From Seiridium cupressi (lineage: Eukaryota > Ascomycota > Sordariomycetes > Amphisphaeriales > Sporocadaceae), in NCBI GenBank assembly GCA_036674765.1, contig JARVKI010000040.1:297692-361691 (forward strand): DNA of 64,000 bases, given 5' to 3'. Positions 1-64,000 of the stretch are shown here, one piece after another. The notes under the pieces were generated by a model, which was not told where the DNA came from, made no database searches, and was given only the letters and a program-made list of their open reading frames with translations. The position numbers and the translations under genes were made by a program. How positions within the stretch are numbered: position 1 is the stretch's first letter; each line of letters begins with the position of its first letter.

Positions 1-292
1 GTCTCTGCATCTGGTACTGCTGCTCAGCGTACTCCTTGTAGACATCGTCAGTCTCCACATGATCCCAGGCATTGAACTCGAAGACATCGTCCTCCTGCTG
101 CAGATAGCGAGAACCGAACTGGAATGGATCGGTGCGCTTCTGGTTATTCTCGGGATCATGACTGCGGTGGGCAGGCGTGTCTGCATCTACTGGGGCTGTC
201 TGCTGCTCGTTGACGGTGAGGTCTGCAGTCTTGTCCAAGAGCTCCTGCTCAATGGCATGAGCTGGAGGATCCTGCACAGTCGGCGTATCCAT
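1..292 (-). CDS. tRNA (cytosine-32 N3) methyltransferase, Abp140/Trm140/METTL2-like, 5' part
   Basis: N-terminal 97 codons of a gene that runs off the left edge of the window. The ATG at 290-292 opens an acidic, disordered leader of about 50 residues. It is followed by a conserved block containing 'PFQFGSRYL' and 'FEFNAWDHVE', the segment just before the SAM-binding domain in the METTL2/Trm140 family, which makes 3-methylcytidine at position 32 of tRNA-Thr and tRNA-Ser. The methyltransferase domain itself lies outside the window, so catalytic residues cannot be checked. No intron is visible in this part. It is divergent from COQ10. Family assignment rests on the 'FNAWDHVE' block, which I recognise well. 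Confidence 0.75.
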   Translation of the reverse strand, partial: MDTPTVQDPPAHAIEQELLDKTADLTVNEQQTAPVDADTPAHRSHDPENNQKRTDPFQFGSRYLQQEDDVFEFNAWDHVETDDVYKEYAEQQYQMQR

Positions 293-781
293 GCTGGAAT
301 AAGGATTACGGGATAGGGCGAAATATCACCAGAGAGATCCGTCACCAAGAGGTCCTGCTCATGGTGTTTGGAGTGGCCTCGACAAGAAAGCTCGCGGAAA
401 TCCTGGAGCCTTCCTTGTGGTGAGGAGGACGGGAAAAATCAAATTCTTTGGGCAGAGAGAAAATTGTTCCACGGCTTTGGGTTGGGTGACGAGGTGGGGA
501 TACACGAGAAAAGTGGCTCCGAACGGCACGGGCCTAAAGCGCCCCGACTGTGTGGCTAGAGTGTGCGACATCATCGCTCAAGTTCGCAAGCTGGGTTGTG
601 AGCGGAAAGACACCAATTTGCAAAAAGCAAAATTGATTGTATAGTCCCTCTTGCCATAGCGGAGCAATAGTAGCTCTAGTGGCGTGGCGCATATTCGGCC
701 ATGGATGTCCAGCAATAGCACGAAAGATCCCTTCTCGTAGCCCCCATTTACAACCCAACACCCGACCTCAAAGTCTCCAAA
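293..781. promoter_or_regulatory. shared divergent promoter region (Trm140-like / COQ10)
   Basis: 489 bp between two divergent start codons. Short open frames on both strands have no protein-like composition. I see no RNA gene or repeat; it most likely holds both promoters and 5' UTRs. Confidence 0.5.
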
Positions 782-1474
782 ATGGCAACCAGAACAGCAA
801 CATTGCGCTTTGCGCCTCGAGCCATTGCCTCGCCCTCCCGACTGCTGCGAACCCCAAACCCGCGGCGCTCCTTCTTCAACCTCCCCTCAGCCGAGCCACA
901 GACTCTGGCCGCGCATCGCACGCTCCCGTACTCATCGTCGCAGCTCTACGAGCTCATTGCCGATATCGACTTGTACACTACCTTCCTGCCATACTGCACC
1001 ACTTCACGAGTGACGTCGTGGTCCACCCCTGATCCCGAGAGTGGCCGCCGCTATCCAACGGCCGGCATACTTACAGCTGGCTGGAGCGGTTTGTCGGAGA
1101 CGTATAGCAGTCGCGTTTTCTGCGTGCCGAAGCTGGGCATCGTGGAAGCTATCTCCGGGAACGCTACGTCGTCCATCCCTGCGTCAGAACTACAGAAATA
1201 CGGCTTGCGGGATGCAGGACCAGGACAGTCTGGTTCAGGTGCGCAAGAAGGCACGTTCAGTAGTCTGGTTACGCGGTGGACTGTACGACCACTTGAGGCA
1301 AGAGGAAGGGAGGAGGAGTGGAGTCGGATCGACCTGAGCATACGATTCCAGTTTGTCAACCCGCTATATGCCGCGGTGAGCTCGGCGGTAGCAGATAAGG
1401 TTGCGCCTATCATGGTAGAAGCCTTTGAGAAGGAGGCGCGGAGGGTGTTGGGACGACCAGGAGGTCGGAAATAA
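782..1474 (+). CDS. COQ10: coenzyme Q-binding protein COQ10 (START/polyketide-cyclase fold), mitochondrial
   Basis: Intronless, 230 residues. Residues 1-45 are rich in Arg, Ser, Ala and Pro with no acidic residues, as expected of a mitochondrial presequence ('MATRTATLRFAPRAIA'). The START-like domain follows from about residue 48 with the family hallmarks 'LPYSSSQLYELIADID' and 'FLPYC', then the hydrophobic cavity strands and a C-terminal amphipathic helix. COQ10 binds ubiquinone and is needed for efficient respiratory electron transfer and CoQ biosynthesis in the inner membrane. The length suits ascomycete orthologues. The start is the first ATG and gives the full presequence. No oddities seen. 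Confidence 0.92.
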   Translation: MATRTATLRFAPRAIASPSRLLRTPNPRRSFFNLPSAEPQTLAAHRTLPYSSSQLYELIADIDLYTTFLPYCTTSRVTSWSTPDPESGRRYPTAGILTAGWSGLSETYSSRVFCVPKLGIVEAISGNATSSIPASELQKYGLRDAGPGQSGSGAQEGTFSSLVTRWTVRPLEARGREEEWSRIDLSIRFQFVNPLYAAVSSAVADKVAPIMVEAFEKEARRVLGRPGGRK

Positions 1475-2342
1475 AGGCACATTCTTCGAAACCGTACGAG
1501 TACACAGCATTGGGAGTTGCAGCGTCACTCGAGGCGGTAGAAGAATAATCACTTAGAAGTAGTGCACTGAAGTGGCCTTTACAGGCAACATATCGGTGGA
1601 CAGTTCATGTTGATGTAAAATAGATCAGACTTGCGCTGGCGAAGGTGTTTGGGCAGGATTTTGACAATCAATTCTGCGGTAACTCCGTGTATGAAACAAC
1701 AGATGTATAAGTATTAGAAATGAACCATCCCCATCTAGACCTCACGCCACCCAAACTTCTCTCCTGTTATGAAGTATTTAAGACGCCGCCTGGAAAAATC
1801 AAAGTCGCCTCACTCAAAGGGCATGATGCTACCACAGTCATATACCTCGTTACTTCTTCTCTCGTCTCGTCGTGTCATGGATTGCCGCCACTTTCCATGT
1901 CCGTGTCCAGCTCCGAACCCATTTCCCATTAAGGAAGCTAGCTGCACATGCACTACCGTGGCATGGGCGTCATGCAAGAAAATGTCCGAATACCCCCAGC
2001 GGTCGAAAGACACCAACCCAAACTACAGAAATGGTGTTGAGATGCCGCTATAATGATCAAGTGCCTTTGAACCAGGGTATAATGCCAAAATCAGGAGTTG
2101 GATTATAGAAATGACAAGCGCCGCCCTCGCAATCCGGAGTGGGGATGAAAAACATAGCAAACTGTTTGTATAGCGTTGCATGACAATGATAGCCATTAGG
2201 GTGGGTATGTCGTGTAACTCGACATATAGTTGCAGGTATGAGGCGAATTTGGGGATGGGCTACCTCGCAGTCTTCTTGCTGCTGCTGCTCCTGCATGTCC
2301 GTTAGTCCTACCACTTCGCGTATCATGCGCAGAGGGGATTGC
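1475..2342. other. intergenic, convergent 3' regions
   Basis: About 870 bp between the convergent ends of COQ10 and the ubiquitin-like-domain gene. Only short, low-quality open frames; presumably two 3' UTRs and terminators. Nothing else recognised. Confidence 0.5.
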
Positions 2343-4537
2343 TTACTTCTTGGCTGGTTTTCCGAAGAGAAATTGTGTCATGCCACCGGACGCGGACTTG
2401 CTCGATTTCTTCTTCTTTGACGGCTCCACAGCTATGATAGTTGGTCCGCGACCGCCGCCGCCGCCACCCATCATCCCAGGGTGCATACGAGGGTCCATTG
2501 GGCGCGGTCCATGATGTTGAGGTGGTGGTGGCGGACCAGGTGTCGGCCTTCCACCCGGGCCCTGGCGACTACCCGGCATTCCCATGCCTGCGGGTCGCAG
2601 ATTAGGATGGCCGGGGAGCCCATGTGCTCCGTGTGCCCCATGTGGCCCATGTGGCACCCCCGGACGAGGCATCCCGGCTGGTGCTTGTCGGTCCATGGGC
2701 CACATTACCATCGTGATGGCCCAGTCGGGTTCAATGACTTTATCCCAGACTTGGGGGAGGATGATCTCAGAATCCGGCCCCAGCAGGTCGTAGTGGCCCG
2801 CCTGTACATGCGGCCCTATTACATCAACGTGCAAGAAGGCTTGCTTGATCAGTTCTTCCATACCCTGCCGTAGAGTTAGTCGTGAGTCATAGACGAAAGG
2901 CCGCTTCCACTTACCGTCCAAGTTTGGCAGAGATGGAAGGGGAAGCTGAACTTCCTCCCCACGGCATCCTTGAATCGGATTGGCGCCTTGTCCTTGCCCA
3001 TTGATTTTTTGTTCGCCTCCTCTGCCTTGGCTTTGGCCTCCTCCAGGGCCTTGGCTTTGAAAGCTGCCTCCTCCTCTTTCTTCTGCTCTTCGGCAGCCTT
3101 GGCTTCCTCCGCTGCTTTGCGCTCCGCCTCGATCTTATTCCGTGCTTCGATCTCGGCTTTCAATTTGGCTTCTTCTTCGAGCGTCTTCCGCCAGTCCGCC
3201 TCTTCTTTCGCCTTCTTCGCTGCCGCTGCCTCGGCTTCCTCCTTGGCTTTGATGGCTGCTTCAAGCTTCAGCTTGGCGGCGAGCTCGGCGGCAGCCGCCA
3301 CCTCAGCCTCCTTTTTTCGGCGTTCCTCATCAGCCTTCCGCTCGGCCTCGATCTGGTCCCGGGCTGCCCGCTCTGCTCTGGCAATGGCCTCAGCCTCGGC
3401 CTTTTTGCGTTCTTCAACGGCCTTTCGTTCAGCTTCAACCGCGTCTCGAGTTGCCTTCTCGGCTTCTTTTCTGGCTTCTTCGATCTCTTTCTTGGCCTTT
3501 TCCAAGGCGACCGCCCTCTCCTCAGCTCGCACCTTCTCCTCTCTGTCCCGCTCCTCCATTTTCCGGCGGAACGCGGCCTCGGCTTCCTCCCTGATCTTGG
3601 CCTCTAGCTCCTTTTGCCGCGCTTCCGCCTCCCTGGCTGCTTGGGCGGCCTTGATTTCGGCCACCTGCTTCCTCAGGGCCTCCTTCTCGGGATCTTCCTT
3701 TGGGGGTTCTGGAGCCGGTGCAGGCTGCGGCGCTGGAGTCCGGGGCTGTGCTATTTCGGTAGGGGGAGGGGGTGGCGATTGCCATGCATACTGTTGCATC
3801 CCAAGAGGAACAGGATAGTGTCCACCGCCATGCGGACCATTGAAGTACCCCGCACCACCACCACCGTACGGCATCACTTCGCCGCCCCAGCCCCGATGTT
3901 CATTGAAGAAGTTGCCGCCTCCGCCACCAGCACCAGGCGCGAAGGGGTTCGAGTAGTTGGCATAGGGCACGACTTGTTGTTGTTGACCGCCGTACGGCGC
4001 ATACCCTCCGGCATGACTTTGGGGGTAAGCTCCAGGTTGCGGATACCCGCGGCTACGGCCACCATAAGGCCCACCTGCAGGTGGGTATTGGCCGTAGCCG
4101 TAGGAATACTCTTCCGAGGAATCCAGACTGGCGGGAGCTGGGTGTTGTTGTTGTTGTTGTTGTTGAGGTGGCGCTCTGTAGGCGTAGCCTGAAGGTGGTG
4201 GTCTTTGGATGGACTGATGACGACGGGTCGGCTGTCGCCCAGCGCTTCTTGATCGGCGGAACGAATTCCCAGGACTCGACGCCGAATCCGAAGGGTCGAG
4301 CTCGCCGTCTCCTTCGTCCTGTTCGTCTGTCCAATCGTCCTCCTCCTGCGGTGACGAGCTGTAGTCTTGGCTGTCTCCTCCCTCGAAAGAGCTGGAATCG
4401 CCCGAGACACCACCGGGCCGGGAGCGCGAGCGCGAATGCGAGTGCGTGCGTATATGCAACTTTCTGAGCGCCAAGGGGTCAGTAGGCGAGAAGAATTGAA
4501 ATGGCTGTATAGGCTTTGCGAGCACTCACGTAGACAT
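2343..4537 (-). CDS. coiled-coil protein with fungal ubiquitin-like domain (ULD-type), function unknown
   Basis: Three exons, complement(2343..2864, 2915..4463, 4530..4537), closing in frame at 692 residues. The first exon is only 8 nt (ATGTCTAC); its intron (66 nt, GTGAGT...CAG) restores 'MSTKLHIRTHSHS'. The second intron is 50 nt, phase 0. Layout: Arg/Ser/His-rich N-terminus; acidic low-complexity stretch; Gly/Pro/Tyr/Gln-rich disordered segment to about 270; a long Ala/Glu/Lys coiled coil at about 275-490; a ubiquitin-like domain at about 495-580, beginning near 'IRFKDAVGRKFSFPF' and including 'WAITMVMWPMD'; and a Pro/Gly/His-rich tail with a Lys cluster. This ubiquitin-like module is widespread in filamentous fungi on otherwise disordered proteins; I know of no established role. 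An alternative start at 4525 without the first intron gives a different, less conserved-looking N-terminus. Confidence 0.8.
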
Positions 4538-7500
4538 GGGGGATAGTATCGTAGTAGAGCACCCTTCGCTCGCGACAGTCTGCTTGAGAAGGTCGGAGCA
4601 AAGGTGGCCTCGTGAAAGAAAAGAGGCGGTGGTCTATTGTGACTAGCGCCCTCCTTGTGTGTTTGGGTTGAAACAGAGACGCCCGCTATATCGTGGCAGG
4701 CAGATGTGCACTAGGGATGGCGAACCTTAAGTGTCGACTTGCGCGGGGTGATGGGCGATCGTGGGTGGTGTTGCGTCGGGTGGGTGTCTGCCGGTTTCTT
4801 GGAATCGGCCTGGCAAGAACAAATGTACGCAATTGTCGCAAGGCAAAGGCGAATGCTGTCAGGAGACTTGAGTCCGACGATGGAATTCGGGATTGGCTAG
4901 AATGTAGATTGATCAAATGACAGCTGAGGCCAATCCTAGGGCTTTAGGCGCTTGTGTAAAATGATCGCGGGGGTGTTGCTTTCTGGTGGAATGCCGCAGT
5001 GTAGGGAAGATCCTGGTTTTGCGCAAAACCCGCTTTCAGTTGGGCGCAAAAAAAGGTTGGATTGGGTAGAACGGGCGTCCCGCGGTGAGCTGACGGACGA
5101 TAGCAAAGTGGGGAGGGATATATGTAGTTAAGCAGAGATCGAATACTCGATTCGTATAGGGAGAGGGACGATCAAGTGAGGCACTGGGCCCTGCTGCTTG
5201 TCGCCTCGCGTCGGAGTCGGCAGTGTGCAGCAGCCCTATATGAGCCTCCTCTCCTCCAGCCGAAACTGAAGTTGAAGATGGGAAGGAACACAAAGAGTCG
5301 GGGGCCGGGCGGGTTTTGAAGTGACTACACTGCAATTCTAGCCTTTCCCCTTCGGCTGGCCCAGACGTAAGCAAGCGGTAGGGAGATCACTGGAGACACC
5401 AGCGGCAGCGACCTTCAGGGATGGGGGCCGAATCAACAGCGGCACTAACGCCCGCGGAGTATCGTCAGCATAATGTACGTAGTAGGTCGGTAAGCTCTAG
5501 TCAATCGATGTGTGGCTGTACTGCTGTACTGCTGTCCCGACGCATACCCAGGAGGCATGACGGAGTCGAGCGTTACACAGCCTGTCCACCGGCACCGATC
5601 TGGTCTCTTGGATTCCCCAGGGAGCGGAAGGCGACTAGCCATGCTCTCGGCAAAGTCTCGTGTACCGCCATTGTCGATTGACCCCTCCTTGGTGTTGACA
5701 ATTGGCTTGTGACCCGAACACACGCACACACATAGCGAGAGACTTTGGCATCCCCTGTCAACGTGCTACACTACTTGCATAGCACGGATCACGATCTTGT
5801 TGTGATATAACGAGGAGAGCCGGTCGCGAAACAAGAGAAACACCAACTCGTGCGGACGGGGGAGAGACTTAAACAGACATATCATACCTGGACAGGATAA
5901 AGTAGTCTCTGACTAAGTATATGGCAGGCTCAGTGATACAATTCGCTGAAGGGGTCGATCGCTGCCGTAGCTGCCTTGGGTATTGTTGTGTTGTGTGGGA
6001 GCGGGTTGATTCTTATTGGGGAATTCGACTGTGCTTTGTTTTTCTGAGGCTGAGAATGAGCGTCGCGACGTAATTCGACTGTCCAATGTGCCTTGCAAGA
6101 GGTTCAGCTGTAACTAATGAGCCTGTCTGTCAGTGGTTTTGGGCAATACTGATTCGTTCTTCTTTGTCCTCTTCTTCGACGGCCGTCCACGGGTCAGGCA
6201 GGTGACCTGACGCTATTCTCGGATTTAACTAATAAGACAAAAGCCCCTCACTAACTGGGCGATCCGGTCGACGCAGGCAGTGCGAAAGGAGGGGTCTTCA
6301 AGGAGCCTAAAAACTGGCAGTTCACCGCTCCACTGTGCCCGGGGACTGCTGGCTGGCTGTTGACTCCCGGCTTGGTTGCTAGGGCACTTGCGGCCTCTCA
6401 TCCAACGGGGAGATTGCTCTAGGCGGGCGCAGCCGAGCCAGATGCACTTACACCGAAGAAGAAGAGACGGGGCCCACCGCATCCCTCTAGTGCTGCCAGC
6501 CCGTGGTTTGACCACTTGGTCGCCCTGCAGCCAGCACTGGCCGGATGTTTTGGGTGGCCGACACAGAAAAGACCGTTGCAGTATCCTTTGGATCCTTTGG
6601 GCAAAGCTTAAGTTGTGGGCTTGGCGTTACTCACTGGAACGTGTTTCCGGAAACTCTGATCTGTCACAAAATCCGGAAGGTTTCCTACGCCAAGGTTGCG
6701 GCAATTCCGTCCGGGGTATGTGTGAAGTCTTGCTTCTCAAATACTCAAGTTGTCCGTTTTGTTTGATTGTTCAGGGGGTCTTGTGGCTAATGGACCGTCT
6801 ACCCTTCTCGTATGAACGTCTTCTCGTAGTCTGCGGGTATGTGCAATTTCGCAGCCGTAACATTGTCCTTGGATGCTGTGGAAGCGATAATATCTAGCCA
6901 ACGACTCGCGGTCCTGGGAGCAGTTCCTGATTGGGCGCAAATGCAGCGACTCGGGGGCGAAGCTTGTAGTTTTGCGTTGAACAGCCCAAAATCGTGGGGC
7001 GTCTACATCTGCTGCAAAAGTATAACAGATCAAAGCTGGCTCAATACGCTCGTTGGATGTTTGGGCATGGGAATCATGTACTAATAACAAGCGTTGGGCT
7101 CTCCTTCACCTTGACCGCAAGTCGTTTTACCTTGCGGAGAGCCAGCTGTGGCGAGCGAGCCCAAGCGGTCCATTCCGTGCCAATGCGTGCCATGTCTTGG
7201 AGGCCTGGACTGATGGACTGATCTATCGCAGGCAGAACATCGTGGTGCTGCGTCGCTCCGCTGCTGAAGTCGCGGCAGAGGGCGGTCCAGAGTCTGTCCG
7301 ACCGGGACCTTCAAGGCGGTTAGGCCCGCCTCATGTGGAACCCAATGGTTGTCAAGTTCGTGGGAATAGCCCAAAGTGCGGCATTCCTTTGCTGCCCAAA
7401 GCCATCGATAGCTGCATGCACGACACAGGGATACAGATTGGTTGCATCTTGAAGAGCCGCTTTGATCCTGATTGACTAGATTCATGCCAAACCTACCTGC

Positions 7501-7879
7501 CTTTCCGTCAGCCCAATCCCCGTAGGGCTCCTCACTGGGACCACGTTGATACCCTGAAGAAGTGGAACTGCCCCATTGTACCATACAGTATTGCCTCTGG
7601 GGAGATCCACTATCCTTTTGGCCTTGCATAAGACGATAACTGAGCTCGGCGTTTGGTCATGCTGAGCCATCTTGGCTCACCGGTCCGGCTCTAGACTGAT
7701 ACCTAGATCAGTGTTGCCTGGCTTGTTTGAGTGAGAGCAGTGGCCGTTCCCTACCCCTGAGCTTCCCCACGAGAATTTTCCACCCCAGCGCATCGAACCG
7801 TGAGTCACGCAGGAACAGCATGACGCCTGTATCACTTGAGCACGCGTCGCGAATCGTCGTGGTTAGTGTGGGCACGTTT
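4538..7879. other. 3.3 kb stretch without a convincing gene
   Basis: The part near 4540-4700 is probably the promoter of the ubiquitin-like-domain gene. Open frames here (longest about 180 codons, minus strand 7081-7629) lack recognisable domains. One minus-strand frame at about 7495-7670 and another at about 7350-7460 look weakly protein-like and could be a decayed or unannotated small gene, but no splice model joins them in frame. No tRNA, repeat array or transposon ends seen. Confidence 0.4.
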
Positions 7880-9022
7880 TCATCTGATTGTCGCGCCCGA
7901 GTCCTTCTCCAGGAGCTCCTTGGCTGCAGCTATCTCAGCTTCGTCGTACCCTTGCCAGCCTTTTTCCCCAGCCGAAAACTTGCGAGTAATTTCTGCGAGC
8001 TTTCCGGTCGCGAGCTCGTCAAGTTGGCGCAGTGTTGCCGCATCAGGCGACGACAATCCGTCATCGTCCGACTGCTTCGTTGTTTTCTGCGGCTCGCCCA
8101 AAAGCTGCTTCGTTGTCTTTGTACTTGATTAGTTGTCGTGTCAAATGGTCTAGAACCTCGTAGCACTTACCAGCTTGAGACCATAGAAACCACGCAAGTA
8201 ATCATCGCAAAGTTCTACGCTCCGAGAGAATCGTTTGAGCGCTTCAATCCGTTGCCTCGACGCGTCATTCTGCTGCGTTGACTTGGCTGCCATCAAGAGT
8301 AATTCCCCGAGCCGAGCATGGATCTTTGAGTACATTGTTAGCGAAACGGGGGGAAAGGAGGTCACACAAAAAGGTTAGGCTCACATTCCATGCGTTCGGC
8401 TGTAAGACAAGGACTTCCTCTAGAGCGAAAATAGCCTGCGAGTACAGGCCTTGTGAGAAATACATATCTGACAGCTCGGACCATGCTTCATTATCGGTAG
8501 GCGAAAAGTCAAGGAGAGATATCAGAGCAGCTATCGCATCAGATACCCTGCCAAGAGATCGCAAGAGAGCCACGCGGCGCTTGGCAATAGGCTGTACAGA
8601 GAATCAGTATCACCGCGATCGAGCGTGCACGCCGGGCAGCTTACTATGTTGGTTGGGTTCTTCTCCAAGATTGCCTGGTACTCCTTCAGTACCACTTCCA
8701 GCGTGGCATTATCTTCGGCATCAGCCTCCTTTAGGAGGCCGATGAAGGCCATGATTCGTTCGTTGTCGTCACCGAAGCGGTTGATGAGCCTTCCCAGGCA
8801 TTGGTGGGCCGATTCCTCATCACCCGTGCGCAGACATGAGAGTAGCAAGTTCTCGTAAATAGTCCAAAGCTCTGGTGTCTCGGACGCAGAGAACAGCGAT
8901 TGTAGCACTGACGTCGATACTGCACCGGGGGCTGCTTTGATAATCTTTGGTGCTTGTTGCGACAATTGCAGCGCGGTCGCCGGAGGGAGATGACTCGGGG
9001 GCCGTAGAAGTGATGATGACAT
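7880..9022 (-). CDS. EMC2: ER membrane protein complex subunit 2 (EMC2/Oca3), TPR protein
   Basis: Four exons, complement(7880..8116, 8171..8323, 8385..8591, 8645..9022), all introns 53-61 nt and phase 0, giving 324 residues. EMC2 is the cytosolic TPR scaffold of the ER membrane complex, which inserts tail-anchored and multipass membrane proteins. Family features are the TPR helices at about 100-265, including 'DNEAWSELSDMYFSQG' and 'ALEEVLVLQPNAWN', and the block 'RFSRSVELCDDYLRGFYGL' near residue 240. The start at 9022 was preferred over an upstream non-ATG extension. There is no signal peptide or membrane segment, as expected. Divergent from AP-3 delta. Confidence 0.9.
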
Positions 9023-9650
9023 TGCGTTTGGTGATTGTATGTCTAACAGTTGTTTCGCGGGGCGTCTGTTGGTATTATCTCTGTTCGAGAGCTCGAGCAA
9101 TCAGACCTGCGGAGGGTCTCGTTGGTGTCTACCGGGGATGTTGTTGCTGTCCTGATGACCTAACACACAGCTCTAAGCTAAGAAGCTCTCCCTGCTTGCT
9201 TGCGCTGGAGCTCGCGGGCAGCAGACACTCGGTGCGCCGGCCACTGAATTTATCCGCTATTCCTCGGCGCGAGAATACCTAGGTACGTTGAGATATGTAC
9301 CCACATTGGTCTGCCTCCAGCCGTAAGCTCCTAGTGTTCATTCAGCCCTGGCGCCATTACGTCTTTCCTTGCAATCTAATCGGCAGCAGCCATCGCGGGG
9401 CACCACCTGCAGACCTCACCCACGATACTTTTGCAACCTCGAGACGCTGGCCTTCGCGGCGGTCCTAGTCGCAAGTTGAGGTCAGGCTCCCATCTGAGCG
9501 CCTTGGTCAGCATTCACGACTTGCGCTCCCTCCTACAAGATGCTTTCCTCTTCCAAAGACCAGTCCACGAATACACACACCGACTAATATCCCTTTCCTT
9601 ACACCACACCCTAAGCAGCCAGCACCGACCGAGGTGTCATCCCCGCAAAC
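9023..9650. promoter_or_regulatory. divergent promoter region (EMC2 / AP-3 delta)
   Basis: 628 bp between divergent starts. Pyrimidine-rich tracts precede the AP-3 delta ATG. No conserved coding or repeat seen. Confidence 0.5.
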
Positions 9651-12600
9651 ATGTTCGAGAAGTCGCTGTACGACCTCATACGGGGCATGCGCAATCACAA
9701 GGGGAACGAGAGGGAATACATCCAGAACTGCTTGAAAGAATGCCGTGCCGAGATTCGAAGCCAGGACCTCGATCTGAAGGCGACCGCTCTGCTGAAGCTC
9801 GTATACCTTGAAATGTTTGGGCACGACATGTCCTGGGCTTCGTTCAACGTGCTAGAGGTTATGGCCTCGCCAAAGTACCACCAGAAGCGCGTGGGATACC
9901 TGGGTGCTATACAGAGCTTCCGTCCCGATACCGAAGTATTGATGCTGGCGACAAACATGCTTAAGAAGGACGTAACTGGCGCTTCCACCACTACAATCGC
10001 ACTCCCTATCGTCGCCCTGCCGCATCTCATAACACCCTCTCTCGCCCTATCAGTGCTCAGCGACCTTCTGCCTCGACTCAGTCATTCGAATCCCTCTATC
10101 CGCAAGAAGACAATCGTCACACTTTATAGAATGGCATTGGTCTACCCAGAGACGCTGAGGGCTGCATGGCCGAAAATCAAAGAGAAGCTCATGGATCCCA
10201 GCGAAGATCCCAGCGTCACAGCCGCCATCGTAAACGTTGTTTGTGAACTGGGCTGGCGCCGGCCTAATGACTTCCTGCCTTTGGCACCACGGCTCTTCGA
10301 ATTATTGGTGGACAGTGGCAACAACTGGATGGCAATCAAGCTGATTAAGCTGGTATGTGCCCCTTTTACGTTGCTCTTAGAGCTGGTCCTGACTGAATAC
10401 AGTTTGCTACCCTCACTCCGCTGGAGCCCAGGCTCGTGCGCAAGCTGCTTCCCCCCTTGACCGAAATTATTCGAACAACACCTGCCATGTCCCTTCTGTA
10501 TGAGTGCATCAACGGCATCATCCAGGGTGGTATCTTGGGCAGTGGAGATGATGACAGTGGCAGAGAGGAGATTGCTTCACTTTGCGTAAACAAACTCCGA
10601 TCAATGATCATGATCGATGGGGATCCCAATCGTGAGTATGGAACTAGCACCACCACACGTCGCGCTTTCTAATCATTTTCTTGTAGTCAAGTACGTCGCG
10701 TTGCTTGCCTTTAACAAGATTGTGATAACTCATCCTTGGCTGGTCGGACAACAAGAAGACGTGATATTAGACTGTATCGACAGCACAGATATATCCATTC
10801 GCATCAAAGCTCTCGACTTGGTCCAGGGCATGGTCAATAGTGACAACTTAGTGTCGATCGTGAGTCGATTGATGAGGCAGCTCAAGAATGCCTCGGCAGA
10901 AGAGCGGAATGCAGCTCTCGCAGATCCTGCCGACTTGGAGTCGGATGAGGAAGCATTGGAAAGAAGAATCAACCCATCACAAAAGACCAAAGAGCAAGCC
11001 CCGCCTTTGCCCGATGATTATAGGGTCGACGTCATCAATCGGATTTTGAGCATGTGCTCTCAGCAAAATTATGGCAATTTGACCGATTTCGAGTGGTATA
11101 TCGACATACTCACCCAATTGGTTCGGACGGCGCCTCTGCCTCGTCCTGTGAATGATACTGACGCGGCTGCCGTGGCTGGCAAGTCAAACGCAGGAGATGT
11201 ATCAGAGAGAATCGGTGATGAATTCAGGACTGTTACTGTCAAAGTTCCGGCAATTCGGTCCGCATGTCTAGAGGCTGCTGAGATCATTATGAATCAGTTC
11301 AGCAAAGATGCGCCCAGTGGCTCCCTTATCGTCAGTGGAGCGTTGAACCCTATCGCATGGATAATAGGAGAATTCGCTTCAGAAGCGCGATCTCCAGAAG
11401 ACAGCCTGAATGTGCTACTGCACATGATTTCGAGAACATCTGCCCCTGAAGCACTGGCAGCGTGTGTGCAGGCAGCTACAAAGGTCTTTGCTTTAGTCGC
11501 GGGGGACGCTCTGACCATTTGGACACCGGAAAGAAAATCCAAGATATCGCTTCTCATGGCACGCATCATTCATGCCTTCGAACCTCTAGCTATGCACCCG
11601 AGTCTCGAAGTGCAGGAGCGAGCAGTTGAGTTTTCTGAGCTTTTGAAATTGACCGCTGAGGCAGTATCTGGGCAAGATACTCTCTCAGAGGAGTTGCAAC
11701 AAGATGCGCCTTTGCTCCTTACCCAAGCAATTCCCTCCCTCTTTGCTGGCTGGGAACTCAATTCCGTCGCTGCAGGCGCTCAGAAGAACGTTCCGCTCCC
11801 AGAGGGCCTCGACCTTGACGAACCTATCAACGCAAATCTCAACTTTCTTCTGGCCTCTTCAGACTCGATCGCAATACCAATCGACGAGGCCGATGAGTTT
11901 GAAATATATTACAACCAACGGCCGCCGCCTACAAGCATTGCGTCTGAACCAGCTGTCAGCCGCCTGACGGAAAGTAGAGAAGAGGTGGTCAGTTCTTACC
12001 AGCAGCCCACTGAAGATTCGTATCTGGACGCAGATATTCTCGCCCGGCGAAAGGCCGAACGCATTGAGCGAAACCGTGACGATCCATTCTATATTGGAGA
12101 AAGCAGCAATATTCCTGGGACGTCGACGCCCATACACAATATTCTTCAGAACTCTAATGGTCCCGATTTCGACGTTGATTCAATACCTGTGATGGAACTA
12201 GACCTAGATCAGCTCAACGCAGGAGCAGGCGGAAGCTTACCGATGTCGAAGTCTATGCCTGCACGGCCAAAACCACGGCAAAAAATCGTCGTGGCAGCGG
12301 ATGAGACACTAGCCAATAGTGGTGGCTCGACGCCTCGCAACTATGACTCTGAAAATAACTCGGACAGTTTCACGAAATCACGAGCGAAGAAATCCAAGCA
12401 ATCAATCCTCCTTAGTGTTGACTCTGCTAATCTAGGATCTCTCAATCTGGACGATGATCCTGAAGGCCGCGGATATGACTATGAAGCAAAGCAGCGCGAG
12501 GAAGCCGAAATGGCACAGGCCATGAAGGAGGTTGAGCGCCTGCGACTCGAGATGCAGCGCGCCAATGAGCGAATACAAGTAGCTCACGGAGTTGATGCTG

Positions 12601-12830
12601 AGGGAGCGGTGGTCAAGAAGAAGAAAAAGAAGACTAGTGTTCCTGGGGCAGAAGGCGAGGGTACCATCAAAGCGAAGAAGAAGAAGAAGAAGGTTCCTGT
12701 TGCAGAGGATGGCCAGGGTGTAATAGCTGAGGCTAAGATTGAAAGTCCAGCTATGACAGAGCAGGTGCCGGAAGCGGTCAAACCCAAGAAGAAGAAGAAG
12801 AAAGCCAGGGCGGCCGAGATCCAAGACTAA
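9651..12830 (+). CDS. APL5: AP-3 adaptor complex subunit delta (Apl5)
   Basis: Three exons, 9651..10352, 10403..10631, 10687..12830 (introns 50 and 55 nt), 1024 residues. It begins 'MFEKSLYDLIRGMRNHKGNE', the diagnostic start of delta adaptins. Residues 1 to about 600 are the HEAT-repeat adaptin trunk ('YLEMFGHDMSWASFNVLEVM' near 55; 'ELGWRRPNDFLPLAPRLFELL' near 205). The C-terminal hinge is acidic and Ser-rich and ends with three Lys tracts near 953, 973 and 1010, typical of fungal Apl5. AP-3 carries cargo from the Golgi or endosomes directly to the vacuole. No ear domain is obvious, as in many fungal orthologues. First in-frame ATG used. Confidence 0.95.
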
Positions 12831-13775
12831 ACAGAAACTATGCAACGGTCCTGTAGCGAGTATTCAGCCTAGTCATCAAAATATAGATCAGAATATTCAA
12901 GGCATTCAGCACCATAGGAAACTCACCACCTTACCCTACGCACCGTTCAGGGTATACTAGTTTCAATTAACCCGCTGTCGTACGTCCCGGTACATAGAGT
13001 GGGTACTATATTTATTTGGCGCCTAGGCGCATAACGGTATTCCTCCTGTCTTGATCAGACGCACATTGAAAGAAAACTGTTGATATGTACGCCTACACTT
13101 GCTCTGAACTAACGTTAGTTCTCGCGTAAAGTCCCATATAATATTAGGTTGTCAGGTTAGTGCTTCTTACAAGATCTGCTTCTTACCCAAATTAACTAGC
13201 CATTGTCGATAGATACGCCTTGTCAATGGATCTCTCTCTCACTGAGTGATCATTGTCGATATTCACACTTACATGGGCGACAGTAACTATAACAACGACT
13301 ATACCAAGATTTCCCCACAAGCGTTCGATCCTCAACTCTATCCCCCCCTCTCCCCCACATTCTCCGCATTCGGGACACATATAGGCTAAATGTAGACTGG
13401 AGAGTATCGTCATTGATCTGCAATTTGCTTTAGTCGAGGTGACAGAGCCAATATTGCATGAGTGTGATTGGTGCGCAAAGTACTAGGAGACTCCAGTGCG
13501 AATCTTATTGTACATCTGCCGCTGTAGTTCGCAAGCTTATAAAGATCGCGGCCCGTTATTCGGGAATGATGGGGTAAACATGGAGATCAATCCTTTCACC
13601 GAGGCACATAGTTGAATATGATTGGCTGTTCTGACGACTTGACACAGGTTTTCGGCAAAATGGCGGATACTGTGAATACTTGAGCGTTGCTGCTGGCTAC
13701 TGTGAAATCTATAAACCTCTAGATCCCAGAACCATCATCTTCTTCCATGAGGTGACAACTTAGACGTAATTTGCA
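12831..13775. promoter_or_regulatory. intergenic; 3' region of AP-3 delta and promoter of beta-xylosidase
   Basis: 945 bp. Contains a GGCTAA site at 13384-13389, an inverted GGCTAG at 13196-13201 and a CCCCAC (inverted CreA-like GTGGGG) at about 13353-13358. Otherwise featureless. Confidence 0.45.
13384..13389 (+). promoter_or_regulatory. possible XlnR/Xyr1 site (GGCTAA)
   Basis: GGCTAA followed by A, about 390 bp upstream of the beta-xylosidase ATG, matches the GGCTRR consensus bound by the fungal xylanase regulator XlnR. A second match is at 13196-13201 on the minus strand. A hexamer occurs often by chance, so the support is the fit to the downstream gene. Confidence 0.35.
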
Positions 13776-16277
13776 ATGATGGTCGTTCTTCTCGGTACAG
13801 CATTGAGTCTTCTAGTCTCAGGCGTCGCTGCAGCGGGCCACCTTTTTCCGGATTGTGAAAATGGTCCCTTGGTCAACAATACTGTTTGCGACACAAGCTC
13901 GTCCGTCTCGGATCGTGCCAAAGCCCTCGTTGCCGCATTCACTACCGAAGAGAAATTTCAGCTGGTAGTCAGCACATCTCCAGGAGTACCTCGCCTTGGG
14001 CTTCCGAGCTATGAATGGTGGCGTAAGCGGTGTTATTCATTCCCTCTTTGCTATAAACATCACATCACTAACTTGAAGTCCAGAGGAGGCCTTGCACGGC
14101 GTCGCCAGCTCCCCTGGAGTTCAGTTCGCCGCTTCGGGGAATTACTCTTATGCCACATCTTTCCCGCAACCTATATTGATGGGCGCAGCGTTTGATGACA
14201 GTCTCATCGAAGCTGTGGCCACCGTAGTGAGCACCGAGGCCCGGGCCTTCAACAACGCAAACCGGTCGGGACTTGATTATTGGACACCTAACATCAATCC
14301 TTATCGAGATCCGCGATGGGGCCGTGGCCAGGAGACACCCGGAGAGGACCCGTTTCACATCAAGTCATACGTCAAGGCACTCATCAAGGGACTCCAGGGC
14401 GACGACCCCAATTACTTCAAGGTCGTGGCTACTTGCAAACACTTTGCGGGTTACGACCTTGAGAACTGGAACGGCAATGAACGCTACGAATTTGATGCCA
14501 TCATCAACCCCCAGGAGCTTAGCGAGTATTACATGCAGCCCTTCAAGGCGTGTGCCCGAGATGCGAAGGTAGCCTCTATCATGTGCTCTTACAATGCTCT
14601 GAACGGAGTTCCGACCTGCGCTAGTTCCTATATCTTGCAGGATGTCCTGAGAGGCCATTGGAACTGGACAGACGACGGGTTCTACGTCGTCTCTGACTGC
14701 GACACGGTCCAGAATGTCTACATGCCACACAACTACTCACCAACGCGCGAGGGAGCCGCAGCCGACTCGCTCGTCGCGGGGACAGACCTGAACTGTGGGA
14801 CGTACTACCAATTACACCTTCCGGCGGCATACGATCAAGGACTCATCAATGATACTGTGATCGACCAGGCGCTTGTGCGTTTGTACGCGGCACAAATCAG
14901 ACTAGGTGTAAGTACAGTCTTGGGTTCCTACATTGCCGATTTATCAATGTCTTAAAAGCCAAATTTTCCCAAGCCCTATGTCAAAACCCGGAAAACTTAT
15001 TCGTAGGAGTCGTTACTAACTAGAAGCTGATGTAGGTATTCGATCCGGCTTCCTCTACATCATATCGTGCCCTCGCATTTCTCGACGTGAATACTCCCGA
15101 GGCTCAAGATTTAGCCCTGAAGGCGGCGGAAGAGGGTATTGTCCTAATCAAAAATGATGGGGTATTACCAATAAGTGTTCCAACAGACCGGAATCTGACT
15201 CTAGCTCTCATCGGCTCCTGGGCCAACGCGACTGCAGCTCAGACGCAAGGCAACTACGCCGGCATCGCACCTTTTATACACAATCCTCTATATGCAGCAT
15301 CCCAACTGCCCAACGTGAACGTCCTATATGGCGGTAGTCCTGGTGACCCAACGACAAGTGGCTATCCAGCAGCGTTGGACGCTGCTAGTGGTGCGGACAT
15401 CATCATTTATGTCGATGGGTCGGACAGCGGCGAGAGCAACGATCGGAACCTGATTCGTTGGTCAGGCGAGGGTCAGGATATCATGCTGCAAATCGCCGGG
15501 TTGGGCAAACCGTTTATCCTCTTGCAAATGGGAGATCAGCTCGACGATGCACCTTTTCTCAAGCACGAGAATGTCTCCGCCATTATGTGGGCTGGATTCC
15601 CTGGGCAAGCGGGCGGCGATGCTATCATGAACATAATCACGGGCAAGACTGCCCCGGCAGGGCGCTTACCCGTGACTCAGTATCCTGCAGATTATGTCAA
15701 CCAGGTCCCGATGACGGATATGGGGCTCAGGCCGGATGAGACGAGCGGTAATCCCGGGCGTACCTATCAGTGGTATGGTGATGCAACGGTGCCATTCGGA
15801 TACGGACTTCACTACACGAGTTTCGACCTTTCTCTCGATGGGGATGGCGAGTCCAGTTGGGAGATCAGTGACTTGCTTGACGGCTGCGAAGAAAACTACA
15901 AGGACCTCTGCTCCTTCCAGAGCGTTGCGGTGACTGTGAAGAATACTGGTGCGGTGACGTCTGACTTTACCACTCTGGGCTTCATTGCCGGCGAGTATGG
16001 ACCTTCTCCGTACCCAATCAAACAGCTGGTGGCCTATCAACGATCATTTGGCGTGGCTGCAGGATTGACTACCACAGCTTACCTAAACCTGACGTTGGGA
16101 AGTCTCGGTAGGCACGATGCAGAAGGAAAGTTGGTGTTATATCCTGGAGCATACAGTCTATTCGTCGATGTACCGACGGGTGCAGTTTGGAACTTCACAT
16201 TGTCCGGAGAGGATACGGTGCTGGAAGAGTGGCCCAAAGACCCAGGGCCAAAGACAGCGGAAGAATCGGAATTATGA
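13776..16277 (+). CDS. secreted exo-1,4-beta-xylosidase, GH3
   Basis: Three exons, 13776..14022, 14084..14907, 15036..16277 (introns 61 and 128 nt), 770 residues. Signal peptide at residues 1-20 ('MMVVLLGTALSLLVSGVAAA'). GH3 N-terminal domain: 'WWQEALHGVA' created across intron 1, 'NPYRDPRWGRGQETPGEDP', 'KHFAGYDLENW', and the nucleophile region 'VVSDCDTV' near residue 287, which are beta-xylosidase rather than beta-glucosidase signatures. The GH3 C-terminal domain follows ('EGIVLIKNDGVLP', 'GFPGQAGGDAI'), then a fibronectin III-like domain. It releases xylose from xylo-oligosaccharides outside the cell. Upstream GGCTRR sites suggest XlnR control. ATG at 13776 is followed directly by a second ATG; either is possible. 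Confidence 0.95.
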
Positions 16278-16737
16278 AGCAGGTTAATTTTATATTTCAA
16301 GTGTCTTTGCCAGATATCGGGTTGGTGAGCTGATCACGATGGAAGGCCGAACTAAATGTGCTAAGGGTAAACCGCTGGTTAATAAATATACAATGAAGCC
16401 CCCTCATAGGACTCCTGAGGGATGTCTACCAACACACATCTCTTGGTGCCAGTGCTCAGGTTTCTCCGGGGTACAGGGACAGGGACCCATATAAGGATCC
16501 TAAGTACTGGGATACCTTCCGGCTGGAATTTGAGAACATCTTCTGGGATAAGGAAGGGCATCACCTGATCCAGCATCCTCCTGCAGTGTACCACGTAGGA
16601 TCGTACTCGCCGAACTTCTACTCTCCCTGAGTCTTACTTGTCTCTTCAAATCGGCCCTTGCATTGAGAGCGCACAGCCTAGAATATTCTACCTAGTTTTC
16701 AAACCACATGCTCGGGGATCTAACCACAACTGACAAG
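16278..16737. other. intergenic with a possible coding fragment at 16470-16628
   Basis: On the plus strand, about 16470-16628 reads as a protein-like stretch with 'DPKYWDTFRLEFENIFW' that ends at TGA. No start codon or splice site joins it to the phospholipase-D-like remnant downstream. It may be a displaced 5' piece of that pseudogene or an unrelated relic. Confidence 0.3.
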
Positions 16738-18348
16738 ATGACCTGATACTAGAGAAGTTGGGATCAAGGCCGCCAAGAAAGCAATAGGCGATATCGCGGG
16801 ACTCGTTGCACCATACGTGCTTGGGGTTCCCAAAGATAAACTCACCCAAATGCTCAACATGATGTTTGAGAACGTTTCTTTGAGTGTCAGTTGGAATCAC
16901 GGGAAGATCTTAGCTGTCGGCGGAAAGACCATGATGACCGGAGGAGTCAACTACTGGCCACATTACACAGCCAAGGACCCCCGCAAGATCATCGGTGTGC
17001 AGTCTGTTGTGACCGGTGATGCTACTATTTCCGCTCACCTATACGCGGAATACTTCTGGAAGTGAGTGACGCCTGATATCCCGTATTCTTTTTGAATCAA
17101 GACCATAGACTGCGAACCTACACGACAGGGAAAAAGATCTTGCAGGGGAGACATTAAGCCGTCCACGTACTAATCACGAGGCAGTTATTTCATCCAAGGC
17201 CACAAACCGACACGAACTCTTTCAGCTACACCAATTCCATGGCAGCAGACAGCATACCATGGACATCGACTCAGCAAGATAACAAGATCCCGCTTTTCAA
17301 GAACACAAATGCTCGTCGATCCGCATCGGATAAGGGATTGATCCCTGTGCTTTCTGTCGCACGCATGAGAGACTGGCATGGCAGCACCTTCACACTGGAC
17401 TACCCAGTCCAGATTTTCGATGGGATGCGAGATGTTTTGGTCAATGCCCAGTTCCCTATAGTCCCCGCTTAGATCGGCGACAGTGTCAACCGAAAACCAT
17501 TCAAGGATTTTGTCGAGGCCGCGAACAAGCTGTCAGACGACGGCCCGTACTTCAAGGGTCTCATCACTGGCCTGCTAGGGTACTCGCCGGCGGTATGGGC
17601 GAGCAGGTAGTCTAGAATCTGGGCGATCTCGAATGCGAAGCAGAGCGTCCGCCTGTGCAATCAATCTATTGTCGGTACTTTGCAGGAAGGCGCCACCGGC
17701 TACGATAGTCTCGTTGCTTGGGCAAAAGGGAACTGCCCAAATTCCGGTTGGGATGGGAAGTTGGTGCCTTATGGTGCGTGATGTTTTGTTTCTCTTTCCT
17801 ATTCTCCTGTTTTCTCTATACCTCCATTTTCCTATCCGCTGTGTATTCCTGGTTGACCTAATAATAACTCATTCTGATAATCACCAGACCTCCTATTGGC
17901 CATTGCCAAAGACTTTTACCGTGTGCGCGATGAAATTTCCAACGACAGTGGTGTCTTTGTGGTCCTTGCTGCACACTCTGGTATCCCGAAGGATCTCGAT
18001 GGATGGCAAGACAAGGCCCCTTGGAGTATGGTGCGAGACCGTGTACAGCTGCTCTTGATGACATTAGACGATCAGCTTACCGCCAAGAAATGCGGTGATA
18101 CTGTCGATAAAAAGTTGCAACTTAAACGCGTCGAAGCAAAGAAGACGCATGGCACTAGCATCATCCACACGAAGACGTACTGCATCGACCACGACTTGCT
18201 GTACATCGGTAGCGACAATCCGTACCCGAGTTACAACGAAGAGCACGGGATATGGGTCGAGGACCAGGCGGCAATAAGCAGTTGGAGGGATGGGTTTAGG
18301 GACAAGCTTTGGAGCGATACTGAGGCCGTGAGCAAGGACGAGAAGTAG
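16738..18348 (+). pseudogene. phospholipase D-like (HKD) protein, broken
   Basis: Conceptual frame: exon from about 16738 to about 17060, next exon from about 17228 to 17773, then 17888..18348 after a clean 114-nt intron that restores 'KLVPYDLLLAIAKDF'. HKD-type motifs are seen twice: 'SWNHGKILAVGGKTMMTGG' near 16880-16945 and 'IIHTKTYCIDHDLLYIGSDN' near 18160-18220. This is the pattern of PLD-superfamily phosphodiesterases. Two in-frame TAG codons (about 17470-17472 and 17608-17610) interrupt otherwise well preserved sequence ('SVNRKPFKDFVEAANKLSDD', 'NAKQSVRLCNQSIVGTLQ'). No ATG opens the first block, so the 5' end is also lost. Each stop would read as Gln if TAG were CAG. An unusual splice pattern removing the stops cannot be excluded but none is obvious. 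Confidence 0.7.
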
Positions 18349-19383
18349 AAAAGCCTGACATCGTCATTTCGAAAAAGCAAACAATGATTTTTGGAATCAT
18401 TTCTTGAAATTAGCTCTTGAAATTGATTATTGAAATTTGAAAAGTTATCTACCTGCGAAAGAAAGCCACAGCTTATATATACGGAAATGCATAGCCCGTG
18501 AATTACCCACATGTAAGATGTGGATTCATTCCTCCACCGGGCCAACATGATAAATGTATTTAAAATAACATATCCAATACGTAAGAGCGCACCTTTGACT
18601 TCCCTCAAATCACTGTCGCTTTAATTTCAAAGTGGCGCGCGAAAATTGCAAACAGGGGGATGCCTGGTGGCTCATGTCTGTCGACTCGGTACAGGATATT
18701 GCTGCCAAGTAGCCTGGGCTTTGAATTCTTACTGTGTTTAGAGTGTATCGTATTTCATCATTATAGCTACCGGACCTAGGAACTACCAGGCTCATCTCCG
18801 TCTTGCTGTCGATAATATCATAGACCTGAGGTGGCGCTCTGGGCAGCCACTTTACGATAACGGCGCAGTTTCTGCGTAGAAACGAAGATAACGCCGGCCC
18901 CTTCTCTACGAGACTCGCTGATTCTCGGGAGTTATACCATAGCGTGATCTTCGTTTCCGTAAGGGAGTAAGATCAAGAAGAAATCGTGCTCATGTAACCC
19001 AGAACTTCGTAGACTTCACTGATTTGGGTATCCATCCATAGTGTTCGGCGTGATAAACAGGAAGGAGGAATAATTCTCGTTTGAGTGGACAACCTGATCG
19101 ACCAAAGATGGTGTCTAAACCTGGCGTTTGATATGGAGGACGGAAAGCGAGGCTGATACTATTACGAGGACGACTACAGCAACTTGCTTCAAAAACAAGA
19201 ACTCCTAGATAACAGCCTGTTTACCTTTCTAGTCTCGGGGTAGGCCGGTGATTGCAATTTGGCGGATCAGCTGACAATTTCGAAAGGATCCAATATGGAA
19301 GGCTTCGCAAGTAAGCAGCTTTCTAGTACATGGCAGTGGATTCACGGACTGCATATCATTGCCATGACGGATTCCTTATTTAT
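18349..19383. other. intergenic, about 1 kb
   Basis: No gene recognised. An 11-bp inverted repeat (GAAACGAAGAT at 18879-18889 and its complement at 18947-18957) is the only structure noted. Confidence 0.4.
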
Positions 19384-19863
19384 TTAATCTTGAGATGCGC
19401 AGCTACCACTGGTAATGACTGGTGCATCTTTTATGGCCGTAGCATGCTCTTTATAGTACTGCAGCATCTCTTCAAATCCCTTTGTTCCAGGCTCCGGACT
19501 GCTTCCGTCTTGGTGCAAGAACTTTTTCAGCCCCTCATACGCCGGTGATTTCATCTTGATTTCGTACTTCTTCCCAGCCGCGTTGTCTTCGACAAAAGCA
19601 GTATCGACCTGGACTACCCACCAGCTATCGACAGAGTGCTCACGCGTGTATTCCAAACGCTCGGCATCACTCGTCAGCTTTTCGTACGCCCGGCCTTCAT
19701 CCGAGTCGATTAGGATCGTGTGCACCTTGTAGCTCCCTGGCCTGTCTGGTAGTGTGGCTTCTTTGTCGTGGATTTTGTAGTATGGCCACTTCTGAGGCTC
19801 TGGGTCCTGAGCAGATGTGACTGACTCTTTCTTGCCCTGCATCCTTGTTTGCAATTGGCCCAT
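19384..19863 (-). CDS. hypothetical protein, 159 aa
   Basis: Single exon, 159 residues, hydrophilic, no signal peptide or membrane segment, no family recognised. Composition is protein-like (Lys/Glu/Asp-rich with 'SWWVVQVDTAFVEDN'). Residues near 60-72 contain 'DSDEGRAYEKLT', which closely resembles 'DSPAGRAFEKLT' in the secreted protein at 21058-21606, 1.2 kb away on the other strand. The Thr/Tyr/Glu-rich segment following the motif is less similar. The start is the first ATG after an in-frame stop. Function unknown. Confidence 0.6.
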   Translation of the reverse strand: MGQLQTRMQGKKESVTSAQDPEPQKWPYYKIHDKEATLPDRPGSYKVHTILIDSDEGRAYEKLTSDAERLEYTREHSVDSWWVVQVDTAFVEDNAAGKKYEIKMKSPAYEGLKKFLHQDGSSPEPGTKGFEEMLQYYKEHATAIKDAPVITSGSCASQD

Positions 19864-20283
19864 AGGAGTAGCGTTTGGAGAGGCTACGTGAAAACACCAG
19901 TAGATGGTGAAAGGCGGGGAGCAGAGGTTGGGATAGATTGAAAAGGATTGTCCAAAGAGATGAAGAGTGCCTTAAAAGAGTGAGATATTGGTGAGAACAA
20001 GATTTAGGTCACTAAACGATAGTGTGACTTCTGCCCGATAATGAGACGAAATGCTGAGAACTGTGTGTCTCTAGAGGCTAAGAAGTCCAGCTATTTGGGG
20101 GCCAAGAAGAGACCTACTACGTCACGCGACAGTGCTCGGCTGATCGGGCCCGCTCCTGATGTGCCTATGGGGATACAGCCTTCTGCCAGGTTGCTGAGCC
20201 TCAGCAACGCCTAGAAGGATTGATATAACCGCTCACGGGTTCGACTTCCTGTCAGCTTCCTTCTCAATATCGGGACCGGAGGT

Positions 20284-20349
20284 GGTCACTGAAAGATGCA
20301 CATCTCCCTACTTAGTTTGGCTTGGGGAAGTGTGCATCTTTCATTGACC
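20284..20349. repeat. near-perfect inverted repeat (25-bp arms, 16-nt loop)
   Basis: Left arm 20284-20308 and right arm 20325-20349 are complementary at 22 of 25 positions and are separated by 16 nt. The core GAAAGATGCACA is perfectly repeated in inverse. It could be a cruciform, a transcribed hairpin, a dimeric regulator site or a very small foldback element. No terminal duplication is evident. Confidence 0.8.
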
Positions 20350-20717
20350 AGCCACGCTAGTCTATGAATAAACGAGCTGCTCAAGGTGAGAACGAGGGTG
20401 CGATTCGGCTCGGCCAGCTCCTGCGCTTGCTGCGGGACTGGGGAGTGAGGCACTGGGCACAGTCAGCTAATATGTGGGACGCCCGCGATCTGCAGGTCCA
20501 CAATGTCACCGCCCCAAACTAATACTATGAATGTATGGTTGCAGGGTAATTAGAAGCCTCCCAACCGGGTACCTTAAGGCATTGGCAGGGGTGCGCTTTT
20601 AACAGGGAGGATCAATGTACTGGTCTGTGCCACGAATTTTCCACCTGCCATTCTGTCATACAAGAAGAGCTATGGGGTAGAACTGTGCCAATACTATTAA
20701 TAGGAAACCAGCTGAGT

Positions 20718-20725
20718 TGACGTCA
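20718..20725. promoter_or_regulatory. CRE palindrome TGACGTCA
   Basis: Perfect 8-bp cAMP-response element, extended to the 10-bp palindrome TTGACGTCAA (20717-20726), about 330 bp upstream of the secreted-protein ATG. Related sequence GACGTCA recurs at 20848-20854 and TGACG at 20839-20843. In fungi such sites bind Atf1/AtfA-type bZIP stress factors. Confidence 0.5.
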
Positions 20726-20898
20726 ATATTTGACAATACAGCAATCCTCTGTAGCTGTGAATAGTTGCTGACACTGACGATCAAAGCTGTGTTCAATGAG
20801 AACCAGAAAATCTACGACCTTGAGCATGGTGTAGCAACTGACGCCTAGACGTCATCCACAGTCCAAGAAACAAGCAAGGAAATAAGTCTATCTACAAG

Positions 20899-20905
20899 TA
20901 TAAAA
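20899..20905 (+). promoter_or_regulatory. TATA box (TATAAAA)
   Basis: TATAAAA about 155 bp upstream of the ATG at 21058. It is followed by a C/A-rich leader without upstream ATGs near the start, the layout of a strongly inducible fungal gene. Confidence 0.5.
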
Positions 20906-21057
20906 CATGCCATCTTTAAGTATCTAGATTTGGACTCGACAATTCACCCATCACAACTTACAAATAACACATAAACACCATCTCCCGCTCACCTCGAAAC
21001 ATCAACGATCAAGCCATTTCTGATACTCAAAACAAGACCAAAAGAAATCTACCAAAA

Positions 21058-21606
21058 ATGCAGTTCAACGCTCTTCTCCTCGCCGCGCTTGTTTCAGGCG
21101 GTGCTATGGCAAACTACAACGTCAAGCTTTACGAGCACCGAAGCTGCCTGTTCAAAGTCGCCCACGAATGCAAGGACATTGGAGAGAAGGTCTGCTGCAA
21201 CGACGACGGGAAAAAGTTCAAGTCGGGCGATTTTGAGGAGACCGGCGGTGGCAAGACCACCGACAACCTCAAGCTCTACAAGGAATCGGACTGCGGCGGG
21301 TTTGACGTGGCCCAGAAGACGGGCGGGGCCTGTGTCAGCTACAAGGACAAGGAGATCCAAGGCGCCAAGGTGTTTGTCGTCATCGAGCCGGGCTCTAAGC
21401 GAGACGTGGAGGAGGAGGAGGACCACGTTGTCAAGAGAGTGAAGCCCGATACCTTCTCTTTGGAAGAGGGAAGGTTCAAGTACTCCGTCAAGCGCGACTC
21501 TCCTGCAGGGAGAGCGTTCGAGAAACTCACACGAGTCGAACACCAGCGAGACCATCTATACACATTTGGAACGCGCGAGGAGATTCCGAAATCTCAGCTC
21601 GAGTAG
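21058..21606 (+). CDS. small secreted cysteine-containing protein with Kex2 sites, effector-like
   Basis: Intronless, 182 residues. Signal peptide at residues 1-18 ('MQFNALLLAALVSGGAMA'). The mature N-terminal part (19-115) has six cysteines (one 'CC' pair), compatible with three disulfides. After that come three dibasic Lys-Arg sites ('SKRDV', 'VVKRV', 'SVKRD') separating acidic spacers, the pattern of Kex2-processed secreted pro-proteins. The tail contains 'DSPAGRAFEKLT'. No known fold recognised. A TATA box and CRE-type palindromes upstream suggest regulated expression. It resembles candidate effectors or KEP-type precursors, but function is unknown. Confidence 0.75.
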   Translation: MQFNALLLAALVSGGAMANYNVKLYEHRSCLFKVAHECKDIGEKVCCNDDGKKFKSGDFEETGGGKTTDNLKLYKESDCGGFDVAQKTGGACVSYKDKEIQGAKVFVVIEPGSKRDVEEEEDHVVKRVKPDTFSLEEGRFKYSVKRDSPAGRAFEKLTRVEHQRDHLYTFGTREEIPKSQLE

Positions 21607-22030
21607 AGTCGAACTATATTGATATCCCCTCTGGTGTCTCATCCTGACAATGGGAAAACCCTTATAAGGATCGTCCATCCGGATGATGAACTAGAAAGCG
21701 GATATTTGTACGAACATGTATAATAGTGTACTGGTGGTTTTTATATTTCATTCTTTTATGCAACGGTATAGAATTTTGTCTCTGCATCCACATATGGAGC
21801 CCGGTGACCATGGCGAGAAGGAGTGGAAGAGTCGAGATGTTAGAAACAAATCATACTACATGATTATACAGTGGTGAAGGTAGACAATGAACTAATAGTA
21901 TCAGAAATGTGAGTTCAAATTACGACTACCTGTATCTTTGCTCGATGATTGGAGTGTTGACACGAGCCAACAAGCTCATATTCCGAAGCAGTCAGATTAA
22001 TTATCGGCATACGCCAAGAAAAAAAAGAAG

Positions 22031-22100
<70 letters not shown>

Positions 22101-22935
22101 CCGTTGGGAAGTAGTGGTTGTGTCGTAAAGGCGATTGCGTTGTCTGATTCAGGTGGTCTCTGTTTTTGCTGGCTTGCCTTATTGAAAAGAAGGTCATATA
22201 AGCCTGGAGTGCTTCCTTGCATAAATGAAAAAGAGACTCCTATACGCATTGATTTGCTTGAAAAGGTTTTTCTCTTTCTTCCCTTTATAAAAGATAAAGC
22301 AGGACCAGAGGTTAATCACCGTGGTTACCAGCAAGAGTGCTGCAAAAGTCTTCATCTTAGTCCTTCCTGTCCTCGTCACAATATACCTCGACAGAGACGC
22401 AATGGAACACGCCGGTCCTTCGCGACCTTTTTGATAATATCGGTGAAGTTGTAGTTAATCTGACGGGTAACACGTAAATGTAAAATAGTCAAGTCTACCT
22501 CAAAGCTCGTACTGTGTTGAGGTGGTGGTAATAACTGGCCTTTCCCGCTCATACATGAACTAGGTTTGAGGCGGGATTTGAGTTTACGGCCCAGCCCCGG
22601 TGGGGTAATGAAATGCTGGTGCAAAGTGGAGGAACGTGCTTTAGGAATAATGTACCTGCCAGGCATTAATTACCCGTGCTTAGCGTATCCGATTGGGGCG
22701 GATCCTCCAAAACGCGGGCTCGGGCCTGTACCAAGCTACATTCCATCCAGGTCACACGCTGCAGCACTCCGTCGACACCTCAATGAAGCTGTGCACTCAC
22801 TCATCCTCATCCTCCGAGTCGATCGAGTCGATCCGGTGAAGCGACAGTTCTCGCGTCGCTGCTCCGCCATTCCAACACGCTAAAGCCCCAAATACGGGTC
22901 TCGTTCCTCAGCAGACTGTCAGAAAACATGTATCA
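21607..22935. other. intergenic, 1.3 kb, with AG microsatellite
   Basis: No gene recognised. Open frames around 22000-22250 are artefacts of the dinucleotide repeat. Confidence 0.5.
22037..22097. repeat. (AG)n microsatellite, about 30 units
   Basis: Uninterrupted AG repeat preceded by an A-rich tract (22018-22036). Likely length-polymorphic. Confidence 0.95.
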
Positions 22936-22960
22936 ATGGCGCCGAATATACAAGACCTGA
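22928..22960 (+). promoter_or_regulatory. upstream ORF overlapping the SET-gene start
   Basis: ATG at 22928 opens a 10-codon frame that ends at TGA 22958-22960, overlapping the main ATG at 22936 in another frame. If the transcript begins upstream, initiation here would reduce translation of the SET protein. Confidence 0.4.
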
Positions 22961-24070
22961 CTGGATGGGCCGGACGCCAGGGCATTCGACTTGAGGGTGT
23001 TAAACCTGTTCGAGTCCCGGCACGTGGAACATGTGTTGTTGCACACCGCAATATAAAGGTAAGGAACCCCGGGTGTGCCCGAAGTCTTGTCCGATTGACC
23101 AGCAACACAGGCCGGCCAGGAAATTATCGTGGTCCCCACACAAGCTATTCTCAGTCTTCACACCGTCCCACCGAGTATCGTGGAGAGACTTCCCCCGGAA
23201 ATACCGTTCCACGGCCTCCTCGCGGCTCACCTCGCTCTCGATTCGCAGATCCAGAATACACCATGGTTCCTGATGCTACCTACCAAGTCCGATTTTGCGG
23301 CCACGACGCCTTTTATGTGGCCTGAAGAGTTGCAAGAACTTCTCCCTAAGCGTGCCCGAGATCTCCTGAAGGCACAGCAAGTCAAATTCCACTCTGAATG
23401 GAGCATGGTATCAGAAGTGTTTCCTCAGATAGATAAAGAGCTGTTTCTGTATTTCTGGTTCATCGTCAATACGAGAACGTTCTATTACGAAACACCAGAG
23501 ATGGAGAAATACAGCTGGGAGAACAGGCTAGCCCTAGTCCCAATGGCAGACTTGTTGAACCATGCAGAATCCGGCTGCCAAGTCACGTTCTCAGCCGACG
23601 GCTTTACCATCACGGCAGACCGCACGTACAGCCGCGGCGAGGAGGTCTGCATTTCATATGGAGAACATTTCAATGACTTCTTGTTGGCTGAATACGGTTT
23701 CATATTACCAAAAAACGAATGGGATCAAGTGTGCCTCGACGAGGCCATCATTCCCATGTTATTGCAAAACCAGCAAGCACCGTTGGAAGAACGAGGGGAC
23801 TTGGGAAAATTCAACTTTCACCCGCTTTCTGGAGCATGCCCGAGAACCATAGCGGCTCTAAGTCAAACCCCACGTCTTACGAATGCTCTTGATAACCAAC
23901 TCCGATGCGATCACGCATCTGCATTACGGAAAGTTCTCCAAGATTTCTTAGCCTTCACAACCAATGTGTTGGAGAGTATTGAAAGACTGGATTCTGGTAC
24001 AGTGGCCTGTGGACTGCTGATGCAGAGATGGAAGCAGATCGAGGCTATCGTATTGCAGGCACTAAAGTAG
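22936..24070 (+). CDS. SET-domain lysine methyltransferase (SETD6/LSMT-like)
   Basis: Two exons, 22936..23058 and 23111..24070 (52-nt phase-0 intron restoring 'RNIKAGQEIIVVPTQAILS'), 360 residues. SET motifs: N-terminal 'RGTCVVAHRNIKAGQEI' near 30-46, 'MADLLNHAESGCQV' near 185-198 with the conserved Asn-His, and 'YSRGEEVCISYGEHFNDFLL' near 213-232 with the catalytic-region Tyr. A helical C-terminal region like the Rubisco-LSMT substrate-binding domain follows. It probably methylates a non-histone protein using SAM. A short upstream ORF starting at 22928 overlaps the start codon out of frame. Confidence 0.85.
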
Positions 24071-25128
24071 CTACACTGGGAGTGAAATCTGGGCCAAGCA
24101 CGTGAGTCGCTGCCCAAGCCCCTTTTTCTCACATAGCACGCATCAGCTTCCGTGGAGTACCTGGTCCCAAATTGAGATATCATACTACACGGTTGCGAAC
24201 GCCAATACAATACGGCAAAGGTGGAGCCGAGTCCTAGCCTTTCCCAGATGAGACTCAATTAAGGTTTAGTCCTGGTTCGTCGATAGGATCTACTAGACAA
24301 TTCATCACCTGCCAGCTGCTACTACACAGACTTCAGACCAGTACCCGAAGATATATATCACCAAATGAAGAAGGAATACGACAGTTTTCTGATCGACAGT
24401 GGGCAAAGACATGTCCAACCCTGATCTTGACACTAGGGAAGCAATACGTGGTTTGCCACCCGTTCGTCTGCTGCGCGGACCCTGGACCAAATCAGGGGGT
24501 ATCCAGTGTGTCGGGAACGAGTGAATTGTCGAGTGGTAGGGCTGAGTGAACACAGCTCTTGGGACGTTTACGAGGATCTAGAGCACAGGTGGTGCATCTT
24601 TGAAGCAGGAATATGACGTCGGAACGAAGGATGCCATAGAATGATTTGTTCATGTCCCTCCATGTGGCATCCCAGCCGTCATGGCTATTGCTTAAGTGTG
24701 CCACCTCCACAATATTCACAATAGAGTCTTCCATGACAGGTAAACAATCCTAACCCTCCTCTTTCTTAGAAACGGCGAACAAACTATTCAGACTCTGCTC
24801 CCATTTGAAAGTCTTTCGCGCATCATTGCGGCGACTGTACTCTTGCTGCGAAGAAGGCTGTAGGTCCGGATTGGTTGACCAGTCGATTAGCTTCTGTTTC
24901 TCGGCATACTAGTTTCGACGAGTGCTGGGACGTTGCACAAGAAACTGTGCAGAGGCAGCTCTAATGCAAATCCTTGCATCTATGCTTGTTCTTTGTGGCA
25001 TATGTACCAAGTACATACGGAAAAGGCGACTAGGTATTAAAGTTCATATGTTTGATTCCCTAAATGCTAGGCACCATGATATCAATGTGGGTTTCTTATA
25101 GAGACTAGCGTACTGATACTTTCTTTAG
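24071..25128. other. intergenic with a minus-strand coding fragment at about 24751-24913
   Basis: The minus strand at about 24751-24913 reads as an intact protein-like tail ('KQKLIDWSTNPDLQPSS', 'ARKTFKWEQSLNSLF') ending at TAG, directly after a possible CTAG splice acceptor. No matching upstream exon is present. It looks like the last exon of a lost gene. Confidence 0.35.
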
Positions 25129-27712
25129 GTAAAACGCTCCGGGCTCTCATTTCTGGTGAGGATGGTGAATTGAAAGCTGCACAAGAGAAACTTCGCGAAT
25201 ATGTCAGAAAGGAGCAAAACGTCATAAAGAATGCCACGCTTGCAAATGTCATGCGTATCAGGCTCGATACCAGCGCCACACACGAGCTCGCGACTAAGGG
25301 TCTAGCCATTTCGGAACAAATTGACAACAATGTCGCTTCTATCGTTCATGATATAAGCCAAGTACTCGGTCATCTAGAGTGTAAGACTGATAATGGATAT
25401 TCTGTGTAGAGTGTGCTAATGATAACTTGCGAAGGCTAAGAAAATGCTAGTGAGCGAGAAAATGTTCTCAGGTGGCTGTCACCAGATGATTTCCGTGACA
25501 AGCAACGAAGAGCGCTTGAATGGTATGGCCAGAGGACTTGCGAGTGGCTCTTAGCCTCGGAGGTGTTCCAAGCTTGGTTGAATGGTCGTACCAATTCGAT
25601 CCTTTGGTGTCCCGGGATTCGTAAGCGCTTCTGCCCTGGTGTCTACAAGACGTCAAGACTCGTGCTCATAAGGAAAGGAAGCTGGCGCGTGGAAGACCGT
25701 TATGATGTTAGATCCCATCGTTTGATGGTATGCCGCAGAAACTAAAGATACCTCAGGTCCAGAGCTGTTACCTATGTCGAAGAGCACATTCACGGACCAT
25801 AACGCGCGATCGCTCACGTGTACTGCGATTACAAGGAACCATGCCCAGCACTTGAAATTGTACGCAGCGTGATCCACCAGCTCGTAGAACAACTCCGACC
25901 ATTGCATGCGGTGTTGAAGAGATTCCATGAAGTCCTCTCTGAAAAGAAAATGTACCCGAGTATTGATGATTTCATAACGCTAGCCAAGGGTGTTTCATAG
26001 TTGTTTGAAAGGGTGTTTGTCTTCGTCGATGCACTGGTGATTTGAGCATAGCATTGCACCGATCGGGATAGATTCGCTAACGTAACACCAGGGTGAGTGT
26101 CCAGAGAACGATAGGGAAGAAATGCTTCATATCACCAAGAGCCTGGAATCAGTTATTCGCTTGTTCATCACCTCACGCGTCAGCATCGACCTTTCTAAAG
26201 AATTTGGCAATCTGTAAAGAATCGACATCATTGCAGACCAGTCAGATATTAAGCTATGTCTGGAGGATAGAGTTGCGAAGCATCATAGGCTTCGCGATTT
26301 CACTACGCAAACCCCAAGCCTCAAACACGAAATCATTCGAATCATTCAGCAGAAGGCTGCCTGCATGTGAGTTGATCTACCCGAACAGGGCTTCTATTGC
26401 CCTGGGGCATATAAACTTCACATGTCACTTAAACTACAATCAAGGTTCCTACTGGCCCATTTACAAATGAGCCTCCTTGGGAGCCAGATCAGTGCGAGAA
26501 ATATTCGGGAGGCCTTGATAACATTGCCTCAAGGAGTGTTTGTTTTCTACGACCAAGCTCTCAAGAGGATCAGCGAACAGGAAGACAGCAACAGAGATCT
26601 AGCCAATCGTGCCCTCTCACTCATTTTCTGTGCTAAGAGGAACTTGACTATGAATGAGCTAATCCATGCCTTGAGCATCGAGCCTGGCGACAACGACTTC
26701 AGCGCAGAAAATTGCACATTGGTGCAAATCCTGCTCGGTGTCTGTGCCGGCTTGGTCAGAAAGCAAATCGGGCGGAAGCGATGTGGTGAGCGGCTTGAGA
26801 TCAGCAGCCAACAGCGGCCAGAATGAAAGAGTCCTAGTTCTTTTGGAGAACGGCGCGGATATAGACGCCATAGATACCATTGGAGGCTGTACAGCGTTAA
26901 CCATAGCAACATGGCTGGGCAACGACGCTATGGTGCAGTTGCTTGTGGAGAAGGGAGCAGATGTGAATATGCGACAAAGGAGTGGGGAGACGGCACTGCA
27001 TATTGCCGCTCGTGACGGATACCCCGACCTCGTCGAGTTGTTGGTCCGAAACGGAGCTCGAGTTGATCTGAAACTCCACGGTTGGACAGCGATGCTTCTT
27101 GCAGTAAGCAATCAGCGAGGGTGGATTCCTGACTTCTTGGTGCACCAAGGAGCAAATGTAAGCACGACGGATTATCATGGTCGAAGTGCTTTACACTGGT
27201 CTTCCAAGTTCGGGTGGGAGGCATTCGCTCGTCTTCTCTCGGTCAGAGGAGCCCAGGTTGATGCGGTTAACCGATGGGGAAGGACGCCCCTGATGTGGGC
27301 CGTCTATGGCAAACAATATGCAATAGTCGAAATCTTGCTAGGTCACGGTGCCGATATAACGCTGGGAATGCACGAGGGTTACACCCCATTGCATCTCGCA
27401 GCTGATAACGGCGATGAAAGAATGATTGATATCCTCTTGAGCCGAGGAGCCCCGGTTGGGGCGCGTGCACAGAACGAGTGGACAGCGTACCATATTGCTA
27501 ATGTCATGACTTTCAACGGTGTCATGACACGGTTAGCCATCGCTGGAGCCGTCAAAAGCGAGGCCTCCGAGCTGCGCGCGGCACGCAATGCAGATGAACA
27601 TCAGGGCGACGAATGGTATATTGATTTTGGTAGAGACGATATTGCCAGGACCTGGGCTCAGCGGTCACAGCAGGCGTCAAGCGACGACGGTACTCTAGAC
27701 GTTGCAGTATGA
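25129..27712 (+). pseudogene. NACHT-ankyrin NLR (STAND receptor), decayed
   Basis: Pieces in order, in shifting frames. Linker helix region from 25129 ('GEDGELKAAQEKLREYV'). Pre-NACHT block about 25450-25615 ('VLRWLSPDDFRDKQRRALEW', 'WLLASEVFQAWL', 'LWCPGI'). The Walker A that should follow is destroyed. NACHT remainder about 25805-26040 ('FERVFVFVDAL' is the Walker B strand), then 'RLFITSRVSIDLS'. Winged-helix region 26420-26760 ('IREALITLPQGVFVFYDQAL', 'LTMNELIHALSIEPGD'). Finally an open ankyrin stretch to 27712 with about eight repeats ('GETALHIAARDGYPDLVELL', 'GYTPLHLAADNGDERMIDIL'). Many stops and frameshifts, and a probable deletion between winged helix and ankyrins. Intact relatives are fungal self/non-self or immune receptors. 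The ankyrin part alone could still be translated. Confidence 0.85.
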
Positions 27713-27988
27713 TACCAGCAGAGAATTGACGATCATCAAAAGGCCCGCTCCTGCGATGCGAGAGTTGAACATGCACGCCTATTGACTATGAAGCTCTGGC
27801 GAGGTTGTGCTCCAAGGCAGTTGTGGCGGGCAAGTCACATATCTTGACGCGACGTATTCACTTCTTATTAAGAAGCAAAATCGTAGCAGCCGCAGGGTTG
27901 AAATAATCTGGTTGGGATTGTACTTTGATCAACTTCTTTCGTATCGAAAGGCTCGAGACCGTGATGAATGGCTTATGGGTTGACAGCA

Positions 27989-28933
27989 TCAAACCACATT
28001 CCCAGAGCCCTTATCGTTCTCCATGGCTTTTGGTTTCAAAGCGTACATTCTGACAGGGAACAGCCTCCTCGGAAAGCTGTTAGGAAATCCTCGCTGGATA
28101 TCTGTCCTAACGATCTGCAGTCCAGCTCTTCGGAAGAGATCCCGGAATTTAGTATCTTGTCTGCTCACCCATTAGTTGATGTCTTGAACCTTGTCTGCCG
28201 TGATAGCAAGCATCGTAACGATGATGGTCGGGCGGAGACTTACCTCGTCACACTACTGTCAGTCTCATCAAAGAGATCGACACCACTAGTGCTGAGGTTT
28301 TCTTTGACGACAATGACTCCTCCGTCTGGGTTCAGGGCTTGCTTGCATTGCTCGAGAAGGCAGACCAGTTGCGCATCAGTCAGGTAGCCTGTACACCACT
28401 GTAGCCACACTAAATCATACTCTGTTCCGGTAGGTGTCCATTCTTCCAGGCCTACGTTGAAGACTCGACGTACGTGGCGCTTAGCGCTTAATTCCGAGTT
28501 GAATTTTGACACAGGTTCTATCACATCAATATGGTCGGCCAGATCAGATAGCAGACCCTCTGTAACCCTACCAATACTGTTTGAGCAGAAGAGGACAGAT
28601 TCATCAGCAGCGCCCTTTTCAATTGCTTGGAAACGACTTCATGGCTTACCCTGCGCCGCCCTCGAGTACGTTTTGCAGCCTATGCCGGCCATTTTTCATG
28701 CCAATACCCAATTTCGCCAAGAACCCACGCGAGCCCTGTAAATCCACCTTTGAAATGGAGGAAAAGCCATTGACGTTGAGGACCCCGCCAAGCATACCAT
28801 TAATGTCAGGATCCGTCGCGTTCCAGTATCCAAGACCGACCTCTCTGCGTATGAGTGCGTCCGGTTCCGCAGATTGTTTTTGTTCGTCCATATCGTGAAT
28901 GGTCGCGGAGAGACTGTCGCTAGTATTGTGCAC
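27989..28933 (-). CDS. TAE1: protein N-terminal (Xaa-Pro-Lys) N-methyltransferase, NTMT1/Tae1-like
   Basis: Three exons, complement(27989..28160, 28244..28576, 28650..28933), introns 83 and 73 nt, both phase 2, 262 residues. The junction of exons 1 and 2 rebuilds the SAM motif 'EGGAGIGRVTEGLL' near 91-104. Other family blocks: 'YWNATDPDINGMLGG' and 'DLQGSRGFLAKL' in exon 1; 'YDLVWLQWCTGYLTD' and 'GGVIVVKENL' in exon 2; 'FPVRMYALKP' near the C-terminus in exon 3. The enzyme alpha-N-methylates proteins with an N-terminal X-Pro-Lys after Met removal, including ribosomal proteins. The start could instead be the internal ATG at 28891. It is an intact conserved gene between decayed NLR material and the candidate amyloid module. 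Confidence 0.9.
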
Positions 28934-29217
28934 AGGCTCGAGGCAAAAACTGTGAGGCTGTTATCAGCTCTTCTTGTCGTCGAGTGCAGTGCCAGCAGCT
29001 GGCGCATCCTAGTTGACAGATGACGCAATATGAGTGGACCAGCATCACTATACATGTAGCTTTTAGCACAAAACTGTCCCACTCCAGTACTTGTTTACAC
29101 CAACGGCTGAACTATGTCCTTTAATGTTCTCTAAATTTATCAGAAAGCCTTTTTAACCCTTTCAAACCGTAATATATATTATATATTACTTTCTATATAA
29201 CGCCATTACTATACTCT

Positions 29218-29853
29218 TTAGAATTTAATCATATTCGCAACCTCCGCTCCATTGAATGTGCCCTCTGCGACTATGTTGTTCTGCTTTGCCTGGTCGCTTG
29301 CCGTGTTATACGATATTTCCCCTTCAATCTTCCCGGATTGTACTGTAATCATGTTCTTTTGCTGGGCTGCATGCATCGCTTTATTATTGTCTGATGTACA
29401 AGAAGCATCAGCTATGTCAGCCAGGTCTGTCACGCTCACGAGAGATTTGTTGGCCGCCACTCACGTATCTTGGCGTTGCTCTGCCCCTGCTTCGGTCCGT
29501 TCGGACTGTCGCGCGTTTCGAGATATACTTGCCCTCCCTTGGGAAAGTACTTCCGCATCGGCTCATTGCCCTGCAACTCTGCCTGTGGTGCATCTTGATT
29601 TAGCCCGTTTATGCTGACTAAGACAATCTGCACATCTGGACCAAAGCCGCGCTGGGCTCGAATCTTGTCGTAGACATCGCCCACGGTCTCGCTGGTCTTG
29701 TAGGGGAGAATGTTCTCCATTTGACTACTGTTCCCTAGCAATGTTAGCTCATGGCCTGGGCTGTGGGTAATCTACTGTAACACAGGTGCGGCGGTGTTAT
29801 ATTCCGACGATTAGTGGGCAGGGCTCACTGTTAACGATCCGCAGTTCTGGCAT
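29218..29853 (-). CDS. ubiquitin-like-fold protein with C-terminal doubled amyloid-like motif (new architecture candidate)
   Basis: Three exons, complement(29218..29390, 29465..29734, 29829..29853), introns 74 and 94 nt, both phase 1, closing in frame at 155 residues. First exon: 'MPELRIVN'. Residues 1-82 follow the order of a ubiquitin fold: strand 'MPELRIVN', strand 'NILPYKTS', helix 'ETVGDVYDKIRAQRG' (compare the ubiquitin TIENVKAKI helix), strand 'VQIVLVSINGLNQ', and last strand 'GGQVYLETR'. There is no terminal Gly-Gly. After a short Gly/Pro/Gln linker, residues 99-155 are Asn/Gln/Ala/Gly-rich and hold two copies of N-x-A-x-[HD]-x-A-x-Q-x-N (101-111 and 127-137, 26 residues apart). Fold assignment is by eye. 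Exon 1 is inferred from splice sites; an ATG at 29720 would give a shorter protein. Closest logic known to me is a HET-s-type effector with an unfamiliar N-terminal domain. Confidence 0.6.
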
Positions 29854-30774
29854 GACGAGCGTATACGTGGTCGAGTGCTCTTCTGTTTAACAGTCACGTT
29901 GGACAAAACGCCTAGCTGGCGCAGCGTAGCTAACGTAGGCGGATTTCGAGATATATACCTAGACAAGGCTCTGCGGCCAAGGCAGCAGGACTAAAGCAGT
30001 CAACCCGTCTCCCGTCACATCGGTCCGCTCACTATCGCGGGCTTTATGACGGACTCATCATTATGCGTACAGATACTCGGGCATTGGAGCAGGGGGTATG
30101 CCTCGTCATGTGGAAGTACAAATATGCAATTGGTTCGGCTAAGGTCGAGTGCATAATTACACCACCTATCAGCCAGAGGAGTCGTCACAAAGAGCAGGCT
30201 GGCTTAGCAAGTAATGGAGGTGGGGATGCTCTGTCCCAGAACAAACAACTAACTAGCACCAAACCATGCCGCTGTCAGAAACGAGGCTATGCTCTGCTCT
30301 AGCTTGGGAAGATGTTCTATATGTCACGATGCACGCAGTCTTGAGCATAATGAGCGTGTAGCGTATTGGTTTATCACGTCTGCGACCGGGTCTATTTCGA
30401 AGCCATAAGAAGCACAGTTACTACTCTCCACAGAAAATGTAGGATCTGTGTAGTTCCTAAAGATGCTCACATATCTGAAAGCATCCAACACTATGTAGTT
30501 GAGAATGTTAGCTAGAACCACAGCAGAGAAACACCCGCAGTCCACTCAACAGTTCATGAACCCGATTCCCGAGATGCAATCTATATCATGCCATGCCATC
30601 ATCAATCGTCATTTTCGAAAAGTTGCAGTAAGTGTGTAGAGACTAGAGCGGGAAGGCACTGAACGGTTTCCAGTACAAGGATCTGTGTTGCCTCTGAGAT
30701 CTGAATGCACTCGCAGTCGTGTCTCTTCATTGCATAATTATTCCACGTAGGTGCTCGGTCGAAAGAAAGGCGAG
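29854..30774. other. intergenic, about 920 bp
   Basis: Between the ubiquitin-like gene and the 3' end of the SesA-like gene, both on the minus strand. Probably promoter plus terminator. Open frames at 30063-30302 (+) and 30324-30545 (-) have no recognisable features. Confidence 0.4.
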
Positions 30775-31516
30775 CTACGCCTCGAGGAAAATGCTTTGTA
30801 GTAGCTGCATGGACCCAGGTCCACACAGGATCAGGTTGCTCTGTCTACTGTTGTCCAGCGCTGCGTTTTCGGTCACCGATGCAGTGATCCGCATCTTGAC
30901 ATCCTCCAGGCCGGCTATTCCATTGACTTGAGCCGCTTCGCGCTCTGTGTAGTTGAGATCCACTGTCATGATTGACGAGGATTCAAAACTTTCCTTGCGA
31001 GCCCCCAAGTCGATTCTTTGGATTCCTTCCGAGATACCTCCAGACTTCTCGATATGTATAATACTCATCCGGATCAAGAGTTCGACTTTTGCCTTTTCAA
31101 GCCGCAAAAGCACGTTGTTCAGTCTCGACTCGTCTCGAGTTCTGCGCCTTAGAGCGTGTAGGCTCTGCCGTAACAGACTTTGGCGGTTCAAGGTAGCCAT
31201 GTCCATGAGAATTTTCTGGAGCTCCAACGTGATGGAACATATGTATTCGATCTGGTTGTGCATGGCGCGCGTATGCAGCTCCGTTGAGCTCTGAATATCG
31301 CGCAATATGTTTTGGAGGTTGGTAGACTGCACCGTCAGATCGTGGAGCAACTTGGGCGCCGTGCTGATAGTCTGCCGTACCAAATCGATCTGCTGCCATA
31401 AACTCATTGCCTGGCCGAGCAGCTGGGCTATTACTGCTGCCGAACCGAGAGCCTCCTGATGGTGAAAGTTCGTTAGCCTGCAGTATTACAAGGTGAGGGG
31501 AACCGGACCCCACCAT
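30775..31516 (-). CDS. SesA-like (STAND-associated N-terminal domain) helical protein with one amyloid-like motif
   Basis: Proposed exons complement(30775..31455, 31514..31516): a 3-nt first exon (ATG only) joined over a 58-nt intron with a good CTAAC branch point to GAG GCT CTC, giving 'MEALGSAAVIAQLLGQA' and 227 residues. This start matches the typical fungal SesA/NACHT-N-terminal helix. The donor (GTGGGG) is weak; the fallback is ATG at 31407 (211 residues). Residues 1-140 are all-helical with heptads ('LVRQTISTAPKLLHDLTVQS', 'RRRTRDESRLNNVLLRLEKA'). Residues 198-208 carry the same spaced pattern as the ubiquitin-like protein, here 'NAALDNSRQSN'. In fungi this domain type occurs at the N-terminus of NLRs or as stand-alone effectors next to them. 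Role inferred only. Confidence 0.6.
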
Positions 31517-33336
31517 CGTATTTCAAGAGGTGTGTGTGTATTCCAGTGTGAGAAGTTGAGCGATACCCGTAGTGTTTGCCTTAATATGAAAGATGCGAGA
31601 AAGAACTAGGAAGCCGACTATTTTGGTGCGAGGGGGGGGGGGGAAATTTCACTTATGTAGTAGTAATACCCAATAAGCTGCAGTGGCGAGGTTACATGAA
31701 AGGGCTGATGCAGATAAAAGAAAAAAGTCTTGTTTTCCCGTGCCATTCGTTACGCTGACTTTGGGTAGGAACAGAGACAAAATGAGCCCAATTTACAGCG
31801 TGAACTCTCGAGGTCCATCAAAATACAGGAATTTGTTATTCGGGCGGACTTATCTGGAGAATTTCTGCAAATCAGAAGGTTGGACCGCTAGGATTCGCTG
31901 CCCTGCATTTCTCTTGGTTTTACCAGACAACTGGCGAGTTACGTGCGTCCCCGCGTACGTCCATAAAGGTCGATGTTCAACAAGACCTAGTCACATGACT
32001 GGAGGTGCCTTCCGAGCCAAAAAGCCACATCTTCAAGATGCTCCTTGGTGGCGGTATGGTTTTGTCGATTCGGCTCGTAACCGCTTTGACATCAGAATAG
32101 AAAGCGAACGTCGTAATTCACCTCTCTGATGCTATGAAGCGTGACGTGCCAGATCTCTGTTCAATATTCGCTTATGCTGGATTTTTGACTCGGGTCTGGA
32201 AAGAATGCAGTGTATATCTCAAGGCTACCGAGACAAGGTTATGTTTCTTTTGATCATGAGAACGAGTTGACAGCGACAGGGATTGCAGCTGAAGCATTCT
32301 ATGTTCCTTTGGTCCAGCCACACAGGATCTTGCGACACTGGACATATACAAGTTCCAGTGCCTTTCTACCGTTGGAAATAATCTCGCGTTCATACGGCAC
32401 ATCAACGTGCGCTATTGACATCCCCGGGGACCGACGTGGCCACATATATCAGAGTAAAGTTGCGCCCCAGTATCAATATCATCATTGGAAGACGAACACG
32501 CTGCTTGAGGGAAAGAACTGACAGATCTGACTCGCCGGATTGGTGTCAGTGCCTCGTCCCGCAGGACTCCTCCAAAGTCCTACAATGAGGAGGGATGTAT
32601 GCGAATACCTAAGTGGGTAGACGAACTATCTCTCCTACCTGTTCAACATTGGCCAGATGGAGGGTGGATGGACATTTGGGTAGCAATTTGGCACGGAGAT
32701 CTTATACAAGCGACAGAAAATATTTGCAACCTCTACGTTCAACCTGCATGGCGTGCTCGGCTTCTTTTCCATCTTCTGGAGGAATGGCTGCAGAGACAGC
32801 TCAGCTTGCAGCAGAACCGTAAGGAGATGCGCATCAAGGTGCAGCATGGGTTACGCCATCCAATGGCCTCCCTCTTATCACATCAAATATTGGATCTTGA
32901 CCACACCACATATGGTGAGTCTGGGCTACAGATGCAAACCTCAATGGACCGCGGGTCTCGACTGGATAATGTCCTGCAAGGTGTGAGAGGTCTTTGGCCC
33001 CACGAGCTCATAGTGTGCATTGTCAAAGCATTCTGATAGGGTACCAGAGGAGGGCCCTATGAGGGTGTTGTGGCAATCCGAGCAGTGCAAACTTTTCACA
33101 GGAATCTTCGCCGCCACAAGGCAGGAGACCCCAAATTGCTTCGGGTAGTTTTGATCGAAACGTGTAGTGGGGGTTCCTGTCTCCATATGAGGGCGAGGCA
33201 CGCGTCCAGAATGATCTCGGTGTTTTCTGGAGATCCCATGATAGTTCACTCGTGGATCGCTACCCTGTGTCGATAGAGAAAGTTGTTGTTTAGTACCCTT
33301 ACCATTGCTCTAGGCTATTCGGAATCAGGCAGCATC
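31517..33336. other. mostly non-coding, 1.8 kb
   Basis: Contains a G12 run (31632-31643) and one protein-like ORF (32599-33036, listed separately). Other open frames (31683-32129, 32210-32521) show no family features. Confidence 0.4.
32599..33036 (+). CDS. hypothetical ORF, 145 aa
   Basis: ATG-initiated frame with Trp- and Leu-rich, protein-like sequence ('HWPDGGWMDIWVAIWHGDLI', 'RARLLFHLLEEWLQRQLSLQ'). A GTGAGT at about 32911 could be a splice donor, so the true 3' end may differ. No family recognised. It may be a fragment of a larger lost gene in this decayed region. Confidence 0.3.
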   Translation: MRIPKWVDELSLLPVQHWPDGGWMDIWVAIWHGDLIQATENICNLYVQPAWRARLLFHLLEEWLQRQLSLQQNRKEMRIKVQHGLRHPMASLLSHQILDLDHTTYGESGLQMQTSMDRGSRLDNVLQGVRGLWPHELIVCIVKAF

Positions 33337-35789
33337 ATGGGCAAGATATTTTCAAAACCAGTGAGCAGTGTAGCACCTGCACAACAAGCTTCAGGAAACC
33401 ATAGTACACCGGCGATGTTGACAGAGCCTTCTATACAGGGTGATGCGCCTTTCGAGGCAACTCTGGACCGACAAGTTGCGGACCAACATCGCAATAGGAT
33501 GCTCGACAACATAGAGCCACGCCGCCCAGCATCAGGACACCATCTCGAAGTAATGCCGAGAAACTCGCCATTCGATGAGCATGCACAGGATGCGAAGACA
33601 TGGGCCAGATCTGGCGACAGCCCAGTCACTCCGAAACTCAATACAAAAGGGGCAAGTTCAACAGACTCTTGACTTGTGTTTTTCAGCGGGGTTTCATGTT
33701 CATTCTGACTTGCGTTTCAGTCCCAAGGAGGCTATAATTCGCGCTTCTCGCTCAACTCGACACCTTGTGAGTTTCACCCCGACACTCGAAGGAAAGTATT
33801 CCGAAGCAGCTGGTTTGGAGAGAAGCGAGCAGTTCAAGTTGTTTGTGAAGATCTCTGCCAGATCCTCCAGCGAGCTGCGACCGCTCTTCCATGGGGTGAA
33901 GAAAATGAGAAACTATTTTCTCCTTCCAGCTGGATCACAGAGCCATTCGAGGTGATCGTCCATAACAGAAGCGAGATAGTGAAGCACCACTCTGAGCTCA
34001 AAAATGGGGATGCCAAGAAGCATCTTGGATGGTTTTTAGAGCGCTTAGGAGCTCACCAGCCTGGTTTGTGGTAGAAGCAAGACGAAATATTGTCAGGGAG
34101 CTGTCGGCAGGTCCTGTTCGAGCATCTCTGGATCCTCTATCCTCCAGGCAGCACAGTTTTCAGCATCGATGATGGCGCGTGGCGGGCATATATTATCGAA
34201 AGGTCCGAAACTGTCATATCTGAGAATGCGGCAGTCCTGCAGATTCATGCCTGTTACCTCGATTTTGACTGGACTGGCCGGCGCTTGCTACCACATAGAA
34301 CCATGGTTGAGGTGACATCTTACACGTCAGAGCGGAAGATGAGCGCTTTAAAGCTGAAGCCGGAATGGTACATTGAACAAACCACTCCACTCATTGTCGC
34401 AAACCTGATTCAGCGAGGCAATGAGTACTTCGGTTTACGCGGCGAACCACACTACAGGGAATACGAGGGGGATGCCTGGCCAAAGACGTCACACGATGTA
34501 ACAAGGACTCTTGAATTGTTATTGCATGCAACTCCCTTGCTGATGATTATTTAGTCCAAAGCCAGGGTCATCGTGGACTACTCAACGAGCAGCAAGTATA
34601 TTGCCACTGGTGATACACCAAGCAATCGAGACGGCATGTCTTCGTGTTCCGTGTGTATTGGTGAGTCTCTCGGCATGTTTTCGTACTCGGGACACGCTGA
34701 TGAGGACACTTACATTTGTGTCAACGGCGTATCGCATTCATCCCACTTGTCAGAGGCATCTCACGAGCTTCATACTGGCGAAAAGGCACTGCTCTTCTGT
34801 CCGCCACGACTGTGGGCCTTCTCGTTGAAGTATAAGACCTGGAGATCTGTATCACATGATGACTTGAGCGTGGTCGAATCACAAAACACATCTTTTGAGC
34901 AGGACTTGTGCATGAAGCTAAGTCGGAAGCAGTCTCTCAAGCAAATCGTGTCTGGCTACATAAAGGACACGGAGGATGTCAAGCTGATCGGCAGTAAAGA
35001 GACATTCGGACGGAAGGGCCGGGGTCTAAATATCCTACTCAGTGGTAGCTCCGGGACCGGGAAGACGTGGGCAGCAGGTACGTGTGTATTGCGGTCAGAG
35101 CGCTGCTTGATGTTTCTATGCTTTCTGTTCTCTAACGGTTGACAGAATGTCTCTCGGAGAAGTTTGATGTCCCCCTATACTCAATGACTTGTGGCGACCT
35201 TGGGGTTAACCCCGGTGTGTTGGATCAGAAGCTACAAGAAACCTTCACACGCGCCAAAAACTGGAACTCAATGGTCCTCCTGGATGATGCTGACATATAT
35301 GTCTATGAAAGGGACGTATATAACCTGGAGCGCAACGCCTTGCTGCCGATCTTTCTTAGGCACCTGGAATATTCAGATTGCCTTACCTTCATCAGCGTGT
35401 CTCGCATTGGAACTGTCGATCCAGCGGTTGTGACCCGCATCCACGTCGGGGTACCATTCCCTAACTTTGACTTTGGTACTCAGCAGAAAATCTGGCACCG
35501 GGTCATTGAACGTCTCCCTCATGATTACGTGGAGAGGGATGAGATGCAGGACTTCATCACACATCAGCTAGGAGAGCTTGACAGCGGCAGGTATAGAGAG
35601 ATGAACGGAAGACAAATTAGGAACTGCATCGATGTTGCCCTCATTCTCGCTCGAAATGAGGGTTCTAGCAAAATGCAGCATCGCCATGTTGAGAGGGTAT
35701 TGGAGCTTGGGAAAGATTTCAAGGACCACGTCTTGCATGTGGCGACCGAATCGACAGAATTCAAGGCACGAAACCTTTTCATCGACTAA
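33337..35789 (+). pseudogene. AAA+ ATPase (fungal DUF7025-AAA type), interrupted by in-frame stops
   Basis: The N-terminal frame from ATG 33337 begins 'MGKIFSKP', a good N-myristoylation consensus (Gly2, Ser6), and is disordered to about 33660. A splice around 33655-33719 probably leads to the frame with 'WITEPFEVIVHNRSEI'. The DUF7025-like region follows ('FEHLWILYPPGSTVFSI', 'LIQRGNEYFGLRGEPHYREY'), then AAA with Walker A 'LLSGSSGTGKTWAAE' rebuilt over a clean intron (35077-35145), Walker B 'MVLLDDADIYVYER', and a C-terminal lid to TAA 35787-35789. TAG codons at 34072-34074 and 34552-34554 lie in frame inside conserved blocks. Everything 3' of the second stop (34573 onward) is undamaged, so loss is recent, or a minor intron removes the stop. 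Such ATPases are often found beside fungal NLR genes; function is unknown. Confidence 0.7.
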
Positions 35790-36219
35790 GGTATCAGTCT
35801 TTCTTAGTAGCGCGACGAAGTAACGAGACATATTTCATTATTGAAGTAATAGACCCCTTTTGCACTGTTTTGATGGTCAATTGCGTTTGAAGATAACCTC
35901 GAGTGACTTCCTGGCTCTACCTTGTGAACTCCCATAGAAAAATATAACCAATGTTCTAGCACCCCACTCGACTCTTGAACCTATTAACCTAGGAGCGGAC
36001 AAGGTATCCTGGAAACCATCCAAAATTGCGTTCAGCTTCCTCATTCGGCTCGTTCAGCGAACTGCATCTTGGGTCAGGAATCTCTCAACAGTATTGGTAT
36101 CGTAACTGGTCAAACCACCAGTATTTCTCTTTGTCGCTTTAGATACTTTGCGGAGTATGTACTTGAGATGCCACCATCATCTGCCAGTCAATCTTCAGGA
36201 GCTGGCTGACCATGTAGGG
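35790..36219. other. convergent intergenic, 430 bp
   Basis: 3' flanks of the AAA remnant and of the NACHT-like gene. Nothing else recognised. Confidence 0.5.
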
Positions 36220-37304
36220 TCAATATGGCAGTCGTCGTTGAGGTGGGTAATTGAGTTTGATGTGACCGATACCAGGGCCGAAATCCCGCAAATATGTTTT
36301 CGTCCTATCTGACCTACTAGTCACCAATAGCTTCACCGGAACTGATTTATTTTGACAAATTTCAAGAAAAGTTTGAAGGTTGACGGTGAAGTCTCCAAAC
36401 TTAGAATTTATGGATCTGTCGTGAATGGAGTCAACGTTGTCGAGCAGGACATAAAGGGTTTTGATGCCGGCCGCGGTGACACAACTGTAGAATAAACTCC
36501 ACAACTCAGAAACTCCAGTCGGTCTTTTGTGGAAATTTTCATGAGTTTGTCGGAGCGCACCACAATCGTGGTGAGCTTGCAAGAAATCGTGACAAGCTCG
36601 GCGAAGCTGAGTAAGGAAATCTTGTACTACTAAGTCTTGTCTCCATGATCCTGCGCGAAGCCGTTCATCGCAAAAGCATGTTACCACAGCGCTGGGCCTT
36701 TGGCTTGCGTCACTATTGACATTAGAATGAGCAATGCGACCTATCGCCTCCAACGTGAAATCCGTTGTCCAGTCTGATCCGGATTTGGTAACGATGCATT
36801 GATCTAATAATAAGACCGCACTTTCCTTGGATTTGATCCAGCCGGAGAGGATCTGGGCATGTGTGTTGTTGAGTATGTCCATTACCTGTTTGGCAGATCT
36901 GGAGGTTGGATAACGAGCGAGGCAGCTTTTTAGATCCACGTCGAAGTAGCAAGCCTCGGAGAAGTAGCCGTCTTTCAGGAAACAAGGCACAGAGTTCGAA
37001 CTGCTAACCTTCCCTTGGGATATTAAGCTATGTCGATCCACAACTTGGTCGTATAAGAATGGATATGCTGATCTATCGTCAGTCGTGCATTCTAGATTTG
37101 TTAGCCTTTGTTGGCAAGCTGTGACGTACCAGCAGGCCCCAATTCTTTGACTGAAGGACGATCTCTTGTAAACATTTCCAAAGCAACATCCGGTGCAAAA
37201 AACGGCCAGGGACGACAGAACTTCAAATGGAAGCTCTGGTTGAATTGATGAGCGCCGTTGTCGGCATAGTTGCCACTGTTCGAATTGTGAGAGTTCGGGG
37301 CCAT
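36220..37304 (-). CDS. NACHT-like P-loop-related (STAND) protein with N-terminal amyloid-like motif
   Basis: Two exons, complement(36220..37067, 37130..37304), 62-nt phase-1 intron with CTAAC/CTGAC branch points, 340 residues. The extreme N-terminus (1-27) is Asn/Ser/Gly-rich and contains 'NYADNGAHQFN' (12-22), the same spaced motif found in the two neighbouring genes. The rest resembles a NACHT core: 'ESAVLLLDQCIV' at the place of the first nucleotide-binding strand but without a Gly-Lys-Thr P-loop, 'AVVTCFCDERL', then 'TLYVLLDNVDSI' as Walker B and 'VKLLVTSRSD' as the sensor strand. No ankyrin, WD or TPR repeats follow, so it is short for a receptor. It could be a truncated NLR or a member of the fungal P-loop-less NACHT-like family. 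Confidence 0.65.
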
Positions 37305-38225
37305 CGTTTGTAGGCATCAGTAATCGACGCGATGTAAGCCGCATTCGCGTTGTAGTAGACAGTATCGCTGGATGAAATGCTGAGACGTCACGTGAATTGA
37401 AAGATGAGTTCGGTATACGTTTGCGCGCATTTTTGTCGTTGATCGTCGAGTCCTCAACCCGATGGAAGTGATGTTGAGGAGTTGACCGAAAGAGAAAGAG
37501 GAGGATGCCTGGACCCAACAACTGCGATGAATGGATGGGTCGCCGTACCAGACCGTACGTTGCCTCGCTCTCACCTCACACCGGAACCGTGTCGCGGGGT
37601 ACATATGTAGCTTCACTGACAGGTCGCGTCGCTACCTAACGCCGTACCACTTGTACCCAGAGAATGAGAAACACCGTTATGCGGAACTTGTGCTGGTTGG
37701 TCCAGCCTGAAGAGGATAGATGTACCCCGAATGTCGCTGTGTTAAGCCGCAGCCTCAGAGCCCCTCGGTTTCAGCTTTTCTCCGAATTGCCATGATCGAT
37801 AGGAGGGCATCATCCAGCCAGGCAGCCTTTCAGCCCCCAGCGCACTACCTGCGCATTGTGGCATGCCTACAATGTAACCTTGGGCAGCCTGGAGATGTCA
37901 TGGCTAGAGCGAATGTCCACGGCTTGGCTTGGGAGACCGTAGGCACAGATTGAAGATACATTGTAAGCAACAAGAAAGTCATTCGCCAAGGAGAGGTGGT
38001 TGACTGCCCCACAGTGGCCGCAACCCTACCGTGCAGTCGTTCCGGACGATAATGTCGCGCCGGCTCCGGTCTCTGAGTAAACGACAGGCTGGTGCGCTTC
38101 CATATGCATTCCGATCCCACAGGTGCTCGGCATTCCGACTACCCGCCACTTTAGTATCAAAAGATTATCGATAATAAAACTTATACCACGGCCCTTAAAC
38201 CCGGGCACAGTATTGTAATACTATC

Positions 38226-38440
38226 GTGAGGGCAAACATCCGTGCCGACGGCCTTAAGCACGCTAAGGCCTACGCGGACCTCACGGGCCAGACCCGGCGC
38301 CAGTTCCTCGGGAAGGTCACGACGGCGTCGACGACATCCGGGCGGCACGTCAGGCGCTGCTGGTGCTGTGTGCCCGGCGAACAGAGAAGAAACTCGGCCT
38401 CGGGCTCAGGATGGGACACTGGCATTGGTGATCCGACAGT
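38226..38440 (+). pseudogene. frameshifted coding relic of unknown origin
   Basis: GC-rich stretch where one frame gives 'DGLKHAKAYADLTGQTRRQF' and, after a frame change near 38318, another gives 'DGVDDIRAARQALLVLCARR'. Both look like helical coding sequence, and no start or splice sites are obvious. Its G+C richness contrasts with the AT-rich flank. Family not recognised. Confidence 0.3.
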
Positions 38441-39790
38441 CAGCGGCGCCAAGTAGGCTATTCGTGGTGGCCGGCGCGCCCAATGAACCATGGCTGGGGG
38501 TCCAGGGATCACCAACCCCCCGGCTGTTCCTGCAAGTCTCGGTCAGTCACTGGTGTTTTGTATGCAATGGCAATGGTCTCGCAGACTACGCTTACGACCA
38601 TCTAACACTGTCACTTCGGGAAAAGTACTCATAATGGAACTCAAGGAGTGGAATCTATTCAACGTGTTTCCTTCACTACGGTACACATTCCAGCCCGCCC
38701 GTCCGCCCCAGGACCAGTGTACCAGAAGCCCTTCATAAAATTCCATGAATGACTTCCAGCAACCTACCAACGTCTCCGGATTCATGTTGGCTGCATGGTT
38801 AGGTATCGTTCTCGATGTCGTGGATCTGACTAGAAAAAAAGTGGAGGTCAGCCAAAAGGCTGCCTCAGCGGGGGCTCCGTCAAGCTGGTGCCACCCACCT
38901 CCGAAAGTTCATGCTAGTCCGTGGACGAATCCGTGGACGAACATAAAAGTTCCCAATGGAGGGCGGGAAGTGAGTGACAGACGAAAACGAGACGGCGACG
39001 ATGGAGATTGGACCGCAGAGTACTGGCTGAGATGCTGCTGTCGATGAAGATGTCACCTGCCGGTCGACGTCTCGGAGTCCAGAGCCAAGACGAGGAGGGT
39101 CAGACGAAGCCAATTATGGGACGAACATGGTTTCAAAGAGAGCTCTGAGAGGAGGAGTGAAGAGGGGAATATGTCGGCTTCGCGAGGTTGAACGCATCAC
39201 GGGTATGCTTGAGACTGATCGAAGGGGGAAGGGATAGACGTTTTGAAAACGGTTGGAAGAGCTGAGCGGGAAAGGAAGGAAACGAGAGAAGGGGGGAAAT
39301 GCTGAAAAGCCGTCGTTCCAAACTGTCAAGAGAAAATGACAGGCGCGTCATAACGGCATCATGTTTTACACTCCTGGAGTAGTCATATTGTCGTCGCTAG
39401 GAAAGACCAGTTTCAAGAGCTTGTAGACAAAACGCAAGTACGTTATGAGCCATGGAATACGTACTACATAGATTCCACTGGTTTTCTCCATTCTGGGAAA
39501 CATGTGTCATCAAAAGCAGATTTGTTCCAAGATTTTATGATTCTGCCAAATACTGTGATTTCTAAATGATGCATGCCTATAGATATATCTCCATATAATG
39601 GCACGAGGGTGCGAAGCGGCCAGTTGTCGGCCATCTCTTAGGAGTAGAGAGCATCACCTGTGCTCTTGGCTCAAGAAGGTGCCATGGCGTTCTGGCAGGG
39701 AATCTGGACAAATGTGACGATATCAACTCCATCGGTTTCATTTCCCTCCAGCGGTCGTTTCAATAGGAGACAGCTGCCATTCGCTACATA

Positions 39791-40172
39791 TAGGGGGTTT
39801 AGGCGATTTTAGACCAGCTCGATACAAGCATGCCAACAAGGCAAAATGCGATTAATAAAGTAGCCCGTGCGCCAACTTATTGCTCGAATATCGAGATCTA
39901 AATATTTTCGACAAAACGATTTCGATCAAATAAGGCAGGCGCGATAAAATATCGATAATCACGTATAAAAAGCCTGATAAATCTTAATATTATATTTATA
40001 AGGCTTTCGCGTTACGAAAAGTAGCTTCGTAACTCGAAAATCTATTTTCGTTTACGATAAAATTAGCCGAAAATCCTTAAATCTATTTGCTAACAATTAT
40101 ATAGCTAGAAAAACATAATAAATTAATTAGCATAATTAAGCCAGGCTGGTCTAAAATCGCCTAAACCCCCTA
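39791..40172. mobile_element. non-autonomous DNA transposon (MITE), Tc1/mariner-like ends
   Basis: 28-bp perfect terminal inverted repeats: 39791-39818 beginning TAGGGGGTTTAGGCG and 40145-40172, its exact complement. The element is 382 bp including the outer TA, which could be the TA target duplication typical of Tc1/mariner/Fot1. The interior is very AT-rich with no ORF, and the CG-poor, TA-rich interior looks mutated, possibly by RIP. No transposase is present in the window. Confidence 0.88.
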
Positions 40173-42380
40173 CATGTAGCGTCAGGGGAATATCTGTGGC
40201 TCACCGCATCGTTCGTTGCACACTCCCTGCATTCTACATTGAGGCCAGATGTTTCCTGTTATGATACTTGATAGTACACGACCACCTCGAAATCCCCGAG
40301 TCTCTCATTCACTGCCTCAAACAAAGCCGACCACTTTCTGACAGGCGCTTATCAGGCGTTGGGGAGAGCGAGAAGTTATCGCCTCACATTGTGCTTTCTA
40401 ATGCACGCAAACTTAAAAACTTGCGTATCAGCATAAATACGATCGTTCTTCCCGGGGGAAATTTTCGAATTGTTCCCCAAACAACCACTCTTTGTTCGGA
40501 AGTGTGGATGGGGATGGTTCTCTCCGAGAAAACAACTCTGTTCTTTTTAACGTATGACCAGTGATGAAGCCCAGGAGACCTGAGGCCACAGATGGCTTTT
40601 TTGTTCTTTTCAACATCAAGGTCCGCGATGGCACCCAGCGGGGAAACTGAGGTCACAATAGCTTTTCTACGTACTGCACTATCTTTGTTGAGTGTTAACT
40701 CCCGCAGGCAAGTGTTACTGGTTTCGGCGGAGGCACAATGACGATTGCAAGTGGCCGTTCCATAGTTGACCAAAGAGCCAGTGCTCTCCAGGTTGTGATG
40801 GGACGGGTGACACCGCTGAAACTTGGGTCTCGTATTCCTGGTACGCCCTCTTTGCTGCTTTCATGTCGCCAGACAGCCAGCTGTACATTTCTGATTCTAC
40901 AAGTACGATCAAGATTCGGATGTCACCTGCGGGCTTGTGCCGAGGGGTGAGCTCAAGTGCGCTCTGCCGGCATTGTGCAGAGGTGTCGCGATTGCTGATA
41001 TTCCCTTCCACACAACTAAGGGCGGGCATAGGGAGCGTAAACGGTACGGATGTTGGTGTTGAGCGGGCCCGGTGCGTAACGGCAGCGTGACGGGGATGGT
41101 GGGGTGAGTCAGCAAAAGCCACTGCGGTTTCCAGCTTATCTGGGGCAGAGCGGACGGGATGCCGAGTTTTCTAGAACCTATGGTCCTTATGTGAAATGTT
41201 GTGTCCCAACAAGATCATACATACGAAGAAGACGGCGTGGAATGAACGGGTTGGAGAGACGAGACGGAAAGCCTCCACAGGGGGCGACGCGCCGTTCCGT
41301 CGCCACCAATAAGGAACAGGACCGGCTCTGTCAAAAGCCTAGTGCTAACGCATTAGAAGGGATGCTTGTATTGGACCTGAAATCGTACTGCTTCGACTGC
41401 TCGAGCTCTACATATGGGGGGATGCATGCTCCTGCCGGTGCATCAAGTGGCCGTGCCCATTGTGGTAGGCTAGTCCAGCGTTAATAATGTAAAGTCAGGC
41501 GGGAGGATGTGTCAAGTGTTCACAAATATACAGAATGATAGCAAGAGAGGTTGTAGCCGTTCTTATAGGTAGGTATGCTGTTTCTTGGGTTGATGAAGAG
41601 ATATACAAATCGTTTGGGGTCAGATGTGAAACCCAAGTCCGCTGTTGACAGAAAGCTGGGTCCCAAATATCAAAACAACGTGGCGATGGATGGAAATGGC
41701 TGGGCATATGTTGTGGGTGGTGTATGGGATTGACTCGTAAAGAGATCAATAATGGTAATCGTGCCAGTAGGAACGGTCGGCGAGTTTGGTTGTTGTTATT
41801 CCTTACAATATGATCTGGTGACAAGAGGTGACTGAGAGGTGGGAGAAAACAGCCGCGGTTCGTGACTGAGATGTACATGATTGTGTGAGCCGCTAGCTCT
41901 TTCTCTCAGTGTCTCATTTATCCCAATCGACTAGCTGGTGTGAAGGTACAGAGTAATCGCTGATTGTTTGAGGGGAAACATGATAACTTGTGGCCGGCCT
42001 CTGGAGCAATAGCAAAGCCGAAGAAGACAGTAGAAGCCTCGACCATTCCCAGCCTGCATGCTAGACCTATAGCTGCAGCATGGACATATTGGATTGGCTA
42101 CGCCTAATTTCACCAGAGCTCATGCTTGGTTAAGATATATTTCTTATTTCCGTCCTACACTAAGACTTTTCGGAATTGGGTAGCATATCATCGGCGGTCT
42201 AGAAGTCATCGTATCCTTGACGCCATAAAGTATCTGTAGAATCCGTAGCACAGCGTCGTGGGGAGTTCGGAAGCAAGGCGGCGGGATCTTCTTCAGAACG
42301 AACGATATGAAGAGACTGGTCAAGCCAGAGACCAATAAGCCAGAACTTGGTCTAAAAAGGAATACTTCATGGTGAGGGCC

Positions 42381-43184
42381 TCATCTGCCAGGACTGAGAG
42401 GACGATTGAAACCTCCCACACGGTTCATGTACTGGCGGTATTCCGTCTTCTTTTCCTTCCTTATGGCACCGACGTTGTTGCCGAGGACTTTGGTATTCTT
42501 GGTCGTGCCAAACCCGCCAAACCCCATCATCGCCTGCATGGCGTCCAGCCCCCCATCGACCTCAATTTCCTCCTCTTCTTCCTCGTCATCTTCGTCCATG
42601 GCTTCACCTTTGTCCTCGCTCACTGTTCTCTCCCGTATGTCTCCCTCCTTCCTGGCGGCACGAGACGGATCCTCGTCTGTCTTGCCGACTCGGAACGAGA
42701 GTGGTGTGTTTCGGTCGCTCTTGGGGCGTGAAGGCAGTGGCGAATTGTGCTCTGAACGCTGTTCCTTCCGTTCGGGGGCATCTCTCACGACCTCTTTGGG
42801 AACGCGTGCCTCTTCAGCCTCTCTGCTAGCGAATCTCGTGCGTTCCTCTCGATCGTCTCGATGGCGCCGGTCTGTGGGCCTGTCCCGGTCCCTCCCGCCA
42901 TCGTTGCGGTCGCGTCCATAACCTCGGTCTCGTTCCCTGTCGCGAAAACTGTCGGACGGCGCATCTCTGCGGTCGCGTACGCTCCCACGAGCCTGGTCGC
43001 GGTCCCGGTCACGCCGGTCGCTTCTTCCCGGTGATGCGGAACGGGATCTGTGCCTAGCCCCCCGACCATCCCTCCTTCGATCGTCCCTCCTGTCATCTCT
43101 GCGATCGCCACGTCTGTCGTAGTCTCTTCTTCTGTCGTAATCACGATCGCGATCGCGTGCCCCGCGTCCTCCACGGCGGTCCAT
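42381..43184 (-). CDS. U4/U6.U5 tri-snRNP 27 kDa protein (SNRNP27)
   Basis: Single exon, 267 residues. Residues 1-165 are an Arg/Asp/Ser-rich RD/RS domain of the type seen in spliceosomal proteins. The acidic run of Glu near 210 is followed by the conserved SNRNP27 C-terminal domain: '[19 protein letters not shown]', '[16 protein letters not shown]'. The protein belongs to the tri-snRNP and helps 5' splice-site handling during activation. The ATG at 43184 was chosen over an upstream in-frame codon because it starts the 'MDRRGGRG' leader common in orthologues. Confidence 0.93.
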
Positions 43185-44171
43185 CGTGAGGCGCCGCTTT
43201 TCGATTGAGGGCGGCACTTCTACTTTCGCAGGCTGAATAGGCGTTCCGGAGTGATAATTCTGTGTAAATGGGTGCGTTAGGCGCTGTTGGGTGGGATGTA
43301 GTGAAGTACAGAAAAAGAGTCGAGAATGCATGCAGGTCGAGCTTGGCGGCTTGCAAGGTTTATTGGGTTGCGGTGGGGCACAAGCTGCAGCCCCGGTCAG
43401 AGCGTACCGACAGGGCCCGGTAACTGTATACGCACGAGCTTGGGACTAAGCTGCTGATCTACAATATACATAATCAGTCCACGCGTTCCGCCGTGGGTGC
43501 TTCTTTAACGGTCACGAGTATAAGTCATTCCAGTCGGCGTTTCGCACTATCTGACCAACAAAAGAGAAGAGAAAAGAAAAAAGGAGACGCGGTTGCGACT
43601 TAGTTAACCTATAGTATATCGCAGCCATGGTGTAATTTATAGTAAAGGATCTTGCTGCCCTGACCTCAACGCTGCGGCGAAATACCTATGATGGGTATGT
43701 CGTATTTGTTTAACAACTCTACAGAATTGCAATTGCTACACCATGCTTGTGACATTTAATTTCGAGAGTTGCGCAGTTAAAAGTGTGCAAATGTAATGAA
43801 TGCTAGTAAGACTAGGTAGGTAGTCTTGAAGTTCGCCTCTGCTGATGCTCGCTGCCTCTCAACCCTGCGACTTGAAGGAGGCATAGCTCTCTTGCCTCGA
43901 CTTTTGATCGTGTTTCAATCGCTAGGGTTTTGTCATTTCCCGGGGCAGATTGATCCGTCTGACAAAATATAGCAACATTGCAGAGAGCTGTTCGGCACCG
44001 GACTTTATATATAATTGCCGTTTCTCCCGGAGCTGATCCGATCCTGAAAACAATCTCCCCATCGAGGCCCCCAAAAAAATGAGGACCCTCGGCGTTCACT
44101 CCTTCTTCTTCTTCTCCTTGATTTGTTCTCGGGCCGTGGCTCTTGGCGCTGCTACGTAATCGTATAGAGCT
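43185..44171. promoter_or_regulatory. divergent promoter region (SNRNP27 / P450)
   Basis: 987 bp. A 95-codon minus frame (43812-44099) is not supported by composition or features. A CT-rich tract lies at 44100-44120. Confidence 0.45.
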
Positions 44172-46024
44172 ATGGCAAGTCTGCTACCAGTCATATTGGG
44201 CAACGCGGTCACTGCGCTTGCCGCATTAGTGACCCTGGTAATTATGGTTCTTGGTTTCCGAACCTTGAGCAATAGCTGACAGCTCCAAGATAACCCTATA
44301 TGTCTCGAGTCGAATTGCATACAACATCTTCTTCCACCCTCTTCGCTCGTTCCCGGGGCCCTTTTCACATCGAGCTACCATATTGCCATGGGCATATTAT
44401 ATTGCCACGGGAGGACTCGCCTGGCACGTAGCGGAACTCCACGAGCGTTATGGTCCCGTCGTCAGAATTACTCCTAACGAGGTATCCTTTCTCGAGCCAG
44501 AGGCCTGGAGAGATGTCTATACTGCAAGACCCAGCGGGGAGTACCTTGAGAAGTATATTCCATTTTACCGGCCGGCCGGCACTAGTTCTCGCTCTATCGT
44601 CTCGGCAGAAAAGGAGGAGCACTCCATGGTGCGCAAGCTTTTGGCCCCGTCTTTCTCGGATAAAGCTATGCGTGAGGTGGAGCCGACTGTCGGGCGTTAT
44701 GTCGATTCGCTCCTCCGCCAAGTCACAAAGGTGTGCGATGATGGGAAGGCTGCCGTGAACATGAGGGAATGGTGTATGTCTGACTCCATTTCCACTTTCT
44801 CAATAGACACTGATCATATCAAGATAATTTCACGACATTCGATGTAAGTGGCCGGAAGTTCCGCTGGTTGGGACATCGAGCTATGATGTATCCTGGATGA
44901 CTCGCTGACTACCTATGCGGCAGGTCATTGGAAACCTCGCTTTTGGGGAGGATTTTGGATGCCTGGAAGGGGGAGACTATCACCCTTGGGTTGCCGCCAT
45001 CGTCTTGTCCATTCGAGAAAACGCTCTGGCTTTAGCACTGAGCTCAATGTTGTCTAGGCCTATTATTCGTCTGATTGCCAAGAAAGCGGGCAAAGGCAGG
45101 CGTAAATACAATGCACTATCGCACCAGAAGCTTCAGCGACGTATTGATCGGGGCAGTGGGGAGCCAGACATTATCGGCCGCCTGATCGACAAAAAAGACG
45201 AGCTGGTAAGAACAGTCGAATTATAACCATACCGGTATCATACTGACGAGATGACGTAGAACTTGACTTTTGAAACCCTACACTCCAATTCTGGCGCCTT
45301 GACGATAGCTGGCTCGGAGACGACGGCCACGCTCCTCACTGGCGTCACATACCTGCTCTTAACTCACCCAGACTGTTTACTGAAGGTCACAAATGAGATT
45401 AGGTCGTCATTTCAAAGCACTCAAGAGATCACTTTCACCTCTGTCAACGGGCTGACGTATATGCTGGCTTGCCTTAATGAGGCTCTTCGTATTTATCCTC
45501 CAGCACCTCATGGCTTACCGCGGGTTACACCCACTGGAGGGGCGACAATTGCCGGCACATTCGTTCCAGGAAATGTATGTCGTCTGCATTTGATAAAAGT
45601 CGTTGTTTTCCATACTAACTTTCATGGCAATGCAGAATGTTGTCAGCGTTCCGACGCTCGCCATGCAGCGAAGCAAGAGGTACTTCCGACTGCCGGACGA
45701 GTTTCATCCTGAACGCTTTTTGGGTGACGCAAGTTTTGCTGGTGACCGCCTAGATGCTATCCAGCCATTCTCGCTGGGACCGAGGAACTGTATTGGGAAA
45801 CCGTTAGTCTTTATACTCGAAAATAGTTTGGTTGTTATCGCTGACACCTTGCAAGACTGGCCTATGCCGAGATGCGACTAATTTTGGCGAAAATCCTCTT
45901 CAGCTTTGATTTGCGACTTGCCGACGATAGCAAGAACTGGATCGACAGGAACAAAGTGTACTTCCTATGGCTTAAGCCAGATTTGAACGTCTATTTGACA
46001 CCTGCTCGCAGTAGCAAGTCCTGA
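44172..46024 (+). CDS. cytochrome P450 monooxygenase, fungal multi-intron type
   Basis: Seven exons, 44172..44237, 44290..44773, 44824..44843, 44924..45205, 45260..45574, 45636..45802, 45856..46024, all junctions in frame, 500 residues. One exon is only 20 nt. N-terminal membrane anchor at about 5-24, then 'FFHPLRSFPGP' (Pro-rich hinge), 'YGPVVRITPNEVSFL', I-helix 'TIAGSETTATLL' near 300, ExxR in 'CLNEALRIYPP' near 357, and heme loop 'FSLGPRNCIGKP' with Cys near 440. The 'YNIFFHPL...YGPVVRI.PNE' pattern is that of secondary-metabolism P450s such as the isotrichodermin or averantin hydroxylase groups. The substrate is not predictable. No other biosynthetic core gene is nearby. A degraded P450-like fragment lies near 50170. 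Confidence 0.92.
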
Positions 46025-46600
46025 TGCTGACTGAAATCTTTTTTTTTTTTTTTCCTCCTCCGGGGCTACAAGTCTAGGTGTCGCGACGAGTTTGTGTGTG
46101 GCCAAGGGGACATTTGGGGTTTGGGACTTTCGCATGGCTCTTGTACTATGCAACAAGATGAATAACATAATTGGGGTGTCTGTAAGGAAATAAAGCCATT
46201 CCTCCAAGGCTATCGTCTGAGGGATCTAGAAAACATCCCTGTGGAAGATTAATATAGCCCAAATATAATTGCATGGCAGGTCTCTCAAATATTCAAAGGA
46301 GTTCCTCTTCTCTCTCTTTCTTCCTCTCTGGTAAAAGTGCAGGACCACCTACCTACATATTTCTCGAAATGTCTTACCCGCTTGTACCCGCCATGGTCCT
46401 AGAAGAACCGCCGCGTTTAAGCTTAAAGTAATCCGCGTTCTCGCCCATTTCTTACCGCATCGGGCAAAAAAGCGTGGAGATGGACCCGCTAAAATTTCTC
46501 ATAGCTTCTCGCCCTTCACCCGCCGAACCGGAACATATCCCATCAGTCGGAGGGCAATGGCCTGAGTATACTCCCGACCTAGCCCCTGTGCAACGCAGTC
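46025..46600. promoter_or_regulatory. promoter region of PABA synthase
   Basis: 576 bp between co-directional genes, with a T15 run at 46039-46053 and a CT-rich stretch at 46310-46335 typical of fungal promoters. No gene seen. Confidence 0.45.
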
Positions 46601-49108
46601 ATGGGCCGCCCTCAGATCCTGTTCCTCGATGCCTATGACTCCTTCAGTAACAATGTTGTCTCCCTGCTGACGTCGCTGCTGGGAGCCGACGTGCATGTCT
46701 TACACATCGATTCGCCCAAGTTTGACCAGAAGTCTCCCGGCTTCCACGCTGCCCTGACGGCGGAGCTCCAATACTACGATGCTGTGATATGTGGGCCGGG
46801 CCCGGGCTCACCCACGAATGATGCCGACGTGGGGTTGATGAAACACATATGGGAGCTTGGTGACAGCCATCTGCTCCCTGTGCTCGGCATATGCTTGGGG
46901 TTCCAGAGCCTTGCTGTCAGTTGCGGAGCTCGGATCAGGAAGATACCTGGCGGCGGCCTTCATGGGATGATTCGGGATATCGAGTTCTGCGGCAACGAGT
47001 CCAGTGTCGAGGGCAACGTCTTCGCAGGGGTGCCTTCTTTCAAGGCAACGCTTTACCACAGTCTCTGCGCAGACATTGGCCAGGACTCGATAGAGAAATC
47101 CGACTGGCCTACGCTGAAGTGGCAGGCGGCCCCTCTAGTCCCTGACGCCGTCCCTCTGGCGTGGGTAGAGGAGCTGCACAACGAGACAACGCAGCGCATC
47201 CTCATGGGCATGAGGCATGTGACGAAACCATTCTGGGGTGTGCAATATCATCCCGAATCCGTGTGCTCCGAAGCAATAGGCCATCAAATCATCAGTAATT
47301 GGTTTGGGCAGGCATTGAAATGGAACCAAGAACGTGGCCGCATCACGAAACCACGGCCTACTGCCCTTGCCACCGCATCCACCAAGCAGAGTCTTTTACA
47401 ACAATCCGCTGCTTTAGCAGCCGTGAGAGATACTGCTGTGTGTGACGGCCCGGACTTGGCAGACTGTCTGGTTGGATCAGAGTACTTTTCTAATGCCATC
47501 CGCTTGCCCTCTCATGTCCAGGTGCCGGACGTCGTAGAGTTGTTGCAGAGCAACAAACGCGATCATATCATCTTGGATTCTGCGAGCGCTCATGCAAATC
47601 GCATAGGGCTTGACGTGCGCGGACGATATAGTATCATTGCTCTAGATATCGAAGAGGCTCCGCGTCTTGAGTACCACGCGGGTGACCGTCACATTCTTGC
47701 CCACCTGCCTCCATCGTTGGCAAATGGGCACCCGACAAGCCAGGATATTCCGCTACAGAAAGGGCAGACCGTTTGGCATTTCTTGGTTGAGTTCATGAGT
47801 CAGAGGTCAATGAGCGTACCGGGCGCCGAATCACCATTTCTAGGAGGCTTTATGGGCTATATCAGTTACGAGCTAGGTCTGGAGTGTATCGACGTCAGTA
47901 CCGACAATTCCCGAGGCCATCAAAGACCAGATCTTTGCTTTGCCTGGGTCACCAGAAGCATTGTCATTGATCATCTAGAAGGCACACTACGTATCCAGTA
48001 TTTGCATCCTGCTGCCATAGAGGCGGACCGGTGGATACAGTCTATAGTGACCACTCTCGAGACTTCTACCATGTGGACGGACGGGCTGCGTGTAAACGAC
48101 AACAAACTCAAAAGCACAAGCCACTTGACTCCTCCCATAACTCCAACAGGAGCTACAAACCCAGTCGCTGTCGTAACTCCTCATTCTGCCGAGTACGAGT
48201 CAAAGGTGCGGACATGTCAGGACTATATTGCAGCAGGCGATTCGTATGAATTATGTCTCACGGACCAAACAACAATAACTCGGACGATCAACCACCCGGC
48301 CGAAGCCAACGTCATGCCGACTAACAGCTGGGCGCCCTCGAGCGCTACGAAGACTCCCAGCTCTTGGCATATCTACCGAACGCTGCGTACCCGCCAGCCC
48401 GCGCCCTTCGGATCATACATCCGGCTTGGTGGCGCGACGCTTATATCCTCGTCACCCGAGCGCTTCCTAGAGTACGATAGGAGCGGTCTATGCTCCATGC
48501 GTCCCATGAAAGGCACCGTTCGCAAGTCGGCGGCCTGTTCCACCCTTGAGCAAGCCGAGAAGATCCTCCACATCCCCAAAGAGGAGGCAGAAAATCTCAT
48601 GATCGTGGATTTGGTGCGGCATGACCTGCACTCCGTATGCGGGCCGGGCAACGTGCAAGTGCCGCAACTGTTGAAGGTAGAGGAATATGCGAGCGTGTTC
48701 CAAATGATCAGCGTGGTCGAGGGCCAGCTCCCCAGTGGCGACAAAGGTTCAATGTACACAGGCCTTGATGTGCTGGCCGCTAGCCTCCCGCCGGGCAGCA
48801 TGACGGGGGCGCCGAAGAAACGCAGCTGCGAACTACTGCGGGAGATCGAGAGCCACCAAGACCGAAGTCTGTACTCAGGTGTCGTGGGGTACATGGATGT
48901 CACGGGCAAGGGCGACTGGAGCGTGACAATTCGCAGCCTGTTTCGATGGGACGACGAGACGACGCAGAATGAGGACGGCAGCGAGACGGAGGTCTGGAGG
49001 ATTGGTGCCGGTGGTGCCGTCACTGCACTCAGCACGGCTGAGGGCGAGAGAAAAGAAATGTTCACCAAGCTGAAGGGACCGCTCGGTGTTTTCGACGAAA
49101 GGACATGA
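46601..49108 (+). CDS. para-aminobenzoate (aminodeoxychorismate) synthase, fused PabA-PabB
   Basis: Intronless, 835 residues, folate pathway. Residues 1 to about 245 form a class I glutamine amidotransferase: 'FLDAYDSFSNNVVSLL', oxyanion 'GPGPGSP', nucleophile Cys98 in 'GICLGFQS', and His217/Glu219 in 'QYHPES'. Residues about 380-830 form the chorismate-binding synthase: 'GDSYELCLTDQTTI', 'MRPMKGTVRKSA', 'IVDLVRHDL', 'LPPGSMTGAPKKRSCELL', 'SGVVGYMDVTGKGDWS'. The fused enzyme makes 4-amino-4-deoxychorismate from chorismate and glutamine. It corresponds to pabaA of Aspergillus and ABZ1 of yeast. 'KGTVRK' is the motif form of PABA synthases rather than anthranilate synthase. Complete and undamaged. 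Confidence 0.95.
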   Translation: MGRPQILFLDAYDSFSNNVVSLLTSLLGADVHVLHIDSPKFDQKSPGFHAALTAELQYYDAVICGPGPGSPTNDADVGLMKHIWELGDSHLLPVLGICLGFQSLAVSCGARIRKIPGGGLHGMIRDIEFCGNESSVEGNVFAGVPSFKATLYHSLCADIGQDSIEKSDWPTLKWQAAPLVPDAVPLAWVEELHNETTQRILMGMRHVTKPFWGVQYHPESVCSEAIGHQIISNWFGQALKWNQERGRITKPRPTALATASTKQSLLQQSAALAAVRDTAVCDGPDLADCLVGSEYFSNAIRLPSHVQVPDVVELLQSNKRDHIILDSASAHANRIGLDVRGRYSIIALDIEEAPRLEYHAGDRHILAHLPPSLANGHPTSQDIPLQKGQTVWHFLVEFMSQRSMSVPGAESPFLGGFMGYISYELGLECIDVSTDNSRGHQRPDLCFAWVTRSIVIDHLEGTLRIQYLHPAAIEADRWIQSIVTTLETSTMWTDGLRVNDNKLKSTSHLTPPITPTGATNPVAVVTPHSAEYESKVRTCQDYIAAGDSYELCLTDQTTITRTINHPAEANVMPTNSWAPSSATKTPSSWHIYRTLRTRQPAPFGSYIRLGGATLISSSPERFLEYDRSGLCSMRPMKGTVRKSAACSTLEQAEKILHIPKEEAENLMIVDLVRHDLHSVCGPGNVQVPQLLKVEEYASVFQMISVVEGQLPSGDKGSMYTGLDVLAASLPPGSMTGAPKKRSCELLREIESHQDRSLYSGVVGYMDVTGKGDWSVTIRSLFRWDDETTQNEDGSETEVWRIGAGGAVTALSTAEGERKEMFTKLKGPLGVFDERT

Positions 49109-50489
49109 AATGACTGCTTGGATTTTTGGTGTTCAGGTGCTTTGGCCAGGCCGGGTTGCATAGGATACTCAACGTGTCCTACAGGAGTTTGGCATCAAGA
49201 TGGACGAAGTGCCTCTGTTTCGGAATATTTCTCTGGGATATAGATTCAACAAGCATGATAGATTAGGCGTACAGTCCCAATTGGTCACATACCGGCGGTT
49301 CTCAGGTTTTGCGTCAGTCCGACGTTCAGTTTCGCCAGAACCACTTTCGCTGCATGAAGAAGCAATGTATAGGGTTGCGAGAAGTCGAAGCAGATATCGT
49401 CGTACATTATCTTCAGAGCCCAACTGTTGTCATCATGCATACAGGATACATCTTGATTTTGGTGAAACCACTCTTGTCTGGGTATTGCCTCATTATTCAT
49501 GCATGAGGCTGTGCTATGCTCTGAACACGACAAAACCAAGCCCGGCGCTCAGCGTGCTCCTATAGTAGTAAAGGGTCGTTCCTACTCCTCTTCATCAGTA
49601 ATTTCGGGAATTGGTGTCCTATTGCCCTTCGTCGCTATGTTGAGCCTCATGCCCATCGCGTCCTAGAATCATGAATACATCCCCCAACTCAAGCCAGACA
49701 CAGTTTCTTGGTCATCATGATCACTATTGCTTTCTTCATCGTACCCTGTGCGGCGAGCAGTCCCACAAATCTCATAGTTTGATAACATAAATGCTTTCGA
49801 ATTTCTCGTGTGGCCGAGGAAAGTATTCGTCTCCATAGCGAAACCTTTTCGTTTTTCCAGGGACTGCTGCTTCTGACCATTGAACCCGGGTTGTTGGTGA
49901 GGTTCACGGTAGAGACATTAAGGGGTTAGGGGTTTGGTGTGTATGACTTGAACATTGGTCGCGGCAACAATTCCTTCCCTTCGGCAGAGCGTTGCTGAGC
50001 CTGGAACGCGAAATTTCGACTGATTGCTAAGAGAGCTGGCAAAACAGACATAGTAAGTAGTGAGGAAGAGCATCCCCGCCTGGTTAAGCGACAAGACGAC
50101 GCGGCGAGGATCGCTTTTATTGTGGGTGCGCCGGTGCGGTCATGTAGCGATTATGCAAAATCTCGACCTCGGAACGTCACAATGCTAGTTTGGGGGCGCT
50201 CACGATAGTCGGCTCAGATACATCTCAATCTCATATGTTGGTCACAAAGGTATCAAGAATAGTAGTGCCTTGCCCTTCCACCAGCGGGCTTGTCTACCTC
50301 ACGCAGCACGAAGGGTATGATACAGACCAGTCCTCTTCGAAAGCAAGAAACGTAGAGAGGCATTTCCAGCTATGCAATTAGGATCCATCAGTCCTGGACC
50401 CCCGAACCAAAGACCTCTCGTGAAATCGTTAGCAAACGTCCCCCAACTCCGCAAAAACAAATTCATTTCCTCGCCACCGCGTTGGCTGC
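49109..50489. other. intergenic, 1.4 kb, with a possible P450 relic near 50170-50240
   Basis: Convergent 3' regions of PABA synthase and SMC1. The plus strand at about 50180-50235 encodes 'LGALTIVGSDTSQS', resembling the P450 I-helix ('GALTIAGSETTA' in the gene at 44172-46024). No further P450 sequence surrounds it. Confidence 0.4.
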
Positions 50490-53400
50490 TTATACGTATT
50501 TTCGAAGCTGTCAAACAATGAGTATTTGTTCTGTCTAGGCATTCGAGGGAGGGGACTTACATCCAGCGTCAGTGTTCTCGAACTATTTACTTCTTGGTCT
50601 CTGTACACGCCAATCAAGCTTTCGCTGTCCTGGAACAGGCCCGTCTTTAAACTGATGACGATGAACTGCATTCCCGGACCGGCGTGTTCGCGAATGTAGT
50701 TCTTGATTCTCTCAACATTGGTGTTGTCCAAGGCGGCATCCACCTCATCAAGAACGAAGAAAGGACTTGGCTGGTAGCTGTGAATGGCGAACAGTAGTGC
50801 GAGAGCTGCCATCGTCTTCTCGCCGCCAGAGAGGTGTTCCATATCTCGGAAACGCTTGAGCGGCGGCATGGCATGGTATTTGATACCAGAGAGGTATGGC
50901 TTGTCAGTGTCCTCTTCGATATCTAGGTAGGCCTGACCACCTAGAGGGTAGTTCTCGGACCGTGTCAGGTCCTTGTATACCTGGGAGATCTGTTCCTGGA
51001 TATGCGAAAAGGCCTTGTTGAAGAGCTCAAATCTTTTCGCCTTGATCTCATCGAACGCTTCACGAGCGACTTTGAAAGCTTCTTTTGAAGCGTTGAACTC
51101 CTGATCCGTAGACTTGAGCCGAGACTCAACGACCTCAAGTCGCTCCATTGCGCGCATGTTGGGATTCAGTTTCTCGAGCTCCGACGTCAGGGATGAGATC
51201 TTGTTTTGCAGCTGCTCCTCCACCGACTCATCATCGGGCTAAACACGTTAGTATCTTGTGCGACCGAGGGCACGAGGAAACTTACTTCTTTCAAATCCGC
51301 TGGAAGTCCATGGAAATCGATCTCGATCCCGTAGTCATTCATAGCTTCTTCCATGGCATCCTCGCCACCTTCATCGACATCCATGGCGTCTGGATCTTGC
51401 TGGAGGAGATTGTCTTCGTTGGGCAAATTGTCCAGAGAACCTTGCGCCAAAGGCACACTGATCTGCTCAAGTCGGCACCGTCTCAGCAGGGCAAATTTGC
51501 CGGCGCTGTTCTTTTGGACTTCTGTCTCCAGAGCGTTGATGGCTTTCTGCCTGCCTTCAATATCTCGACTTCTTTTCTGCACATCGGCCTTGGCCTCATT
51601 CACTTTCTGGGTGCGTTCGGACAACCTCTCCCTGAGCTTGTCAAACTGCTCCTGTAGTGCGTCAAGGGCATCTTGGTCGGTACCCATGGCTTCCTCAATC
51701 TCCGCTTTTTCTGCCTCATAACCCTCGACGTCCGTTTGGAAACGTCGCAGCTGGTCTTCCATGCGCGTCAATCTGCTCTCAGCATCACTCAATCTTGACC
51801 TTTCCCAATTAAGGTTGTTGTTCAGCCGCGATTTCTGGAGTTCGAACTGATTGCGCTTCTCGGCCGCCTCTTGCTCCAAGCTGCCTTGTTGAGCCTCGTA
51901 CGCCCGAATATCGGCATAGCCAAGTCTCTTGCAGAAGTCAGCGAAGATCTTATCCTCGACCTCGGCGATTGCCGTCTTGAACTTGTCGACGGTAGACCGC
52001 GTCTTTTGCAGTTTGCTGTCTTCCTCTTTGAACTTGGGCTGCAACTCCTTAAGCTGGCGTTTCCCGTTGTCCAATTCCTTCTTTTTGCTCGCCAGATTCT
52101 GATCAAATGCGGCAAGTTCGCTCCGGGCAAAGGCAAGCCGTTGCTCTAGATCTGCGAGATGGCTTTGGAGGATCTCTTCGGCGGCACCACGACGGTCCGT
52201 CTTGGGAAGCTTCTCGAGATCGTCCTTGAATTTGTCGGCCGTCTTCCGCAGGTTCTGGACGTCGTGTTCTTCGAAGCGGCGTTTGCCCTTGTGCTCCGGT
52301 CCGCGACCACCAGTCATCAGGCCTGCCTTGTGGATCACAAAACCCTCGAGCGTCACTGCTTTGACAGGTATCCTGCGCTGATAACATATGTTCTTTGCGA
52401 TCTCCAGCGTGTCGCAGACGATGGAGCCGCCGCAGGCGTATGTCATGGCGCGTTCCAGGGACGAGTCGAAATCGATGGTATCAATAGTAAGCCGAGCACC
52501 TTGTATGCCCTTAACAGCGTTGCTAACGGCATTTACCTTGATGTTGTCAAGCGGTAGGAACGTCATGGCGGGGAAGCGTTGGTCCTTGAGGTACTTGATG
52601 CACTCTTGACCAGTCTTCTCCGAGTCGACAATGACAGAGTCAAAGTCGCGACCAAGAGCAGTGATGACGGCCTCATCATACTTCTTCTGCTTTGGTTTGC
52701 ATAGATCGCCGATTCTGCCCTTGACCCCAGGGATGATGCGTTTGAGAGAGGTGACCATCTCTTTCGTCCTGGCCTCCTTGTCATTCTGACGTCGGCCGTC
52801 GTCAGCCTCAACCAACTTCCTCAGAACATCTTGCAGCTTTTCGTCGAGCTCAGTCCTTCGCTGGTTCGTCCTAACACGCTCAGACTGAATCTGGTTGAAC
52901 TCTTTTTTCTTGGCGTCAATGTCAGTTGATGTCTGCTTGACGACTTGCTGCACGGCATCTCTCCTCTCCTTGGTTGCTGACAGCTCCGTGTCAAGCTTCT
53001 CCACGGCGGCCTGGTAGTTCTCAACTTTGCCTCTGAGACTGTTGACGGTAACCTCGTCGGTTTTGAGCTGGCGGATGAGATTCTCTAATTTGGCCTGATT
53101 GTCCGAGGATTTGGCCATGGCTTGAGCGCGTAACGAATTGTACTCTTTTCGATCGGCTTCGCTCAGCTCCCTGCCCTGTTTTTTCATGGTCTCCTTCCAC
53201 TGATCCTCGAACTGCTTCTGTGCCTTCTGGACCACGGCCAAATCCTTCTCAATCTTTGCGATGGACTTGACCTGGGCATCGCGTTCCTTGCTAACCTCGG
53301 CTATCCTGGAGCGGATCTTGTCGGCAGCTTGATTGGTCTGTTGGACCTTCTCCTCGATAGGGACAAGGCTGTTCTCCTTCTCCTCGAGCTGCCTCTCCTG

Positions 53401-54477
53401 CCTCTTCATCTGGCGCTCGACCTTGTGGACCTCCTGAGTCACTTTGGTCTGTGCCTGACGGGCAACCTCGAGGTCCTTCTCGTACTTTTCGACGTTGCGA
53501 CGGAACTCCTTGAGATTTTCCTGATGTTCCTGGATCTGGGCGCTGGACTCATCCATGACGCGCTGGAAATGGTAGAGCTTCCAGAGGATATGAGTGACCA
53601 CTGCCTTGTCGCGCTCCTCTGTCTTGCTCTGGAAGTTCTCTGCTTCCTTCTTCTGGTCCTGGTACTGCCTGATCTCAGAATTGATGCCGCGACGCCTCTG
53701 GAGCTGGAAAGCTGACGTCTCCGAGGCCTGGTCGGCCTCGGCCTGCAGTCGCTCGTACTCGGGCTTATACTCCAAGCTGCCGGAGATCTGCTCGATCAAG
53801 CGTGTGAGGTCTTGCGGCGACTGCGCAGCGATGGCCTCAACATCTCCCTGGAAGACCAAGAAGTTGCGAGCCTTGATCAGAATGTTCTCGGACTCGAGGG
53901 ATTCGTTGTACTGCTGGGCGGTGACGACACGATCGTTGATCCGGTATTCGCTGGCACCCTGGCTCGTGATGGAGCGCTTCCATTTCTGCTCGTCGCCAGC
54001 GTCATCTTCGTAGACTGCCATGACCCAGGCGCTCTTCGGGTCGCCTCGCGTCGGGCGTTGTTCGGACTGTTCCGCACCCTGTGCGTCGCCATTTTCAAAG
54101 CCGTTCCCGGGCGCATCGGCCGAGCCGTCGTCGTTGATCTTCGATGTCTTGAGGACTCGACCGCGGTAGACCAGATCCTTTAGATGTGCGGATCGGAGAT
54201 GTGACGACTTGATACCCAGGACGAATGAGATGGCGTCCATGCTGACGGTCTTGGGTTAGTCCGCATTCAGTCAGAGCTCAGATGCGCGAGGGGAACGTAC
54301 GAGTTGGACTTGCCAGATCCATTGGGACCAATGATGGAGGTAAAGTAGGAGTCGCCAAATAAGAGGATATGGTGACCCTTGTAGGACTTGAAGTCTGGAC
54401 GTGGTCAGCGGCGCACGGCAAAGGATCGACATGGGCAAGACCGTACTGAACAACTCCAAGCGGATGAGCTTTCCCAT
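50490..54477 (-). CDS. SMC1: cohesin subunit SMC1
   Basis: Five exons, complement(50490..50507, 50561..51238, 51286..54241, 54301..54394, 54447..54477), introns 47-59 nt, 1258 residues. Exons 1 and 2 rebuild 'MGKLIRLELFNFKSYKG' and Walker A 'GPNGSGKS' (33-40), then 'SSHLRSAHLKDLVYRGRV' marks SMC1. Coiled coil about 170-510, hinge about 510-690 with 'GRDFDSVIVDSEKTGQECI' and 'AGLMTGGRG', second coiled coil, ABC signature 'HLSGGEKTMAALALLF' near 1155, Walker B 'FFVLDEVDAALD' near 1185. The last exon is 18 nt and gives the ending 'TLTLDLRKYV'. SMC1 pairs with SMC3 in cohesin for chromatid cohesion and loop extrusion. Stop and start both fit orthologue ends. Confidence 0.96.
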
Positions 54478-56194
54478 CTTGAACGGTGGCGATGGTGGTG
54501 GCAGAACTAGAGAGTGTTGGTGGTCAAAAAGACGCGACCTTTTTTTCCCTCCTGCTTGACGACGCGCCGGTCAGTGGGGAAAAGGCGTTGAGAACCTGAA
54601 GTGAGAGGAAATGAAATCAACACATTTCAATCGCTCGGGACAGGCGCCAGTGCATGCGATGCGGATGACACAAGGCCGGGTTAGAAAGGCAAAGGCAGCA
54701 GGTGGAGCAGGACGGAGCTGTCGCAGTTTCTCACGATGCTGCTTGCTTCTGCAGTACACAGCTTGCAAGGTACGCGACTTATGGTGGTGCGTCGCATCGT
54801 CCCAGGCCCAATTCAATTGGATTCGCGGGCGCGGGGACCTTGAGGCTTGGGACGGGACCTGGGCTGACACGAGCCACACTAACCACATTCATCCACCTCG
54901 TCCCTCTACTGTAGACGCGTTCTGCTCTGCCCAAGGAGAAGCTCGAGGTGAGGTGACCAGCTGGCTGCCACTGCTGGACTGTCTGTTTCCTTATGATCTC
55001 CCACCGCCCCCAATGTTTTCGCCAGGGTTCAGCTCTCTCGCGTGGATCCACCCTCCCCGGGGCTTCTTCTAACTGGAGGCACGGGCGCTGCCTGCTGTGC
55101 ATACAATACTACGGGCAGCAGATGCAGGTCAGACGTCACTACCCACGCCAAGGGTCCTGGCCACATGTACCGTCAAGACAACACGCCTGGCCTGGCAAAA
55201 CTTGTATCAACCACAAACGAACCTGATGTGCCCAAGCACGACAGTGTATTGCTCAGCTTCTGCCAAGACGCCACTTGAATTCAGCTCTTTTTCTCCATTC
55301 TTTGACCAGTCTAGATCAAAACTTACAGTTTGAGAGTGACCACGAGTGGATACGACCCTGACCGTCATAGCTCCCGAGGTCCCTTCCTCCAGCTTGCATT
55401 CCAGGATATCCCAGCTTGATCTATCCTGCTACTCCAGACCATCGCCAAGATATCTGGTATGTATGACTTCCGCTGCACAGTATCGATTGTTGTCGAGTTT
55501 CGTACAGTTTTCTGATCACGGAGTGCTACAGTCAGTACCCATTAGGTGATATCTTAGCTTGCCCCGAGCTGCAGTGACTGGGCGCTTTTGGCTATCCGAA
55601 AGCCAGGCGTTTCGTCCAACCAAAAGCCGCCAAACCAACACGTCCTTCCGCCACGACGATTCAGAGGACTGTCCAAACCACCTCGAGACCCTCACCATCT
55701 CCAACGTGCTCTTTAGCCACCCGACCTGCGTTGGTTCTGTCTGGTGGTTTGAGCCTTGTCCTTCCCAAACTTCTGAAAGTCACACGCTATCGCCGTCGTC
55801 GGGGCTTATCCATCACCGTCACGCGCGCCGTCTCGGGCCATCCACGCACCAAATTACTGTTTGCGGCCCTGCCCACGCCTCCATCCAAACCTGTCAAGTA
55901 CCGATCTCGCCCAAGTTTATCTCCTCGTCTGTATGCTTCAAGGGCCCACCGAGAGCTTAGAGGGGTAACCGTTGCATATAGTGAGTCTACCCTCTCCGTG
56001 CCTCTTATAGCTTCTCTATTTCCCACCATGCCAGCTACGCAACTACTCGCCCTGCTGCATTCCAGGGTATCTACTGTAACTATTTCTTGGGATCTCCCAT
56101 GGCTGATGTTCTACTTGTCAGGGGAGCCAATGCGCTTCGCCTAGTCTCGTTCCGCCACGATCTGAAACGATACCCATCCCATACCATCAGTGAA
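54478..56194. promoter_or_regulatory. long divergent promoter region (SMC1 / GPC1)
   Basis: 1.7 kb between divergent starts. Contains one MluI-box (ACGCGT, 54915-54920). Small open frames around 54600-56030 lack protein features. The Gpc1 mRNA leader probably occupies part of the right end. Confidence 0.45.
54915..54920. promoter_or_regulatory. MluI cell-cycle box (ACGCGT)
   Basis: ACGCGT about 440 bp upstream of the SMC1 ATG. In yeasts, MBF binds this sequence at G1/S genes, cohesin genes among them. A single hexamer is weak evidence. Confidence 0.3.
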
Positions 56195-57922
56195 ATGGCA
56201 GAGTCGGGTAGTCAGCCAATACCCATTGCGGCTTCCAAGTCCGACAATGGCCACACCGACAGCGAACCTGTCCTCACACCAGATGCGAGTGGCTCGCCTG
56301 CTTTGAGTGCTTCTCCCATTGACGATGCCCTCGGCGACACTCCAACTCTTGGCCCTGTCAAGAGCCCCAAACTGTCGAGGAATCCGTCATTTTCAGGCAG
56401 CTCTTCGTACCAGGAAGACTGGGAAGCATTTCCACCATTGGACCGTCTCACCGTCCTCGACTTGCTTGACAACTTTGCTCTGCCCCAACAACTAGAGAAG
56501 ATACAAAGGGGGATATCCGCTCAGACCCAAAAGGTGCGCAAGTCGCGGGACGCCATCAAGTCCAAGAGCCACCTAGCTAGGGAGCGTATGGTCGAGCAAT
56601 GGCGCCGCCGCGTGCCCTCAACTGACGAGCAGTTGGACAAGTATCGTGCTCGCATGAAGAAGAACGTTGACAGACTTGGCCGCCAGTGGAACGACACCAA
56701 AATTATCACAGCTCGCGAAAAGGTCTCCTTCATTTGTGGCGTCATGAACATCTTCATCAGCGGCTATCTCATCGGCGCTTACCCGGAATACTTTCACATC
56801 TGGTACACGGCCCAGCTTCTGTACTTCATGCCCATCCGGTTTTATACCTACCACAAGCGAGGGTACCACTACTTCTTGGCCGATCTCTGTTATTTTGTCA
56901 ACTTTTTGTTGTTCCTCGCCATCTGGATCTTCCCCACGTCCAAACGCCTATTCGTCTCTGCGTTCTGCTTGGCTTTTGGCAACAATGCCGTGGCAATCAT
57001 CATGTGGCGTAATTCCCTGGTCTTCCACAGCTTCGACAAGGTTACTTCCTTGTTCATTCACATCATGCCATGCGTGACGCTGCACTGCATAACGCATCTG
57101 ATTCCAGAGCAGCTGCAGAAGGAGCGTTTCCGGGCCCTCTGGATGGTGAAGACGTCGCCGCCGGGATCACCCACGGCATATGCCAATGTCATATCCATGT
57201 TGGCCTGGTCTACTATCCCATACCTTGTCTGGCAGTTGTCGTACTACTTCTTCATCACGGTGCGTCGCCGCGAGAAGATCGCCGCGGGTCGACCGACCTC
57301 CTTCACCTGGTTGCGCAAGTCTTACTCCAAAGCCTGGATTGGCAAATTCGTGCTGTCGCTGCCTGATATCCTTCAGGAGCCCGCCTTCATGATGATACAG
57401 TACTCGTACGCTGTATTAACGATGCTTCCCTGTCCTCTCTGGTTTTATAGCCGCTGGGCGTCGGGCGCCTTCCTAATGATCGTCTTTACATGGAGCGTTT
57501 ACAATGGTTCCACATACTACATTGATGTCTTCGGCAAGCGGTTCCAGAAGGAGCTTGAGACCATGAAAGCGGAGGTTACCAAGTGGCAGCATAATCCCGA
57601 GCTTATGCTCCTCTCTCCCCTCGCCACTCCGGCGGACGAGAACAAGGGCAAAGCACCACCGCTGGATGCCTCGATGGAAATGCAAGCACGAGAAAGCGCG
57701 GTAGTGAAGGAAGGTAGCCTGCGCGTCGTGGACCCGGCCACGGGACGGAACCTTGATGTCGATTCGATCCCACTCCTGAGCGAAGAGGGCAAATCTGAGG
57801 AAAGGGGTGCCACTATGTTGGATCCAGAGATCGATGTTGTTTCTACCGCCATCGACACGGACCTGAGCGCAAGAGATGTTGCCAGGAGGAAGACTGGAGG
57901 AGACCAGCCTTCAGTCCACTAA
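56195..57922 (+). CDS. GPC1: glycerophosphocholine acyltransferase 1 (Gpc1)
   Basis: Intronless, 575 residues from the ATG at 56195 ('MAESGSQPIPIAASKS'); an in-frame ATG at 56099 would add 32 residues. N-terminal 150 residues are soluble and phosphoserine-like, with a basic helix ('RMVEQWRRRVPSTDEQLDKY'). From about 175 the conserved Gpc1 membrane domain (formerly DUF2838) follows with about eight transmembrane segments. Landmarks: 'WYTAQLLYFMPIRFYTYHKR', 'YHYFLADLCYFVNFLLFLAI', 'LVFHSFDKVTSLFIHIMPC', 'FYSRWASGAFLMIVF'. The enzyme re-acylates glycerophosphocholine to lyso-PC using acyl-CoA, recycling phosphatidylcholine in the ER. The C-terminal tail is acidic and disordered. Confidence 0.92.
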   Translation: MAESGSQPIPIAASKSDNGHTDSEPVLTPDASGSPALSASPIDDALGDTPTLGPVKSPKLSRNPSFSGSSSYQEDWEAFPPLDRLTVLDLLDNFALPQQLEKIQRGISAQTQKVRKSRDAIKSKSHLARERMVEQWRRRVPSTDEQLDKYRARMKKNVDRLGRQWNDTKIITAREKVSFICGVMNIFISGYLIGAYPEYFHIWYTAQLLYFMPIRFYTYHKRGYHYFLADLCYFVNFLLFLAIWIFPTSKRLFVSAFCLAFGNNAVAIIMWRNSLVFHSFDKVTSLFIHIMPCVTLHCITHLIPEQLQKERFRALWMVKTSPPGSPTAYANVISMLAWSTIPYLVWQLSYYFFITVRRREKIAAGRPTSFTWLRKSYSKAWIGKFVLSLPDILQEPAFMMIQYSYAVLTMLPCPLWFYSRWASGAFLMIVFTWSVYNGSTYYIDVFGKRFQKELETMKAEVTKWQHNPELMLLSPLATPADENKGKAPPLDASMEMQARESAVVKEGSLRVVDPATGRNLDVDSIPLLSEEGKSEERGATMLDPEIDVVSTAIDTDLSARDVARRKTGGDQPSVH

Positions 57923-59153
57923 GAGGTGGCTTCGTGGTCGTTTCTTCAATATCTGTTTACTCTGCTTTATTGTTGCTTAGCTCGGCGTTCGACACCTTCA
58001 ACTCAAGCAACGTGGGGGGTAACCTGTGCGGACATGGCCCTGGCTTCGGCGAACATGGATATTTATGCCTTTGATGGAGTAGAATGAAGTCATCTTTCAC
58101 AATAGTTGATACCCCTTTCTAGACTGATTATAATACACGAATTGTCACGACATGCGAGAAAAGGCTTTTGATTCCGCTGAGCTCTCCCATCTTCTGGCTC
58201 ATCTGTGGTGAATGATTTATTCAAGTGAGTGCACGCGCGTGCGTGCCATGGCCTTGAAGAAGAGAGGGGGTAATATTGAAATGATGGTCGAACGGTGGTC
58301 GGTAACCAAGATGGCAGTTGAGCTGGAAGGTACGCAGGGAAACCAGATTTGCAAAGCATGAAACCGATAGAAATTCCAGTAAAAACATTGTCACATGCAA
58401 AACCTTTGAATTCTGTATGCGTTGCTCCCGCGGGAACACAGAAGTCCGAGGAGCAAATGCCAGCAGACCTGATTGAAACTACCTCACAAAACAAACAAAC
58501 ACGCATAAGTCGTGTCAGTGTAGCCTGCTAACATACCAAGGCATTTTGTCACCGGGGAGGTATAGAATTGATAGATGATGCTGTATATCAGACCCCTGCT
58601 GGGGATGTTGTTGTGCTGTGGCTATGGAACACCGGGGTTTAAGTGTTGCTTTATTGACATTAAGAAAAAGCATACTGACAATATTCTCCATGGAACTGGT
58701 CCAGCAGCAACACAGTTGTGGCGATATTACAATATAACTAACACCAACGGAGCTGTATCCTGAATAGACACATTGATATGGCGCCGTGCGTTGCCATCGG
58801 GTGGCGAGTACGGGATTCAAAGATACTTTGGTATTGTATGTTGCAAATAAGTGCTCCTGAACAATTCGCTAGACCTATATACATTATCAGGCACAATGCA
58901 GACGTGCAATGCACACCTTTCTTCCTCACTGCCTAGCCAACGTTTGACGATTAACCTGCGGAGCGGTCCACAATCGTTCCTCGTCCGTCCTCAACGTTTC
59001 CGATCCCTCTTTTCCATCCCTAGCCCGGACAAAGCGAAAGAGAGCGGGGACAAGTAAAAAAGAAAACCCCGTCGCTAAATGCTTTTCGTCCCAGATCTAG
59101 CCCCCGTGGCAAGTGAGAGATGGTAATTATAATCCGATTTCCAACAAGGCTCA
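57923..59153. other. convergent intergenic, 1.2 kb
   Basis: 3' flanks of Gpc1 and the Sec7 gene. No supported gene, RNA or repeat; open frames here are short and of non-coding composition. Confidence 0.5.
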
Positions 59154-62100
59154 TCATGCACTGACAACCTGGAGTGGCGGACTGAGCCGTTCGTTAGACT
59201 GATGAGTAGTGTCTCCGCCTTCATCTTCATCCGAAACCTCCTCCACTGGTGAGCTTGGCGGCTCTGGGGTAAAGTAGTGCGACTGTTTCGACTGAGCCTG
59301 AGCCCGCCGCGCAGCTAAATCATCCTCATCGCCAGACCCATCCTCCACCGGAGGCAGCGGTGTTCGTCGTCCATCAGAGAAACTGAGAGCTGCATCGCTG
59401 TCATCGTCAGAAGGCACGGCCAGGCCACCGTGGACACTTCTGTACGTATTCTGAGCTGATGAAAACTTCCGGTGCAGTTCACGGAATGATCTCGCCGTAG
59501 CAGTGCTAGCGCTAGCCGCAGACTCTCGTCTTTCCCTCGCTAATGATGGTTCTCCTAGGATGGAGTGGAAATCATCATCAGCGCTGGTCGGTGAGTTCAT
59601 TGGGTCTTCCGACGGCGGTTGCTTTCGCTGGCGGAGGTGTTCGTTCGACGATATGCCCTGTAAGTCGGCGCCAAAATTGATGACTGAGGCCTTTTTGCCA
59701 TGGACGGTAAAACTTCCCGTTCCCCGAGACAAGACATCGTCGCGCACGGTATCATCAGACATGGCGCCACTGGAAGCCGAGTCCTTCCCCTTTCTGCTGC
59801 GATGATGTGATAGGTGGCCCGTACTCTCTCTAAGAGTGCGCTGTAGGCTTCGACGTAGCTTGCTACGATCTGCTCGGTCCCGGTCTGTGGCAGAGGCGCT
59901 GGCACGTTTTTGGCGCTCAGGGGTGTCTTCGGTTTTTGGTGAACTCGGGCGGTCAGAGGCGCGCGAATGCTCCATGTCTAGCAGGCCTGCTTGCTCAAGA
60001 ATCTGCCGTTCATTGGCATCCTCCTCGTCATGCCCGCCTTCGTGGTTTCTATCTTGACCAGAGGCTGGGCTGGATACGTGTCTCGGCGGTGACATCAGAC
60101 CTGGCAGGCTAGAGGACGCGGCACTGGACACTGATGCTTTCCTATGATTGGCGCCATCCAGAGTAGAAGTGGATGTTTCGAGTTGGCCCTGGGGTTTCTG
60201 GAATGTCGGGTGGGTGGCACTGGTTGGCGGCGTCTGAAAGACCTCGGCAAGGGGCGAGTCAGCGTCATTCTGCAAAACAGAGCCAGAAGACCGTGCCAAC
60301 GAAAGGGGGGCAGGCGAGCACGGACTCTGCTGCGTCGTTTTGTGCGAGCTCGCCTTGGATTCCTTGTGGTTGAGAACTGGCCTGTCAGTCGCAGTAAGGT
60401 CGGCAGTCGCAGCTGGCTCCGCTTGTTGGCCTTCAAGATCCCCATTCAGCTCCTTGTCCTCCTCCAGATCGAGCAAGAGAATGTCCCTGTGGCACTTGAG
60501 CCGCCAAATCTCGGTCCTCGACCATCGCAACTGAGCGATCACCTTTGCTGCGCTTGCACGAACCTGATCACGAGTCTTCTCCTGGATTGGTGCCAGCAAC
60601 AGCAAATGCCTGGCATTCCTTAGCTGACTGTCCAGATGCTTCTCCGCCGTCTGTAGCTTATCCTCTCCCTCCATGATTCTTTCATTCATCATGAAACGAC
60701 GAGCAGCGAGAATGTCGTGCGCCATCTGATGGTCAATTCGACTCCGGTTGATACTAACCTCCCCGGTCGGCGTCTGAATGACCTGCGTGACCTCGCTGCT
60801 GTCGAGCCTCCTGATGGCCCGTCGATTTTGCCCTTCGTAATTGCCGCCGACCACCCCACGCATGCGCACTCCAGACGTCCGGAAGGCCGCTGCATAATTG
60901 AGTTTTGCAAGCCAATCATTCCTGTCGTCCTCGTCGTTGGCGAGAAGAACCTCCTCGAAGCCACCATGACGGACGTACACAAATGCGTTCTTGTGTTTCT
61001 TATATGACTGATCGAACAGTGCAACTGCACCATCTGTGGACATGAGTGCATCCGGTTTGAACTGCTCGAGTGGTGGTTTGAAGATGAGAGGGATGCCATC
61101 ATGGCCGGACTTGACATGCGTTTCATATTGATGCACAAGACTCTTCACCCAAGCGGCATTGCGAAAGAAATACAGTTGGGCACCGGTCAGAATAGCGCCC
61201 CATTCTTGCCAGGGCGATCTCGTCTTCTTCTTCTTGACATCTTTCCTCCACAATGTGCCTACTTTGGTGACCTTGATGTCGACAATGCCTGGCTCAGCAT
61301 CCTGGGGATTGGAAAGTGTCTTTTCCGTCATAAAAGCGTCGGGTCTCGACCGTGCTGAGACTATTTGCAGGACGCCAGTCTTGAAGAAGGTCCTCTGGAG
61401 CTCTCTGACATTGAGCTCCTTGGCGGTGCCGACGTAGTTATAGTGCTCCTCAAGTGGCATTTGATCTTTGAGAGGCGGCCGCAAAGAGTCGAGCTTGCCG
61501 TCGAGAATCATCGTGTAGGGATCTATTGGATCTTTCGACCTCTTCAACGTTTCCGGCGTACCATTTGAGAATATGACCTTCTTCTTCGCCTTCTGACCAG
61601 CGACGGGGTCCCCGTTAATGTCAAAATCATCCTCGACATGGATAAAGGGGGTGTACGTAATATTGTCGTAAAAACACTCCAATACATCGTCAAATATTCC
61701 CTCGCCACGGGTATTCTTCAAATAATCGGCCTTCTGCATCTTGAACTTGTTGTTCTTGTTGAAAACATCGGTATGGAGGATAAGGAGCGAGAAAGCTACG
61801 AAATAGGCTTGATCGGGGCTGGTGTAGATCCCTGGGTTACACTCATGATATCTATTCGCAAAAGCCTGTAAGCACCTGTCGATTTGTTGTGTTTCCTTGG
61901 GCAGTTCGGCTTCCATGAGTAACTTCCTTATAGCCATGTCCATGGGCTCTTCGAAGAAACCAAATGTGCGCATGTAGCTCCTCAAAACGGAGGCAGAGAA
62001 TGGGTCCGACCCCTTGGAAAGCGCACTCGCAATCACCCCACGACTTAGAACATCTTCCAGGCGGTTTAGGTATTTGGCCGGGGTGTCATCTTCGCGGCGT

Positions 62101-63643
62101 TCGGGCATCGCAATGGATTCCCTTTCTCTAGGTAATTGGAGGGAGTTGTTTTTAGATGTGATGGACCCGGGCGTCGCCGGAGTCAAGCTGCCTTGACGAC
62201 TCGAGTCAGGATTATGGCGAAGTCGACTGAGCCCAAGAAGATCGCCGAAGCTTTTGCGGCCAGTCGAGGACGAAGTGCGTGTAGTCCCCGGCATTTGGTG
62301 ATCTTCCGAGTTTCGGCCCATGGAGCTCATCGTCGAGGATCTTTCCCTGAGAGCAAGATGAGCTCGTGTCGGTGAGCTCTGGCCAGAGTTCCTCGACCCA
62401 GGACGGAAGAGGGCGGTCGCGGGAGAGGCTGGCGCTCTCGCCGATGGACCATGGGACGGCGATGCGACGGGAGTTGAGCGGGCGTGGCTCGTTGATGGTC
62501 GTGACGCATTCGCCCCAGATAGATTGGTTAGGGAAGAGCTCGACGCCGTTGGTAGTAACCCAGGCGTTTTGCTCCGCTGTGGCAGATGTCCCATGGGAAA
62601 TAGGGGCTCGGGCTGCTTCTGTTTCCGGCGACCAAGACGGAAGATGCTACTGCCTGTTGAACTGGCTTGTGTCGCCGGGATGGTGTTGCCAAATCCGCCA
62701 TTGTGTTCCCCTGAGCTGGCTTCAGATCGCTCCGACTCAGACAGGCGGTTCCCGGGCAAGGTTAGAGCGGAATTCCCTTGGTCGCTACTTACTGGTCCTG
62801 GATGAGACTTGGAGCTATACGGCCGAGGTCGATTGTCCTGGAATGAGACGGCCTGTTTGCTTCCTGCCGCAGCTTCCTCTTCTAACAACCCGGTCATGGA
62901 TTTCCGTCTGTGCTTCTTGCTCAGGGCTGGCCTTGACTGTCCATCCTGGCTGGGCCTCGTCAACTCGCCGGACCGACGTATTTTGATTGGAAGCTTCATG
63001 CGGGACTTCTTCTGGCTTATATTGCTGTCCATCGTAGGGGCAGTTGTAATTATGGCGGGGGCTAATCAGCATTTGATATAACTGTCAGCGAGCCGAATCC
63101 ATTGCAGAGTCACGACACGGTAAGAACAGGCAGTGGAAGATACATACGCTGTGGCATGGGCGGCGGCCTCTCGGCCAATTGCTGCTGCCTCATCCGCACG
63201 GATAACTGCGAGTCAGAGGCATTCCGGAACCTCAGCATGGAAAAGCGGCGATGCTTGGGCGTTTCCTCCTGAATAGGCGGAGACTCTGGGCGGTCGTACG
63301 GATCCTCGCTCGGGCGGCCGATGGACATGGACGTTGACAAGGACGGCATGTTGGATTCGAAGGAGGAGTTCTCGCCATTGTTGATGCCGTTTCCGCTCCC
63401 TCCTTCCCTGCCGACTCCAGCTCCGTTGGCGAATTCCTCGCCGGGGCCGTCCACCGAGGGCCGATTGTAGGTGTTGGCAGCACTTGGATCGAGGAAGTCG
63501 TTGGCAAGCGACTTGCGCGGTGCAGGCTGCTTCATCCTGAAGGAGCTCGGACCGGAGTTGGTGCCTGACTCGGGATCGAGCACGGTATGTCGTCGCATGT
63601 CATTCTCGCTGGCCATGACGCCGCGACGGCGCAGGAAGGGCAT
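59154..63643 (-). CDS. Sec7-PH domain Arf guanine nucleotide exchange factor (Syt1/Sec74-like)
   Basis: Two exons, complement(59154..63061, 63148..63643), 86-nt phase-1 intron ending CTGATTAG, 1467 residues. Residues 1 to about 490 are Ser/Pro/Arg-rich and disordered. Sec7 domain about 497-630: 'DTPAKYLNRLEDVLSRGV', the glutamic finger in 'ELPKETQQIDRCLQAF' near 553 (Glu conserved; the usual Gly before it is Lys), 'FSLLILHTDVFNKNNKFKMQ'. PH domain about 765-890: 'KVGTLWRKDVKKKKTRSPWQ', 'GAQLYFFRNAAWV'. A coiled segment and an acidic Ser-rich tail follow. It activates Arf-family GTPases in Golgi or endosomal and polarity traffic. The start at 63643 is the first ATG after a non-ATG frame extension. 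Confidence 0.93.
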
Positions 63644-64000
63644 GATGTCTAATGAGTGGAGGGAGCGAGGCGCTGGCACGGAGTATGCTTGGTCGTTGTC
63701 GGATCGCCGGGCGAGCAGCAGCTGCTGTGCTGGTGGTCGTTACGTCAGGTTGTACAACGCCAGGCGCCCATGGTTCTCGTCTGCTCGCTTTCCCTACTGG
63801 TAAATGCCAAGGAGGATGGATGTACGTTTGCGCGGCGTCCGAGGACAGGCTGGGGGGGGGGGGGGGGGGGGAAAGGGAAAATTCGAAAATGATTGAGTCC
63901 GTTAGTCTTCGGGTTGCGGCAGTTATGGAGGGCCGCCACAATGCAAAAAATTGCTACGAAATGCACGGAAAGAAGAAGCAGGTAAACCCAGGGTTCAGTA
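63644..64000. promoter_or_regulatory. upstream region of the Sec7 gene with G20 run
   Basis: Promoter or 5' UTR sequence up to the window edge. No coding feature recognised. Confidence 0.45.
63852..63871 (+). repeat. poly-G run (20 G)
   Basis: Uninterrupted 20 G on the plus strand, about 210 bp upstream of the Sec7-gene start (C-run on its coding strand). It may form G-quadruplex structure and is also prone to length error in sequencing. Confidence 0.9.

Follow-up and report, generated by a model that had tools for sequence, protein, structure and literature searches.

Three neighbouring genes on the minus strand of the 64,000-nt stretch of Seiridium cupressi DNA analysed here (the window) share one short motif, and they probably make up a single signalling cassette, a variant type that would operate in the manner of the NLR/effector amyloid-signalling systems. 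The motif is about 20 residues long, with the core N-x-[AT]-x-x-x-[AS]-x-Q-x-N, usually followed by a hydrophobic pair. It occurs five times within approximately 8 kb: two C-terminal copies in a protein assigned as ubiquitin-like (UBL), two in the tail of a predicted helical-bundle protein referred to below as SesA-like, and one at the extreme N-terminus of a NACHT-like protein. The copies within a tail are spaced by 26 or 29 residues. The gene models and motif copies are as follows.

29218..29853, minus strand: UBL gene, 155 aa; exons 29853-29829, 29734-29465 and 29390-29218; introns of 94 and 74 nt
29353..29385, minus strand: UBL motif copy r1, NKAMHAAQQKN (residues 101-111); found by the patterns and the SesA r1+r2 profile
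29275..29307, minus strand: UBL motif copy r2, NTASDQAKQNN (127-137); found by the patterns; SesA r2 profile score 23.5 bits
30775..31516, minus strand: SesA-like gene (helical bundle and tail), 227 aa; intron of 58 nt; exon 2 31455-30775
31516-31514, minus strand: putative exon 1 of the SesA-like gene, one ATG codon; the relatives P0011-P0013 begin MD[AG]LSSVAV
30922..30954, minus strand: SesA-like motif copy r1, NYTEREAAQVN (169-179); found by the looser pattern, relatives and profiles
30835..30867, minus strand: SesA-like motif copy r2, NAALDNSRQSN (198-208); found by the patterns, relatives and profiles
36220..37304, minus strand: NACHT-like gene, exon 1 37304-37130, exon 2 ending at 36220; partial NPHP3_N
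37091, minus strand: start of NACHT-like exon 2 in the 348-aa model, 38-nt intron
37067, minus strand: candidate acceptor, read by eye, as start of exon 2 in a 340-aa model, 62-nt intron
37239..37271, minus strand: NACHT-like motif copy r0, NYADNGAHQFN (12-22); found by the patterns, rank 1 of 329 positions

Occurrence of the motif

A preliminary description of this DNA had placed four copies of the motif, at residues 101-111 and 127-137 of the UBL, 198-208 of the SesA-like and 12-22 of the NACHT-like protein, and all four were recovered there in the rebuilt minus-strand gene models. It had given the SesA-like protein a single copy. The one at 198-208 was borne out, but the copy number was wrong, as a second copy at 169-179 had been missed. 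The pattern used in that description, N-x-A-x-[DHN]-x-[AS]-x-Q-x-N, has four matches in the six frames of the window, each inside the three genes, and none in 200 order-2 Markov windows; since it was fitted to these very segments, this count alone is circular. The looser N-x-[AT]-xxx-[ASG]-x-Q-x-N recovers these four and also SesA-like 169-179, with a mean of 0.07 matches per window and a maximum of 1 in 200 order-2 Markov windows. Both patterns are silent in all six frames of the remaining window, and neither matches in 40 other NLR-type loci of the genome (211,639 bases, six frames; the best 40 of 78 NPHP3_N matches, each with about 4-5 kb upstream).

Two kinds of test are free of any pattern: ungapped 15-residue alignments compared with shuffles, and profiles run over 546,440 six-frame positions. 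When the three tails are aligned without gaps over 15 residues, the highest-scoring triple coincides with the motif, in register, and none of 1000 shuffles did as well. Among the pairs, UBL and SesA-like stand out (shuffles as good in 7 of 2000). With the window copies alone, the SesA-NACHT pair is marginal (150 of 2000) and the similarity of UBL and NACHT-like protein is not above that of shuffles (1135 of 2000). Shuffles were as good as the internal repeat of the UBL protein in 132 of 2000 cases; that of the SesA-like protein was not recovered from the single sequence (637 of 2000).

Recognition by profiles

A profile of SesA-like r1 and r2 has UBL r2 (17.8 bits) and UBL r1 (14.3 bits) as its top non-self matches among the 546,440 positions, the background reaching 9.6 bits. 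With r2 only, UBL r2 again leads the background (23.5 vs 12.9 bits) and UBL r1 stays at 10.9; with r1 only, the background (11.2) exceeds UBL r1 (8.8), and neither SesA r2 nor UBL r2 is among the 12 best of 546,440 positions. A profile trained on the UBL copies places SesA r2 narrowly ahead of the background (14.8 vs 14.0 bits, same positions). Within the SesA-like family, the UBL-only profile ranks r2 first in all nine proteins and r1 first to fourth, and r2-only profiles rank r1 between 1 and 3 of 133-193 positions with 20 columns and between 1 and 7 with 15 columns; these nine proteins are mutually related and do not count as nine independent tests. A chance pattern in the UBL and SesA-like proteins was rejected on the results of these profiles over the 546,440 positions.

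For the NACHT-like protein it has to be asked if the tail motif is real only in the SesA-like and UBL proteins, its own N-terminus, rich in N, S and A, resembling it by chance. The pairwise shuffles are weak, as given above. A profile trained on SesA-like and UBL copies leaves the NACHT-like site outside the 12 best of 546,440 positions. The relative P0004, which is without the Q, scores little above zero, and 40 to 431 of 1000 shuffles of its own N-terminus reach its score, depending on the profile. Against a chance likeness, the 20-column r1+r2 profile puts the copy at the extreme N-terminus on rank 1 of 321-338 positions in four of four NACHT-like proteins (rank 1 of 329 in the window protein); with 15 columns the site has rank 2 in the window protein and rank 4 in P0004. 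The N-terminal site of P0001 reaches 13.3 bits, as against at most 9.6 bits for the background over 546,440 positions. A profile of three foreign NACHT-like N-termini has SesA r2 slightly in the lead (14.0 vs 13.3) among the non-self matches in 546,440 positions. In the reverse direction, a profile of the four NACHT-like N-termini alone places r2 first or second, and r1 first once r2 is set aside, in nine out of nine SesA-like proteins, with 20 as well as with 15 columns. On this reverse result a chance pattern was rejected for the NACHT-like protein also, despite the weak single-pair tests, and because of it we graded the chance likeness lower, as a quite improbable explanation.

The SesA-like protein

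The label SesA-like, taken from the preliminary description, found no support in the searches. Pfam searches with nine members of the family gave 13 weak, unrelated families (best T2SSF, E 0.0048) without SesA (PF17107) or HeLo among them, and hhalign of the family against SesA-domain and HeLo proteins encoded in this genome gave a probability of 0.1 on a scale of 100. A fold comparison of the predicted model found only common helical bundles of unspecific type; the absence of HeLo or MLKL rows in it carries no weight as evidence.

The tail is predicted to be disordered, yet r2 is well conserved: its mean column identity within the family (0.872) is the best of six segments compared, followed by the helical domain (0.811), r1 (0.766) and the linker before r1 (0.614), although 10 consecutive residues within the helical domain exceed it (0.963). 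The looser pattern fits r1 in five of nine sequences; in P0007 S replaces [AT], and in P0011-P0013 it takes the place of the last N. Together with the conserved N-terminus of the NACHT-like protein described below, this means that the motif is kept in relatives of both proteins, its loss there having been named in the preliminary description as a refuting observation.

In the AlphaFold model the tail has strands at 191-196 and 206-211, predicted with very low confidence. Amyloid and other homotypic contacts look alike at the sequence level, and the tails may instead be a non-amyloid interaction module that assembles the three proteins into a complex. The motif agrees with amyloid signalling motifs in how many copies there are, where they stand and which genes adjoin, and we regard the non-amyloid module as unlikely.

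The NACHT-like protein

The acceptor of the NACHT-like intron is uncertain; the exon with the motif is unaffected. At 38 nt, the intron in the 348-aa model is short, and an acceptor 24 nt further on yields 340 aa, the length of P0001. An unspliced reading of 451 aa was disfavoured, as P0001-P0003, which include two T. angustata proteins, share the N-terminus of the spliced model. Codon preference adds little here (0.008, vs -0.046 for the alternative 5' stretch, part of which is upstream DNA).

The protein matches positions 46-164 only of the NPHP3_N profile, an alignment of five sequences shows no Walker A (GK[ST]) upstream of that region, and no family of repeats was found. The earlier designation as a NACHT/STAND receptor is therefore not retained. 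The short architecture recurs in P0001, P0003 and P0004 (340, 355 and 357 aa). In three of three relatives compared, residues 1-24 are better conserved than residues 25-60, and in P0004 they are less conserved (5/22) than residues 136-348 (86/212).

The UBL protein

The fold of the UBL protein is predicted as ubiquitin-type (beta-grasp) at low confidence, which makes the ubiquitin-like assignment plausible but weak. A protein search returned seven candidate homologues, none at E <= 1; conservation of the motif thus covers the SesA-like and NACHT-like genes and not the UBL gene. No paper in the literature searched contains ubiquitin-like, HET-s, NLR and amyloid signaling together. The predicted frame is the best of six by score in exons 2 and 3 and second best in the 25-nt exon 1.

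Genomic context

The SesA-like and NACHT-like genes are separated by 4.7 kb, within which an AAA ATPase gene lies on the opposite strand; we counted this against a cassette. Neopestalotiopsis sp. 37M has relatives of two of the three genes (E8E14_009829 and E8E14_009880), each on a contig of 317,017 bases; their tags lie 51 apart, which gives no evidence of close linkage there.

An ankyrin NLR adjoining at 25.1-27.7 kb appears broken. If the whole locus were decaying, with one or more pseudogenes and the motif a relic, this neighbour would fit, as would a NACHT-like protein with neither Walker A nor repeats and a UBL protein without homologues. Such decay is very improbable in view of the recurrent short NACHT-like architecture, the good conservation of SesA-like r2 and the predicted frame, which outscores the other five frames in each of the five larger exons of the three genes, albeit by a small margin in the NACHT-like ones.

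Comparison with known amyloid signalling motifs

In HET-S/NWD2 and HRAM1-5, the effector tail carries two motif copies and the neighbouring NLR one at its extreme N-terminus (PMC4518210, PMC3321046). The preliminary description had likened the genes to HET-S/NWD2 in just this respect, and copy number and position agree: two C-terminal copies per effector and one at the extreme N-terminus of the receptor-like partner. Neighbouring genes and an effector built from a helical domain and a tail are shared as well. The cassette differs in its NLR-like partner without Walker A or repeats and in a ubiquitin-like second effector. Because the Walker A and sensor repeats of a STAND ATPase receptor were not seen, we describe it as a variant that would work like these systems and not as a full member.

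Published signatures were scanned in 15 sequences (P0001-P0013, the UBL protein of the window and the first 58 residues of its NACHT-like protein). The HRAM unit has 21 residues, hydrophobic at 3, 6, 8 and 14, with G17 (numbering of PMC5485727). With A, C, Y and W taken as hydrophobic, eight compatible 21-mers were found, seven just before the SesA-like repeats and one in the NTPase part of P0003; none lies in the repeat regions. PF11558 gave no match to any of the three proteins at E values up to 10, although another gene of the genome does match, and an alignment of the motif had no matches among PDB sequences up to E 10.

The PP motif of HELLP/SBP/PNT1, NxGxQxGxN, has a single effector copy and also joins one NLR with two effectors by a Q-centred motif (PMC5485727, PMC9815663); it occurs in none of the 15 sequences, and GxQxG occurs once, in P0003, outside the motif. 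Two recently found NLR-linked motifs are GDQN of Fusarium oxysporum, NxxxGxQYxxxGxGDQNxVSxxxxQxN, whose pair includes a SesA-domain protein (PMC12261475), and PUASM, FxGxGxQxxGxGxF (PMC9815663). Neither pattern is present in any of the 15 sequences.

A further close comparison is the sigma locus of Nectria haematococca, where SESA, SESB and HET-eN combine one NLR with two effectors and the motif spans about 40 residues in three submotifs, among them submotif A, GxGxQFNxx, and GGTQNINT (PMC3321046, PMC5485727). Here, too, one NLR-like protein is clustered with two unlike effectors that share one motif, in which Q-x-N follows small residues. The motif may thus be a far-diverged sigma-type and the locus an altered triad of SesA, second effector and NLR, with no new family involved: r1 of some relatives (G-T-A-D-Q-V-N) and r0 (N-G-A-H-Q-F-N) resemble submotif A with G replaced. 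On the other side, GxGxQFN, GSGxQF and GGTQN were found in 0 of 15 sequences, and PF17106 (NACHT_sigma) has no hit in any of the three proteins, again with E values up to 10; its lack of matches genome-wide proves nothing, as no control matched either. Each copy is one Q-centred unit, two of them 26 or 29 residues apart, instead of three submotifs; the partner is ubiquitin-like instead of a lipase, and the helical domain is unrecognisable as SesA. We consider a sigma origin possible but rather doubtful. Compared by written consensus, the motif falls outside the published signatures scanned and is probably new, judged from its sequence; it could match a logo of PMC9815663 (NLR34 and others).

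Proposed mode of action and meaning

Our preferred reading remains that of one cassette, for which we infer, by analogy of sequence, amyloid formation and a role in cell death. Assembly of the NACHT-like protein would stack its N-terminal copies into a cross-beta seed, which could then template the two-copy tails of both partners. The helical-bundle protein would thereby be clustered or set free and would act, probably at membranes, in the manner of HeLo and HELLP proteins, and the ubiquitin-like protein may be a second effector or an adaptor pulled into the same fibre. Since the NACHT-like protein shows neither Walker A nor repeats that could bind a ligand, it may pass on the signal of another receptor instead of sensing a ligand by nucleotide switching. 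In a more far-reaching form, which we put forward as a tentative and rather unlikely extension, the motif would define a new amyloid family, to date found in Sporocadaceae; a switchless NACHT-derived protein would seed the tails of a helical, membrane-type effector and of a ubiquitin-like protein, coupling a prion-like fold to a ubiquitin-type signal.

The motif families and effector domains known from fungal NLR amyloid signalling are few. A motif that belongs to none of these families would, if true, mean that profile searches understate the variety of this code, and a ubiquitin-like effector would add a new kind of output. As the peptides are short and easily made, templating is open to direct test. 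A receptor-like partner without Walker A raises the question of whether nucleotide switching is needed at all to seed the fold.

Gene models and protein domains

The genome holding the window comprises 45.4 Mb in 228 contigs. The three genes all lie on the minus strand and were modelled as follows.

29853-29218, minus strand: UBL (ubiquitin-like protein) gene, three exons, 155 aa
31516-30775, minus strand: SesA-like gene, 227 aa, putative one-codon first exon
37304-36220, minus strand: NACHT-like gene, motif in first exon

The SesA-like relatives P0011-P0013 start with MDALSSVAV or MDGLSSVAV. Two candidate acceptors of the NACHT-like intron yield 348 aa (38-nt intron) or 340 aa (62-nt intron), the latter being the length of the relative P0001. 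Codon-preference scoring, trained on 18 ORFs, placed the predicted frame top of six in UBL exons 2 and 3, SesA-like exon 2 and both NACHT-like exons, with a small lead in the first of these two. No second copy of the three genes was found in this genome; the NACHT-like gene gave one weak match elsewhere (E 0.2, 44% over 52 residues).

The NACHT-like protein matches NPHP3_N at profile positions 46-164 of 164 (E 6.5e-5, 23.6 bits, cut-off 24.8), and four of the five aligned members match this profile. Upstream of the match no GK[ST] was found. The stretch W-T-T-D-F-x-L-E-x-I-G-R is invariant in all five, and at Walker B the sequence is LLDNVD or ILDNID. This makes it a conserved NACHT-derived protein that probably does not hydrolyse nucleotides. 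The relatives P0001-P0004 are short NACHT-derived proteins of one family, in which no Walker A is visible. They measure 340, 355 and 357 aa, except for P0002 (271 aa), which looks like a different model of the same Truncatella gene; the named members of the family are Sporocadaceae.

The predicted SesA-like model has helices across residues 3-158 and a tail with blocks at pLDDT 25-44 and weak strands at 191-196 and 206-211. In UBL exon 2, modelled alone, the predicted strands and helix follow one another as in ubiquitin; the fold matches listed were of ubiquitin type, all with non-significant E-values. Against the PDB, the UBL sequence matched SRP54 best (E 0.84), with a ubiquitin variant second (E 1).

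Genomic neighbourhood

The closest named relatives of two of the three genes are from Truncatella angustata and Neopestalotiopsis (both Sporocadaceae, Amphisphaeriales), so this genome probably belongs to the same family. In Neopestalotiopsis sp. 37M, the relatives of these two genes (tags 009829 and 009880) are each placed on a contig 317,017 bases long. From the equal length and the tags we infer a single contig; at 51 tags apart, the two are not demonstrably in close linkage.

Other genes were noted around the three.

23099-24070, plus strand: SET-domain protein gene (E 2.3e-5)
25080-27712, plus strand, adjoining the UBL gene: remains of an ankyrin NLR
33277-35789, plus strand, between the SesA-like and NACHT-like genes: fungal AAA ATPase gene

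The ankyrin NLR looks degraded: an NPHP3_N match at 25536-25619 covers profile positions 2-30 only, and short broken frames separate it from an open ankyrin ORF (26675-27712). The ATPase gene carries AAA_lid_13 (E 3.7e-10) and a GTGKT loop; the motif pattern has no match in it.

A common repeat in the three proteins

The four segments to which the preliminary description assigned a common motif are all present, and the SesA-like tail holds a fifth. In nine SesA-like sequences (duplicate row excluded) the repeats align ungapped with an N-to-N spacing of 29 residues. The consensus is N-[YHR]-[TS]-[ED]-x-x-A-x-Q-x-[NS]-[GA]-[IV] for the first copy (r1) and N-x-A-[LM]-x-x-S-[RS]-Q-[SN]-N-L-I-L for the second (r2). 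The looser pattern N-x-[AT]-xxx-[ASG]-x-Q-x-N fits r1 in five of the nine; the third position is S in P0007, and in P0011-P0013 the last N is S. The UBL copies are spaced by 26 residues. A close match to the NACHT-like N-terminal copy is kept in P0001-P0003; that of P0004 is loose (N-C-A-R-D-N-G-T-L-I-N, without Q).

Neither the strict pattern N-x-A-x-[DHN]-x-[AS]-x-Q-x-N nor the looser one matched in 211,639 bases around the best 40 of 78 NPHP3_N matches of this genome. One further gene of this genome was noted.

C228, 199138-199323: HeLo-type protein with PF11558 tail

The standard profile thus works in this genome yet misses the new motif. Adjoining this gene is an ankyrin NLR whose NPHP3_N match contains a single TAG; by eye, its N-terminus has an apparent single matching copy. 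The two (region L019, 3115-7271; G000:C228) seem to be an ordinary HET-S/NWD2-type pair.

None of the published signatures compared fits the probably new motif, which by this comparison falls outside HRAM (PMC4518210, PMC3321046, PMC5485727), sigma A and B (PMC3321046), PP (PMC5485727, PMC9815663), PUASM (PMC9815663) and GDQN (PMC12261475). Ubiquitin-clan Crinkler domains are described in NLR N-termini (PMC9815663); in the literature searches made, no C-terminal amyloid motif turned up on a ubiquitin-like protein.

Profile tests

Because the strict pattern had been derived from these data, profiles were used instead. Scans covered the window and the 40 loci in six frames (546,440 positions), the first three residues of UBL r1 here coming from intron translation. 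The profile trained on SesA r2 gave UBL r2 23.5 bits, top background 12.9 and UBL r1 10.9, under three background hits. With r1, top background (11.2) exceeded UBL r1 (8.8), the other copies being outside the best 12 positions listed; with r1 and r2 together, UBL r2 reached 17.8, UBL r1 14.3 and background 9.6. A UBL-trained profile scored SesA r2 at 14.8 against a background of 14.0. Three foreign NACHT-like N-termini gave 14.0 for SesA r2, 13.3 for background, 11.0 for UBL r1 and 10.2 for SesA r1. The NACHT-like site was absent among the matches listed for the SesA plus UBL profile.

Within proteins, the r1 plus r2 profile ranked the NACHT-like N-terminal site first in four of four with 20 columns, and 2, 1, 1 and 4 (window, P0001, P0003, P0004) with 15. 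The nine SesA-like proteins are the window protein and close relatives, hence non-independent tests; in all nine, r2 ranked first with a UBL-only profile (r1 at 1-4), and an r2-only profile ranked r1 at 1-3 (20 columns) or 1-7 (15 columns). The clearest of these tests is the reverse one: a profile of four NACHT-like N-termini, containing no SesA sequence, placed r2 at rank 1-2 and, once r2 was set aside, r1 at rank 1 in 9/9, with 20 and 15 columns alike. The likeness of the NACHT-like N-terminus to the tail motif might be due to chance; the reverse test strengthened this arm and made that already improbable explanation less probable still, and the cassette explanation, already reasonably probable, gained slightly.

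A probable variant of amyloid signalling

The sequences show the common repeat, its copy number and its position, and two of the three families conserve it. That the cassette works like NLR/effector amyloid signalling is supported. As Walker A and sensor repeats were looked for and not found, it is filed as a variant of such signalling, short of a full member. Its motif copies would template one another in cross-beta form, the effector would be released, and the UBL protein may provide a second output.
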